Of a DNA stretch of 42,795 nt, positions 1 to 42,795 are shown in pieces. The notes below the pieces were generated by a model. The model was not told the origin of the DNA. It made no database searches and saw only the letters and a list, made by a program, of their open reading frames with translations. Source of the stretch: Kiritimatiellia bacterium (GTDB lineage: Bacteria > Verrucomicrobiota > Kiritimatiellia > RFP12 > UBA1067); contig JAGAEL010000039.1 in assembly GCA_017613085.1 (NCBI GenBank), positions 1 through 42,795 on the forward strand, given 5' to 3'. How positions within the stretch are numbered: position 1 is the stretch's first letter; each line of letters opens with the position of its first letter. The position numbers and the translations under genes were made by a program.

Positions 1-1
1 C

Positions 2-337
2 TACGCGGGCGCGGTGTACGGAACTACGGAGGGGCGGCCGCACGAGCTTTCCTACGCGCGCTGCCTGAAGTTCCTCCTGCAGGGGCAGGGGTTCCGCGTG
101 GAGCAGGAGGTGTCGCACGCGGGCGGGCGCACGGACATCGTCGCCGACCACCCCTGCGGCACGTACATCTTCGAGCTGAAGGTGGACAAGCCGCCGAAGG
201 TGGCGATGTCGCAGGCGCGGCGGAAGAAGTACGCGGCGCCGTACCGCGCCTCCGGCAAGCCGGTCTGGGCGGTCGGGCTTTCCTTCAACGGCAGGACGCG
301 CCAGTTCAAGGGCGGTGTCGCCGAGGTGGTAAAATGA
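2..337 (+). CDS. PD-(D/E)XK nuclease-like protein, C-terminal part (5' end outside window)
   Basis: The reading frame is open from the first complete codon, so the gene is cut by the window edge and only about 111 C-terminal residues are seen. They contain the PD-(D/E)XK nuclease core: a GRTDIV strand supplying the Asp, then FELKVDK supplying the E-x-K pair. After that comes a helix rich in Q, R, K and Y and the strand VWAVGLSFNG. This order matches the C-terminal nuclease domain of the common AAA-ATPase-like/DUF1703 proteins (PF09820 plus PF08011), whose ATPase half would lie upstream. Substrates of that family are not established. It stops with TGA just before the promoter of the aldolase gene and is probably a separate transcript. 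Confidence 0.7.
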   Translation, partial: YAGAVYGTTEGRPHELSYARCLKFLLQGQGFRVEQEVSHAGGRTDIVADHPCGTYIFELKVDKPPKVAMSQARRKKYAAPYRASGKPVWAVGLSFNGRTRQFKGGVAEVVK

Positions 338-352
338 GGTGTTTCTTTATGC

Positions 353-381
353 TGGACAAGTGTCCGTAGCCCGTGTAGAAT
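353..381 (+). promoter_or_regulatory. sigma70-type promoter of the aldolase gene
   Basis: TGGACA (353-358), a 17-nt spacer and TAGAAT (376-381) each match the sigma70 consensus at five of six positions. The most upstream in-frame ATG of the next gene (380) lies inside the -10 box, so translation should begin further downstream. The expected transcription start is near 388. Confidence 0.65.
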
Positions 382-424
382 GGCGCCTGTTTCTATGCAC
401 AAGAACAGAAAGAATGTGTCAGGT

Positions 425-1399
425 ATGAAAGAGCTGAAAAATCTGATGGGTTTCCGCGAATCGATTCGCGTCGTGGACGCGACGTTGCGCGACGGCGGAC
501 TCGTGAATGAGTTCCGTTTTTCCGATGAATTCGTCCGGGCGTTGTACCAGACGAACCTCCGCGCCGGCGTGGACTATATGGAGGTCGGGTACAAGGCGGA
601 CCGCGACATTTTCGATGTGGAACAGTACGGGAAATGGAAGTTCTGCGATGACGATGAAGTACGCAAGGTGCTCGACCCGCGCGACGACCGTTTGAAGTTG
701 GCGGTCATGGCGGATGTCGGGCGGTGCAATTTCCGGCGGGACATCCGTCCGAAGGATGAGTCCCCCTTCGATCTTATCCGCGTGGCGACCTACGCGCACC
801 AGATCCCCGGTGCGGTGGAGATGGTGGAGGATGCCAAGGAGAAGGGGTACGAAGTGACCTGTAACCTTATGGCGATTTCGGCGGCGCAGGAAAGCGACGT
901 CCGTGTCGCGCTGGAGATGCTGTGCCGGACGCCGGTGGACACGCTGTACATCGTTGACAGTTTCGGCGCGCTCTTCCCCGAGCAGATCGCGCGAATCGCC
1001 GAGTTATACATGGAGTTCGCGGAGAAATACGGGAAAAAGATCGGGATCCACGCCCACAACAACCTCCAGCTCGCTTTCGCGAACACCATCGAGGCCATCG
1101 GCGACGGCGTTGACTGGGCGGACGCGACCTATGCGGGCATGGGGCGGGGCGCGGGCAACTGCCCGATGGAGAATCTGCTGGGGTTCCTCCGTAACCCGAA
1201 GTACGAGTTCTATCCCGCCCTCCAGTTCTGCTCCAGCCAGATGCTCAAGCTGAAGGAAGACGGCGTGAAGTGGGGATACGACTGGCAGTACCTTGCGACG
1301 GGGCTTCAGAATGAACATCCCCGTTCCGCCATCGCCTTCACGAAAGCCGACCGCAGGGACTACCTTGAATTCTACCGGGAACTGGTCGTACACGATTGA
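425..1399 (+). CDS. HMGL-like aldolase (aldolase catalytic domain protein)
   Basis: A 324-residue protein of the DRE-TIM metallolyase superfamily (HMG-CoA lyase / 4-hydroxy-2-oxovalerate aldolase / isopropylmalate synthase type). The N-terminus has VDATLRDGG, the divalent-metal and catalytic loop of that fold. HAHNN in the second half supplies the paired metal-binding histidines, and GMGRGAGN follows. These enzymes make or break C-C bonds next to a carboxylate in the cytoplasm; the exact substrate cannot be told. The start is set at 425 because the upstream ATG at 380 overlaps the promoter -10 and the ATG at 395 would be almost leaderless. The Shine-Dalgarno sequence is weak, so 395 remains possible. 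The gene stands alone between its own promoter and the tRNA promoter. Confidence 0.8.
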   Translation: MKELKNLMGFRESIRVVDATLRDGGLVNEFRFSDEFVRALYQTNLRAGVDYMEVGYKADRDIFDVEQYGKWKFCDDDEVRKVLDPRDDRLKLAVMADVGRCNFRRDIRPKDESPFDLIRVATYAHQIPGAVEMVEDAKEKGYEVTCNLMAISAAQESDVRVALEMLCRTPVDTLYIVDSFGALFPEQIARIAELYMEFAEKYGKKIGIHAHNNLQLAFANTIEAIGDGVDWADATYAGMGRGAGNCPMENLLGFLRNPKYEFYPALQFCSSQMLKLKEDGVKWGYDWQYLATGLQNEHPRSAIAFTKADRRDYLEFYRELVVHD

Positions 1400-1408
1400 A
1401 AATTTCCG

Positions 1409-1437
1409 TTGACACGGGTGACGGGTTCTGGTATACT
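1409..1437 (+). promoter_or_regulatory. strong promoter of tRNA-Val
   Basis: A perfect TTGACA (1409-1414), a 17-nt spacer and TATACT (1432-1437). Transcription would begin near 1444, about 14 nt before the mature tRNA 5' end. This is the best promoter match in the window. Confidence 0.85.
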
Positions 1438-1457
1438 GCCGCCCGTTTTCACCGCAC

Positions 1458-1534
1458 GGGGGATTAGCTCAGTTGGTTAGAGCACTTGCTTGACATGCAA
1501 GGGGTCGGTGGTTCGAGTCCACTATCTCCCACCA
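1458..1534 (+). tRNA. tRNA-Val, anticodon GAC
   Basis: The cloverleaf can be built by eye. The acceptor stem is 1458-1464 with 1524-1530 (one G-U). The anticodon stem 1485-1489/1497-1501 encloses a loop with GAC at 1492-1494. The T stem 1507-1511/1519-1523 encloses TTCGAGT. Discriminator A is 1531 and the CCA end is encoded at 1532-1534. The tRNA reads GUC and GUU valine codons. Confidence 0.95.
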
Positions 1535-1539
1535 TTCGG

Positions 1540-1588
1540 AAATGCGTCTCACCCAGTCAGAAACGGGAGGGGCGCATTTCGCGTTTTT
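1540..1588 (+). terminator. probable intrinsic terminator after tRNA-Val
   Basis: AAATGCG (1540-1546) pairs with CGCATTT (1573-1579) across a long loop that can pair further as CTC with GAG, and five T residues follow at 1584-1588. The position directly after the tRNA supports this; the long loop lowers confidence. Confidence 0.5.
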
Positions 1589-1589
1589 A

Positions 1590-1745
1590 TGTCGAGGGAG
1601 GGACGCGCTTCGTCGCGTCCGTTCCCATGCGGCGCGTGGGGACACGCGCCCTCCCGCACGACAGCCGACAGCCGACAGCCGACAGGCGCCATCCGGTCGC
1701 GACGGGACGCGACCCTCCCGCTCTTTTCTCTGCGTGAGATCATTT
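1590..1745. repeat. modular palindromic repeat, copy A (inverted relative to copies at 8.6 and 42.5 kb)
   Basis: A non-coding GC-rich block. In order it has an imperfect inverted segment of GGGAGGGACGCG type, a perfect hairpin with GGCGCGTG (1631-1638) pairing CACGCGCC (1643-1650) over loop GGGA, a 7-nt tandem GCCGACA repeated three times, and a GTCGCGAC/GGGACGCGACC segment. It ends in a boundary that, on the minus strand, reads ATCTCACGC-AGAG. The same boundary and modules recur at 8571-8778 and 42391-42640. Together with the AT-richer stretch 1746-1910, this fills the gap before the small lipoprotein, and I see no gene in it. Confidence 0.8.
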
Positions 1746-1910
1746 TCCCGTCGCGTCCGGAACGTGAAAACGCCAACAAGGGACAACACACAATTATACG
1801 ATTCGCGTTGCTTTCGCCAAAGTTTAACCTTGTACGCGGAGGGGAATTGTGGTACGGTTTGCGTGTTGTGCTTTCCGTGTTGCGTAGTCGTCAACGTGAA
1901 AGGAGAAGAC

Positions 1911-2045
1911 ATGAAAACACAGTTGCTTCTGGTCGTCATCGGTCTGGTTCTGCTTGTTTGCGCGGGATGCGTCAGTAATCCCGAAGTCGGACAAGTGCTT
2001 TCCGGGGTCTTTACGGGTATCGGGGCGGGCTTGTCGGGGTTATGA
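1911..2045 (+). CDS. small lipoprotein, 44 residues
   Basis: A tiny protein made of a Lys start (MKTQ), a hydrophobic stretch LLLVVIGLVLLV and a cysteine in VCAGC, a slightly imperfect lipobox. A short Gly-rich tail without charge clusters follows. After processing at Cys20 the mature peptide would be about 25 residues, so it resembles entericidin-type or other small envelope lipoproteins. Evidence for coding is the AAAGGAG Shine-Dalgarno about 6 nt before the ATG and the signal peptide itself. A weak promoter (TTGTAC 1830-1835, 17 nt, TACGGT 1853-1858) is possible. It lies 68 nt upstream of the efflux operon and may be cotranscribed. Function unknown. Confidence 0.65.
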   Translation: MKTQLLLVVIGLVLLVCAGCVSNPEVGQVLSGVFTGIGAGLSGL

Positions 2046-2062
2046 CCCGCACTGGAGAAAAG

Positions 2063-2106
2063 CTTTGCCCGGTAGGGCGTTAACTGGCATCGAGAGGGCA
2101 AAGGGG
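2063..2106 (+). promoter_or_regulatory. hairpin that would occlude the macA-like ribosome binding site
   Basis: CTTTGCCC (2063-2070) is the perfect complement of GGGCAAAG (2096-2103). The right arm contains the start of AAAGGGG (2100-2106), the apparent Shine-Dalgarno of the gene starting at 2114. If formed in RNA, the 8-bp stem with a 25-nt loop would mask the ribosome binding site. There is no T-run, so it is not an ordinary terminator. Confidence 0.35.
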
Positions 2107-2113
2107 TACGGTT

Positions 2114-3325
2114 ATGAAAAAATTTTTGATTACGCTCGTTTTGTTGGCGGCCGCCGGGGGCGGCGCCTGGTATTGGCTTCAGCGGTCCAAGGGGCAGGCC
2201 GTTCCGGTCGCCCGCTTCCGCACGGAGGAGATCGCGAAGGGGAGCCTGGTCCAGGATGTGACGGCGACGGGGACGATCGCGCCGATCAAGGAGGTCGAGG
2301 TCGGCACCCAGGTCAACGGACCGATCCTCCACCTCTATGCCGATTTCAACTCGGTCGTGTCGAACGGCCAGGTTATCGCCGAGATCGACCCCGCCGTCTA
2401 CAACGCCGCCTACACGAAGGCGAAGGCGCAGTTGCGCTCGAACGAGGCGAACGTCGAGAACATCAAGGTGAAACTGGCGTTGGCGGAGAAGACGCTCCGG
2501 CGCAACCAGGAGCTTTCCAAGAAGCAGATGGTCGCGCAGTCCACGCTCGATAACGCGGAGGCGGAGGTCGGTTCCCTCAAGGCGCAGCTCAAGGTTGCGG
2601 AGGCGACGGTCGAACAGAGCCGTGCGAGCGCGTCCGAGGCGGAGACCAATCTCGGCTACTGCACCATCCGCTCTCCCGTCAACGGCGTGGTCATCTCCCG
2701 CGACGTGGACGAGGGGCAGACGGTCGTCTCCTCCATGTCCGCGCAGAAGCTCTTCACGATCGCGGTGGATCTGAAACGCATCCAGGTGGAGGCGAGCGTC
2801 CCCGAGGCGGATGTCGGCATGGTGAAGCTCAACCAGGTCGTGACGTTCACGGTGGACGCCTATCGCACGACGTTCAAAGGCACGGTGAAGCAGATCCGCC
2901 TGGCGTCGACGACGACCAGCAACGTCGTCACCTATCCCGTCATCATCGAGGCGGACAACCCCGACGAGAAGCTGTTCCCCGGCATGACCGCGAACATCTC
3001 CATCAAGGTGGCGGAGGCGAAGGACGCGGTGGTGATCCCCGCCTCGGCCCTCCGTTTCACGCCCGCCGGCTTTACGAGCGACATCAAGGGGCGCAAAATC
3101 TGGCTGCTCGGCGAGGACGGTATGCCGGAAGCGGTCGGGGTCCGCGTCGGCATCACAGACGGGACGCATTACGCCGTCCGTGAAGGGGGAGAGGAACTGC
3201 TCGGTCGCAAGGTCGTCACCGGCATGATGGCGGCGAAGAAAATCGACAACGAGACGAAAAACCCGTTCATGCCGCAGCGCCCGAATTCGGGTAAAAAGAA
3301 CAGCGGGCCGCCGCCGCGTATGTAG
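2114..3325 (+). CDS. MacA-like periplasmic adaptor of an ABC/RND-type efflux system
   Basis: A 403-residue HlyD/MacA-family membrane fusion protein. The N-terminus (residues 3-22) is one membrane anchor. Then come a split lipoyl domain beginning at VEVGTQVNGPI and ending at YCTIRSPVNGVV, a long alpha-helical hairpin between them (about residues 95-180, rich in A, E, K and Q), and beta-barrel and membrane-proximal domains with PGMTANISIKV. Such adaptors bridge an inner-membrane transporter to an outer-membrane TolC-type channel; no TolC gene is in view. The next two genes encode the matching ATPase and permease, 13 nt and then a TGATG overlap apart, so this is one operon. The C-terminus is Lys/Pro-rich. 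Confidence 0.9.
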   Translation: MKKFLITLVLLAAAGGGAWYWLQRSKGQAVPVARFRTEEIAKGSLVQDVTATGTIAPIKEVEVGTQVNGPILHLYADFNSVVSNGQVIAEIDPAVYNAAYTKAKAQLRSNEANVENIKVKLALAEKTLRRNQELSKKQMVAQSTLDNAEAEVGSLKAQLKVAEATVEQSRASASEAETNLGYCTIRSPVNGVVISRDVDEGQTVVSSMSAQKLFTIAVDLKRIQVEASVPEADVGMVKLNQVVTFTVDAYRTTFKGTVKQIRLASTTTSNVVTYPVIIEADNPDEKLFPGMTANISIKVAEAKDAVVIPASALRFTPAGFTSDIKGRKIWLLGEDGMPEAVGVRVGITDGTHYAVREGGEELLGRKVVTGMMAAKKIDNETKNPFMPQRPNSGKKNSGPPPRM

Positions 3326-3338
3326 GGAAACACGCGCC

Positions 3339-4049
3339 ATGCTGATCGAAGTCAAAGATTTGGTGAAGTCCTACAAGGTCGGGGATATGGAGACCCACGC
3401 CTTGGACGGGGTTTCGCTCACAATCGATTACGGCGAGTTTGTCGCGATCATGGGGGCTTCCGGGTCCGGCAAAAGCACGCTTCTGAACATCCTCGGCTGC
3501 CTCGACGTTCCCACATCCGGCTCCTACCTGCTGGACGGTGTCCAGGTGAGCGGTATGTCGCGGAGCGAACTCGCGCACATCCGGAACCGCAAGCTGGGGT
3601 TCGTATTCCAGAGCTTCAACCTCCTCGCCCGCACGAGCGCCCTCGAAAACGTCGAACTCCCGACGTTCTACTACAAGGGGTTCCCCTCCGGCGAACGTCG
3701 TGCGCGGGCGACGAAACTGCTGGAGCGCGTCGGCCTCGGTTCGCGCATCATGAACACGCCGGGACAGCTTTCCGGCGGACAGCAGCAGCGCGTCGCCATC
3801 GCCCGCGCGCTCATGTGTTCCCCCCCCGTCCTCTTCGCCGACGAACCGACGGGAAACCTCGATACGAAGTCGAGCGTCGATATCATGAAGCTCTTCACGG
3901 AGCTGAACGAGGAGGGAATCACCATCGTCATGGTGACGCATGAAAACGACATCGCCCGCTACGCCAAGCGGCAGATCGTCGTGCGCGACGGGAAGATCAT
4001 TCATGGCGCGCGGTTCGAATCGGCGGATGATCCGGAGGCGCATACCTGA
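3339..4049 (+). CDS. MacB/LolD-type ABC transporter ATP-binding protein
   Basis: A 236-residue ABC ATPase. Walker A GASGSGKS is at 39-46, the Q-loop is FVFQSFNLL, the signature LSGGQ is at 144-148, Walker B VLFADEP at 164-170, and the H-loop is VMVTHE. The length and the set of motifs are those of the stand-alone ATPase of MacAB/LolCDE-type exporters, which drive periplasmic substrate extrusion rather than import. It sits between the adaptor and the permease. The stop overlaps the permease start (TGATG, 4047-4051), which indicates translational coupling. The ATPase is intact although its permease partner is interrupted. Confidence 0.93.
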
Positions 4050-5275
4050 TGAACTTCGTCATGATTTTGAAAGTCGCCCTGCGGGCCATCTGGCGGAACA
4101 AGACGCGGTCGCTGCTGACCGCGCTGGGCATCATTGTCGGTATCGCGGCCGTGATCGCGGTCGTCGCGATCGGGCAGGGCGCCTCCACCATGATGGTCAA
4201 GCAGATCAACAGCATGGGCAACAACCTGGTGATGGTCTTCCCCGCGAGCCGCAACCAGGGCGGCGTCCGCACGGGGGCCGGCGGCGCCCAGACGTTGACG
4301 GCGGAGGACGCCGAGGCCATCAAGCGCGAGATATCGCATTACGTCAGCAGCGTCACGCCGATCGTCCGCGCAGCCGGACAGGTCATCTATCAGGAGAACA
4401 ACTGGTCCACCTCCGTGCAGGGGTGTTCCGTCGATTTCATCGATGTCCGTAACTGGCAGCTCGCGCAGGGTATCTTTTTCGACAAGTCGCAGGAACGCAT
4501 GGGCAAGCGCGTCTGTATCCTGGGGAAGACCGTGGCGGACAACCTTTTCGGCGACCAGGATCCCGTCGGCAAGAGCATCCGCATCAAGAACATGCCGTTC
4601 AAAGTCCTGGGCGTCATGGAAAAGAAGGGGAGTAACAATTTCGGGCAGGATCAGGACGACATCATCCTGACCCCCTACACGACGGTCAAGCGCGTACTCC
4701 AGAAATCCATCTTCAACAACGTCAACATGATCTTCGTCAGCCTCTACAGCCTGGACGACACCGAGGCGGCGAAATAGGGCATTGCCGCGCTCCTGCGCCA
4801 GCGGCATAGGCTGGGGCCGCGCGCGGAGGAGGACTTCAACCTCCGCGACATGGCGGAGATCTCGCAGACCATCGGTTCGGTCTCCAGCATGATGACCATC
4901 CTGTTGACGACCGTGGCGGCGATCTCGCTGCTGGTCGGCGGTATCGGCATTATGAACATCATGCTCGTTTCGGTGACGGAGCGTACGCGCGAAATCGGCC
5001 TCCGTATGGCGATCGGTGCGACCCCCGCCGACATCTTGATGCAGTTCATCGCGGAGTCGATCCTGCTTTCCACGGTCGGCGGGTTGATCGGCGTGATTTT
5101 CGGGGTTACGGGGGCGGAAATCGTCGGGAACATCCAGCACTGGCCGATCTTGATTACGACCTCTTCCATCGTGGTCTCCTTCCTGTTCAGCGCGTTGGTC
5201 GGCGTGTTCTTCGGTTTCTATCCGGCGCTCCGCGCCTCCCGCTTGAATCCGATCGACTGCCTCCGGTACGAGTAA
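4049..5275 (+). pseudogene. MacB-type ABC permease interrupted by one in-frame TAG (4775-4777)
   Basis: Read through the stop, this is a normal 408-codon MacB/FtsX-type permease. TM1 is near LLTALGIIVGIAAVIAV, followed by a periplasmic MacB_PCD domain. After the stop come GIAALLRQRHR, three further membrane segments and the FtsX hallmark TREIGLRMAIGA, ending PALRASRLNPIDCLRYE. The frame is unchanged on both sides (a codon starting at 4049, 4775 and 4850 is in the same phase), so only one codon is wrong. The stop removes TMs 2-4, so a truncated product should not work. ATG 4850 could restart a C-terminal half, but its GGAGGAGG lies about 17 nt away. Sequencing error, a recent nonsense mutation or readthrough are the options. 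Nothing else in the gene looks decayed. Confidence 0.85.
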
Positions 5276-5290
5276 TTCTTAGTTCGTGGC

Positions 5291-6163
5291 ATGAAAATGA
5301 AAATCGCATACCTCGCCGCCTTTCTCCTCCCGTTTGCGACTCCGGCCGCGGAGAACCATGCGGATTCTGTCGTGAAGGAAATCCTGTCCGCCGTCGCGGC
5401 GGTCAAGGCCGCCGTCCCCGACGCCGTGCCGATGGCGTTCTGGGATTTCGACGGGACGATCATCAAGGGAGATGTCACGGAAGGGCTTGAGGAAAACGGG
5501 GAACAACGTTTCAAAGGGCTTGTCGAGGAGACAACCTACGCCGGCCTCTGTTCCGTGTACAAAGGACGGGACGGGTGGTGGCAGTACAGCAAACGGGACT
5601 ATCCGCGTATGAACGAAATCGGACGCTGGCTGGCCTGGCCGTACAACGCGCAGTTGTTCGAGGGGCTTACGGTGGCGTCGCTCGACGCCTTCTGTGCGGA
5701 GAAATTCAAGTCGGTGTTCCGTAAGTGGTATTTCGTCTCTTCGCTCGCGATGCTGGACGCTCTGGAAAAGGCGGGGGTTGAAAACCACATTGTCTCGGCG
5801 AGTCCGGAACTGTTCGTGCGGAACGCGGCGGAGACGCTGGGGCTGCCGCGTTCGCGTTTCAACGGAATCCGGGTCGCGGAACACGGCGGCCGGTTCACGA
5901 CGCAGCTGGAGTACCCGATCCCGTACGCCGAGGGAAAGGTCGAAATCGTCCGACGGGTTCTCCTCTCCCGTCCGCACGGAATCGCCGTGGCGGGCTTCGG
6001 CAACAGCTATTCCACGGACGGCGCGTTTCTGTGTTACATCGTTTCGCAGCCTCTTCCCGGCGGTGCGCGCGGCACGGCGCTGATGATCAACGGCGGAAAG
6101 CCGAAGCCGGGATTCGAAGGTCTTTTCCGTTGCGTGGAACAGACCGACACCGCCGGACGGTAG
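5291..6163 (+). CDS. secreted HAD-superfamily phosphatase (phosphoserine-phosphatase-like)
   Basis: A 290-residue protein with an N-terminal signal peptide (KIAYLAAFLLPFATPAAA-like, cleavage near residue 20), so it is probably periplasmic. HAD motif I is FWDFDGT with the nucleophile and acid aspartates. Motif II is the Ser in VSASPELF, the motif III Lys is in YAEGKVEIV, and motif IV is AGFGNSYSTDGAFL. The usual first acidic residue of motif IV (GDS) is Asn here (GNS), while the following Asp is kept. A helical cap domain lies between motifs I and II. Family members hydrolyse small phosphomonoesters; the substrate is unknown. It starts 15 nt after the permease stop and may be the end of the same transcript. 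ATG 5297 is an alternative start. Confidence 0.75.
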   Translation: MKMKIAYLAAFLLPFATPAAENHADSVVKEILSAVAAVKAAVPDAVPMAFWDFDGTIIKGDVTEGLEENGEQRFKGLVEETTYAGLCSVYKGRDGWWQYSKRDYPRMNEIGRWLAWPYNAQLFEGLTVASLDAFCAEKFKSVFRKWYFVSSLAMLDALEKAGVENHIVSASPELFVRNAAETLGLPRSRFNGIRVAEHGGRFTTQLEYPIPYAEGKVEIVRRVLLSRPHGIAVAGFGNSYSTDGAFLCYIVSQPLPGGARGTALMINGGKPKPGFEGLFRCVEQTDTAGR

Positions 6164-6203
6164 TTCCCGTTTGTGCCGCAAGGGTGTCAGGAAGGAAGCG
6201 TTT

Positions 6204-8528
6204 ATGAAGACCAGGATATCGTTCCTTATTTGTGCCGCGTTTGTTCTGGTTTTGTCTGTTTGTGCCGATTCATCCGATTCGTTCGCGTCGCAGCGGGCGG
6301 AGTTCGCGAAGTATTACAAACAGATCACCGGCAGGGACGCGCCCGAGGGCATGGTGCGGTTTGCCATCGATCCGAAGGTGTCGAAATCGGGCAGGGATGC
6401 GTACAGGATTGTGTCAATCGAAGGGGAGGGTCGCGCTTTGTCGCGGCCACTCGCCGAAAATGGCCGCGACGAAGCGCGGCCCTCCCGCGTCGCCATCACC
6501 GGTTCCAACCTGAGAAGTGTCTGGTACGGTCTCTACGACCTCCTTGAGCGGCGCGGCGGATGCCATTGGTTCTGGGACGGCGACGTGGTTCCGAAGAAGG
6601 AATCCATCGATCTCTCGAATCTTGACGTCCACGAGGAGGCGCACTTCGAGTACCGCGCCATCCGCTATTTCGCGCATCGAGGTCTTACGCGCTTCCAAGC
6701 GGAACAGTGGGGACCGGAGGACTGGAAACGTGAGATCGACTGGATTCTCAAACGCCGCCTCAATACGTTCATGCTCCGTATCGGTCAGGACGACCTTTTC
6801 CAGCGGGCGTTTCCCGACGTGTGCAAGTACCCCGATCCGTCGAAGCGGCTTCCCGGCGCGACCTCCAGCTACAACGACCGTACGCTCTTCTGGAGCCTGC
6901 AGTATCGCGGCAAGCTGCGCCAGAATATTCAGAAGTACGGATTCGAGCGCGGACTCATGGTGCCAGAGGATTTCGGCACCATGACGCACTGGTATTCGCG
7001 CACGCCCGAGGACTGGCTCGCGAACATGAAGCCGAAGTTCCTGCCGCAGGCGCACGGTTCGGCCGCCGGACGTAACGGCCTCGTCTGGGACATCCGCGAC
7101 GACAAGTGGGCGGAGGCGTACTGGAAGCTGACAAAGACGGCGGTGGAGCAGTACGGAGCGGGGGCTCCGGATCCGAGGCTTCTCCACACCATCGGACTGA
7201 GTGAACGCGGCGTGTACAAGGAACGGGACAAGAACATCGCACTCAAGATCGAAGCTCTTCGGAAATTCCTCGCCCTCGCTCGACGCGACTACCCTGACGC
7301 GAAGGTTCTGTTATCCGGCTGGGACTTCTACGGCGGCTGGAAGGCGGACGAGGTGCGCGCGTTCCTGCCGACGCTCGACAAGAACCATGTGATCCTCTGG
7401 GACTACGAGGCGGATTGTCAGGAGGAAAGGGATACCTTCGTCGATTGGGATGTAATCGGAAAGTTTCCCTACACCTATTCGACCATCCTTGCGTTTGAGG
7501 CGGCGCTCGACGCACGGGCGGACTACAAGTTCTTTGAAAAGCGGCAGCGGCTCGTGCAGGACGATCCGATGTGCGTGGGTTGGATACACTGGCCGGAGTC
7601 GGCCCACACGGATACGTTCTTCCTTGACTTCTTTACCGTGAACGCCTGGGCGGACAAGCCGGTTCCGCATGAGAAGGTTCTGGATGCCTTCTGCGTCGGA
7701 CGCTACGGCGGGAACGCGGAATGGATGAAATCCGTCTGGTCGGATGTGCTGGATGCCTCTGCGTTGCGCCGCTGGGACGAGTATTCGGAATCGAATCTCA
7801 ACTGCGCCCAGCACCTGATTTATCACGGCCTGTTGAAGAAGGGTTACGACAAGCGTCCTACGAAGTGGGGACCTCCCGTCGCGAAGGCGATGACGGCATT
7901 GCGGCGTCTTGAGGACGTGCCGTGGGATGATGCGTTCATCCGGCGGGACACGATCGATATCGTGCGCATGGTTCTCGACCGGTTGATCGTCCTGAAGATC
8001 GACGAACTGGGATGCGCTCTCGCCGCATGGCGCAATGGCAGGGATGACGGTGCGTCACTTGTTGCCCGCGCACATGAACTGGCTTTGCTCTTTGATCGCC
8101 TTGCCGATGTTCTTGCGCTGCACACCGACTACTCCCTCTGGGAGTCCTACCAGCGGCTTGACGCGATCGAGAAAATCCAGAATCCGAATTTCTCCAAGAC
8201 GCTCTTCGAGAATGGCGTCAACCAATACTGCCTGAGCCACCAATATGAGGCAATGCGGTACGTGGTCGCGCCGGTTGCGGCGGAGCTGGCGGAGCGGATC
8301 GCCAAGGCCGTGGCGTCCGGCGACCGTAAGGTCGGGTTCTCCGCCCGTCCAGTATTTGAGAAAATCCGCCAGGACGCGAAGGCGAAGCCGCTTGAATCGC
8401 TCAAGCCGGCTACGCCGCGAACCAAAGAGGAGTTCCGTAAGGTGATACGGAGTTTGTCGAAGGAGGACAGGGAAGGGGTATGCAGGGCGTATCCGCGAAT
8501 CCTGCAAAAGCGGCAAGAACGGGACTAG
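6204..8528 (+). CDS. secreted GH89-like glycoside hydrolase (alpha-N-acetylglucosaminidase family), with in-frame repeat insertion
   Basis: A 774-residue protein. The signal peptide is residues 1-21. An N-terminal beta domain follows and ends in VAITGSNLRSVWYGLYDLL and GGCHWFW. A TIM barrel starts at about residue 150, with W-x-x-EDWKREIDW and the NxxxLRIGQ segment typical of NAGLU-type enzymes. Glu334 (GLSERG) and Glu465 (HWPES) are the likely catalytic pair by position. The C-terminal helical domain contains NQYCLSHQYEAMRYV. GH89 enzymes remove terminal alpha-GlcNAc from host glycans or polysaccharides; here the match is divergent and DUF4838-type proteins are the alternative. Start chosen at 6204 because of GGAAGGAAG 7 nt upstream and the signal peptide. 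Residues 74-94 come from a 63-bp palindromic repeat in an N-domain loop. Confidence 0.7.
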   Translation: MKTRISFLICAAFVLVLSVCADSSDSFASQRAEFAKYYKQITGRDAPEGMVRFAIDPKVSKSGRDAYRIVSIEGEGRALSRPLAENGRDEARPSRVAITGSNLRSVWYGLYDLLERRGGCHWFWDGDVVPKKESIDLSNLDVHEEAHFEYRAIRYFAHRGLTRFQAEQWGPEDWKREIDWILKRRLNTFMLRIGQDDLFQRAFPDVCKYPDPSKRLPGATSSYNDRTLFWSLQYRGKLRQNIQKYGFERGLMVPEDFGTMTHWYSRTPEDWLANMKPKFLPQAHGSAAGRNGLVWDIRDDKWAEAYWKLTKTAVEQYGAGAPDPRLLHTIGLSERGVYKERDKNIALKIEALRKFLALARRDYPDAKVLLSGWDFYGGWKADEVRAFLPTLDKNHVILWDYEADCQEERDTFVDWDVIGKFPYTYSTILAFEAALDARADYKFFEKRQRLVQDDPMCVGWIHWPESAHTDTFFLDFFTVNAWADKPVPHEKVLDAFCVGRYGGNAEWMKSVWSDVLDASALRRWDEYSESNLNCAQHLIYHGLLKKGYDKRPTKWGPPVAKAMTALRRLEDVPWDDAFIRRDTIDIVRMVLDRLIVLKIDELGCALAAWRNGRDDGASLVARAHELALLFDRLADVLALHTDYSLWESYQRLDAIEKIQNPNFSKTLFENGVNQYCLSHQYEAMRYVVAPVAAELAERIAKAVASGDRKVGFSARPVFEKIRQDAKAKPLESLKPATPRTKEEFRKVIRSLSKEDREGVCRAYPRILQKRQERD
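6424..6486. repeat. 63-bp palindromic repeat inserted in frame in the GH89-like gene (copy B)
   Basis: The left arm 6424-6449 and right arm 6461-6486 are complementary at 24 of 26 positions, and the other two are G-U pairs in RNA. The 11-nt loop is 6450-6460. The arms begin GGGAGGGTCGCG and end CGCGGCCCTCCC, as in the intergenic copies at 1.6, 8.7 and 42.5 kb. The length is 21 codons exactly, so the frame is kept. The encoded peptide is Arg/Glu/Ala-rich (GRALSRPL, GRDEARPS) and falls between two predicted beta-strands. Confidence 0.85.
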
Positions 8529-8570
8529 TAAAAACAAACCACAAATTGACACAAATTGGTGCCCCGGCCA

Positions 8571-8778
8571 CGTTCCCGTGAGCGGCGCGTGGGGACACGG
8601 AAGAAAGGGACAAACGAGACAAACAGGACAATCATTGTCCTTGTTGTCGTTTTATCTCACGCGGAGGAAAGAGCGGGAGGGTCGCGCCCCGTCGCGACCG
8701 GGTGGCGGCTGTCTGACGTCGGGTGTCGCCTGTCGTGCGGCGCGTGAGGACACGCGCCCTCCCGTGCGTGACATCCCC
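8571..8778. repeat. modular palindromic repeat, copy C
   Basis: A fragment with GGCGCGTGGGGACACG (from about 8583) is followed by a GACAA-block dyad array (8609-8648), the boundary ATCTCACGC-GGAG, GGGAGGGTCGCGCC/GTCGCGACC, a CTGTC/GTCGGGTGTC stretch, and the perfect hairpin GGCGCGTG (8739-8746), AGGA loop, CACGCGCC (8751-8758). It fills most of the 377-bp gap between the GH89-like gene and mutS, and no gene is seen. The remainder, 8779-8866, shows no clear structure. Confidence 0.8.
8609..8648. repeat. dyad array of GACAA blocks inside copy C
   Basis: GACAA(A/T) blocks start at 8609, 8618 and 8627, 9 bp apart. The last two are mirrored by ATTGTC (8634-8639) and GTTGTC (8643-8648) about one centre, including a perfect GGACAAT-c-ATTGTCC. 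A larger version lies at 42654-42709. Confidence 0.6.
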
Positions 8779-8866
8779 CCCGTTTCGCCTGTTTCCCGTG
8801 GTTACGTGTTCACACGATTCGCCCGTCGGCAATCCCCAAACATTCTTATAGACCCCGCAACTTTGT

Positions 8867-8877
8867 TATAGTACACT
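8867..8877 (+). promoter_or_regulatory. possible mutS promoter -10 region
   Basis: TATAGT (8867-8872), overlapping TACACT (8872-8877), stands about 30 nt before the mutS start in an AT-rich patch. The -35 candidate TTCTTA (8843-8848, 18-nt spacer) is weak. AAAGG five nt before ATG 8906 serves as the ribosome binding site. Confidence 0.4.
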
Positions 8878-8905
8878 AAGGGGCAACCGTTTTTGAAAGG
8901 ATGTC

Positions 8906-11404
8906 ATGGCTGACGAAGAACTGACCCCGATGATGCGCCAGTACCGGCGCATCAAGCAGGAACTGCCGCCCGATGTGATTCTGATGTTCCGGCTCGGGGA
9001 TTTTTATGAGATGTTTTTTGACGACGCGGTGGTCGCGGCCCCGATTCTGGGGCTGGTCTTGACCCGGCGCCAGAACTATCCGATGTGCGGTGTGCCTTAC
9101 CACGCGATCGATTCCTACCTCGCCAAATTCATCCGTGCGGGGAAAAAGGCCGCCATCTGTGAGCAGATGGAAGATCCCTCGCTCGCGAAGGGAATCGTCC
9201 GGCGCGAAATCACCCGCGTCGTCACGCCGGGTACCGTCACCGAGGAGAACATCCTCGAGGCGACGCGCAACAATTACCTTGCCGCCGTGTACGCCGGGAA
9301 ACAGGGGATGGGGTTGGCCCTCCTGGATCTCTCGACGGGTACGTTCACCACCGAGGAGACGGAGGATGCCCGTCAACTTGTCGAACTTCTCCGCCAGTAC
9401 GCGCCGAGCGAGTGCCTGACCGGAAAGGAGTCTGCGCAGGATCCGCGTATCTGCGACGTCATTGCCTCCGGTGCGGCAGGGACGATCACGAACATCGAGG
9501 ACTGGATGTTCGGCTACGACTGTGCGCGCGACACGTTGCTTCGCCACTTCCAAGTCCACTCGCTCGAAGGGTACGGATGCGAGGGCAACGCGCTGCTGGT
9601 CTGCCCCGCTGGCGCGCTGCTGCAGCACGTGCATGACGCGCTCCGCCATGCTGTCGACCACGTCAGGAGCTTGAAGGTCGGGCGAGGGGACGACCGCCTG
9701 GTGTTGGATGAGACGACCTGTTCGCATTTGGAGCTCTTGCCCAAGCGGGGCGGCGACGTTTCCCATTCCCTGTTCGGTGTGCTGGATAACACACAGACCC
9801 CAATGGGGGCAAGGCTTCTGCGGCAATGGCTCGTACGTCCACCCCGTCGGCGCGACGAGATCTGCGCCCGCCACGATGCCGTCGCGTTTTTTGTGAAGGA
9901 ACGCCTGACGCTCTCTTCGCTGCGCGACAAGCTCGGTGCCGTCCGCGACCTTGAACGGTTGATTGCCCGGCTCGGAACCGACCGCGGGAACGCCCGCGAG
10001 GCGCGCGCGCTTGCCGCCTCGCTTCTCCCCGTCCCGTTTCTGCGCGACGAACTCGCCGCCGCAGCAGGGGTGTCGGTTCTTGCCGAAATCGTGGGCGGGC
10101 TCCGTGCACTCCCGGAACTCGTCCGCCTTATCCAGACGGCGATCGACGACGAGCCCGCGACGGGGTTGAAGGAGGGAGGCATTATCCGGCCCGGATACAA
10201 CGCGGAGCTGGACGAATTGCGCGCGCTTGCCACGCAGGGGCACGAATGGCTCGCGCAGTATCAGGCGAAAGAACAGGAGCGTACCGGCATCAAGAACCTC
10301 AAAGTCCGCCACAACAAGGTATTCGGGTTCTACATCGAGATTTCCAAGGGGCAGGTCCCGCTCGTCCCGCCTGAATACGAACGCCGTCAGACGCTCGTCA
10401 ACGCCGAACGGTTCGTCACGCCGGAACTGAAGGAGTACGAGCAGAAGATTTTCGGCGCACAGGAAAAGTCGATGGCGATGGAGTATGAGCTTTTCTGCGC
10501 CGTCCGCCGCGAGATCGCCGCCCGCACCGCCGAGATTCAGGAAACGGCGGATGCCGTCGCCCGGTTGGACATCCTGCTTTCCTTCGCGGACCGCGCGCTC
10601 GCCCTCGGTTACGCTCGCCCTGTGATGACGGAGGGCGACACGCTGCGGATTGTCGACGGACGCCATCCGGTGATCGAACAGCTGCCGGATGCCGAGCCGT
10701 TCGTGCCGAACGACACGCTTCTCGATTGCGGCTTGAACCAGATCGCCCTGATTACCGGGCCGAATATGGCGGGGAAGTCCACCTACATCCGGCAGGTCGC
10801 GCTGATCGCGATTATGGCGCACGTGGGATCGTTCGTTCCCGCAAAGGAGGCGGAAGTCCCGTTGCTCGACCGCGTCTTCACCCGCGTCGGGGCAGGGGAC
10901 GACCTCGCCAAGGGACGCAGCACGTTCATGGTCGAAATGCAGGAGACGGCGAATATCCTCAACAACGCCACGGAGAGGAGCCTTATCGTCTTGGACGAGA
11001 TCGGTCGCGGCACCAGCACGTTCGACGGTATCAGCATCGCGTGGGCGGTCGCCGAGTATCTGCACAACACCGCCCGCGTCAAGGCGAAGACGCTCTTCGC
11101 GACGCACTATCACGAACTGACCGATCTTTCGCTCACCCTCGGCGGGGTGAAGAACTACACCGTGCAGGTGCGCGAGCGCGGGGACACCGTGGTTTTTCTC
11201 CGCCGGATCGCGCCGGGGTGCGCCGACAAGAGTTACGGCATCCAGGTGGCGCGGCTCGCCGGAATGCCGGCGGAGGTGATCGCGCGGTCGAAGGAGATCC
11301 TGCACAACCTGGAGGAGGGGGAGGTCGAAGGCGGCCTTCCCAAACTCGCCCGGACGGCCCGCCGCAAACAGGTGGACGCGCCGGGGCAGATGACGTTATT
11401 CTAA
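8906..11404 (+). CDS. mutS: DNA mismatch repair protein MutS
   Basis: An 832-residue MutS1-type protein that binds mismatches and small loops in DNA and recruits MutL. The mismatch-binding domain has the wedge motif GDFYEMF, with Phe33 and Glu35. The middle has connector, lever and clamp domains (RSLKVGRGDDRLVLDETT; KVFGFYIEISKG). The C-terminal ATPase has Walker A GPNMAGKST at 618-626, the ST-rich loop GRSTFMVEM, Walker B LIVLDEIGRGTSTFDG and TLFATHYHEL. The helix-turn-helix dimerisation tail contains AGMPAEVIARSKEIL. The length is normal. It is the first gene of a four-gene run; the next start is 21 nt away. Confidence 0.97.
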   Translation: MADEELTPMMRQYRRIKQELPPDVILMFRLGDFYEMFFDDAVVAAPILGLVLTRRQNYPMCGVPYHAIDSYLAKFIRAGKKAAICEQMEDPSLAKGIVRREITRVVTPGTVTEENILEATRNNYLAAVYAGKQGMGLALLDLSTGTFTTEETEDARQLVELLRQYAPSECLTGKESAQDPRICDVIASGAAGTITNIEDWMFGYDCARDTLLRHFQVHSLEGYGCEGNALLVCPAGALLQHVHDALRHAVDHVRSLKVGRGDDRLVLDETTCSHLELLPKRGGDVSHSLFGVLDNTQTPMGARLLRQWLVRPPRRRDEICARHDAVAFFVKERLTLSSLRDKLGAVRDLERLIARLGTDRGNAREARALAASLLPVPFLRDELAAAAGVSVLAEIVGGLRALPELVRLIQTAIDDEPATGLKEGGIIRPGYNAELDELRALATQGHEWLAQYQAKEQERTGIKNLKVRHNKVFGFYIEISKGQVPLVPPEYERRQTLVNAERFVTPELKEYEQKIFGAQEKSMAMEYELFCAVRREIAARTAEIQETADAVARLDILLSFADRALALGYARPVMTEGDTLRIVDGRHPVIEQLPDAEPFVPNDTLLDCGLNQIALITGPNMAGKSTYIRQVALIAIMAHVGSFVPAKEAEVPLLDRVFTRVGAGDDLAKGRSTFMVEMQETANILNNATERSLIVLDEIGRGTSTFDGISIAWAVAEYLHNTARVKAKTLFATHYHELTDLSLTLGGVKNYTVQVRERGDTVVFLRRIAPGCADKSYGIQVARLAGMPAEVIARSKEILHNLEEGEVEGGLPKLARTARRKQVDAPGQMTLF

Positions 11405-11425
11405 CCGTTCGGAGAGGGCTTGCAC

Positions 11426-12652
11426 ATGGAACGACAGATTTTCCTCTACCTGCTTTGGGAGGAGGCGCGCGATCACGAAGAGGAAATCCTCGCCGACATC
11501 CGCGCGCATTTCAACGTCCTCAAGCGTTTCGAGGTGACGTGGCCGCAACGCGAATTCATCGAACATCTGGAGGCGTTCTACGGGCATACTTCCGCCATCT
11601 GGCGGGCGAAGGCGAACCGCGACGGGATGGGGAGTTTCCTGGTGATCCTGGTGGAAGACGAGCACCCGCGTTTCGAGAGGCGCAAGAGCCTTGGCGGTGT
11701 CGAGCAGGAGGTGGATGTCAACGTGTACGACGCGAAGAAGCGCTACCGTAAACTCCTTAAAAGCAAAGACCGCGTCCATTCCTCCGTCACGCTCGCCGAG
11801 ACGCGCCATAATTTCTGCCTCTTGACCGGACGGACGCTCGCCGATTGGCTGGCGGAGGAAAAAGCGGACGGTGCGCTGGTGCGGCTCGTCAGCGAACAGC
11901 CGCGTTACTGGGGGTGGAAGTCGCTGGAGCAGGTCTTCACCGTCCTCAACGAGTGCATGGACTACGTGGTGTTGCGTAATGCGGGCACGTTCGACGCGAT
12001 GGCGGCGGGCGACCATCCGGACATCGATATGCTGGTGTCGGGCGTGGACACCTTCGCGGCGATCACCGGCGCGACGCGGATGTCGCCCAAGCCCCGCCGT
12101 ACCGCGTATGCCCTGAAGGTCGGCGGGAAGGTGTTGAAGTTCGACCTCCGTGAACCCGGAGACGGCTACTACGATCCTTCTTTCGCGTCGGATATTCTCG
12201 CCCGGGCGGAGTGGATGGCGGTTGACGGATCGAAAACGAAACTCCGCGTCCCCGGCGGGGAGGACAGGCTCTATTCGCTGCTCTACCACGCGCTTTTGCA
12301 CAAGAAGGAGGTTTCGCCGGATTACGCCGCGTTTTTCGAGCGGAACGGACTTGCGCGTGAACAGTGGAAGGAGGCGCTTGCCGCATGGCTTTCGTCGAAA
12401 GGGTATGCCTACTGCCGCCCGCTCGATCCGAAGGTCGCGTTCAACGAGGCGAACCTTCTGCCGTCGCCGCCGTTGAAGAGATTGCCGCGTTCGTTCGCGC
12501 ACATCTGCTCCTTCGCGCTCTCGTTTAGCAAGTTGCGGCTCCACCTCTTCACGGGTACGGGGCTCCCGAATCTTTTCCGTCTCCAGTTACGGCTCGGCGG
12601 GCTTTTCAAGATTGACATCTGCGTCGGCCAGGTCAAGGAGATTGAGACATGA
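11426..12652 (+). CDS. nucleotidyltransferase-like protein, possibly surface polysaccharide biosynthesis
   Basis: A 408-residue protein that I cannot name with certainty. The N-terminal third begins FLYLLWEEARDHEEEILADI and includes a short conserved-looking HSSVTLAETRHNF segment. In the middle, DYVVLRNAG followed by HPDIDMLVSG resembles the strand-D-x-D-strand of nucleotidyltransferase-fold proteins in capsule and LPS loci. It is followed by a strand and a phrase like LYSLLYHALLHKKEVSPDY. No membrane segment or signal is seen, so it is probably cytoplasmic. ATG 11426 is chosen over an in-frame TTG at 11420 because GGAGAGGG lies 7 nt upstream. It overlaps the next gene by ATGA. The mutS linkage looks like shared transcription rather than a repair function. 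Confidence 0.45.
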   Translation: MERQIFLYLLWEEARDHEEEILADIRAHFNVLKRFEVTWPQREFIEHLEAFYGHTSAIWRAKANRDGMGSFLVILVEDEHPRFERRKSLGGVEQEVDVNVYDAKKRYRKLLKSKDRVHSSVTLAETRHNFCLLTGRTLADWLAEEKADGALVRLVSEQPRYWGWKSLEQVFTVLNECMDYVVLRNAGTFDAMAAGDHPDIDMLVSGVDTFAAITGATRMSPKPRRTAYALKVGGKVLKFDLREPGDGYYDPSFASDILARAEWMAVDGSKTKLRVPGGEDRLYSLLYHALLHKKEVSPDYAAFFERNGLAREQWKEALAAWLSSKGYAYCRPLDPKVAFNEANLLPSPPLKRLPRSFAHICSFALSFSKLRLHLFTGTGLPNLFRLQLRLGGLFKIDICVGQVKEIET

Positions 12653-13530
12653 AGTTCTACGGGTTCTTCAATCCCGCCGGACGCCTCCTCCGTGTCTTGA
12701 GCGAGCGTTTCGTGAACGAGCTGCCCGATCTCGCCGCCAAGCTCTCCCCCGTGCCGTTGGCGGAACTGCCCCGCTACGAGTTCCCCTCCGGGAAACCGCT
12801 CCATGTGCAGTTCACGCGGCGGAATTTCGACGGCGAGTTCGCCTGGATGTTCTATCCCGCGAAACGCGACAACGTCCAGACCGTCTTCTCCAACGTGGAC
12901 GGTGTGTGGCGTGTGGAAAAGCGCGTGTTGCGCCGCGCCCTCCGTTCCCCGTTCTGCCCCTTCCGCCAGCTCGCGCTCCCGCCGGAACCGCTCCTCCCCG
13001 GTATCACCGCCGATGTCGCGATGGCCGCAGACGTACAGGGCGGCGCGTGGAGCGAGGCGATGGTGCGGTTGGAGTCGTTCTTCAAGTCGCTTGTCTCGCA
13101 GTACCCGCTCGACAAGAAGGGACGCCTCCCCGCCGGAATGGTCGATGCCCTTCCGCGTAACGCTGTTGCAGGGGCCGAAGGCGGGCTTCGCTTTTTCGAT
13201 CTTGAATACGCCCGGCGCGGCGGTGTGCGCCTTTCTTTTTTACTATACAGGGCCATCAAGATGGACTTGCTCTTGCATCTTCCGAAAGCGGAACGCAGTC
13301 AGATCGACTTCAGGGGCAGTTATGAAGCGCTCTGCCTTTCCTTCGGAATGAAACCGCGTTTCCGGCGCGATGCCCGTGAATCGCGTGCGTTGAAGCGTTT
13401 CACCAGCGGTTCGTTGCGTCGTACCCTTTGCCGGTTCTTCCTCCTGTTCCTCCCGAAACGCGCCCGTCCCCGCCACGAATGGTGGAGCGGCGATTACCGT
13501 CTCCTTCCCAAGAAAGCCTCTGCGACATGA
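12649..13530 (+). CDS. uncharacterised protein resembling modules of polysaccharide-modifying enzymes
   Basis: A 293-residue protein with no sure family. It opens with MKFYGFFNPAGRLLRVLSERF, has an internal beta-rich part with FDGEFAWMFYPAKRD, and ends in a very basic tail. The segment RFFDLEYARRGGVRLSFLLYRAIKMDL resembles the DxEW-type phrase found in accessory modules of O-antigen methyltransferases and glycosyltransferases; this is recall of a pattern, not a domain call. Start ATG 12649 overlaps the upstream stop (ATGA) and its stop overlaps the next start the same way (13527-13530), so the three genes are translationally coupled. It is probably the functional partner of the preceding gene. 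Confidence 0.4.
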   Translation: MKFYGFFNPAGRLLRVLSERFVNELPDLAAKLSPVPLAELPRYEFPSGKPLHVQFTRRNFDGEFAWMFYPAKRDNVQTVFSNVDGVWRVEKRVLRRALRSPFCPFRQLALPPEPLLPGITADVAMAADVQGGAWSEAMVRLESFFKSLVSQYPLDKKGRLPAGMVDALPRNAVAGAEGGLRFFDLEYARRGGVRLSFLLYRAIKMDLLLHLPKAERSQIDFRGSYEALCLSFGMKPRFRRDARESRALKRFTSGSLRRTLCRFFLLFLPKRARPRHEWWSGDYRLLPKKASAT

Positions 13531-14525
13531 ACGCTTTTCCCCTCAGCCTTGTTCTCGCGGCCTCGCTCGTTGCGGCGGGGTGCGGAAACCGCACCCGCGC
13601 CATCGAGAAAGCGCCGGATCCCGCGCTTCCCGCCGTCACGAACTTTCCCGCCGCGAACGCTTCCAACGCGCTTGCGCGCACGGCGGATTTTATCCGTGAC
13701 TGTACCCCCCGCGATGCCGGGACGCCGGGCGCTGAAAAGGCTGCTCGTTGACTCGCCGCCTCCCTCGCGGCGGGAGGGTTCGAGGGAACGAACGTGCTGT
13801 CCTGTTTCTCCCCTGAGGGTGTTTCCGTCTGCGCCGTCGATACGTTCACGAACGCCACGCCGCACGGTTCTTGCGCGTTCCGGAACGTACTCGCCGCCGT
13901 CCCTGCCCGTGAACCTTCGGACAAATGGATTGTCCTGCTTTCGCACTTTGATACGAAATCCGGCATCGGTCCGCGTTTCGAGGGCGCGAACGACGGCGCG
14001 TCTTCCACCGGGCTTCTTCTGGAACTCGCCTCCTGGTTCCGCCGTCGCCCCCTGCGCGACGTGAACCTGTTCTTCGGATTCATGGACGGGGAGGAGTGTA
14101 TGTCCTTCTACGGCCCTTCCGACGGATTCCACGGCAGCAGGCGGCTTGCCAAACAACTGGAAGGTAAAAAGAAAAAGGTACGCGCCGTCATTCTGATGGA
14201 TATGGTGGGCGATGCCGATTTGCGCCTCACGATTCCCCGGAACTGCACGGGCGCGTTGCGTCTTCTTTCGCTTGAAGCGGCGGAGACGGTCGGTGTCCGC
14301 GACCGGATCGGGTTGTTCGACGGCTACGTCTACGATGACCACCACGCCTTTTTTGAGGCGGGCTTCCCGGCGGTGGATTTGATTGATTTTGAATACGGCA
14401 GTGCGCCGGGAGAGAACGACTACTGGCATACCGAGGCGGACACGTTCGACAAACTTTCCTCCGAAAGCCTGTATACGACCGCGAAAATCGTTCTTGAAAT
14501 GATCCGGCGCCTGGTCGCCCCCTGA
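13527..14525 (+). pseudogene. M28 / glutaminyl-peptide cyclotransferase-like lipoprotein interrupted by one in-frame TGA (13749-13751)
   Basis: Reading through the stop gives a complete 332-residue product. It starts with a lipoprotein signal (LVLAASLVAAGC). The catalytic domain has the zinc-ligand series of M28/QC enzymes: SHFDTK, NDGASS, FMDGEE, DMVGD and YWHTEADT. The QC-type YGPSDGFHGSRRLA lies between them. QC enzymes form N-terminal pyroglutamate; M28 relatives are aminopeptidases. The stop lies between KAAR and LAASLAAGGFE, in a helix where homologues often have Trp, and the phase is identical on both sides. Restart at GTG 13794 would lose the signal peptide and part of the N-terminal domain but keep all visible metal ligands. 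Start overlaps the upstream gene (ATGA). Stop codons elsewhere show that TGA is a true stop here. Confidence 0.8.
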
Positions 14526-14532
14526 TGCCGTC

Positions 14533-14554
14533 GATGGCTATCGGTGGCGATCGG
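14533..14554. repeat. GGCTATCG-type motif in a convergent gap
   Basis: Two near copies, GATGGCTATCG and GTGGCGATCGG, stand back to back in the 35-bp gap between converging genes. A related doublet, on the other strand, lies in the convergent gap at 26593-26618, and a single copy lies at 22831-22846. Confidence 0.4.
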
Positions 14555-14560
14555 TCTCCC

Positions 14561-15403
14561 TTAAACCGGTACGAATTCCCATTTGAACGGGCCTTCGGCG
14601 GGGATTTCCAGCATCCGGAAACCGTGGGGACGCTTGTCGAAATTCCGCGAGGTCGTTTCGGCGTTCAGCAACGGTGTCCGCCAGTACGTCCGGTTCTGCG
14701 TCCGGTGCGTGTGCCCGGCGAGGAAGAAACGGACGCCCGAATCGAGGCAGCGGTCGAGAAATTCATGGCGCGTCGCCAACGGGTAGTTCTGGTAGGAGTC
14801 CTTCTCGTCCGGTTGCCGGTCGAACGGCGGCTGGTGCGTCAGCCAGATGATGGGCAAACCCGCCTTTTTCGCCTCTTCCAGTTCGCGGTTGCGCCAGGCG
14901 TGGTAACTGGGATGCCGCCCGGGTGCGCGTTCAAACTGCCCGTTCGCCGCGATCAGCCTCCAGCCTTTCACCGTCTGCGCGGTGTAGACGTACCCGAACA
15001 CGGAGGTAAAAAGGTCGCGCTGCGTCTTGTTCCGGTCGTCCGGGATGTCGTGGTTGCCCGGCACGACAATCCACGGCACGTTGATCCGTTTCAACAGGCG
15101 CGGCCAGTCCTGCGAAAGTTCGTTCCACTTGTTGACCATATCCCCGCCGAAGAAGCAGATGTCCGGTTGCAGTTCATTGACCTTTTCGATCTCCTTCTCG
15201 GCACGGGCGAGGTCGTTTTTATACGCCTCTTTCCCTTTCCCGACGGGGCCGAATCCAAGCTGCGGGTCGCAACAGTGCGCGATCTGGATGGGCGGAAGTT
15301 TCCCGCCGTTTCCGGCGAACAGCTGCATCGCGCCAAGGGAGGCGATGCCTTGTAGAAACCCTCTTCTCGAAACACCTGTCAACGGACGGTACGAATCATT
15401 CAT
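14561..15403 (-). CDS. Tat-exported calcineurin-like metallophosphoesterase
   Basis: A 280-residue protein. The N-terminus SRRGFLQGIASLGAMQLFAG is a twin-arginine signal, so it folds in the cytoplasm and is exported. Metal-binding motifs follow in order: the first strand DPQLGF (Gln where most relatives have His, as in CSTP1-like members), GGDMVN, GNHD, WLTHQPP and AGHTH. These coordinate a dinuclear metal centre that hydrolyses phosphoesters; the substrate is unknown. Start at ATG 15403 rather than 15409, because GGGAG is 6 nt before the former and only 2 nt before the latter. It converges on the M28 gene and follows the membrane-protein gene by about 70 nt on the same strand. Confidence 0.85.
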   Translation of the reverse strand: MNDSYRPLTGVSRRGFLQGIASLGAMQLFAGNGGKLPPIQIAHCCDPQLGFGPVGKGKEAYKNDLARAEKEIEKVNELQPDICFFGGDMVNKWNELSQDWPRLLKRINVPWIVVPGNHDIPDDRNKTQRDLFTSVFGYVYTAQTVKGWRLIAANGQFERAPGRHPSYHAWRNRELEEAKKAGLPIIWLTHQPPFDRQPDEKDSYQNYPLATRHEFLDRCLDSGVRFFLAGHTHRTQNRTYWRTPLLNAETTSRNFDKRPHGFRMLEIPAEGPFKWEFVPV

Positions 15404-15471
15404 GGACATCTCCCTTTTTGTTGGAAACGGCTTTTAGTATGCCACATCCACATTCTCCCCGGCAAGACACT

Positions 15472-16818
15472 TTATTTCACGGGGGTACCGTCGATGTTGA
15501 ACACGTAGTTGTGATTTTTCCCGTACTTCCCGTATGAAACGTAGCCGTTGGCGCGCGGCTTGACCGTCTCGCCGTTGAACGTGCCGTCCTTGCCGACTGT
15601 CCAGAGGATACCGCTCTCGGCATTGTACTTCAGTTCTTTGCCCTGTGCATAGGGGTCTCGCGGCACGGCGGGAAGGAATTCCGGCACAAGTTCCGCCAAA
15701 TTCTTGGGGAACGCGCCCGTCTTCCGCTTGAACCTCGCCGCCGCCACGATCGTTTCGACGGCATGATGCTGGAAATCGGATCTTGCGATGGCTTCGCCCA
15801 GCGAGCGCCACGACGGGAGGCTCTCCAACAACATTCTTCTTCCGATAAAGTTCGGACCGAAACGCCAAGTGCTGCTGTTTTCCACCGCGATGTTAAACTC
15901 CTCTTCAAACTTGTCCCATGCCGCTTTGTCGTTGCCGAGCCGGTAGCCCTCCTTTATCTTTTCGAGGTAACGGGCGTAGGTCGTCCACGAACGGTTTTGA
16001 TGGTAGGCGTAGGAGCTGAGGAAGGGAATTCGCAGTCTCGGTACGCCAGACCTTCTGTTCGACATCTCCGTGAAGAATACTGTAAATTCGTTGTTCACCA
16101 TCCTCTGCACCCGTTCGGGACGGGATGCGATGTCAAACTGGCGTAAGGCATCTTGAAGGCGGCCAAGTTCCTCGTCCGTCGCCTTCCCAGACTTTATGAT
16201 TCTCTGGACAACACCGTTCCCGGCATAGTTCAGAATGCCTCCGGCCACCAGCCACCTGATGACGGATTCCGAGTCGTTCTCTATCTTCCGCGTGAGTAGG
16301 ATTATGTCGCGCACGTCTTCTATCGCCGCCCCGATCTCGTCGCGCTCTATATGCCGTCTGGCCTGGAGGTACACAAGTCTGCACAGGCGCAAGAACTCGT
16401 TGATTTTAGGGAACGCAAGTCGTTTCCCCGATGCCGGATCGATGGCGCACCATACCTTGCGCTGCACGACCTCGTGGAAGAGGGCGAGGGCTTTCGCGGA
16501 TTCGGCAAGGATCGCGTCCTTCTCCGCATCCGTCATGTCCTGCTTGGAAGCGGCGAATTTCGTCCATGCTTCATGATGCTTCTCGAACACGCTGGTCAGG
16601 ATGGGTAGGCCCGTTTGCTCGCTGACCACGTTTGTCACAGCGATCAGTCCGCAATAGACGTTGTCCGCTTCGGGGGGAACCTCGAAAGGATTGGTGAACG
16701 GGGTGAGATCCGGCGGTTCGCAGTCGAAGGAATTGAATCCGATGTATGCCGCCGCCGCCGTCAGGACGAGACCTGTGCTGACAGCTGTCCATTTGAGAAT
16801 CTTGCGTGTGTTCGTCAT
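15472..16818 (-). CDS. membrane-anchored protein with pseudopilin-like C-terminal segment, sigma-operon member
   Basis: A 448-residue protein with one N-terminal membrane segment (about residues 9-27, VSTGLVLTAAAAYIGF) and the rest presumably outside the cytoplasmic membrane. The middle is helical. Near the C-terminus, RKTGAFPKNLAELVPEFLPAVP, DPYAQGKELKY and WTVGKDG follow the order seen at the end of type II secretion pseudopilins (G-x-P-x-x-L, DP-x-G, SVGxDG). I do not know its function. The start at 16818 has an excellent AAGGAGG seven nt upstream. It is third after the ECF sigma factor and the putative anti-sigma gene, with a 50-bp gap, and may be a regulator target or sensor. Confidence 0.55.
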   Translation of the reverse strand: MTNTRKILKWTAVSTGLVLTAAAAYIGFNSFDCEPPDLTPFTNPFEVPPEADNVYCGLIAVTNVVSEQTGLPILTSVFEKHHEAWTKFAASKQDMTDAEKDAILAESAKALALFHEVVQRKVWCAIDPASGKRLAFPKINEFLRLCRLVYLQARRHIERDEIGAAIEDVRDIILLTRKIENDSESVIRWLVAGGILNYAGNGVVQRIIKSGKATDEELGRLQDALRQFDIASRPERVQRMVNNEFTVFFTEMSNRRSGVPRLRIPFLSSYAYHQNRSWTTYARYLEKIKEGYRLGNDKAAWDKFEEEFNIAVENSSTWRFGPNFIGRRMLLESLPSWRSLGEAIARSDFQHHAVETIVAAARFKRKTGAFPKNLAELVPEFLPAVPRDPYAQGKELKYNAESGILWTVGKDGTFNGETVKPRANGYVSYGKYGKNHNYVFNIDGTPVK

Positions 16819-16868
16819 TGTGACCTCCTTGTGTCTGGGTGGGTTAAGGTGAAATTGTCCATCAGGCG

Positions 16869-17291
16869 TCAGATGCTGTTCGCCATGCATACATTCGCCA
16901 GGTACTTTGTCGCCGCTTTCCGCGATACCTCCTTTTCCAGGAGTTTCACCATCCGTTCGCATCGGCTTCCGGCGTCGGTTGTAGCAGGGCCGGAATATAC
17001 GGTTGTCTCGGTGTTGTCCGGTTCCATGGTGTCGAGGACTGTGTTGAATACGATGGAGGAAAGGGACATCGTTACGGCGAGAACCGCGGCGATCTTCAGG
17101 AACGGCGACTTGACGAACGATCGGAACGGATGCATCTTCCGGTCTTCCTTGAGGAGTTCCGCCACACGAGCCGTACATCTTTCCTCGAAGTCGGCGTGGG
17201 GGATGGGCCATGCGGATGGGTCGCGTAGTGCCGCCGCGATGGTTGTGTCGAGATCGTCGGATTCCGTCTCTTTGCGATGGTTGTCATTCAT
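16869..17291 (-). CDS. putative anti-sigma factor, single-pass membrane protein
   Basis: A 140-residue protein. The acidic cytoplasmic N-terminus (residues 1-60, DDLDTTIAAALRD and a helical ERCTARVAELL) is followed by one membrane segment at about 64-86 (FLKIAAVLAVTMSLSSIVFNTV) and a short outside domain. I see no zinc H-x3-C-x2-C motif, so it is not a classical ZAS anti-sigma. The call rests on topology and on its ATGA overlap (17288-17291) with the ECF sigma gene, the usual arrangement for a sigma and its membrane inhibitor. GAAAGGAG lies about 8 nt upstream of the start. Confidence 0.5.
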   Translation of the reverse strand: MNDNHRKETESDDLDTTIAAALRDPSAWPIPHADFEERCTARVAELLKEDRKMHPFRSFVKSPFLKIAAVLAVTMSLSSIVFNTVLDTMEPDNTETTVYSGPATTDAGSRCERMVKLLEKEVSRKAATKYLANVCMANSI

Positions 17292-17875
17292 GGCCTTTTC
17301 TCCTTTCGTTTGGTTGGATGCACGATCGACGCATTCCCTTGGGTTCCCTTTGAAATTTTTTCGCGGATTATCTTCTTCGCCTCGTGAAGCCAGTAATACA
17401 CGGTTCCTTCCGGTTCGCCCAACGATTCTGCGATTGCCGGGACAGGCATTTCAGCGAAGTAGAAAAGTTCGACGACGACTCGTAGCTTTTCGGGAAGTGC
17501 CGCCACAGCCGTGCGCACTTTGTGTGCATCGTCCGCCCGTTCGGCGGATTCTGCGGGCGAGGGGCTTTCGTCCGCCCGTTCCGGTAACTCCTCCTGGAAC
17601 ACGAGGGAATTCGCGCCTTTCTTACGCAGATCCATCTTGAGGAAGTTCGCCATAATGGAACACTGCCAGGTGAAGAAGCCGGACTTTCCCTTGAACGAAC
17701 GGATGCTCTGGATCACACGCGCCAGTGTACGCGCGACGAGATCCTCCGCATCGGTCTCGTTTCGGCACATACGCATCGCCGCTGCAAAGAGGCGGTTTCC
17801 GTACGTACCCACGAGTCGTCGCGCCCCTTCCTCGGGACGTTCCCGCAACGCCTGTAGAATCTCGTTGTCGTCCAT
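17288..17875 (-). CDS. ECF-family RNA polymerase sigma factor
   Basis: A 195-residue two-domain sigma factor. Region 2 spans about residues 20-85, with DAEDLVARTLARVIQSIRSF and FFTWQCSIMANFLKMDLRKK, which bind core polymerase and the -10 element. An acidic linker (PERADESPSPAESAERADD) follows. Region 4 is at about 118-170, with LPEKLRVVVELFYFAEMPVPAIAESL and EGTVYYWLHEAKKIIREKI, the helix-turn-helix that reads the -35. A Lys-rich tail ends it. It would direct polymerase to a small regulon in response to a signal passed by the next gene's product. A palindrome lies just upstream (17901-17924), suggesting autoregulation. Confidence 0.9.
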   Translation of the reverse strand: MDDNEILQALRERPEEGARRLVGTYGNRLFAAAMRMCRNETDAEDLVARTLARVIQSIRSFKGKSGFFTWQCSIMANFLKMDLRKKGANSLVFQEELPERADESPSPAESAERADDAHKVRTAVAALPEKLRVVVELFYFAEMPVPAIAESLGEPEGTVYYWLHEAKKIIREKISKGTQGNASIVHPTKRKEKRP

Positions 17876-17900
17876 TATGGTTTTCCCGGTTGTTTATACG

Positions 17901-17924
17901 GGGTCTTGCCGTTCCACAAGACCC
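17901..17924 (-). promoter_or_regulatory. perfect inverted repeat upstream of the sigma gene
   Basis: GGGTCTTG (17901-17908), 8-nt spacer, CAAGACCC (17917-17924). On the minus strand it overlaps a possible -35 (TTGTGG) and sits just before TATAAA (17893-17898), about 18 nt from the sigma start. It could be an operator or, if transcribed from further upstream, a leader hairpin. Confidence 0.45.
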
Positions 17925-17939
17925 TGTTCAATCCGTATG

Positions 17940-17973
17940 ATGCACCAAGCCGAAAATTCCTTGGCGCATTTTT
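17940..17973. terminator. hairpin with T-run (plus-strand sense) between rnhC and the sigma gene
   Basis: ATGCACCAAG (17940-17949) pairs with CTTGGCGCAT (17960-17969) with one G-U. On the plus strand five T residues follow (17969-17973), the form of an intrinsic terminator, but both flanking genes are on the minus strand. In the minus sense the stem lacks a U-tract and could only protect or slow transcripts. Confidence 0.3.
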
Positions 17974-18054
17974 ACGGCTGCGGCCGCAAACCACGGATGA
18001 CGGACGAGGATCGCGTTCCTCCCATAGAAATACCGTTGTCTCGGTGTTTGGTGT

Positions 18055-19071
18055 TCAGGATGTTTTTTTGTCCGCGTAGAGCTGCGAGACGGCCGCCCCG
18101 TCCGGTCCCAGTACGTCGCGCTTCAACCCGCAGGTCTCCAACACTTGGTCGGTGGTCCGGAAGTGGCATTTGCAACAGTCGAGCAGTGCCTGCGGGCCGT
18201 GTTTCGTAACCAGTTCGACCCCTGTGTCGCGCACGTTGGTGGCGCCTTTCGGAATCTCCAGGTCGTAGGTTGCGCTCATCTTCGCAATGGCGCGCAGGAA
18301 GGTTGCGCGCGCCAGGATGGAGGCGGCGGCGACGGCGATGTCGGATTCCGCCTTGTGATGCTGGTCGAGCTTATACGCCCGGTTTTCAAGCCCCCGTTTC
18401 TTCAAGGCGCTCTTTAAGGCTGTCGCGATCAGTGTTTCGTCGCCGAACTGGTCGGCTACGGCGAGTTGTACGTCCGGGCGTGTGATGAACAGTTCCGCGA
18501 TGCACTGCGCGTGGATCCAGGCGAGGATCCGGTTCACGGAATGCATCTTCGCGTAAAGCTGGTTGTACCGGCGCACCCCCACCATGACCCGCTTGAAACA
18601 CCCGTTCCCAAGCAGGGTTTCCAGGCGTGAGGCGATGGCGAGACAGGTGATGTCCGTGAGTTGTTTGCAATCCTTCACGCCGATGTCGCGCATCTTTCCG
18701 GCAAGTTCCTTGTCGGCGTATGCGGCACAGGCGACGAGGGGGCCGAAAAAGTCGCCTTTCCCGCTCTCGTCGCTGCCGAGGTGCGGGACGCCCGTCGTCG
18801 CGTCCCATACATCTTCGTAACCGAGCGCGGCATGTTTGAGGATTTCCGGCTCCAGCGTGAAGAGGACGAAGTCCTCCGCCCCTCGTCCTTGGATCACGCA
18901 TTTCCCGCTGGTGTAGACGTTGATGATACAACGCGGACCTTCCACCGAGGCGACGGTGTACGGTACACCGGTACGACGCTTGTACCCGCGTTCGGCAAAA
19001 AGGAGGAGGAGCGAAGTCGCCTGTTCCTTCGTGAGCGGGTAGGTGAATGAGTTTTTCTTCTTGTCCGGCAT
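18055..19071 (-). CDS. rnhC: ribonuclease HIII
   Basis: A 338-residue enzyme that cuts the RNA strand of RNA-DNA hybrids in the cytoplasm. The N-terminal 80-odd residues form the TBP-like substrate-binding domain found only in RNase HIII (VEGPRCIINVYTSGKCVIQG). The catalytic domain starts at about residue 97 with GSDESGKGDFFGPL, the D-E pair that separates HIII from HII (which has D-E in another context). KDCKQLTD, QLAVADQFG and HKAESDIAVAAASILAR complete the active site. It starts 6 nt after the DUF1080 stop, so it is at the end of the glycosidase operon; this linkage looks incidental. Confidence 0.93.
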   Translation of the reverse strand: MPDKKKNSFTYPLTKEQATSLLLLFAERGYKRRTGVPYTVASVEGPRCIINVYTSGKCVIQGRGAEDFVLFTLEPEILKHAALGYEDVWDATTGVPHLGSDESGKGDFFGPLVACAAYADKELAGKMRDIGVKDCKQLTDITCLAIASRLETLLGNGCFKRVMVGVRRYNQLYAKMHSVNRILAWIHAQCIAELFITRPDVQLAVADQFGDETLIATALKSALKKRGLENRAYKLDQHHKAESDIAVAAASILARATFLRAIAKMSATYDLEIPKGATNVRDTGVELVTKHGPQALLDCCKCHFRTTDQVLETCGLKRDVLGPDGAAVSQLYADKKTS

Positions 19072-19077
19072 GGATGC

Positions 19078-19842
19078 TTAAAGTTCTTTCACGCGGATGA
19101 AGCGGAAGTACGGTGCGGCTTTACCGTGGCGCCCTTGGAATCCGATTCGTCCGTGCGTCGGAATCTGCGACCAGGGGACGCTCAACCAGGAGGGGATGTC
19201 CGAACCGTCGGGATTTTTCTTCGCGTCTTTCCACACGGAGAGATCGGCGTCTACCGTGACTTCCCCGTTGACGGCCACACGGATCCGCTTGCCGACCGCC
19301 CAGACGGTCATGCGGTTCCACTCGCCGGCGGGTTTTGCGTTGTTGACTTTTGGCGCGAGGTGGCCGTAGAGGCCGCCGTTTCGTTCCGTCCCGTTCATCT
19401 TGCCGGGCTGGACCGCGTTGTCGTCGAGCAACTGGACTTCCACCGTTCCGGGGATCCAGTTCTTCTTGTTCACGCAGTAAACCAGGCAGCCGCTGTTCGC
19501 GCCGGGGTCGAGCTTGTACTCGAAATCGAGGATGAAGTTCTGGTAGTCGCGGTTCGACCAGATCGCGGAATCCTTGTTCGCGGTGAGGTCTCCTTCGTCA
19601 TTGATGAACCAGACGCCCTGTTCGAACTCCGCGTTCGCGAGGTCGAGGTCGAAGAGGGTGCGCCAGTTCGAGGAGTCGGGATGGACGCGGCGGGCCGGTT
19701 GCGCCCGTGCGGCGCGAACGACGTTTTCCGCCGTTACCGGGGCAGGCGTTTTTGCGGCGGGCTTCGTGTCGGCCGCAGGATTGTCGCCGACACATCCGGC
19801 GAGGATGAACGCGGTGGAGACGAACAGGGGAAGCGTTTTCAC
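19078..19842 (-). CDS. DUF1080 / 3-keto-disaccharide hydrolase-like lipoprotein
   Basis: A 254-residue lipoprotein (VSTAFILAGC lipobox, then an Ala/Pro/Lys linker) with one concanavalin-like DUF1080 domain from about residue 60: WRTLFDLDLANAEFEQGVWFINDEGDL, DFEYKLDPGANSG, VEVQLLDD, WNRMTVWAVGKRIRVAVNGE, and IGFQGRHG ending in a buried strand. Members of this family cleave 3-keto-glycosides or bind sugars outside the cell. The start is GTG at 19842, with AAAGGAG 8 nt before it. It lies 18 nt downstream of the GH97 gene, in the same transcript, which supports a joint role in oligosaccharide breakdown. Confidence 0.85.
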   Translation of the reverse strand: MKTLPLFVSTAFILAGCVGDNPAADTKPAAKTPAPVTAENVVRAARAQPARRVHPDSSNWRTLFDLDLANAEFEQGVWFINDEGDLTANKDSAIWSNRDYQNFILDFEYKLDPGANSGCLVYCVNKKNWIPGTVEVQLLDDNAVQPGKMNGTERNGGLYGHLAPKVNNAKPAGEWNRMTVWAVGKRIRVAVNGEVTVDADLSVWKDAKKNPDGSDIPSWLSVPWSQIPTHGRIGFQGRHGKAAPYFRFIRVKEL

Positions 19843-19860
19843 AGGTATACTCCTTTGCTC

Positions 19861-21885
19861 TTACTTACGGGTGAAGCGGGCGGTCCAGCCGCCGCCGGGG
19901 GCGAATTTGACGGGAAGCTTCTGCCCGGCATGGACGGTCACGGTCTTGTGCGCGTAGTCGGTCGCGTCGCGGTCCGCGTTCACGCCGTCGGCGAAAATCT
20001 CCGCGTTCCAGTCGCCCGCGCCGAGGAACGAGGTGTTGATCGCGATGGTCTTCTTGTTCCAGCCGCAGATCGCGGCGGCATACCAGGCTTCGCCCTTGCG
20101 GCGCGCGAGCGCGGCATACCCGTCCATCTCGCCCCCGAGCGCCTTGGTGTCGTCCCACGTGGTGGGCACCTGGCTCATGAAGTTGAAGCACTCCTGGTTG
20201 GCGAGATACTGCGAGGGGGAATCGCAGAGCATCTGCAACGGCGCTTCGAAAAGCGTCATCAGCGCCATCTGGTGGACGCGGGTGCCCGGTGCGCCGGGGG
20301 TGGCGGGCGTAGGCCGCCATTCCTTGCGGAGAATGTTGCGCATCGCGCCGGGGGTGTAGTCCATCGGCCCCGCGAGCATCCGCGTGAAGACGAGTGTGCA
20401 GTCTTTCACCGGCATGTACTCGCCACACGCTTGGCTCCACTTGCACTGTTCAAGGCCGTGTACCCCCTCGAAGTTGAGGACGTTCGGGTAACGGCGCTGG
20501 ATGCCCGACGGCTTGTACATACCGTGGTAGTCGATTAACAGCTTGTGGCGGGCGGCGACCGCCGCCATCTTCTCCAGGAAGTTGACCATCGCCTGGTCGT
20601 CGCGGTCCATGAAGTCGATCTTGAATCCCTTCACGCCCATCTTCGCGTAGTGCGCGGCAACCTCCTCTTCGCGACCGAGGAACTGCGCCCACGCCGCCCA
20701 GAGGATGATGCCGACGCCGCGCTCGTTCGCGTACTTCACGAGGTGCGGGACATCGACCTCCGGGTTGAACTCGAAAATCTGGAGATGCTTCGACCAGCCT
20801 TCGTCGAAGATGACGTACTCCACCCCCGTCTTCTTCGCGAAGTCGATGAAGTACTCGTAGGTTTTCGTGTTGCAGCCGGCGCGGAAATCCACGCCGATCA
20901 CGTTCCAGCGGTTCCACCAGTCCCAGGCGACCTTGCCCGGCTTGATCCAGTCGTCGTCCCCGATCACGCTCGGCGAAGCCAGCGCGTAGACGATGTCGGC
21001 TTCCACGAGTTTCGCCGTGCTGTCCGCCAGCATGAAGACGCGCCAGGGGAAGGTGCGTTCGCCGTCCGTTCCCGCGATGAACGCCTCTCTGGACTGGACG
21101 CGCTGGTAGCGCGTGGGGTGGTCGGTGTACTTCATCTGCCAGTCGTAGAAGCGCGTCTTCTTCGGATAGCGGGCGAAGACGCCGACAAGCTTCTTCGCGT
21201 CCTGCGCGTCGCGGACGTAGTTCCAGCCCGCGTAGTCGCGAAGGTCGGTCTCGGTGACGCACATTGCCGCGCCGTTGAACTCGAACGTGAGGGGCGCGTA
21301 CCAGATGTTCTTTGCGCTGTCCGTCGGCGCGGCTTCGACCGTCCGCCGTTCGTAGACGCCCTCCCAGCTGCACTGGAGCGGATCGTTCTCTCCGCCGCCG
21401 TTGTTGAACGCGGCGTAGACGCACTGCGAGGCGTCCGCGAACGCAACCTCCGCCGTTTCGTCAACCACCTTGATCCGCCCGTTCATCGACGTGAAGAAGC
21501 GGTAGGCGACACCGTCGTCGCGGGCGGTGAGGTCTATTCCCCAGTCGTCCTCAAAGATCAACCGCTTGCTCTGCGCGAGTTCGTCGATAGACGCCTTCTT
21601 ATAGACCGGCGTCGCGACGACTTTACCCTTGCACGACGTATCCTTCGTGCCTTGCAGCTTGGGGGCAATGCCGAGCGTGCCCTTCCCCGCGAGCGTGAGG
21701 GCGATGGCGTTCGGACCGGAAAGGCGTTTGCCGTTCCTCAAGATTTCACAGGAAAGGTTCGGCTCGGTGTTGACGCGGATCTCGTTCGCGCCGTCCGGGG
21801 ACTTGACGCTAACGGTTTCGGCAGAAAGCGTCCATGTAAACGCGGCGCCCAACGCCGCAACGAGATGGAATTTGTTGGTGGACAT
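19861..21885 (-). CDS. GH97 family glycoside hydrolase, likely retaining alpha-galactosidase type
   Basis: A 674-residue secreted enzyme (signal peptide about 1-22, ending LSAE). The N-terminal beta-supersandwich (VSVKSPDGANEIRV, GVAYRFFTSMNG) precedes a TIM barrel with VEYVIFDEGW, GVKGFKIDFMDRDDQ and NFEGVHGLEQ, then a C-terminal beta domain. Asp424 in KIDFMDRDD occupies the place of the nucleophile of retaining GH97 enzymes such as the Bacteroides alpha-galactosidase; inverting SusB-type members lack it. Glu473 in NFEG is the likely acid/base. This specificity call is inference from motif position. AAGGAA lies before the ATG. It is between the hypothetical at 21918 (32-nt gap) and the DUF1080 lipoprotein. 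Confidence 0.92.
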   Translation of the reverse strand: MSTNKFHLVAALGAAFTWTLSAETVSVKSPDGANEIRVNTEPNLSCEILRNGKRLSGPNAIALTLAGKGTLGIAPKLQGTKDTSCKGKVVATPVYKKASIDELAQSKRLIFEDDWGIDLTARDDGVAYRFFTSMNGRIKVVDETAEVAFADASQCVYAAFNNGGGENDPLQCSWEGVYERRTVEAAPTDSAKNIWYAPLTFEFNGAAMCVTETDLRDYAGWNYVRDAQDAKKLVGVFARYPKKTRFYDWQMKYTDHPTRYQRVQSREAFIAGTDGERTFPWRVFMLADSTAKLVEADIVYALASPSVIGDDDWIKPGKVAWDWWNRWNVIGVDFRAGCNTKTYEYFIDFAKKTGVEYVIFDEGWSKHLQIFEFNPEVDVPHLVKYANERGVGIILWAAWAQFLGREEEVAAHYAKMGVKGFKIDFMDRDDQAMVNFLEKMAAVAARHKLLIDYHGMYKPSGIQRRYPNVLNFEGVHGLEQCKWSQACGEYMPVKDCTLVFTRMLAGPMDYTPGAMRNILRKEWRPTPATPGAPGTRVHQMALMTLFEAPLQMLCDSPSQYLANQECFNFMSQVPTTWDDTKALGGEMDGYAALARRKGEAWYAAAICGWNKKTIAINTSFLGAGDWNAEIFADGVNADRDATDYAHKTVTVHAGQKLPVKFAPGGGWTARFTRK

Positions 21886-21917
21886 GGGGATTCCTTTCTT
21901 GATTCGTAAACAAAAGG

Positions 21918-22724
21918 TTACTCGATTCCGGGAGGCGGCTGCGGCTGTTCGTTCTGTTCGCGCTCCAGCTCCTCCTCCTGACGCTGTTTTTCAATCTCCT
22001 GGAGGGCGGCCTGTTTCGCCATTTCGACCAGCTTCTTAGCCTGTTCCTCGTTCTGCTTCTTGGCCAGCGCCGCCTGTTCCTTGCGTTCACGTTCCGTACG
22101 CGCGGCACGTTCCTTCATGCGCTCCATGAAGGACGACCCGGCGGGGGGGATCGGGGCTGGCGGCAAACTGGAAGGCTGCCGGACGCTGCGCGGCGTGACG
22201 GCGGGCGAGGCGGGGGCGGCGGCCACGGAAACCGTGTTCGACATCGTGGCGCCTTTTGAACCGGCGGGGGCGTCGATCAACCCTTCGCCCAGCTTCATGG
22301 TGATTACGATATCGTCCTTCTTCAGCTGCGCCCACTCCTTGTCGTAGTCCGCATCGACGATCGACCAGCCCTTCCGCTCATCGCCCACCGCCATATAGAA
22401 GTTGATCGGGGGCTTTTCGTTCGTGTCCGTGAACCCGACCATCACTTCGCCATCGGGGTTGATATTCACGCAAGAGACCTTCACGCCCTTCGCCAGCTGT
22501 TGCTGTTCGACACGGACCTCCTCGGCGGTTTTCAACTCCTCCTCGGTCATCGCGGGAGCAGGCTCCGGATCGCCGTTCTCCGAGAAATTCGGGGGCAGCG
22601 GCCCGAACGGCATCCGGTCGAGAATCGACTGATAACGGTCGATGGTATACGGCTTGTAGGTCTGCGCCGCCGAAACGGCCCCGCAACACGCCAGGGCGGT
22701 CAAGATGGAAAACACAAATTTCAT
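21918..22724 (-). CDS. secreted protein with PilP/GspC-like start and C-terminal coiled coil
   Basis: A 268-residue protein of unknown role. The signal peptide is about 1-20 (FSILTALACCGAVSAA). The mature start YTIDRYQSILDRMPFGPLPP resembles the periplasmic start of PilP/GspC-type proteins of secretion and pilus machines. A small beta domain follows (VSCVNINPDGEVMVGFTD), then a Pro/Ala linker and a coiled coil of about 65 residues very rich in E, Q, K and R, ending PQPPPGIE. The start at 22724 is chosen because of the signal peptide; the Shine-Dalgarno is weak (CAGG), and a TATCCT box close upstream leaves the promoter and start uncertain. First gene of the GH97/DUF1080/rnhC run. Confidence 0.55.
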   Translation of the reverse strand: MKFVFSILTALACCGAVSAAQTYKPYTIDRYQSILDRMPFGPLPPNFSENGDPEPAPAMTEEELKTAEEVRVEQQQLAKGVKVSCVNINPDGEVMVGFTDTNEKPPINFYMAVGDERKGWSIVDADYDKEWAQLKKDDIVITMKLGEGLIDAPAGSKGATMSNTVSVAAAPASPAVTPRSVRQPSSLPPAPIPPAGSSFMERMKERAARTERERKEQAALAKKQNEEQAKKLVEMAKQAALQEIEKQRQEEELEREQNEQPQPPPGIE

Positions 22725-22945
22725 GCCTGAAAGGATACCAGAAATTCCCCCTCCTGAAAAGCAAAAACACACGGGCAACGTAATGAAAAATACCTTGCCC
22801 CAATCGGCGGATTTCTGGTAACCTCCTTTTGACGGCTATCGAGAGGTGGGGCGCGCGGTAACGCGTCCTTACCGGATTTGTGCCCGCTGTCCCGTTTGTA
22901 CGATTCGCGGATGCATCGCCGTGAAATAGTTTGTTTCGGGATGGC

Positions 22946-22974
22946 TTGCTTTTCCGTAGAGAAAGCGGTATACT
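22946..22974 (+). promoter_or_regulatory. promoter of the double-DUF1080 gene
   Basis: TTGCTT (22946-22951), 17-nt spacer, TATACT (22969-22974). The same TATACT -10 occurs in the tRNA-Val promoter. The expected start is near 22981, giving a leader of about 50 nt. The rest of the gap 22725-23029 holds a GGCTATCG motif at 22831 and no gene that I can see. Confidence 0.7.
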
Positions 22975-23029
22975 GGACGCCGTGATTGTTGAGGTGCGTA
23001 TCCTCAAAACAGGGACAAAGGAGTTAGAG

Positions 23030-24499
23030 ATGAAAACGTTATTGAGCACGTTGTTTTCCGCGGTCGTCTTCTCCGCGGTTGTTGCACAGGCCGCCGGATC
23101 GGCCTATCCCGCAGAACTGGATGACGAGGGTTTTGTCTCCCTCTTCAACGGCAAGGACCTCACGGGCTGGGTCGGCTCGAAGTCGTACGGTGTCGAAATC
23201 TGCACGAACAAACTCGCCAACGGTACGGTGAGCGTGTTCCCCGTGATCGCCTGCCAGCCAGGGAAGGGTAAAGGCGGGGGCGGTAACCTCTGCACGGAGA
23301 AGGAGTACGAGAACTTCATTCTGCGTTTTGAGTTCGTCATGCCGCCCAACGGCAATAATGGATTGGGTATCCGTATCTCCGATATCAACAAGGACGCCGC
23401 GTACTGGGCGATGTGCGAGCTGCAGCTTCTCGACGACGGCGGTCCTTCGTATTACGACAAGAAGGCGGGCAAGGACAAACTCAAACCCTATCAGTACACG
23501 GGGTCTATCTATGGCATCGTGCCGTCCCGCCGCGACAATACGGGCAAGCAGGTCTGGGGGAAGGATCGGAACTTCACAGGCGGCGGAAGCTACGTGCGTA
23601 AGCCCGGTATGTGGAACTTCGAGGAGGTGAAGGTGATCGGTAGCGAGATCGAGGTCTACCTCAACGGTTACCTCATCACCAAGGGCGATGTCTCGAAGTT
23701 CAAGGGGGACGGCGACACGCCCGACCATCGGAAGCACCCCGGCCTCCACAACAAGAAAGGGCGTATCGGCTGGCTCGGCCACGGGCATCACGTCATGTGG
23801 CGCAACATCCGCGTGAAGGAACTTCCGGCCGATGCGAAGATGGGCGCAGTCTGCCCGAAGCAGACCATGCCTTGCCCGGCTGGCTTCACGACGTACTTCG
23901 CCGGCAAGGAAGCCGATCTCGCCAATTGGAAGGGCGTGACGACCGAGAAGAAGTTCGACAACCCGGTCGTCCGCCAGGCGGCGACGCCAGAGCAGCGCGC
24001 CGAGATGCAGGCGGTCGCCGACAAGGGGATGCGCGAACATTGGCACGTCCGCAACGGCAATCTCTTCTTCGACGGGTACAAGGGCGGTTACTCGCTCGCC
24101 ACCAAGCGCGACTACAAGGACTTCGAGATGTGGGCCGACTGGCGCATCATGTCCATCACGGGCGACTCCGGCCTCTACCTTCGCGGTTCGCCGCAGGTGC
24201 AGATCTGGGACGCGCACAACCAGTGGGGCATCGGCTCCGGCGGTCTCTACAACAACAAGAAGAATCCCTCCAAGGCGCTTAAGATCGCGGACAAGCAGGT
24301 CGGCGACTGGAACCGCTTCCATGTGATTATGAGGGGCGAGAAGGTCACGGTGTGGCTGAACGGCGAACTCGTGGTCGATAACGTCACGCTGGAGAACTAC
24401 TGGGACCGCAAGCGTCCGATCTTCCCGGTGGAACAGATCGAACTGCAGTGCCACGGCGATCCGACCGAATGGCGCAACATCTTTATCCGCGAACTGTAA
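23030..24499 (+). CDS. secreted protein with two tandem DUF1080 (3-keto-disaccharide hydrolase-like) domains
   Basis: A 489-residue exported protein (signal peptide about 1-21, VVFSAVVAQAAG). The first DUF1080 domain runs from about 30 to 265, with FVSLFNGKDLTGWVG, NFILRFEFVMPPNGNNGLGIR, CELQLLDDGGPSYYD, VKVIGSEIEVYLNG and GRIGWLGHG. The second runs from about 285 to 489 with YFAGKEADLANWKGV, GNLFFDG, FEMWADWRI, SGLYLRGSPQVQIWD and VTVWLNGELVV. Both domains keep the L-x-N/F-G-x-D/E opening, the paired concanavalin sheets and the xxRNIxIREL ending. AAGGAG lies 6 nt before ATG 23030. It has its own strong promoter and is only 7 nt from rarA, so rarA is probably expressed from it. Confidence 0.88.
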   Translation: MKTLLSTLFSAVVFSAVVAQAAGSAYPAELDDEGFVSLFNGKDLTGWVGSKSYGVEICTNKLANGTVSVFPVIACQPGKGKGGGGNLCTEKEYENFILRFEFVMPPNGNNGLGIRISDINKDAAYWAMCELQLLDDGGPSYYDKKAGKDKLKPYQYTGSIYGIVPSRRDNTGKQVWGKDRNFTGGGSYVRKPGMWNFEEVKVIGSEIEVYLNGYLITKGDVSKFKGDGDTPDHRKHPGLHNKKGRIGWLGHGHHVMWRNIRVKELPADAKMGAVCPKQTMPCPAGFTTYFAGKEADLANWKGVTTEKKFDNPVVRQAATPEQRAEMQAVADKGMREHWHVRNGNLFFDGYKGGYSLATKRDYKDFEMWADWRIMSITGDSGLYLRGSPQVQIWDAHNQWGIGSGGLYNNKKNPSKALKIADKQVGDWNRFHVIMRGEKVTVWLNGELVVDNVTLENYWDRKRPIFPVEQIELQCHGDPTEWRNIFIREL

Positions 24500-24506
24500 T
24501 CGTTCT

Positions 24507-25874
24507 ATGACGCAAGACGACCTCTTCCAGTTCTACGAAGGGGACGAGCAGCCGCACGCGGTCGAGAAATCGCCGCTGGAACAGCAGCCTCTCGCCGCAC
24601 GGATGCGCCCCGTCTCGCTGGACGAGGTCGTCGGCCAGGAGCATATCCTCGGACCGGGGAAGCTCCTGCGCCGGATTATCGAGGCGGATCGCCTCGCGAA
24701 TTTAATTTTTTACGGTCCGCCGGGGTGTGGCAAGACAACGCTCGCCGAGGTGATCGCGCATGTCACGATGCGCCGGTTCGAGCGGACGAGCGGGGTGTTG
24801 TCGAACGTCGCCCAGTTGCGCGACATCTGCGAACGGGCGAAACTGTACAACGGTGCGCGCGGCACCGTTTTGTTTGTCGATGAGATCCACCGTTTCAGCA
24901 AATCCCAGCAGGATGTGCTGTTGCCGTACGTCGAGAACGGGACGGTTACGCTGGTCGGGGCGACCACCCACAACCCGAATATTTTCGTCAACAGCCCGCT
25001 TACCTCGCGTTCGCTCGTGTTTGAGTTGCACGCCCTCTCGCCGGAGGCGATTAAACAGCTTCTGGCGCGGGCGCTGGCGGACGAAGGTCGCGGCCTGGGG
25101 AGTTTCCACGCGGTGCTGGATCCGGAAGCCGCCGATTTTCTCGCGGAGATCTGCGACGGCGACGCCCGCCGCGCGTTGACCGCGCTGGAGGTCGCCGTCC
25201 GTTCCACGCCGGCCTCCGAAGACGGGACGATTCACGTCACCCCCGCCGTGATGGAGGATTGCGTCCAGCGCAAGATGGTGCTGTATGACAAATCGGAAGA
25301 CGGGCATTACGACACGATTTCCGCATTTATCAAATCCGTGCGCGGTTCGGATCCCCACGCCGCCGTCTACTGGCTGGCGAAGATGCTGGAGGCGGGGGAA
25401 GATCCCCGTTTCATTGCGCGGCGGTTGATCATCCTCGCTTCCGAAGACATCGGCAACGCCGATCCGCGCGGTTTGAGCGTCGCCGTTGCCGCCATGCAGG
25501 CGGTCGAATTCATCGGAATGCCCGAAGGGCGCATTTCGCTTGCCCAGGCGACGACCTACCTTGCGACTGCGCCGAAAAGCAACGCCGCCTACCTCGCGGT
25601 GGACGAGGCGTTGCAGGATGTCCGTTCCGGCCGCGTCCTGGCGGTCCCGGAACATTTGAAAAACGTCCATGTCGAAGCGACGGGAAAAGAGACCGCGCAG
25701 GCGTACAAGTATCCGCACGATTTTGAAGGACACATCGTCCGGCAGGACTACCTTCCTGTTGACAAGACGTACTACCGTCCCACGGATCAGGGGTACGAGG
25801 CGACCATTGCGAAACGGATGGCGTGGTTCGCGGAACAAGCGAAGTCCCGCGAGGGCGAAGGGGAGGGGGCGTGA
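24507..25874 (+). CDS. rarA: replication-associated recombination protein A (RarA/MgsA AAA+ ATPase)
   Basis: A 455-residue clamp-loader-like AAA+ protein acting at stalled replication forks. It opens with LAARMRPVSLDEVVGQEHILG. Walker A is GPPGCGKTT, Walker B FVDEIHRF, sensor 1 GATTHNP, and the arginine-finger helix SPLTSRSLVFEL. The second half holds the RarA-specific tetramerisation part: YDTISAFIKSVRGSDPHAAVYWLAKMLEAGEDPRFIARR, SEDIGNADP and PEGRISLAQATTYLA. The C-terminus ends in a GEGEGA run, a little longer than usual. Its TGA overlaps the next ATG by one base. Confidence 0.95.
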   Translation: MTQDDLFQFYEGDEQPHAVEKSPLEQQPLAARMRPVSLDEVVGQEHILGPGKLLRRIIEADRLANLIFYGPPGCGKTTLAEVIAHVTMRRFERTSGVLSNVAQLRDICERAKLYNGARGTVLFVDEIHRFSKSQQDVLLPYVENGTVTLVGATTHNPNIFVNSPLTSRSLVFELHALSPEAIKQLLARALADEGRGLGSFHAVLDPEAADFLAEICDGDARRALTALEVAVRSTPASEDGTIHVTPAVMEDCVQRKMVLYDKSEDGHYDTISAFIKSVRGSDPHAAVYWLAKMLEAGEDPRFIARRLIILASEDIGNADPRGLSVAVAAMQAVEFIGMPEGRISLAQATTYLATAPKSNAAYLAVDEALQDVRSGRVLAVPEHLKNVHVEATGKETAQAYKYPHDFEGHIVRQDYLPVDKTYYRPTDQGYEATIAKRMAWFAEQAKSREGEGEGA

Positions 25875-26578
25875 TGGATTCATTTTCGATGACGTTGGCG
25901 CTTCGGCTTTTGCTTGCGACCCTGTTCGGCGGGCTGATCGGGTTGGAGCGTGAATACCGGGCGAAAGAGGCGGGGTTGCGGACGCATTTCCTTGTCGCGC
26001 TGGGATCCGCGTTGTTTATGATCGTTTCGCAGTTCGGTTTCACCGGAACGCTGGAGATGATCCTTGCCAAGCAGGGCGCGGAGTTTCCGGTTCATGCGGA
26101 TGTCGGGCGCCTCGCCGCGCAGATTGTCACGGGGATCGGTTTCCTCGGTGCCGGGACGATTGTCCTGCACCGTCATTTCGTGGTCGGGCTGACGACGGCG
26201 GCTGCAATCTGGACGACTTCCGCGATCGGCGTTGCCGTCGGTGCGGGAATGTACACGCTCGGCGCGGTGGCTACCCTCCTCGCGTTGGCGGGACTTGAAT
26301 TATTTATTCTTGTGGACAAGCGTGTCAACAAGGTGCGCCGCGAATTGCAGGTCTCGCTGTGGGCGGAGAACGACGAAGCTGTGAGTGAAGCCGTCCGCGC
26401 ATTGACCGCGTACAAGGGCGCGATTCTCTCGGCCTATTCCGCACGGCGCCACAGCGGCGGCGGAATCACAGCGACCTTCACGCTGGCGGCCCCTGTCAAC
26501 TCGCTGACACCCTCCATGGTCTTGTCCACGCTCGGAAAAATCAAGGGCGTGGAAACCGAAACCGTCACGCAAGAGTGA
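25874..26578 (+). CDS. MgtC/SapB family membrane protein
   Basis: A 234-residue inner-membrane protein. The N-terminal MgtC domain has about four or five membrane segments, with LLLATLFGGLIGLEREYRAKEAGLRTHFLVALGSALFM (the conserved G-x-E-R and G-L-R-T signatures), ADVGRLAAQIVTGIGFLGAGTI and LTTAAAIWTTSAIGVAVG. The C-terminal 80 residues are a soluble ACT-like domain. The family is linked to magnesium limitation and to membrane-energy control; the ligand is not established. Start ATG overlaps the rarA stop (TGATG), indicating coupling. Confidence 0.88.
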   Translation: MDSFSMTLALRLLLATLFGGLIGLEREYRAKEAGLRTHFLVALGSALFMIVSQFGFTGTLEMILAKQGAEFPVHADVGRLAAQIVTGIGFLGAGTIVLHRHFVVGLTTAAAIWTTSAIGVAVGAGMYTLGAVATLLALAGLELFILVDKRVNKVRRELQVSLWAENDEAVSEAVRALTAYKGAILSAYSARRHSGGGITATFTLAAPVNSLTPSMVLSTLGKIKGVETETVTQE

Positions 26579-26592
26579 CGGGTGATTGCTCG

Positions 26593-26618
26593 CGATCGAT
26601 AGCCGTCGATAGCCGCCG
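26593..26618. repeat. CGATAGCC doublet in a convergent gap
   Basis: CGATAGCCGT-CGATAGCCGCCG, the minus-strand form of the GGCTATCG motif at 14533-14554. It also sits between the stop codons of two converging genes, so a termination or boundary role is possible. Confidence 0.4.
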
Positions 26619-26636
26619 AAACACGACCTCCCGAAA

Positions 26637-27659
26637 TCACCGCGCGCGAGGCGGCGGGGTCTTCTTCGGGGCGGGACGGTTTTTCGGCGTTCCGCTCTTA
26701 CGTTTCATAAACGCTTCGGCCTGGCGGAGGTCTTGTTCGGAAACTTGGCCGATTTCGTGAAGCTGCATCGTTTTGCAAAGTCGCAGAAGCAATTTTGCGT
26801 TCAGGGGGAAATGGACGTGGACATCGTTCCCTTTCGCCGCGATGTGCGCGATCTTGGCGAGTTCCGCCAGTTCGTTCGGCTCTTTACGATACAGGAACAA
26901 CCCTTTCGCCGCGAACAACGCCTGTTGCATGCCCTGCGCCGCTTGCGGGGAGTCGGTGTGCAGTGTAATGCGGAAGTCGGCCCGGTCGTGTCCCGGCGCG
27001 TCAAGCGTCAACTCGGCAGACGTCGCCAGCGCGAGTCCGGCTGAAAGGATCGGGTTGACGGCGAATTGTTGCGGATTCCCCGTGTACATCGTGGCGATAC
27101 GCGACTTTGTACGGACAAGGGAACGGGCGGACGGGGCGGTCGGCGGAAGCCCCCGCCTTACTCCGGCTACACAGTCGATCGCGCGCAGGACGCCCTCTTT
27201 CCGCGATCCCGCGAGAACGATACCGGGTGTCGGTAACGCGAGGAAATACATACTTCCGTTCTGCATACGGTAGGTGTGGATGTCGGTTTTCCGGTAGACC
27301 TCTTTTCGTGTGCCGCGCATGGCGAGCGTCTGTGCGATAAGGCGGGCGTCGAACCGTCCTGTCACGTAGACGAGGTCGGGATCGTCCAGTTGGCGGTTGC
27401 CGAGGAAGATGACCTCTTCGAGATCCTGCGAGAGGTCGATCCCTGAATGGAGTTTGAACAGGCGGACACGTCTGGCGAGCGTTTCACGGTTGCGCGGGAA
27501 GAGGTTGTCCAGGAGACGGGAGATCAACGGCGAATCGCCGCCCGCATGGATGTCGAGCCGGACGGCCCAGTCGTATCCGGCAGGGATGCGGGAAAGGTCT
27601 GCCGCCCACGCGGCGGCGCAAAGGCAAAGCGCGGACAGGAGGATGGATAATTTTTTCAT
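26637..27659 (-). CDS. secreted hypothetical protein with basic Pro-rich tail
   Basis: A 340-residue protein of unknown function. The signal peptide is 1-19 (ILLSALCLCAAAWA). The mature part resembles a DUF3352-like layout in which a protein reports on itself with repeated alpha/beta units: RIPAGYDWAVRLDIHAG, ESVIFLGN-type strands, FLALPTPGIVLAGSRKEGVLRAIDCV, then ALATSAELTLDA and a long helix. The tail is highly basic (KRKSGTPKNRPAPKK). No catalytic motif is evident. Its start overlaps the rlmN stop (ATGA 27656-27659), so it is the fourth and last gene of the TetR operon. Confidence 0.6.
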   Translation of the reverse strand: MKKLSILLSALCLCAAAWAADLSRIPAGYDWAVRLDIHAGGDSPLISRLLDNLFPRNRETLARRVRLFKLHSGIDLSQDLEEVIFLGNRQLDDPDLVYVTGRFDARLIAQTLAMRGTRKEVYRKTDIHTYRMQNGSMYFLALPTPGIVLAGSRKEGVLRAIDCVAGVRRGLPPTAPSARSLVRTKSRIATMYTGNPQQFAVNPILSAGLALATSAELTLDAPGHDRADFRITLHTDSPQAAQGMQQALFAAKGLFLYRKEPNELAELAKIAHIAAKGNDVHVHFPLNAKLLLRLCKTMQLHEIGQVSEQDLRQAEAFMKRKSGTPKNRPAPKKTPPPRAR

Positions 27660-28765
27660 GGCGTGTTTCCCCCTTCTCCGGGAGAGGTTGTTGTGAGACG
27701 GCGGAGGCGGAGCTGGCCGCAGGCGGCATCGACATCGCCTCCGCGTGAGTTCCGCATGGTCGTGGGAATTTTCGCGCGCATCAGCTGGTCGAGGAAGGCG
27801 AGGCACGAAGCGTTGTCCGGGCGGCGTCCGGCGAACCCTTCGACGGGGCTGAGCGGGATGAGGTTGACCTTGCACGGGAGTGCGCGGAGAAGCGAAATGA
27901 GTTCGTCGGCGTGGTGTGGCTGGTCGTTGATCTGGCGGATGAGGGTGTATTCAAAGGTGACGAGCCTTCCCGTCGCCTTCGTGTATTCGGCACAGGCGGG
28001 GATGAGTTCTTCGAGCGGCCATTTCCGGCTCACCGGCATGAGTCCTTTCCGCAGCTCCTGGTTCGGCGCGTGGAGCGAGACGGAGAGTTCAAACTGCAAC
28101 CCCTCTCCGGCGAGACGGCGGATGCCGGGGACGACGCCGCAGGTGCTGAGTGTGATGTGGCGCGCGCCGACATCGAGTCCTTTCTGGGCGTTCAGGATTT
28201 TCAACGCCTTCAACACGTTGTCGTAGTTGTCGAACGGTTCGCCCATGCCCATCACGACGAGGTTGGAGGGGCGTGTGAACGTTCCCGCCCGTCCGCTCAG
28301 GAAGCGGACGGCCTCCATGACCTGTGCGACGATCTCCGCCGTCGTGAGGTCGCGCGTCTTGCCGAGGCGGCCGCTGGCGCAGAACGCGCAGCGGAAATTG
28401 CATCCGGCCTGTGTGGAGATGCATTGCGTCATCCGGTCTTTGGAGGGGATAAGGACGCTCTCGATCGTTTCGCCGTCGGAGGCACAGGCGAGCAGCAGTT
28501 TGACGGTGCCGTCCTGCGAAGGCTTCGCTTCGACGATCCGCATGGCCTCGATCGGCACCTGTGCGGCGAGCGTCTGGCGCAGGGGCGCGGGTAGGGTGGT
28601 GAACGCCTCCCAGTCGGACGCGGCCTCCTTGTAGAGCGACTTGAAAATCTGGTCGGCGCGGAAACGGGGCTGCCCGAAAACCTCTTTCAGGGCAAGCTGC
28701 CATTCCTCGTGGTTCAGCCCGTAGGCGGGGCAGGGGAAGTTCGGGAGCGTCGTGTTACTTTCCAT
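27656..28765 (-). CDS. rlmN: 23S rRNA (adenine2503-C2)-methyltransferase RlmN
   Basis: A 369-residue radical SAM enzyme that methylates C2 of A2503 in 23S rRNA and of A37 in some tRNAs. The N-terminal accessory domain (WQLALKEVFGQPRFRADQIFKSLYK) is followed by the radical SAM cluster Cys122-x3-Cys126-x2-Cys129 (CNFRCAFC), the SAM-binding VVMGMGEPFDNYDNVLKAL, and the C-terminal HITLSTCGVVPGI, with the Cys of the methyl-carrying chemistry. The catalytic partner Cys is near the C-terminus (the Asp-Ala-Ala-Cys-Gly-Gln-Leu-Arg run). The length is typical. GGAGG stands 9 nt before ATG 28765. The first 11 bp overlap the end of the upstream gene. Confidence 0.96.
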   Translation of the reverse strand: MESNTTLPNFPCPAYGLNHEEWQLALKEVFGQPRFRADQIFKSLYKEAASDWEAFTTLPAPLRQTLAAQVPIEAMRIVEAKPSQDGTVKLLLACASDGETIESVLIPSKDRMTQCISTQAGCNFRCAFCASGRLGKTRDLTTAEIVAQVMEAVRFLSGRAGTFTRPSNLVVMGMGEPFDNYDNVLKALKILNAQKGLDVGARHITLSTCGVVPGIRRLAGEGLQFELSVSLHAPNQELRKGLMPVSRKWPLEELIPACAEYTKATGRLVTFEYTLIRQINDQPHHADELISLLRALPCKVNLIPLSPVEGFAGRRPDNASCLAFLDQLMRAKIPTTMRNSRGGDVDAACGQLRLRRLTTTSPGEGGNTP

Positions 28766-29225
28766 TCAGGTGTTCCTCCTTGATTCCCTGGCGCGGCGTT
28801 AGCATCGGGTTGTAACCGTCGTCCTTTTTCGGCGGGGTGAAGGTTTTGTGACCCGCCTCGGGGGCTTTTTTCTCGTAGGGCTTATGTTCCTGGACATCCG
28901 CCGGATCGGTTTTGAACGTTTTGACGGAAGGGGCGTCTCGCGGGGTGAACGTCTGGGCGGGCGCCGTCCCCGCGTCCCCGTTGAAGGGACGGGCGGGTGC
29001 CGTCCGGCGGTCGTCCTGCACCTTCCACGTACCGGTGCGCGCGGGCGTGTACGGCGCGGCGCGCACGGCACCGGTGCGCGGTGAATAGGGCTTCGCCTCG
29101 TACGGTTTCGCCTCGAACGTCTTACGCGGTTCGTAGGTTTTCGCCTTGAACTTCACGTTCCGGTCGGCGAGGGCGGGAGAGACGGCGAGGAACGCGGCGG
29201 CAAGCAGGATGGGAAAAGATTTCAT
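28755..29225 (-). CDS. secreted low-complexity protein with KPYE/KTFxP repeats
   Basis: A 156-residue protein with a clear signal peptide (1-20, ending SPALA). The mature chain is a string of short imperfect repeats of the form K-x-Y/F-E/x-x-K/P (KTYEPRKTF, KPYEAKPYSPR, APYTPAR, PYEKKAPE, KTFTPPKK), rich in K, P, T and Y and without hydrophobic core. It is likely unstructured and basic, which fits a cell-wall or peptidoglycan-associated linker. Excellent GGAAGGAGG before ATG 29225, which overlaps the tetR stop (ATGA). No family recognised. Confidence 0.65.
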   Translation of the reverse strand: MKSFPILLAAAFLAVSPALADRNVKFKAKTYEPRKTFEAKPYEAKPYSPRTGAVRAAPYTPARTGTWKVQDDRRTAPARPFNGDAGTAPAQTFTPRDAPSVKTFKTDPADVQEHKPYEKKAPEAGHKTFTPPKKDDGYNPMLTPRQGIKEEHLNGK

Positions 29226-29821
29226 ACTTCCTCCTTCCGAAGGTTTTCGATGGTTGTGCGGAGCATCTTCTCCGAGAACGAATGGTCGGCGTTCTGCGTC
29301 AGGGTGAGCCGGAGAACGGCGGATTCCAGCTGCGCGTACAGGGCCTCCGTCATGAACTTCACGCCGAGGTCGCGTAGTTCGCCGTTGCGCACCCCCTCGA
29401 AGAGGAGCCGGTGCAGGATACGTTTGAGCCCGATGGTGTGCGCCGCGATGTCGCGGGCGACGGGGCGTCCGCCGCGTTGCGCGTCGATCAGGTAGTCGAA
29501 GATGACCGTCAGCATCGGGCGCTGCCGGTAGATCATCGCGAGAACCGCGCAGAGGAGCCGTTCCAGCCGTTGCGCCACGCTCGTGCGGGAGGAGAGGATG
29601 AAGGCGTAACGGTCTGTCAACTCGCGCGTGATCCGCCAGATCGCGGTGTTGAAAATGATCCCCTTGCTGGGGAAGTAGCGGTAGAGCGTCGTGCGCGCGA
29701 TGCCGCAGGCGTCGGCGATCTTCTGATACGTCACACCGCTGTATCCCTCTTTCGCGAAAAGCCCGACGGCTTTCGCGATGATTTCGCGCTTCCGCGCCTC
29801 ATGGTCAACCGATATTCCCAC
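29222..29821 (-). CDS. TetR/AcrR family transcriptional regulator
   Basis: A 199-residue repressor type. The N-terminal helix-turn-helix is canonical: IIAKAVGLFAKEGYSGVTYQKIADACGIARTTLYRYFPSKGIIF (about residues 14-56). The all-helical C-terminal ligand domain is typical of length and hydrophobicity. The start is GTG 29821 with GGGAGGG 7 nt upstream. It is the first of four overlapping minus-strand genes and is divergent from the deaminase gene over about 90 bp, so it may control both its own operon (including the KPYE protein) and the folE operon; no operator is clearly visible. Confidence 0.9.
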   Translation of the reverse strand: MGISVDHEARKREIIAKAVGLFAKEGYSGVTYQKIADACGIARTTLYRYFPSKGIIFNTAIWRITRELTDRYAFILSSRTSVAQRLERLLCAVLAMIYRQRPMLTVIFDYLIDAQRGGRPVARDIAAHTIGLKRILHRLLFEGVRNGELRDLGVKFMTEALYAQLESAVLRLTLTQNADHSFSEKMLRTTIENLRKEEV

Positions 29822-29890
29822 GTCTATTCCCTCCCGTTGGCATCACGCCTCTATTTTTCCCGAATTCCGTTCTTCCGTCAAGCGCGGATA

Positions 29891-29901
29891 TATGCTAGAC
29901 T
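29891..29901 (+). promoter_or_regulatory. possible -10 region of the deaminase/folE operon
   Basis: TATGCT (29891-29896) overlaps TAGACT (29896-29901). With TAGACT as -10, a TTCCGT at 29873-29878 is spaced 17 nt. Either -10 puts transcription start 5-10 nt before ATG 29913, so the message would have almost no leader; no Shine-Dalgarno is seen there. Confidence 0.4.
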
Positions 29902-29912
29902 TTACTCCCGTC

Positions 29913-30401
29913 ATGGCGAACAAAAGGAAAAACGAGGACACACGCCCGTCTTGGGATGAATACTTCATGCGGATCGCAGAGGTGGTCGCGACGCGCGCCA
30001 ACTGTTCGCGGCGGAAAGTCGCGGCGGTCGTCGTCTCCGAACACCGTATCATTTCGACCGGCTACAACGGTACGCCGCGCGGCGTGAAGAACTGTTTTGA
30101 GGGCGGTTGCCCGCGTTGTTCCGGGAAGGCCCCTTCCGGCGCTTCGCTGGAGGAGTGCATCTGCGTCCACGCGGAGCAGAATGCGATCTGCCAGGCCGCG
30201 TATTACGGCATCCGCCTTGCCGGGGCCACGATCTACGTGACGATCAGCCCCTGCCTGACCTGTGCGAAATTGATTGTCAACGCGGGAATCCGCGAAGTTG
30301 TCTACGGCGGCGATTACGCCTTTTCCGGGCAGACGAAGAAGCTCCTGCGCGAGGCCGGGGTCGTCTGCCGCCGTTATGTAGCCCCCGCTTTGGAAGAGTG
30401 A
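29913..30401 (+). CDS. deoxycytidylate deaminase / ComEB-type zinc deaminase
   Basis: A 162-residue cytidine-deaminase-fold enzyme that converts dCMP to dUMP for dTTP synthesis. The zinc site is complete: His86-Ala-Glu88 with the catalytic glutamate, and Cys114-x2-Cys117 in SPCLTCAK. The family insert with extra metal-binding cysteines ([15 protein letters not shown]) and [10 protein letters not shown] for substrate binding are present. ATG 29913 is taken as the start because an upstream in-frame ATG at 29892 lies within the probable promoter. It is cytoplasmic. folE starts two bases after the stop, so the two nucleotide/pterin genes are cotranscribed. Confidence 0.88.
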
Positions 30402-30403
30402 CC

Positions 30404-30970
30404 ATGAAAAACGTGAATCTTGAGAAAGTCGTCGGACTCGTCCGCGAACTCCTCCTTGAACTCGGCGAGGATGTCGAACGCGACGGGTTGAAAGGTACGC
30501 CCATGCGCGTCGCGAAGTCGCTTTCCTTCCTGACGTCGGGTTACGCCAAGACGCCGCGCAAGGTATTGAACAACGCCGTCTTCGACATCGGCATGAACCA
30601 CATGGTCGTCTTGCGCGACATCGAGGTCTACAGTCTCTGCGAACACCACCTGTTGCCGTTCTTCGGCAAATGCCATGTGGCGTACATCGCGCAGGGGAAG
30701 GTGCTGGGGGTGAGCAAGCTGGCGCGCATCGTCGATTGCTTCGCGCGCCGCCTGCAGATCCAGGAGCGGTTGACCGAGCAGATCGCCAACGCCGTCCTCG
30801 AGGCGTCCGGCGCGGAAGGGGTCGGCGTGGTGATGGAGTGCCGCCACCTCTGCATGATGATGCGGGGCGTCGAGAAGCAGAACGCGGTCATGTCCACCTC
30901 TGCCGTGCTGGGGTCTTTCCGCGACGATCCCGCCGTCCGGCAGGAATTCCTGAAATTGGCCGTCCCATGA
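30404..30970 (+). CDS. folE: GTP cyclohydrolase I
   Basis: A 188-residue enzyme that opens GTP to 7,8-dihydroneopterin triphosphate, the first step of folate and pterin synthesis. The zinc ligands Cys79, His82 ([11 protein letters not shown]) and Cys150 ([11 protein letters not shown]) are in the order and spacing of E. coli FolE (110, 113, 181). The N-terminal [12 protein letters not shown] and the [27 protein letters not shown] core, which forms the toroid, are intact. It lies two bases after the deaminase stop and shares ATGA with the next gene (30967-30970). Confidence 0.96.
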
Positions 30971-31914
30971 AACTTGCGCTTTCGACCAATTGGAACGCCC
31001 GCCGGCACGAGTTTGGCGAAGGTCTTGTCGATGACGCGCTGGAACTCGGTTTCGACGCGCTGGAGCTCGGTTACGATACGACCGAGCAGCAGGCGGACGG
31101 CGTTCGGCGGCGTATCGAGGAAGGGAAAATCGAGGTGGGGAGTGTGCATGCCTTCTGCCCCGTCCCCTTCAACGCGCCGCACGGATACCCGGAACTGCAC
31201 CTTCTGGCCTCGGAAGACGAGGACGAACGCGCGATGGCCGCCCTGCTTCTGAAGAAGACGCTCTCCTTCGCCCAGCGCATGGACGCGAAGGCCGTCGTCC
31301 TCCACGCCGGGCGCGTCTACCTCCGTTCCTTCTGGGGGGATCTCGGCTCGAACATACTGGTGGACCGGTTCGATGTCGAGGGGAAACTGGAAGCGAAACG
31401 GTATCAGCGTTACCTCAAAGCCGCCCTCCGCCGCCGCGCGCGGCGCGCGAAGAAGATCATGTCGCATTTTTGTGCCGCGCTGGAACCGATCCTCCCCCTT
31501 TTCGAGAAAGCGGGCGTCCAGCTCTGTCTGGAAAACCTTCCCTCCATCGAAGCCTATCCGGACGAGGAAGAGATCGCCGTCCTCATGGAACGTTTCAAAG
31601 GCTCGCCCCTCCGTTACTGGCACGACATCGGGCACGGCCAGATCCGCGCCAACATGGGGTGGAGCGGCGACCATCTGGAGACGGTCAGGAAACTGCTGCC
31701 GATCATCGGCGGAATCCACATCCACGATTGTGTGCCCCCGGCGAACGACGCGCATATCGCCGCCGGCGAGGGAGAGACGGATTTTGCGCAATTCGCGTTT
31801 TTCGGCGAGGCGGACATCCTCCGCGTCTTTGAACCCAGTCCGCGTGTGAGTTGGGAATCGTTGCAAAAATCCGTCGCCCTCATCCGGAAACTCTGGATCC
31901 CTCCGCAGGGGTAG
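30967..31914 (+). CDS. sugar phosphate isomerase/epimerase-type TIM-barrel protein
   Basis: A 315-residue AP-endonuclease-2 / xylose-isomerase-like barrel. The strands can be followed: [45 protein letters not shown] with the metal Glu, [12 protein letters not shown] with the His, and [21 protein letters not shown] with His and Asp ligands. This set fits a divalent-metal isomerase. The substrate is not known. An Arg/Ala-rich helix ([15 protein letters not shown]) is longer than usual. Start overlaps folE (ATGA). The last 35 bp overlap the convergent ResB-like gene. Confidence 0.8.
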
Positions 31915-32635
31915 GGGGGATCTTGGGCGAACCGAGCAACCGCGCCGCGAACAGGAGCGTGCCGAGGAAGAGGACGGCGAAACCGAGAAAAACCCAAAGT
32001 ACCCCCGGATCGCGGTTGAACTGCAGCACCGTGTAGCGGACGGGATTCCCCGCACGGTCGCGCGCCTCCCCCCAGCTCATCTGATAGATCCAGTAGCCGC
32101 AGACGCGCCCGGGATGGTTCACGCGGATGTCGAGCGGGTAGGGGGCTTTCCCCTCCTCGCCGATTGTCACATGGCTGCGGTATTCCTTTACCGGACTGTC
32201 CGCGTCGCCGTAGCGTTTAACGAAAAATTTTTCCAGTTCCACGCTGAACGGAATCCGTCCGGCGGGTATGTCCAGCATTTCACCCTTCCACAGCAGATCG
32301 CTCTTCTCGCCGTCGACGAGCGCCATCGACCCGGAAAACGGCCGTTCCGGCGACGCCGTGCGTTCGGCGATCCGTCCCGCGCACCAGCCGGACAGGATCA
32401 ACGCGCAACCGAGGTGCATTATCGCGGCGGCGGACTGTCGTCTCCGCCAGGAACGCCCCCCGCAGAAGAGCATCGCGGCGGCAATGGCCGCGACGGCGCC
32501 GATTATGACCGGATGGGACATGAAGGAGGCGGCGCGTTCTGCGCCGGGAAAGGCCAACGCAACGGCCGCGAGCGAGAGAAGTCCGCAGAACACGGCGGCG
32601 ACACGGAGCGAAAAAAACGTTGAAAGAAAAGACAT
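31880..32635 (-). CDS. ResB-like cytochrome c biogenesis protein
   Basis: A 251-residue membrane protein. Three N-terminal membrane segments (about 12-29, 43-58, 69-87, the third with a His in IMHLG) precede a periplasmic domain with PFSVELEKFFVKRYGDADSPVKEYRSHVTI and VNHPGRVCGYWIYQMSWG, then a last membrane segment (about 213-236). This matches the ResB half of the system II cytochrome c maturation pathway, which holds apocytochromes for heme attachment, but is shorter than classic ResB. No ResC/CcsA partner is in the window. It is divergent from the multiheme protein 167 bp away, which needs exactly this service. AGGA lies 8 nt before the start. Confidence 0.75.
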   Translation of the reverse strand: MSFLSTFFSLRVAAVFCGLLSLAAVALAFPGAERAASFMSHPVIIGAVAAIAAAMLFCGGRSWRRRQSAAAIMHLGCALILSGWCAGRIAERTASPERPFSGSMALVDGEKSDLLWKGEMLDIPAGRIPFSVELEKFFVKRYGDADSPVKEYRSHVTIGEEGKAPYPLDIRVNHPGRVCGYWIYQMSWGEARDRAGNPVRYTVLQFNRDPGVLWVFLGFAVLFLGTLLFAARLLGSPKIPPTPAEGSRVSG

Positions 32636-32801
32636 GGGGGAATCCTAGCAGACGCGCCCTCCCGCCGCAAGAATCAAATGCCCCCCATTTTCTTCTTGCA
32701 ACGAGCCGATGGAAATGGTTTCATGGAGGCGTACCTGTCCGATGCGCAAGGGGAGAATCGCGTCGCGTCCAGGTCGTGATTGCTGGAAAGGGAGAAATCC
32801 G

Positions 32802-35726
32802 ATGAAATTCGTTCCTTTTGTTACGGCGTTGGCAAGTTCCTTGACCGTATGTGTTTCCGTTTCCGCCGAGACGGCGTGCGAGAAGGCGGGGAAGGCTGCC
32901 GCGCCCCCCGTTCCGCTTCGGCTGGAAGCGGAGAACGGTGAAATGCTGCCGAATGTAAAAGGCGAGAAACCCGGTCCGTACCAGCAGATCCCCGGTGTTT
33001 CAGGCGGGGCGATACTGGCCTTCTTTCAGCAGGGGAAAGGCGTCCGTTACGGCAAGCCGCCCGCCGCCGCGAAGTGGGTGGTCGCCTGTTTCGGGACGAA
33101 TAACGGCGGCAAGGACGCCAAGGTGCAGTTCTTCGACGGCGAGCGGTATCTCGGCGAGATGGTGTTTCCCGATACCGGCGACTTCCACCAGTTGCAGGAT
33201 TTCCAGGTTGCCCGTATCGAGATCCCGAAGGACGCGGACCTCCGTATCGTCGCGCCGGAGCTTCCGGTAAACATCGACTATTTCGACTTCTATGATACGG
33301 AGCAGCCGCCGGCACTTCCCAAACCGAATATCCCGCGTGTGGAGGAGCTTCGCGACAAACTCTTTGCCGGCGAGTACGGCACGTTCGACGAGATTATCTT
33401 TGCCACGCGCACCCACACGCCCGAACACTGGTACGCCAACTTCGGCTATTACTGCTACGACAGGAGTTTTACGATCCTCAACCGCCAGGGCCGTCTCGCC
33501 GCGTACAACCTCCGCACGCGGTCTTTCCGCAAGATTCTGGAGGATATCGCCGGCTCGGTCCGCGATCCGTGCGTCCACTACGATGGGCGGACGATCGTGT
33601 TCTCCTACCGTCCCGGCGATCAGGAACGTTACCACCTCTTCACCATCCAGTCCGACGGCACGGGGCTGAGGCAGCTCACGTTCGGCGAATACGACGACAT
33701 CGAACCGGCGTGGCTGCCCGACGGCGACATTGTGTTCGTCTCCGCCCGCGCGCGCCGTTGGGTGAACTGCTGGCTCACGCAGGTGGCGACGGTCTACCGC
33801 ATGAAGCCGGACGGTTCCGATATCCGTATGCTCTCCTCCAACATCGAGCACGATAACACGCCGTGGCCGCTCCACGACGGGCGTGTCGCCTATATGCGCT
33901 GGGAGTATGTCGATCGCCGTCAGGTGACGTTCCACCACCTCTGGACGATGAACCCCGACGGTACACAGCACCAGATCCTGCAAGGCAACACCTACCCCGA
34001 AAGCGTCTATATCGATGCGAAGCCGATCCCCGGTTCCGACGACATCGTGTTGATCGATTCCCCCGGTCACGGCAGGACGGAACACGGCGGGTTCCTCAGC
34101 GTCCTTTCCGTCAAGTCCGGTCCCGACAAGCGCTCCAACGTCCGCCACATCTCGAAAGGAAACAAGATTTGGTATGACTCGTGGGCGTTTTCTCCCGATC
34201 TCTTTATGGCGACCGATGGCGACGGCGTGTTCCTGATGAACCGCAGGGGAGAGACCGAGCGCCTCTTCGGGATGCCGCCCGAATACACGAAATTCGAAGG
34301 CATGATGCTGGGCAGCAGGATCAGCGAACCGCGTCCCCTCATGCCGCACAAACGGGAACGGCTCTTGGTGGACCGCACGGACCTCGCCTCCAAGACAGGC
34401 GAGTTCTATCTGGAGAACGTCATGATCAGCCGTAGTTTGCAGGGGGTGAAGCCCGGCACGATTAAGAAGCTGATGATCATGGAGTCGCTTCCCAAACCGA
34501 TTAACTACACGGGCGGCATGGATCCGCTCACCTACGGAGGTTCCTTCACGCTCACGCGCCAGCTAGGTTCGGTGCCGGTGGAGGAGGACGGCAGCGCCTA
34601 CTTCCGGGTGCCCGCGCTCCGCCCGCTCTTCTTCATCGCCCTCGACGCGGAAGGGCGCGCCGTGAAACGGATGCAGAGTTTCACGCAGGTGATGCCCGGC
34701 GAGAAGCAGGGGTGCGTGGGCTGCCACGAACGCAAGACGGAGAATACCGTACACCGCGTCGGCACGGTTTCGAAAGCTCTTTCGCGGGGACCCTCCGAAA
34801 TCGATCCCTCCAGCCTTGTGTTCGACGTGCCGGACTTCCCGCGTGACGTCCAGCCCGTCCTCGACCGTTCCTGCGTCCGTTGCCACAACCCGGACAAGCG
34901 CAGCGGCGGCGTCGATCTCTGCGGCGACCGGGGACCGATGTTCTCCCTTGCCTACTACAACCTCATCGCGCACAATCAGGTGTATGACGGCCGCAACTCC
35001 TCGCGGAGCGACTGGCCGCCCTACGAACGCGGCAGCGGCGGAAGCCCGCTGATGGAGAAGATTTCCGGCAAGCACCACGGTGCGACGGTGACACCCGCCG
35101 ACCGCAAGGTGATCATGCAATGGCTCGACACCTCCGCGCCGTATCCCGGCACGTACGGCGCGCTCGGTTGCGGTTCCATCGGCGGCTATCGCCAGAACAA
35201 GCAGATGGTGAACACCGATACGTTCCGCCCCGCCACGGTCGCCGCGCAGGAGGTGATCCGGCGCCGGTGTGATACCTGTCATACGTCTGCGATGCGTCTG
35301 CCCCATGCGGTCTCTGACGAGAACGGAATCAGTTTCTGGACGCCGAACTGGAACGATCCCCGCCTGACGAAATGGCACCGCCACATGCTTTTCAACCTGT
35401 CCCGTCCCGAAAAGTCGCTTTTCCTCAAGGCGCCCCTTGCGAAAGAAGCGGGTGGTCTCGGTATGGGAAAGGAGGGGAAATCCGTTTTCAAATCGACGGA
35501 AGACGCGGACTACAAGGCGATCCTCGCGATGATCCAGGACGGACACGACGTGCTGGAGAAGGAGAAGCGGTTCGATATGCAGGGCTTCCGTCCGCCGAAA
35601 CCGTATCTCCGCGAAATGAAGCGGTATGGGATTCTTCCGGCGTCTTTCGACCTCGACAAGGATCCCGCCGATCCCTACATCCTCGACCGCAAGTATTGGG
35701 CGCTCGACTGGACGCAGTTGAAATAA
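32802..35726 (+). CDS. exported triheme protein resembling hydrazine synthase alpha subunit
   Basis: A 974-residue protein. The signal peptide is about 1-22. A beta-sandwich follows (residues 35-155, EAENGEML to NIDYFDFYD, CBM-like). A PD40/TolB-type propeller comes next with repeats such as HLFTIQSDGTGLRQLTFGEYDD, YRMKPDGSDIRML and LWTMNPDGTQHQIL. The HzsA-type module LGSVPVEEDGSAYFRVPA leads to heme site one, C638-x2-C641-H642, then C691-x2-C694-H695 and C823-x2-C826-H827. HzsA makes hydrazine from NO and ammonium in anammox bacteria, but homologues are widespread in PVC bacteria with unknown roles; I do not claim anammox. AAAGGGAG 7 nt before ATG 32802 sets the start. Convergent with birA, 4 bp apart. 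Confidence 0.8.
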   Translation: MKFVPFVTALASSLTVCVSVSAETACEKAGKAAAPPVPLRLEAENGEMLPNVKGEKPGPYQQIPGVSGGAILAFFQQGKGVRYGKPPAAAKWVVACFGTNNGGKDAKVQFFDGERYLGEMVFPDTGDFHQLQDFQVARIEIPKDADLRIVAPELPVNIDYFDFYDTEQPPALPKPNIPRVEELRDKLFAGEYGTFDEIIFATRTHTPEHWYANFGYYCYDRSFTILNRQGRLAAYNLRTRSFRKILEDIAGSVRDPCVHYDGRTIVFSYRPGDQERYHLFTIQSDGTGLRQLTFGEYDDIEPAWLPDGDIVFVSARARRWVNCWLTQVATVYRMKPDGSDIRMLSSNIEHDNTPWPLHDGRVAYMRWEYVDRRQVTFHHLWTMNPDGTQHQILQGNTYPESVYIDAKPIPGSDDIVLIDSPGHGRTEHGGFLSVLSVKSGPDKRSNVRHISKGNKIWYDSWAFSPDLFMATDGDGVFLMNRRGETERLFGMPPEYTKFEGMMLGSRISEPRPLMPHKRERLLVDRTDLASKTGEFYLENVMISRSLQGVKPGTIKKLMIMESLPKPINYTGGMDPLTYGGSFTLTRQLGSVPVEEDGSAYFRVPALRPLFFIALDAEGRAVKRMQSFTQVMPGEKQGCVGCHERKTENTVHRVGTVSKALSRGPSEIDPSSLVFDVPDFPRDVQPVLDRSCVRCHNPDKRSGGVDLCGDRGPMFSLAYYNLIAHNQVYDGRNSSRSDWPPYERGSGGSPLMEKISGKHHGATVTPADRKVIMQWLDTSAPYPGTYGALGCGSIGGYRQNKQMVNTDTFRPATVAAQEVIRRRCDTCHTSAMRLPHAVSDENGISFWTPNWNDPRLTKWHRHMLFNLSRPEKSLFLKAPLAKEAGGLGMGKEGKSVFKSTEDADYKAILAMIQDGHDVLEKEKRFDMQGFRPPKPYLREMKRYGILPASFDLDKDPADPYILDRKYWALDWTQLK

Positions 35727-35730
35727 CGTG

Positions 35731-36522
35731 CTACACGTCGATTGTCGGGACGGTGCCGATGTGCGCTTCGCCGCTGTAGACGGGAAGGATGCCTCCCGTG
35801 GTCTGGAGGCGCAACGCGCCGTCCTCCTGGATTCCGTCGGCGGTGCCGGTGACGATATCTCCCAGCCGGTCGATACTGATCGTTGTCCCGTAGAGCAGGT
35901 CGCGTTTCCGGATAGCCGGTAAGAACGGCGCGAGTCCTTCGGATTGCCAACGGGTGTAAAGCGGCTCAAAGCGGTTCAGGACGGCGGCCAGCACGTCCGT
36001 CCGGGCGAAGGAACGCCCCGTCTCCATGAAGAGCGAAGTCGCACGCGGATGGAGTTCTTCGGGAAGGGATTCCTCGCGTAGATTGACATTGAGTCCGATT
36101 CCCGTGATGATGGCGCGGACGTGCGCCGCTTCCGCCTGCATTTCACAGAGGATGCCGCAGACCTTCCTGCCGCCGATCAGGATGTCGTTCGGCCATTTGA
36201 TGCGCGGTTCGAGTCCGGCGTCGAGCGATTCAACCGCCTCGGCGACGGCAAGCCCCGCGACGAGCGGGAGGGAGGCGGCGCGGGCAAGTTCGACGTCCGG
36301 CCGCAGCAAGAGCGAGAAATAAAGGTTCACGCCTTTCGGCGAGAACCATTCGCGCGTCTGGCGGCCGCGCCCCGCAGTCTGGGTTTCGGCGATGACGACC
36401 ACGCCTTCCGGCGTACCTTCGTTTGCGAGTTTTTCGCAATCGCGGTTCGTCGATCCGGTCGATTCGCAGTAGCGCAAATCACGTCCGATTATTTTTGTTT
36501 GTAGCAACGGCAGGTCTTTCAT
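35731..36522 (-). CDS. birA: biotin-[acetyl-CoA-carboxylase] ligase (monofunctional BirA)
   Basis: A 263-residue biotin protein ligase that activates biotin as biotinyl-AMP and transfers it to carboxylase carrier proteins. The catalytic core has TGSTNRDC, the AMP loop GRGRQTREWFSP, LYFSLLLRP, KWPNDILIGGRKVCGILCE and TGIGLNVN. A C-terminal SH3-like domain (VTGTADGIQEDGALRLQTTGG) completes it. There is no N-terminal helix-turn-helix, so it lacks the repressor function of E. coli BirA. It starts two bases after the stop of the EEP-family gene in the same operon. Confidence 0.93.
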   Translation of the reverse strand: MKDLPLLQTKIIGRDLRYCESTGSTNRDCEKLANEGTPEGVVVIAETQTAGRGRQTREWFSPKGVNLYFSLLLRPDVELARAASLPLVAGLAVAEAVESLDAGLEPRIKWPNDILIGGRKVCGILCEMQAEAAHVRAIITGIGLNVNLREESLPEELHPRATSLFMETGRSFARTDVLAAVLNRFEPLYTRWQSEGLAPFLPAIRKRDLLYGTTISIDRLGDIVTGTADGIQEDGALRLQTTGGILPVYSGEAHIGTVPTIDV

Positions 36523-36524
36523 GG

Positions 36525-37475
36525 TCAGATGGAAAAATCGAACATCAACGGGAAGTGGTCGGATCCGGTCGGCGGGCCGCGCCGAAGGTCGATGGCGCGG
36601 AGGTCGCGTGAGTAAAGGCAGTGGTCGAGCGGGATCCGAAGGAAGAACGGGAAACCGGCGTGCCACGTGGGGAAGGGGAGTCGCCCGAGGTTCGCGTCGA
36701 TTAACCCGCTCACCCGTTCAAAGGCGCGGTAACCGTGCGTGTACGGTGTCGTGTTGAAGTCGCCCATGACGATGAAACGCGGTTTGCCGGCGGCGAAGCG
36801 GGCAATCTCGCCGAGTAGTTCATTCCGTCCCTGCCAGTCCTCCCGATTCCCCGGCGCAAGCGGGTGGATGCCGAGAAAGGTAACCGGACCGGCGGCGGTC
36901 GGGATGACGACGCGGGCGCAGGGGGATTGTTCCGCGTCGTGGAAATGCAGGATCTCCGCCTTGCCGGTTTTGGCAAAGGCGGCCGCGCCGAAATTATCCG
37001 TCCGCGCTTCCGAAGCGGCGACGGGGTAACGGTTCGTCAACGGGGCGAGCCGTTCCAGCCAGCTTTCATCCGTCTCCTGCAAAAGGATGACATCCGGCGA
37101 TTCCGTCTCGATAAGTTTCAACAGGCGCGTCGCGTCGCGGTTCCCGGTGAGGACGTTCGCCTGGAGTACGCGCAGGGGCTGACGCGCCGGCACGTCGTTT
37201 CGCGGCGGAGGGGAGAGGCGGGGCGCGACGAACGCGGCGTTGACCGCGCCGAGTGCAAAGGCACCCGCCGCAAACCAGATTCCGCGAGGACGGCGTTTCG
37301 CGGTGAAGAGACGGTAGAACCCGTATCCGAGGAAACAGACGGTGAGCTGCGGCGTGACGTGGGTGAAGATTTCCAGCGTCCAGTCCAGCGAACCGAGACA
37401 GGCGGCGAGGGTCATCCAGACGCCGGTGAAGGCTGCGGCATCGACAAGTCCAGAAAGGGATAGTTGACGTTTCAT
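36525..37475 (-). CDS. membrane-anchored endonuclease/exonuclease/phosphatase family protein
   Basis: A 316-residue EEP-fold protein. The N-terminal 90 residues hold about three membrane segments (ATFTGVWMTLAACLGSLDW, VCFLGYGFYRLF, GIWFAAGAFALGAV). The catalytic part has RVLQANVLTGN, VILLQETDESW with the metal Glu, FLGIHPLAP, IVMGDFNTTPYTH and GSDHFPLMFDF. The Asp/Asn and Asp/His pairs are complete. This layout is that of YafD-like or membrane DNase-I-like proteins that act outside the membrane on nucleic acids, phospholipids or sugar phosphates; the substrate is unknown. It overlaps the SemiSWEET-like gene (ATGA) and precedes birA. Confidence 0.82.
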   Translation of the reverse strand: MKRQLSLSGLVDAAAFTGVWMTLAACLGSLDWTLEIFTHVTPQLTVCFLGYGFYRLFTAKRRPRGIWFAAGAFALGAVNAAFVAPRLSPPPRNDVPARQPLRVLQANVLTGNRDATRLLKLIETESPDVILLQETDESWLERLAPLTNRYPVAASEARTDNFGAAAFAKTGKAEILHFHDAEQSPCARVVIPTAAGPVTFLGIHPLAPGNREDWQGRNELLGEIARFAAGKPRFIVMGDFNTTPYTHGYRAFERVSGLIDANLGRLPFPTWHAGFPFFLRIPLDHCLYSRDLRAIDLRRGPPTGSDHFPLMFDFSI

Positions 37476-37738
37476 GCGGCCGCCTCCTTTCGTGGACGAT
37501 AACGCATGTAGAGAATGAAATCGGCGAGTACTAACACAAGGTCAAGCGCATAAAGCCCGACAACCCAGTCGAGGTTATAAAGGAACTTGTGGGTGATTCC
37601 GCAAAGATACCCAACCATGACGATCACCATGAACGCGGGACTTTTCCCCTCCACCTTTTTTGTCCGCAAGCTTTTCGCGATGGAGAACGGCCACGAAAAA
37701 CCGAAACAAGCCAGCATACCGATTTCAAAAACACTCAT
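37472..37738 (-). CDS. SemiSWEET/PQ-loop-like small membrane protein
   Basis: An 88-residue protein with three membrane helices (about 7-20, 36-52 and 58-77). Its short SWPFSIAKSLRTKKVEGKSPAF between the first two resembles the PQ-loop of SemiSWEET sugar transporters, which form homodimers. Length, topology and the position of the Pro/Ser-rich loop all fit; no substrate can be named. AAGAAGGG precedes ATG 37738. The gene lies between pbpC (13 bp after its stop) and the EEP gene (ATGA overlap). Alternative: an unrelated small membrane protein. Confidence 0.6.
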   Translation of the reverse strand: MSVFEIGMLACFGFSWPFSIAKSLRTKKVEGKSPAFMVIVMVGYLCGITHKFLYNLDWVVGLYALDLVLVLADFILYMRYRPRKEAAA

Positions 37739-37751
37739 GTCGAAACCCTTC

Positions 37752-39998
37752 TTAGCGTTCGAGTTTGATGCGGATGGAGGTACGTTGGTGCAAGGTCGCG
37801 CAAGAGATGATGTGGTCGCCGAGTGAGATTTCGCCGTCTTCAAGGAGGAACATTTCATTACCCTCCGTCTCGCCACGGGGAATTCCGTCCACATACCACC
37901 AGACGCGCTCGCCCGGGGGGACGTTCGCGGGTTTAACGGCGACCGCTTGCCCGGGGATTCCCTTCAACCACTTGTAGACGGAACGGTTGGCGGGCTGGAC
38001 GATGGTGAGTTTGTTTTCGTTCACGGATGTTGCGGTTGATTTTCGCCGTTCTTTGAGAAACGCCGCCACATCGGGGGGCCATACGGTCTCCAGGTTCCCT
38101 TCGAAATCACGCCGGTGGACGGGGCAGGGGCGTGGCGAACTTGCCTGTTTCAGGAAAAGTCCCTCCTCCGTTTCAGGGCAGTCCCCGTTCGGCGGATAAC
38201 CGGAGACGGAACAGACCGTGCGAGTACCGATACCTTCCGGTTTCACCGGCCAGGCGGTCTCTTCCCCGCGCAGCAGTTCGCGGAAGATGTTCCATGCCAC
38301 GGGGGCGGCGACTTTCGCGCCGACGAGACGTTTGTCGCCGAACTTCCCGATCTTGTGTCCGCACCAGACGGCGACGACGTAATTCGGCGTCCATGCCGCC
38401 GTCCAGGCATCGCGGTAGGCGGAGGAGGTTCCCGTCTTCCAGGCGATTTTCGGAAGTTTCGCATCCGCGATGTGTCCGATCGAACTGGCGGAGCGTTCCT
38501 CGCCCGAGAGGAAGTCGCTGATCAGCCAGCTCGCCTCGTTCGAGAAAAGCCGCGTCGCTTTTTCCTCCCGTTTCCATTTGTCCTTTTCAAGGAAGCGGTA
38601 GGGCTTGTAGACGCCGCGACGGGCGAAGACGGCGTAGGCGTTGGCAAGGTCGAGCAGACGGATGTCCACGTTGCCGACGGCGATGCCGAGTCCGTGTTTC
38701 TCCGGATCCGTCGGGATTGTCGTGAGGCCTGCGTCGCGAAGCAGCGAGTTGATTTCCTTCTTGCCGCATTTTTGTACAAGGTCGAGGAACGGGATGTTCA
38801 GTGAAAGGATCAAGGCGTCGCGGATGGGAAGCGTTCCGTGAAAGACGCGGTTGAAATTGACAGGGGTGAAATTCCCGTAGCGGCGCGGTACGTCCGCGAC
38901 GATTTCGGAAGGTGAGATGATGCCGGTGTCAAACGCCTTCGCGAGGATGAACGGCTTGAGCGTCGAACCGGCGGGACGCGGGGAGAGCGCCGTGTTCACC
39001 TGTCCCGAACTGGCGTCGAAATAACGGCCGGAACAGGTCAGGGCGCGGACGGCCCCGTTCGCCACTTCGATTACGACGGCTGCGACGGAACAGTCGAGTT
39101 GTTTCGCTTGGCGTTGTACCTGCTGGGTGACGATGGTCTGCATCCGGCGGTCGAGGGTGGTCGTGTAATCGCCCGACGATTCATTGATTTCGCCTGCCGC
39201 CCAGTCGCAGAAGAACGGTTCGAGGAAGGGGCGCGGGGATCTCGTCAGCTCGATGGGGGCTCGGTTTGCGCTTTGGACTTCCGCCTCCGTCGCGTAGCCG
39301 AGCTCCACCATCCGCCGGAAAACATAATTGCGCCGCCGCAGCGCGTTGGGAAGGCGGCGGTCCGGGCGGAAACGGCTGGGGGACTGCACCATGCCGGCAA
39401 GGAGCGCGGCCTCGCCGAGGGAGAGTTCGGCTGCGGGTTTCCCGAACCAGCCTTGGCTCGCCGCTTCCACACCGACAAGGTTTGAGGCGAACGGTGCGCG
39501 GTTCAGGTACTGCGAAAGGATCCATTCCTTCGACCGTACACGTTCCATGCGGAGGGCGGCGAACGCCTCGATCCATTTCCAGAAGAGGGAACGCGGATGT
39601 GGTTTGATGAGACGCACCGCCTGCATGGTGAGCGTGGACGCGCCGGAGATGCGGCGGAAACTCGAAACGTCCTGCCAGACGGCACGTATCACGCTTTTCA
39701 GACAGACGCCGTGATGCTCGTAAAAACGCCCGTCTTCGGAGGCGACGAGCGCCTTCACCACCCAGTCGTCACGGCTGGCTTTGTAGAACGGGCGGCAGTC
39801 GGAATCGTCCGGTCCCAGCCCGACACGCATCAACCGGCCGTCGCGGTCGCGCAGGATCACCCCCGAAGGATAGACCTCCGCCTCCTGAAGCGGCGGTGTA
39901 CAGAGAAGATAGGAAAGCACGACGGCGAGAAGCGCGAAAACCGCCGACGCGCCGGAAAAAACGACAAATCTTTTCTTCCATTTCGGGTTCAGTTTCAT
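37752..39998 (-). CDS. pbpC: penicillin-binding protein 1C
   Basis: A 748-residue bifunctional peptidoglycan synthase. The N-terminal membrane anchor (about 10-32) is followed by a GT51 transglycosylase domain with catalytic Glu88 in SEDGRFYEHHG and SGASTLTMQ. The transpeptidase has Ser345-T-L-K348 (the acylation motif), SLN and KTGTSSAYRDAWTAAW. The C-terminal BiPBP_C domain (about 660-748, LTIVQPANRSVYKW and WWYVDGIPRGE) marks the 1C subgroup. The enzyme polymerises glycan strands; 1C members often have weak transpeptidase activity. Its start overlaps the rlmB stop (ATGA). Confidence 0.94.
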   Translation of the reverse strand: MKLNPKWKKRFVVFSGASAVFALLAVVLSYLLCTPPLQEAEVYPSGVILRDRDGRLMRVGLGPDDSDCRPFYKASRDDWVVKALVASEDGRFYEHHGVCLKSVIRAVWQDVSSFRRISGASTLTMQAVRLIKPHPRSLFWKWIEAFAALRMERVRSKEWILSQYLNRAPFASNLVGVEAASQGWFGKPAAELSLGEAALLAGMVQSPSRFRPDRRLPNALRRRNYVFRRMVELGYATEAEVQSANRAPIELTRSPRPFLEPFFCDWAAGEINESSGDYTTTLDRRMQTIVTQQVQRQAKQLDCSVAAVVIEVANGAVRALTCSGRYFDASSGQVNTALSPRPAGSTLKPFILAKAFDTGIISPSEIVADVPRRYGNFTPVNFNRVFHGTLPIRDALILSLNIPFLDLVQKCGKKEINSLLRDAGLTTIPTDPEKHGLGIAVGNVDIRLLDLANAYAVFARRGVYKPYRFLEKDKWKREEKATRLFSNEASWLISDFLSGEERSASSIGHIADAKLPKIAWKTGTSSAYRDAWTAAWTPNYVVAVWCGHKIGKFGDKRLVGAKVAAPVAWNIFRELLRGEETAWPVKPEGIGTRTVCSVSGYPPNGDCPETEEGLFLKQASSPRPCPVHRRDFEGNLETVWPPDVAAFLKERRKSTATSVNENKLTIVQPANRSVYKWLKGIPGQAVAVKPANVPPGERVWWYVDGIPRGETEGNEMFLLEDGEISLGDHIISCATLHQRTSIRIKLER

Positions 39999-40759
39999 GA
40001 CTTGCGCTGGCGCAGGATTTCGTAGAGGGCAATCGCGCCGGCGACCGCCGCGTTGAGGGATGCGACGCCTCCATGCATCGGGAGCGATCCGATGAAATCA
40101 CACGTCTGTCTGACGAGACGCGAAAGTCCGTCGCCTTCGGCTCCGACAACGAGTCCTGCCGCCCCCCGGAAATCGATTTCGGTATAAGGTTTCGTGTCTT
40201 TTGCCGGCATATCCAGCCCGGTCAGCCAGACGCCGTTTTTCTGGAGCGTCTGCATGGCGCGCGGCAGGTTTACGACGCGCGCGATCTGCAAATGTTCGGA
40301 AGCTCCCGCCGACGCGCGCACGGCGGCAGGGGTGACGCCGGACGCCCGGTCTTCCGGAAGGATCACCCCCGTCACACCGGCGGCATCCGCCGTCCGTAGG
40401 AGGGAGCCGACGTTTTGCGGATCCTCCAGATGGTCTAGCAGTAGGTAGAGCGGGTCTTTCGCGTCTCCTCCTGCGGAGAGAAGGTCTTCCAAATCGACGT
40501 AGGGGTAGGGGGAGGTGCGGAGGGCGATCGACTGGTGGTTGCCGCCGTCGCAGATGCGGTCGAGCTGTTCACGGGGCATACGGTGTACGGGAATACCGCC
40601 GGTGTTGAGCAGCGAAAGAATTTCATCCAGTTCGCCGCCCGTTCCCCGGAACGGCTGCGGCAAGACCGCCTCGTATACTTTCCGTCTGGCGGCTCGCAGG
40701 ACTTCGGCGACGGGGCGTCTGCCGAAAATCCACTCGCCGCGTCCTTCCGCGTTGCGCAT
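39995..40759 (-). CDS. rlmB: 23S rRNA (guanosine2251-2'-O)-methyltransferase RlmB (SpoU/TrmH family)
   Basis: A 254-residue SPOUT methyltransferase. The N-terminal substrate-binding domain starts WIFGRRPVAEVLRA. The catalytic knot has LLLDHLEDPQNVGSLLRTADAAGVTGVILPEDRASGVTPAAVRASAGASEHLQIARV (motif 1), VVGAEGDGLSRLV (motif 2) and IGSLPMHGGVASLNAAVAGAIALYE (motif 3). This order defines RlmB/TrmH family members; the exact position on rRNA is inferred from the N-terminal domain and length. It lies 3 bp after the TPR gene stop and overlaps pbpC. Confidence 0.9.
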   Translation of the reverse strand: MRNAEGRGEWIFGRRPVAEVLRAARRKVYEAVLPQPFRGTGGELDEILSLLNTGGIPVHRMPREQLDRICDGGNHQSIALRTSPYPYVDLEDLLSAGGDAKDPLYLLLDHLEDPQNVGSLLRTADAAGVTGVILPEDRASGVTPAAVRASAGASEHLQIARVVNLPRAMQTLQKNGVWLTGLDMPAKDTKPYTEIDFRGAAGLVVGAEGDGLSRLVRQTCDFIGSLPMHGGVASLNAAVAGAIALYEILRQRKS

Positions 40760-40762
40760 GGC

Positions 40763-42166
40763 CTATCCCTGCTGTCCCTGGCGAAGCTGGTAGACGCGCT
40801 GGAACCGTTCGCCGATGTCCTCGTACCCGATGTCCGCGCCGTAGACGTCCTTGTAGTAGTTGAACGCCTTCTCCAGGTCGCCCGCCTTTTCGGCGAGGTC
40901 GCCGAGCGCGAAGACGACGCGCTTCTTCAAGTCGTCCATGATGTCGAGCTGGCCGTTCGCCGTTTCCAGCTGCATGACCGCCATATCGCGCTGGCCCTTG
41001 TTCGCGAAACACATCGCGAGGTAGTAGAGCGCTTCGATACGGAGTTTGGGACTGCGCTGCGCCTGTTGCATTTCGCTGACGGCTTCATCCCAGTACCCGT
41101 ATTTGTAGTACTGGAGACCCAGTTCGAAATGCAGGCCGAGGTCGTTAGGATAACGCTGGACGCGGTCGTAGAGGTTGTCGAATACGAACTGGTTGCGCTC
41201 CTGTTCCTTCGTGGCCGCGCCGTCTTCGTCGCCCTGCTCCTTGAGGGCGGCGATCTGCTGGTCGAAGAGGCTGACCTTCGCATTGGTGAGCGCCCGGTCC
41301 AGTTCGGGGTCGGAGGGGTTGACCTCGCGTGCGGCCTCGAACGTTTCGACGGCCTCGGCAAAACGCTTGTTCTGGGAGTAGATACGGGCGAGCGCGCGGT
41401 AGAGGTTGATGTTCTTCGGTTCGGCCTCGATTTTCGCCTTCGCCTCGGCGATCAACGATTCGGCGGCGTCGCCGGTCGCGAGTGTCATGTTCTTCTGGTC
41501 GAGCTTTGCGGCCTGTTCCTTGTCGCGGATCAAGTCGCGGAAGCCGCCCTTCTTGCCGGCGGCCTCTTCCCAGCCCGACGCCATGGTCGTCCGGGCCTCC
41601 GCGTCCTTCAACTTCTTGAGGATCACCATGTTGCCGGGGCGGGCGGAATCGAGCTTGACCAAGGCGTCGCGCGCCTTCGCATATTCACCGACGGCCATGT
41701 AGTAGTCGGCGGCGCGGCTCATCATCTCCAGGTCGTTCGGGTTGTTTTCCAACGCGGCTTCGACGGTGAAGAGCGCGGCGTCCGGCATGTTGCAGGCATC
41801 GGCGATTTCAATCGCGAGGTGGACGTTGTCGGCGTTGACGGGGTTCAGGTTCAGGAGCTTTTCACACTCCAGCAGCGCGGTCTCCTTCTTCCCCGCCTTG
41901 AGGAACCCCTGCACCTTGATACGGGCCATCTTGCACTTGAAATCGAGCATCTGCATTGCCAGCCCGCTCTTTTTCTGTGAACGGAAGCGGGCGATCTGCG
42001 CGGCGCGCAACACCTTGCGGGCCTTCGCGAACCCCGGCACGAGCGTCACGCACTGGAGGAGGAGGTCGATCGCGATGTCCCAGTTCCGCCGTTCAAACGC
42101 GGCGACACCCTTTGTGAAGAAGTTTTGCGCCTGCTGTGCGGCGACATCTTTGTTTTCAAGAGCCAT
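40763..42166 (-). CDS. tetratricopeptide repeat protein
   Basis: A 467-residue protein without signal peptide or membrane segment. It is mostly pairs of helices in TPR spacing: FFTKGVAAFERRNWDIAIDLLLQCV, ALFTVEAALENNPNDLEMMSRAADYYMAVGEYAKARD, LYRALARIYSQNKRFAEAVETFEAAREVNPSDPELDRAL, FELGLQYYKYGYWDEAVSEMQQA and ALGDLAEKAGDLEKAFNYYKDVY. It is likely a cytoplasmic scaffold, or a peripheral protein of an envelope or secretion complex, given its place before rlmB and pbpC. Start at 42166 because AAGGA lies about 9 nt upstream and a promoter is at 42299-42328. Confidence 0.85.
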   Translation of the reverse strand: MALENKDVAAQQAQNFFTKGVAAFERRNWDIAIDLLLQCVTLVPGFAKARKVLRAAQIARFRSQKKSGLAMQMLDFKCKMARIKVQGFLKAGKKETALLECEKLLNLNPVNADNVHLAIEIADACNMPDAALFTVEAALENNPNDLEMMSRAADYYMAVGEYAKARDALVKLDSARPGNMVILKKLKDAEARTTMASGWEEAAGKKGGFRDLIRDKEQAAKLDQKNMTLATGDAAESLIAEAKAKIEAEPKNINLYRALARIYSQNKRFAEAVETFEAAREVNPSDPELDRALTNAKVSLFDQQIAALKEQGDEDGAATKEQERNQFVFDNLYDRVQRYPNDLGLHFELGLQYYKYGYWDEAVSEMQQAQRSPKLRIEALYYLAMCFANKGQRDMAVMQLETANGQLDIMDDLKKRVVFALGDLAEKAGDLEKAFNYYKDVYGADIGYEDIGERFQRVYQLRQGQQG

Positions 42167-42298
42167 AACCCGAAATCCTTTTCCCACGACGCTGCCGAAT
42201 ACATGGAGAAACGCAACGGAAGTTCCCCATGACCGGTATTGAAACCCGGAAGGGCGCCCCCTGTCGGTATCCCGCCCGCTCGGCGCGTTTGATTTCGG

Positions 42299-42328
42299 AT
42301 TATACCATCTGAAAAACCTCCGAAACAA
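42299..42328 (-). promoter_or_regulatory. promoter of the TPR/rlmB/pbpC operon
   Basis: On the minus strand TTGTTT (42328-42323), 18-nt spacer, and a perfect TATAAT (42304-42299). The start is near 42292, with a leader of about 125 nt before ATG 42166. I find no sure riboswitch or hairpin in that leader. Confidence 0.7.
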
Positions 42329-42390
42329 CCCCAAAAAACAACTTTTTTCTCAGGCGGGCACATCCGCGAATCGTGCAATCGGTCTTTTGC

Positions 42391-42640
42391 CTCACGCGGA
42401 GGGAGGGTCGCGCCCCGTCGCGCCCTCCCGTGCGTGACGTCTCAGGGGAGGGACGGGCTTCGTCCCGTCCTTTCCCATACGGCGCGTGAGGACACGCGCC
42501 CTCCCGTGCGTGACGTCCCCTGGGAGGGTCGCGCCCCGTCGCGACCGGGTGGCGGCTGTCGGGTGTCGCCCGTCGTGCGGGGGCATATTCAGGCCGGGGA
42601 ACGGACGCGACGGGGCGCGTCCCTCCCGATCTCCGTGCCT
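42391..42640. repeat. modular palindromic repeat, copy D (largest)
   Basis: Starts with the boundary CTCACGC-GGAG, then GGGAGGGTCGCGCC, CCCTCCCGTGCGTGACGT, a GGACGGGCTTCGTCCCGTCC inverted unit, the perfect hairpin GGCGCGTG (42481-42488), AGGA loop, CACGCGCC (42493-42500), a second GTGCGTGACGT, a second GGGAGGGTCGCGCC, a CTGTCGGGTGTCGCC stretch and an inverted GGACGCGACGGGGCGCGTCC. No gene is seen in 42330-42795. Confidence 0.85.
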
Positions 42641-42653
42641 CCTTGTTAAAGGA

Positions 42654-42709
42654 GACAACCAAGACAACCGAAGACAACTTTTGTGTTGTCCCTTGTTGTC
42701 CTTGTTGTC
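42654..42709. repeat. symmetric array of three GACAAC and three GTTGTC blocks
   Basis: GACAAC starts at 42654, 42663 and 42673; GTTGTC ends at 42690, 42700 and 42709. Each pair is at the same distance from the centre at 42681.5, so the array is exactly dyad-symmetric with a 9-10 bp block period. A shorter relative is at 8609-8648. Confidence 0.75.
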
Positions 42710-42746
42710 GTTTTCACATTCCGGATGCGACGGGGAAATTGTTTTA

Positions 42747-42778
42747 CGCAGAGGCGCGGAGAGGCAGAGGGCGCAGAG
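42747..42778. repeat. short GCAGAGG-type tandem
   Basis: Degenerate copies of CGCAGAGG/GGAGAGG head to tail near the window end. The same type of low-complexity GCAGAG run occurs next to repeats in many bacterial genomes; its role is unknown, and it may continue past the window. Confidence 0.45.
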
Positions 42779-42795
42779 CGAGACGACAGGGAGGC

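Follow-up and report, generated by a model that had tools for sequence, protein, structure and literature searches.

The window, by which we mean the whole analysed stretch of 42,795 nt, belongs to a rumen Kiritimatiellae MAG (G000; 2.43 Mb, 206 contigs, 67% complete) and contains a gene for a GH89-like glycosidase, within whose N-terminal part a palindromic repeat is found in frame. Copies of the same repeat occur elsewhere in the window, and the features referred to below are the following:

6204..8528, + strand: gene for a GH89-like (alpha-N-acetylglucosaminidase-like) glycosidase, 774 aa, with an N-terminal signal-like sequence
6417..6491, + strand: expanded loop, codons 72-96 (IEGEGRALSRPLAENGRDEARPSRV), from strand 66-72 to strand 95-100 of the protein
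6424..6486, no strand: two opposed REP-like units of family A, together a REPIN-like element of 21 codons in frame
6424..6449, + strand: left REP-like unit, tag GGGAGG and hairpin arm (unit boundaries from 67 copies)
6450..6460, no strand: spacer or terminal loop of the pair, 11 nt
6461..6486, - strand: right REP-like unit, in the opposite orientation
1596..1620, + strand: intergenic A-family copy, 3' of tRNA-Val
1695..1719, - strand: A-family copy, inverted partner of 1596..1620
8675..8699, + strand: intergenic A-family copy, 3' of the host gene
42401..42425, + strand: A-family copy, in a cluster
42522..42546, + strand: A-family copy, in a cluster
42603..42627, - strand: A-family copy, inverted partner of the copy at 42522

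The palindromic element and its host gene

The element at 6424-6486 starts 220 nt past the ATG, its 63 nt correspond to residues 74-94 of the protein, and the ORF stays open across it, no stop codon being found within the element in any of the six frames examined. Its arms are 26 nt each, with Watson-Crick pairing at 24/26 positions (92%) and two G-U pairs, and 11 nt lie between them. When the window was scanned for inverted repeats (26-nt arms, at most two mismatches, spacer 0-40), this was the sole one of its quality, and ten first-order Markov resamples of the window yielded 0 comparable repeats. The minimum free energy computed for the RNA is -57.4 kcal/mol, against -26 +/- 2.9 for dinucleotide shuffles (z -10.75). 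A preliminary description of this DNA had claimed a 63-bp palindrome with such arms, an in-frame addition of exactly 21 codons and a very stable hairpin about 220 nt past the start codon, and all of these hold, the last as a computed fold. A search of 6424-6486 for terminator-like or promoter-like sites found none, and no target-site duplication was established for the insert.

The host protein is matched by the Pfam NAGLU TIM-barrel family (PF05089; 39.7 bits, 3.7e-10, cut-off 25.5), and the top Foldseek matches of its AlphaFold model are human NAGLU (4xwh) and CpGH89 (2vca/4a4a), with prob 1.00 and TMq 0.67-0.70. Because of these family and fold matches, and despite a low sequence identity to solved GH89 members (~15% for human NAGLU and Clostridium perfringens GH89), the name 'GH89-like' is fair, alpha-N-acetylglucosaminidase activity being putative. 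Omega outside the loop is 0.13-0.15 in comparisons with four orthologues, the host gene therefore being under purifying selection.

In the AlphaFold model the insert appears as a disordered loop (pLDDT <50 at residues 76-90) with strands 66-72 and 95-100 on either side, while in the model of an insert-free orthologue, 82% identical, the strands 48-53 and 58-62 are joined by a 4-residue turn. The window loop has 25 residues as opposed to 4-5 in insert-free orthologues, a net gain of 20-21 codons. Alignment with homologues lacking the insert, proposed earlier as a check, was possible with L033/L064 (82% identical; KS-GTPCV-TITG) and L034/L062 (TS-GESV-VITG). A position in a surface loop between two N-terminal strands, as first suggested from the sequence, is supported by these models.

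It could be argued that an intergenic repeat was misjoined into the gene during assembly or annotation, or that the gene is a pseudogene, since an incomplete MAG in 206 contigs is at issue and assemblies are broken by short repeats. This is extremely improbable, as the insert lies mid-contig in an intact frame of 774 codons with the low omega given above, and the pattern described below recurs in independent assemblies from several studies.

Family A copies in the genome and in other genes

The repeat to which the arms belong, referred to here as family A, is dispersed throughout the source genome: a 22-nt arm pattern has 63 exact matches in G000, and a 25-nt arm pattern allowing up to three mismatches has 273 matches in 2.43 Mb, the reversed control giving 0 in both cases. 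In the related genome G001, 394 A-family arm matches were found (control 0). Alignment of 67 copies gave a unit with a sharp left boundary and the tag GGGAGG, followed by the hairpin GNCGCGCYYCGTCGCGNCC (G-N-CGCGC-YYC-GTCGCG-N-CC); conservation is 97-100% in the stem and 87-96% in the unpaired tag. The variable stem pair N-N, compared in 48 copies, is AT in 25, TA in 11 and CG in 5, and its being of one of these compensating kinds in 41/48 indicates that conservation concerns the hairpin itself. Judged by its sequence, the A unit is built as a REP unit is, and 6424-6486, with its two opposed units, is REPIN-like. Inverted pairs in the window are 6424+/6461-, 1596+/1695- and 42522+/42603-; many further A copies are single or tandem, not inverted pairs. 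At the end of the window, 42401-42627 is a BIME-like cluster of A-family units, at least four in number and pointing both ways.

Two other assignments of family A were ruled out: that to the GTAG REP super-family, given the tag GGGAGG, and that to the Rickettsia palindromic elements, given the length of 63 bp (where ~150 bp or a CGTC terminus would be expected), the different sequence and tag and the Kiritimatiellae host.

The preliminary description had placed arm copies elsewhere in the window, and these are found at 1.6, 8.7 and 42.4-42.6 kb; its proposal of a whole-genome search for further in-frame palindromes likewise proved productive, copies not being confined to intergenic DNA. For this purpose 35 separate clusters of G000 copies were sampled from search listings, not at random, and in-frame claims were limited to genes with a Pfam match or homologues behind them. 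Five of these 35 clusters, that of the window gene included, are in frame in such genes. Beyond the window gene, at least five in-frame A copies are present in four G000 genes:

L103: paralogue of the window gene, A copy at the same loop, in a shortened version
L018: GH123-type protein, in-frame A copy
L146: GH88-type protein, in-frame A copy
L025: MmeI-like restriction-modification protein, two A copies, in yet another reading frame

The two copies in the MmeI-like gene lie ~225 bp apart (L025:1500-1820), and an N-terminal stretch of the same protein, ESVKCKM...TLHFTLSTLHS, resembles another in-frame inverted repeat. An alpha/beta hydrolase (L019, DATKRVPP) is a possible sixth in-frame case in G000. 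Long ORFs over many other G000 copies (e.g., L010, L017, L022, L151) were discarded: in this GC-rich DNA they were taken to be intergenic or antisense frames.

Inserts at the same loop in homologous proteins

Relatives of the host gene were obtained from rumen and gut Kiritimatiellae genomes, every genome compared being a MAG. Among the 47 distinct homologues aligned, the loop is 4-7 aa long in 19, 9-12 in three and 14-44 in 25, and the long loops are translated repeats of at least seven families (A-G), most of which are dispersed in the same genomes; the class labels were set by us from peptide and DNA motifs. Family A is the insert of the window genome; hairpins located immediately 3' of GTAG make up B, C, D and F; E consists of GGGGTGGCGGGCNTC units, one to three in tandem; and G is ACAGCAAGCGNACAACAGCAAG. 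Compound inserts also occur: L077 has E+G, L042/L050 have G+F and L071 has as many as three E units. The inserts of L068, L093, L075 and L036 could be assigned to none of the families. No distant homologue carrying the same peptide as the window protein was found.

Family C has 45 matches dispersed in G055 and 14 in G003, family F has 108/102/130 in G028/G055/G095, family E has 100 in G095 and 46 in G055, and family G has 98/61/82 in G028/G055/G095; B and D are of low copy number with few matches each, and all controls gave 0. Of the repeat matches within the homologous genes, 48 are in the loop and 8 outside it, these 8 all being repeat G and all lying at a single second site (aligned residue ~610). 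This recurrent invasion of the loop by different repeat families is the larger finding and goes beyond what had been noted before.

At the second site (~607-613; e.g., L033, L034, L063, L077, L082) eight homologues, belonging to four genomes, have the G repeat ACAGCAAGCGTACAACAGCAAG, translated as TASVQQQ, and in other homologues a third kind of repeat, CKVESVKCK.., is found there.

On a maximum-likelihood tree of 40 proteins from which the loop had been excised, insert class changes 18 times, against a mean of 20.2 for shuffled labels. Close orthologues differ, as with L039 (G028, F) versus L076 (G095, E) and L085 (G028, C) versus L077 (G095, E), and the orthologue group of the window gene includes A, B, C and E inserts together with two insert-free members. 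Pairs of inserts from the same genome, on the other hand, are of the same class in 15 cases out of 35, where shuffling gave a mean of 3.2 and none of 20000 shuffles reached as high a value. Insert family therefore tracks host genome and not gene lineage. Local abundance matches the insert family only roughly, G055 having 102 F matches and no F in the loop.

One reading of the sharing within genomes is that in each genome a single paralogue received an insertion, which gene conversion then copied to other paralogues. L063 and L071, which come from one genome, share 97% identity over the 30 nt 5' of the loop and 63-83% further out; the G000 paralogues (the window gene and L103) have the unusual flanks ATYGAAG and CCGCGTC in common, so their two inserts may be one insertion copied between genes; and five C inserts have an identical 63-nt layout. 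As a full explanation gene conversion is nevertheless somewhat unlikely. The upstream flanks of most same-genome, same-class pairs are at background likeness (0.70-0.87), the number of units varies between paralogues, several kinds of insert coexist within one genome (in G055 the loops contain C, D, E, unclassified inserts or none), and several unrelated families would still be required to enter one site. Gene conversion accounts for part of the same-genome class sharing.

To judge from sequence comparison, recurrence at one site is also seen in two further proteins, of the GH88 and GH123 types. At the insert site of the former (L146), two relatives are without insert and L155 (G028) has GGQQAYDNKAGGQQAYNNKGN; at that of the latter (L018), one relative has a short loop, the insert of L188 (G028) ends in the G-like peptide TTSVQQQ and that of L186 (G015) contains the F-like peptide AVAGRPP. 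These proteins bear on the suggestion that the transposase or an existing hairpin steers new elements to the loop, so that targeting rather than tolerance would be at work. The nested and compound inserts of L077, L042/L050 and L071 suggest that hairpins attract or breed hairpins, and the right flank GTCACCATCACCGGC is well conserved; the site is used, however, by different families with different tags, the start points of inserts vary by several codons, and the flanks in the two further proteins are unrelated, which makes targeting an unlikely explanation. Less likely again is a related reading in which the loop is a maintained docking site, where resident hairpins would attract, or be replaced by, the active REP family of each genome, through hairpin-to-hairpin replacement via RAYT or recombination. 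Were this the case, the loop would be a running record of repeat activity and would supply a lineage-specific peptide to a secreted enzyme family.

Inserts are not restricted to glycosidases: in relatives, AlaRS, Tex, RNase R and MutL have in-frame REPs of families C, E and F within or between their domains. The individual cases are L220, L224, L253 and L247, with in-frame REPs within AlaRS, Tex and RNase R domains and the MutL linker. In L243 and L251 (G095, G055), tandem 27-nt E-type units (ETPATPTMC repeated) are in frame within a long ORF, which is of GH2 type in L243. That inserts occur in AlaRS, Tex, RNase R and MutL, proteins not expected to diversify, weighs against the proposal that variable loop peptides are useful (for substrate range, surface contacts or avoiding recognition) and that palindromes are their raw material. 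That variation is strongly concentrated at a single site, in an enzyme of secreted type with numerous paralogues, would suit such an adaptive role, but ~40% of homologues have no insert and the loop is predicted to be disordered, and we consider the proposal very unlikely. The term 'domesticated', applied to the window element in the preliminary description, implies a use for which we found no evidence, and 'tolerated' is safer.

Proposed origin and relation to known systems

Single-stranded REPs are cleaved and recombined by Y1/HUH transposases (TnpA_REP, RAYT) (PMC8266576). Y1_Tnp genes were present in 16 of the 17 genomes searched, at one to five per genome, and E copies adjoin Y1_Tnp in three of them (G004, G055, G095); in G004, which has just two exact E matches, one of them lies ~160 bp from the only Y1_Tnp. 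No A copies were found within ~1.5 kb of the single Y1_Tnp of G000 (L134), and a search for a link between family A and RAYT in G000 and its relatives gave none, except for one distant copy in G001. The clusters of E repeats next to Y1_Tnp in three genomes (L235, L249, L127/L250) are REPtron-like in appearance.

The explanation that we regard as highly probable is that REP-type palindromes insert widely, that only frame-preserving insertions in tolerant loops survive, and that one loop has been filled repeatedly. REP/REPIN elements would be mobilised by RAYT-type transposases of the Y1/HUH kind, inserting often and widely. An A-family REPIN-like pair, from a family with ~270 arm copies, has entered the beta-turn of the GH89-like enzyme. 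Since its 63 bp contain no stop in any frame, the protein has gained a surface loop, predicted to be disordered, and would have remained functional. Gene-breaking insertions would be removed, in-frame ones persisting in loops that tolerate extra residues, and as few protein sites tolerate 20-40 residues, repeated events at one loop may be expected. In relatives the same turn has been entered repeatedly by other dispersed families, whether GTAG-tagged (B, C, D, F) or of other types (E, G), so that what the loop contains turns over more quickly than the remainder of the gene and reflects the repeats present in the host genome. Some copies probably owe their spread to short gene conversion between paralogues.

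The loop constitutes a natural replicated experiment on the entry of selfish palindromes into proteins, with many independent inserts at one position, close relatives without insert as controls, and paralogues within one genome. This makes it testable whether intragenic REPs are tolerated, targeted or useful, and whether RAYT activity adds coding sequence to bacteria. In-frame REPs are abundant in Kiritimatiellae, housekeeping genes included, and have to be reckoned with in annotation and in predicting the structures of these proteins.

The best-known in-frame palindromes are those of Rickettsia (RPEs), which are found in many unrelated genes without destroying them (PMC10969869). The likeness to RPEs pointed out in the preliminary description stands insofar as palindromic repeats here are also in frame in unrelated genes that are not destroyed; the name does not, an inverted REP pair (REPIN-like) being a better fit. 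RPEs are longer (~150 bp according to PMC10969869, compared with 63 bp for the window element) and known from Rickettsia, and no description of one site filled by unrelated families was found for RPEs, which were compared via a summary (PMC10969869). REPINs, inverted pairs of REPs whose movement is attributed to RAYTs, are similar to the element in having opposed units, one long hairpin, a high copy number and few Y1 transposase genes (PMC3116915). They differ in being typically extragenic, whereas here one encodes a loop, and RAYT linkage is seen for family E, not A.

The intragenic occurrence of REPs outside Rickettsia had already been reported, many species having GTAG/CGTC-tagged REPs inside ORFs, the PVC bacterium Opitutus terrae among them (PMC3733652). 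Such palindromes are single or dimeric and mostly intergenic, some being in frame and 20-30 codons long; their hosts include tRNA synthetases and DNA repair genes, and in recB of two Xanthomonas species different REPs occur at about the same site (PMC3733652). The present elements are likewise short tagged palindromes, some of them in frame in genes. A search of the literature on Kiritimatiellae palindromic repeats returned nothing relevant. In contrast with the cases in PMC3733652, at least seven families occupy one loop here, across many genomes and paralogues and with a class that tracks the genome; two more proteins show recurrent inserts; and the tag of the window family is GGGAGG, not GTAG/CGTC. 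Intragenic REPs as such are therefore already known, and what is new, on the literature surveyed, is the scale of recurrence at one loop together with its genome-linked turnover.

Follow-up and report, generated by a model that had tools for sequence, protein, structure and literature searches.

An in-frame TGA interrupts an otherwise open gene for an M28 metallopeptidase, and the locus raises the question of whether this codon is read by the ribosome, ends a newly broken gene, or is an error in the assembled sequence. The window, a stretch of 42,795 nucleotides, is the whole of contig C18 in a draft assembly of 2.43 Mb (206 contigs, 66.9% complete; genome G000), and we compared it with related genomes including three of the same genus (G001, G002, and G003), with G003 as the closest relative compared. 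The interrupted gene (13527..14525, + strand) spans 333 codons and encodes a glutaminyl-cyclase-like M28 metallopeptidase with a lipoprotein-like N-terminus. The TGA (13749..13751, + strand) is codon 75, is in phase with both the ATG at 13527 and the terminal stop at 14523-14525, and is directly followed by C. No further in-frame stop was present in the whole 333-codon frame. The 5' part (13527..13748, + strand, 74 codons) holds a signal-like N-terminus and a lipobox-like VAAGC, followed by the stretch to the TGA, and the 3' open part (13794..14525, + strand, 243 amino acids) begins at the first start codon after the TGA, a GTG. The gene upstream (12649..13530, + strand) overlaps the start of the M28 gene (ATGA); it is also open in G003, where the gene order is the same.

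Read through the TGA, the protein matched Pfam Peptidase_M28 (PF04389) at residues 120-325 with E = 9e-30 and a score of 104.3 bits (gathering score 21.3). This match lies entirely 3' of the TGA, and the stop separates off the N-terminus and the stretch to codon 75. The best match in a search of solved structures was 7d18 ('Peptidase M28', 6.5e-38), and many of the 48 matches were glutaminyl-peptide cyclotransferases, with chains named glutaminyl-peptide cyclotransferase(-like) matching from 1.9e-14. The motifs GAND, DGEE, DM.GD, DDH..F, and WHT..D, which we take to serve zinc binding as in glutaminyl cyclases, were retained in the window's gene and were invariant or nearly so across 30 aligned sequences. 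The window's gene has the lipobox-like stretch near its N-terminus, as do 22 of the 29 aligned relatives, so that the first-pass annotation's label of M28 lipoprotein is a fair one. The peptidase is probably exported. The domain match and the motifs are common to the window's gene and the glutaminyl-peptide cyclotransferase-like M28 metallopeptidases (PF04389; solved structures 7d18, 2afm, and relatives). Unlike those, however, the window's gene is broken by the TGA at codon 75, and its cyclase or aminopeptidase activity is putative. The sole match in G000 to the 243-residue 3' part was the window's own copy.

A match to the M28 protein was present in 51 of 59 related genomes, and we compared the stop site in the 29 relatives whose M28 loci were aligned. 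The codon aligned with the TGA was TGG (Trp) in 25 of these, TAT (Tyr) in three, and GGG (Gly) in one, and none of the 29 had a stop there. The TGA, one base away from the usual TGG, is peculiar to G000 among the aligned relatives, and the gene is intact and open across the site in all three same-genus genomes. The prevalence of TGG at this codon among the relatives shows a true same-phase interruption and not a gene boundary. The first-pass annotation had described a single same-phase TGA in an otherwise intact gene, probably in place of a Trp codon, and the Pfam match, the open remainder, and the codons of the relatives bear out both statements; it had also held that many further lesions in orthologues would speak against its reading, and those of G001, G002, and G003 are intact. 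In one relative (G015:C60:14645-15336) the M28 match came as two overlapping pieces, perhaps reflecting a frameshift in G015.

We read the TGA as an ordinary, recent single-nonsense allele (an incipient pseudogene) of this strain, and put the probability of this at about 60%. A single base difference would have changed the Trp codon usual in relatives to TGA in the gene for a probably exported M28/glutaminyl-cyclase-like peptidase, RF2 would terminate there and leave a 74-residue N-terminal piece, and the peptidase would be lost or nearly lost. The TGG of most relatives and the open same-genus genes support this, as do the presence of both release factors, the common use of TGA as a terminator, and a search that found no suppressor anticodon (see below). 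We infer from the assembled contig that the TGA base is real in cells and that translation terminates at it. Against the nonsense allele, the base is known from that contig alone, absences from a genome 66.9% complete are not final, and there was no sign of relaxed selection on the gene, as would also be expected of an artefact or of readthrough. Recent decay is the likeliest part of what the first-pass annotation proposed. The stop is most likely an ordinary recent nonsense mutation or a sequence error and not a new reading of the code, and the case illustrates how a lone in-frame stop in a draft genome can mimic recoding; the two are told apart by the codons of orthologues, the usage of terminators, the release factors, and the anatomy of the tRNAs.

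Selection on the gene was measured against G003, which has 88% DNA identity to the window over a 5.7 kb stretch (8838-14525) holding mutS, two more genes, and the M28 gene. The dN/dS of the M28 gene was 0.106 overall, 0.160 on the 5' side of the stop, and 0.091 on the 3' side, the whole-gene value being slightly higher than in the three preceding genes (0.049 to 0.082). When changes were polarised with G001 and G002 (80 differences unresolved), the G000 branch showed 13 nonsynonymous and 27 synonymous changes and the G003 branch 11 and 21 (Fisher P = 1.0), and neither relaxed selection nor an excess of amino-acid change was detected on the stop-bearing branch relative to that of G003. At the neutral site ratio these counts allow a loss of M28 function for at most about one tenth of the branch since the G003 split (5% one-sided bound). 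Unrelaxed selection implies that the stop is very young, an artefact, or read, and with no relaxed selection and no further lesions only a very young pseudogene is possible. The nonsense change would accordingly fall within that last tenth of the branch and be recent, because nothing else in the gene has decayed. Single-nonsense bacterial pseudogenes share with the M28 gene one same-phase stop, an otherwise open frame, and intact orthologues in species of the same genus. The window's gene differs from established cases in that its stop is known here from one assembled contig alone, and it showed neither the relaxed selection nor the further lesions by which nonsense pseudogenes are recognised.

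The main rival of the nonsense allele is an error of the consensus, or a base carried by a minority strain, at the TGA: the contig is a draft and was probably assembled from a metagenome, and most cells would have the gene intact. We hold this to be unlikely, though a serious possibility. The fragmented and incomplete state of the assembly favours it, and a survey of the genome bears on it from both sides. An iterated codon model was applied to 39 stretches of G000 (510,536 bases), requiring 40 or more open codons and a codon-usage margin above zero on each side of a stop, limits at which small or frame-shifting lesions are missed. The survey returned 65 stop codons flanked on each side by coding-like sequence in one and the same frame. 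Of these, 20 were followed up by a Pfam search of the read-through frame and the other 45 were judged gene borders by eye. One candidate (L046:3011), a TAG ahead of a BspA-repeat stretch, is a borderline case, its Pfam match beginning at about the stop. Three candidates were splits within genes: the M28 TGA and two TAG codons. A survey for same-phase TAG or TGA interruptions, which the first-pass annotation had suggested, thus added a third split gene, but within the 511 kb sample gave no sign of a common reassignment.

The second split is in a gene for a MacB/FtsX-type permease (4049..5275, + strand), where TAG is codon 243 (4775..4777, + strand). Its MacB_PCD match (residues 21-247) spans this codon, and the split is therefore real, as the first-pass annotation had stated. 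The annotation's suggestion that this TAG arose from CAG did not hold, for all three genomes of the same genus encode Lys at this position (AAG in G001 and G002, AAA in G003), and five other orthologues have GAA, GAG, or GCG. The permease orthologue of another draft genome, from another genus of the family (L097, G011:C310), also contains an internal TAG; it falls 17 codons ahead of the window's, at a position that is Asn in the window. The third split is a TAG in a gene for a transporter of the bile-acid:sodium-symporter family (SBF; L045:1660-1662, G000:C14, - strand), which is TAT (Tyr) in G003. This site is variable among nine loci (Tyr in three, Leu in two, Arg in two, Phe in one, and Val in one). 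A frameshift suspected in the SBF gene of G003, from a match in two pieces, was dropped when the first piece turned out to precede the probable start.

Three isolated nonsense differences in 511 kb, with no excess of nonsynonymous change in the three split genes (Fisher P = 1.0, 0.39, and 0.82) and no common mutational pattern, are consistent with sequence error, as is the internal TAG at another site in the G011 permease. On the other side, the M28 difference is a plain G-to-A transition, and no splits were recognised in a G003 sample of 348,859 bases (45 candidates, 10 of them checked with Pfam), although the chance of all three falling in the G000 sample rather than that of G003 is 0.21. 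The first-pass annotation had considered two splits within 9 kb to be more than chance would give, but random placement of three lesions in the 511 kb sample brings two of them within 9 kb of each other about 7% of the time. Extrapolated from the sample, the whole assembly would carry about 14 lesions of this kind (95% interval about 3 to 42), which is not unusual for a bacterial draft genome.

The annotation had further proposed that, if the permease TAG came from CAG, the M28 and permease stops would both be C:G to T:A changes typical of cytosine deamination. The M28 stop is such a transition (TGG to TGA), but the simplest change for the permease stop is AAG to TAG and for the SBF stop TAT or TAC to TAG, and these are transversions. 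Splits at Trp, Lys, and Tyr codons therefore share neither a deamination change nor a common reassignment. GC-to-AT changes pooled over the three genes made up 65 of 103 on the G000 branch and 49 of 105 on the G003 branch (P = 0.019). The M28 gene showed this singly (27 of 40 against 12 of 32, P = 0.017), and the difference was not significant for the permease (16 of 26 against 14 of 28) or the SBF gene (22 of 37 against 23 of 45). The pooled excess lay in GC-to-AT transversions (19 of 103 in G000, 7 of 105 in G003, P = 0.012) and not in transitions (46 against 42, P = 0.57). We rejected a deamination signature for the three splits on these grounds and on the codons of the relatives; the counts speak for a mild AT-ward shift on the G000 branch, to which sequence errors could add. 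Between the two interrupted genes of the window, mutS (8906-11404) is open, encodes 832 amino acids with all five MutS domains, and has a dN/dS of 0.049 against G003; a lesion in this mismatch repair gene is thus not the cause.

Much less probable, in our judgement, is leaky reading, by which tRNA-Trp(CCA) would misread TGA-C, yield some full-length M28 protein with the usual residue restored, and so keep the gene under selection. Near-cognate misreading of UGA inserts Trp, and the lost residue is Trp, C stands directly 3' of the TGA, and selection on the gene looks unrelaxed. If shown, such reading would mean that a bacterial gene can tolerate an internal stop with no special tRNA, a finding of some value. 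The translation apparatus of G000 argues against it. Among the terminators of 290 model ORFs in the G000 sample, TGA was the commonest (122, with 100 TAA and 68 TAG), and RF1 and RF2 were both present as open frames, with the PVT and SPF motifs that we take as their respective marks. The RF2 gene (L082, G000:C192) is apparently one open frame through the MRGYLD region, and the in-frame TGA frameshift site presumably usual there is apparently absent from G000. Suppressor tRNAs, proposed by the first-pass annotation as worth a search, did not emerge: ARAGORN called 29 of 30 tRNA matches in this 66.9% complete genome, and none of the 29 had the anticodon UCA, CUA, or UUA. The tRNA-Trp is canonical, with anticodon CCA, five paired positions in the anticodon stem (27-31/39-43), G24, and A9. 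It has none of the changes that enable tRNA-Trp(CCA) to read UGA according to PMC13092985, namely a 4-bp anticodon stem, G24A, and A9C.

Known UGA-to-Trp reassignment or suppression (tRNA-Trp with anticodon UCA; tRNA-Trp(CCA) with a 4-bp anticodon stem; the Hirsh G24A change) resembles the M28 case in a TGA at a mostly-Trp codon. G000 differs from these systems in its canonical tRNA-Trp (a second tRNA could be missing from the incomplete genome), in retaining RF2, in using TGA as a frequent and not a rare terminator, and in that the other two splits recognised here are TAG codons, one where the same-genus relatives have Lys and one where G003 has Tyr. A single suppressor would not account for two different stops at Trp, Lys, and Tyr sites, and we rejected genome-wide recoding on the sample survey together with the tRNA and release-factor results. 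RNA folding around the TGA was ordinary when three stretches were compared with shuffles (z = 0.66, 1.30, and -0.68). Of the marks of a selenocysteine gene, G000 had no tRNA-Sec match over the RF01852 cut-off, and the M28 gene had no unusually stable hairpin after the UGA; the one match over the cut-off among 12 genomes, in G001, was called as tRNA-Leu. No title on recoding in the group was found in literature pairing 'Kiritimatiellae' with 'stop codon'.

We give equally little credence to a gene that is split but partly active, in which translation would restart at the GTG at 13794 and yield only the M28 domain, located in the cytoplasm. A GAGGGA lies six bases before this GTG and the 3' fragment contains the entire Pfam M28 match, but the fragment has no signal-like N-terminus, and the aligned codon is Phe in G003, so that the GTG is unconserved even there. 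Least probable of all, and very improbable, is that low-level reading of UGA by the ordinary tRNA-Trp keeps small amounts of the lipoprotein in production and the whole gene under selection, with the stop as a fixed damper of expression.

Elsewhere in the window, a translated stretch at 335-425 (CWTSVR..CRMA.VSMHKNRK) resembles one in G003 (L163, near 6564), and in both genomes it stands directly before an HMGL-like gene. In G003 it comes after a class II aminoacyl-tRNA synthetase gene (D, K and N type). The stretch may be a conserved leader or reflect a misplaced start.
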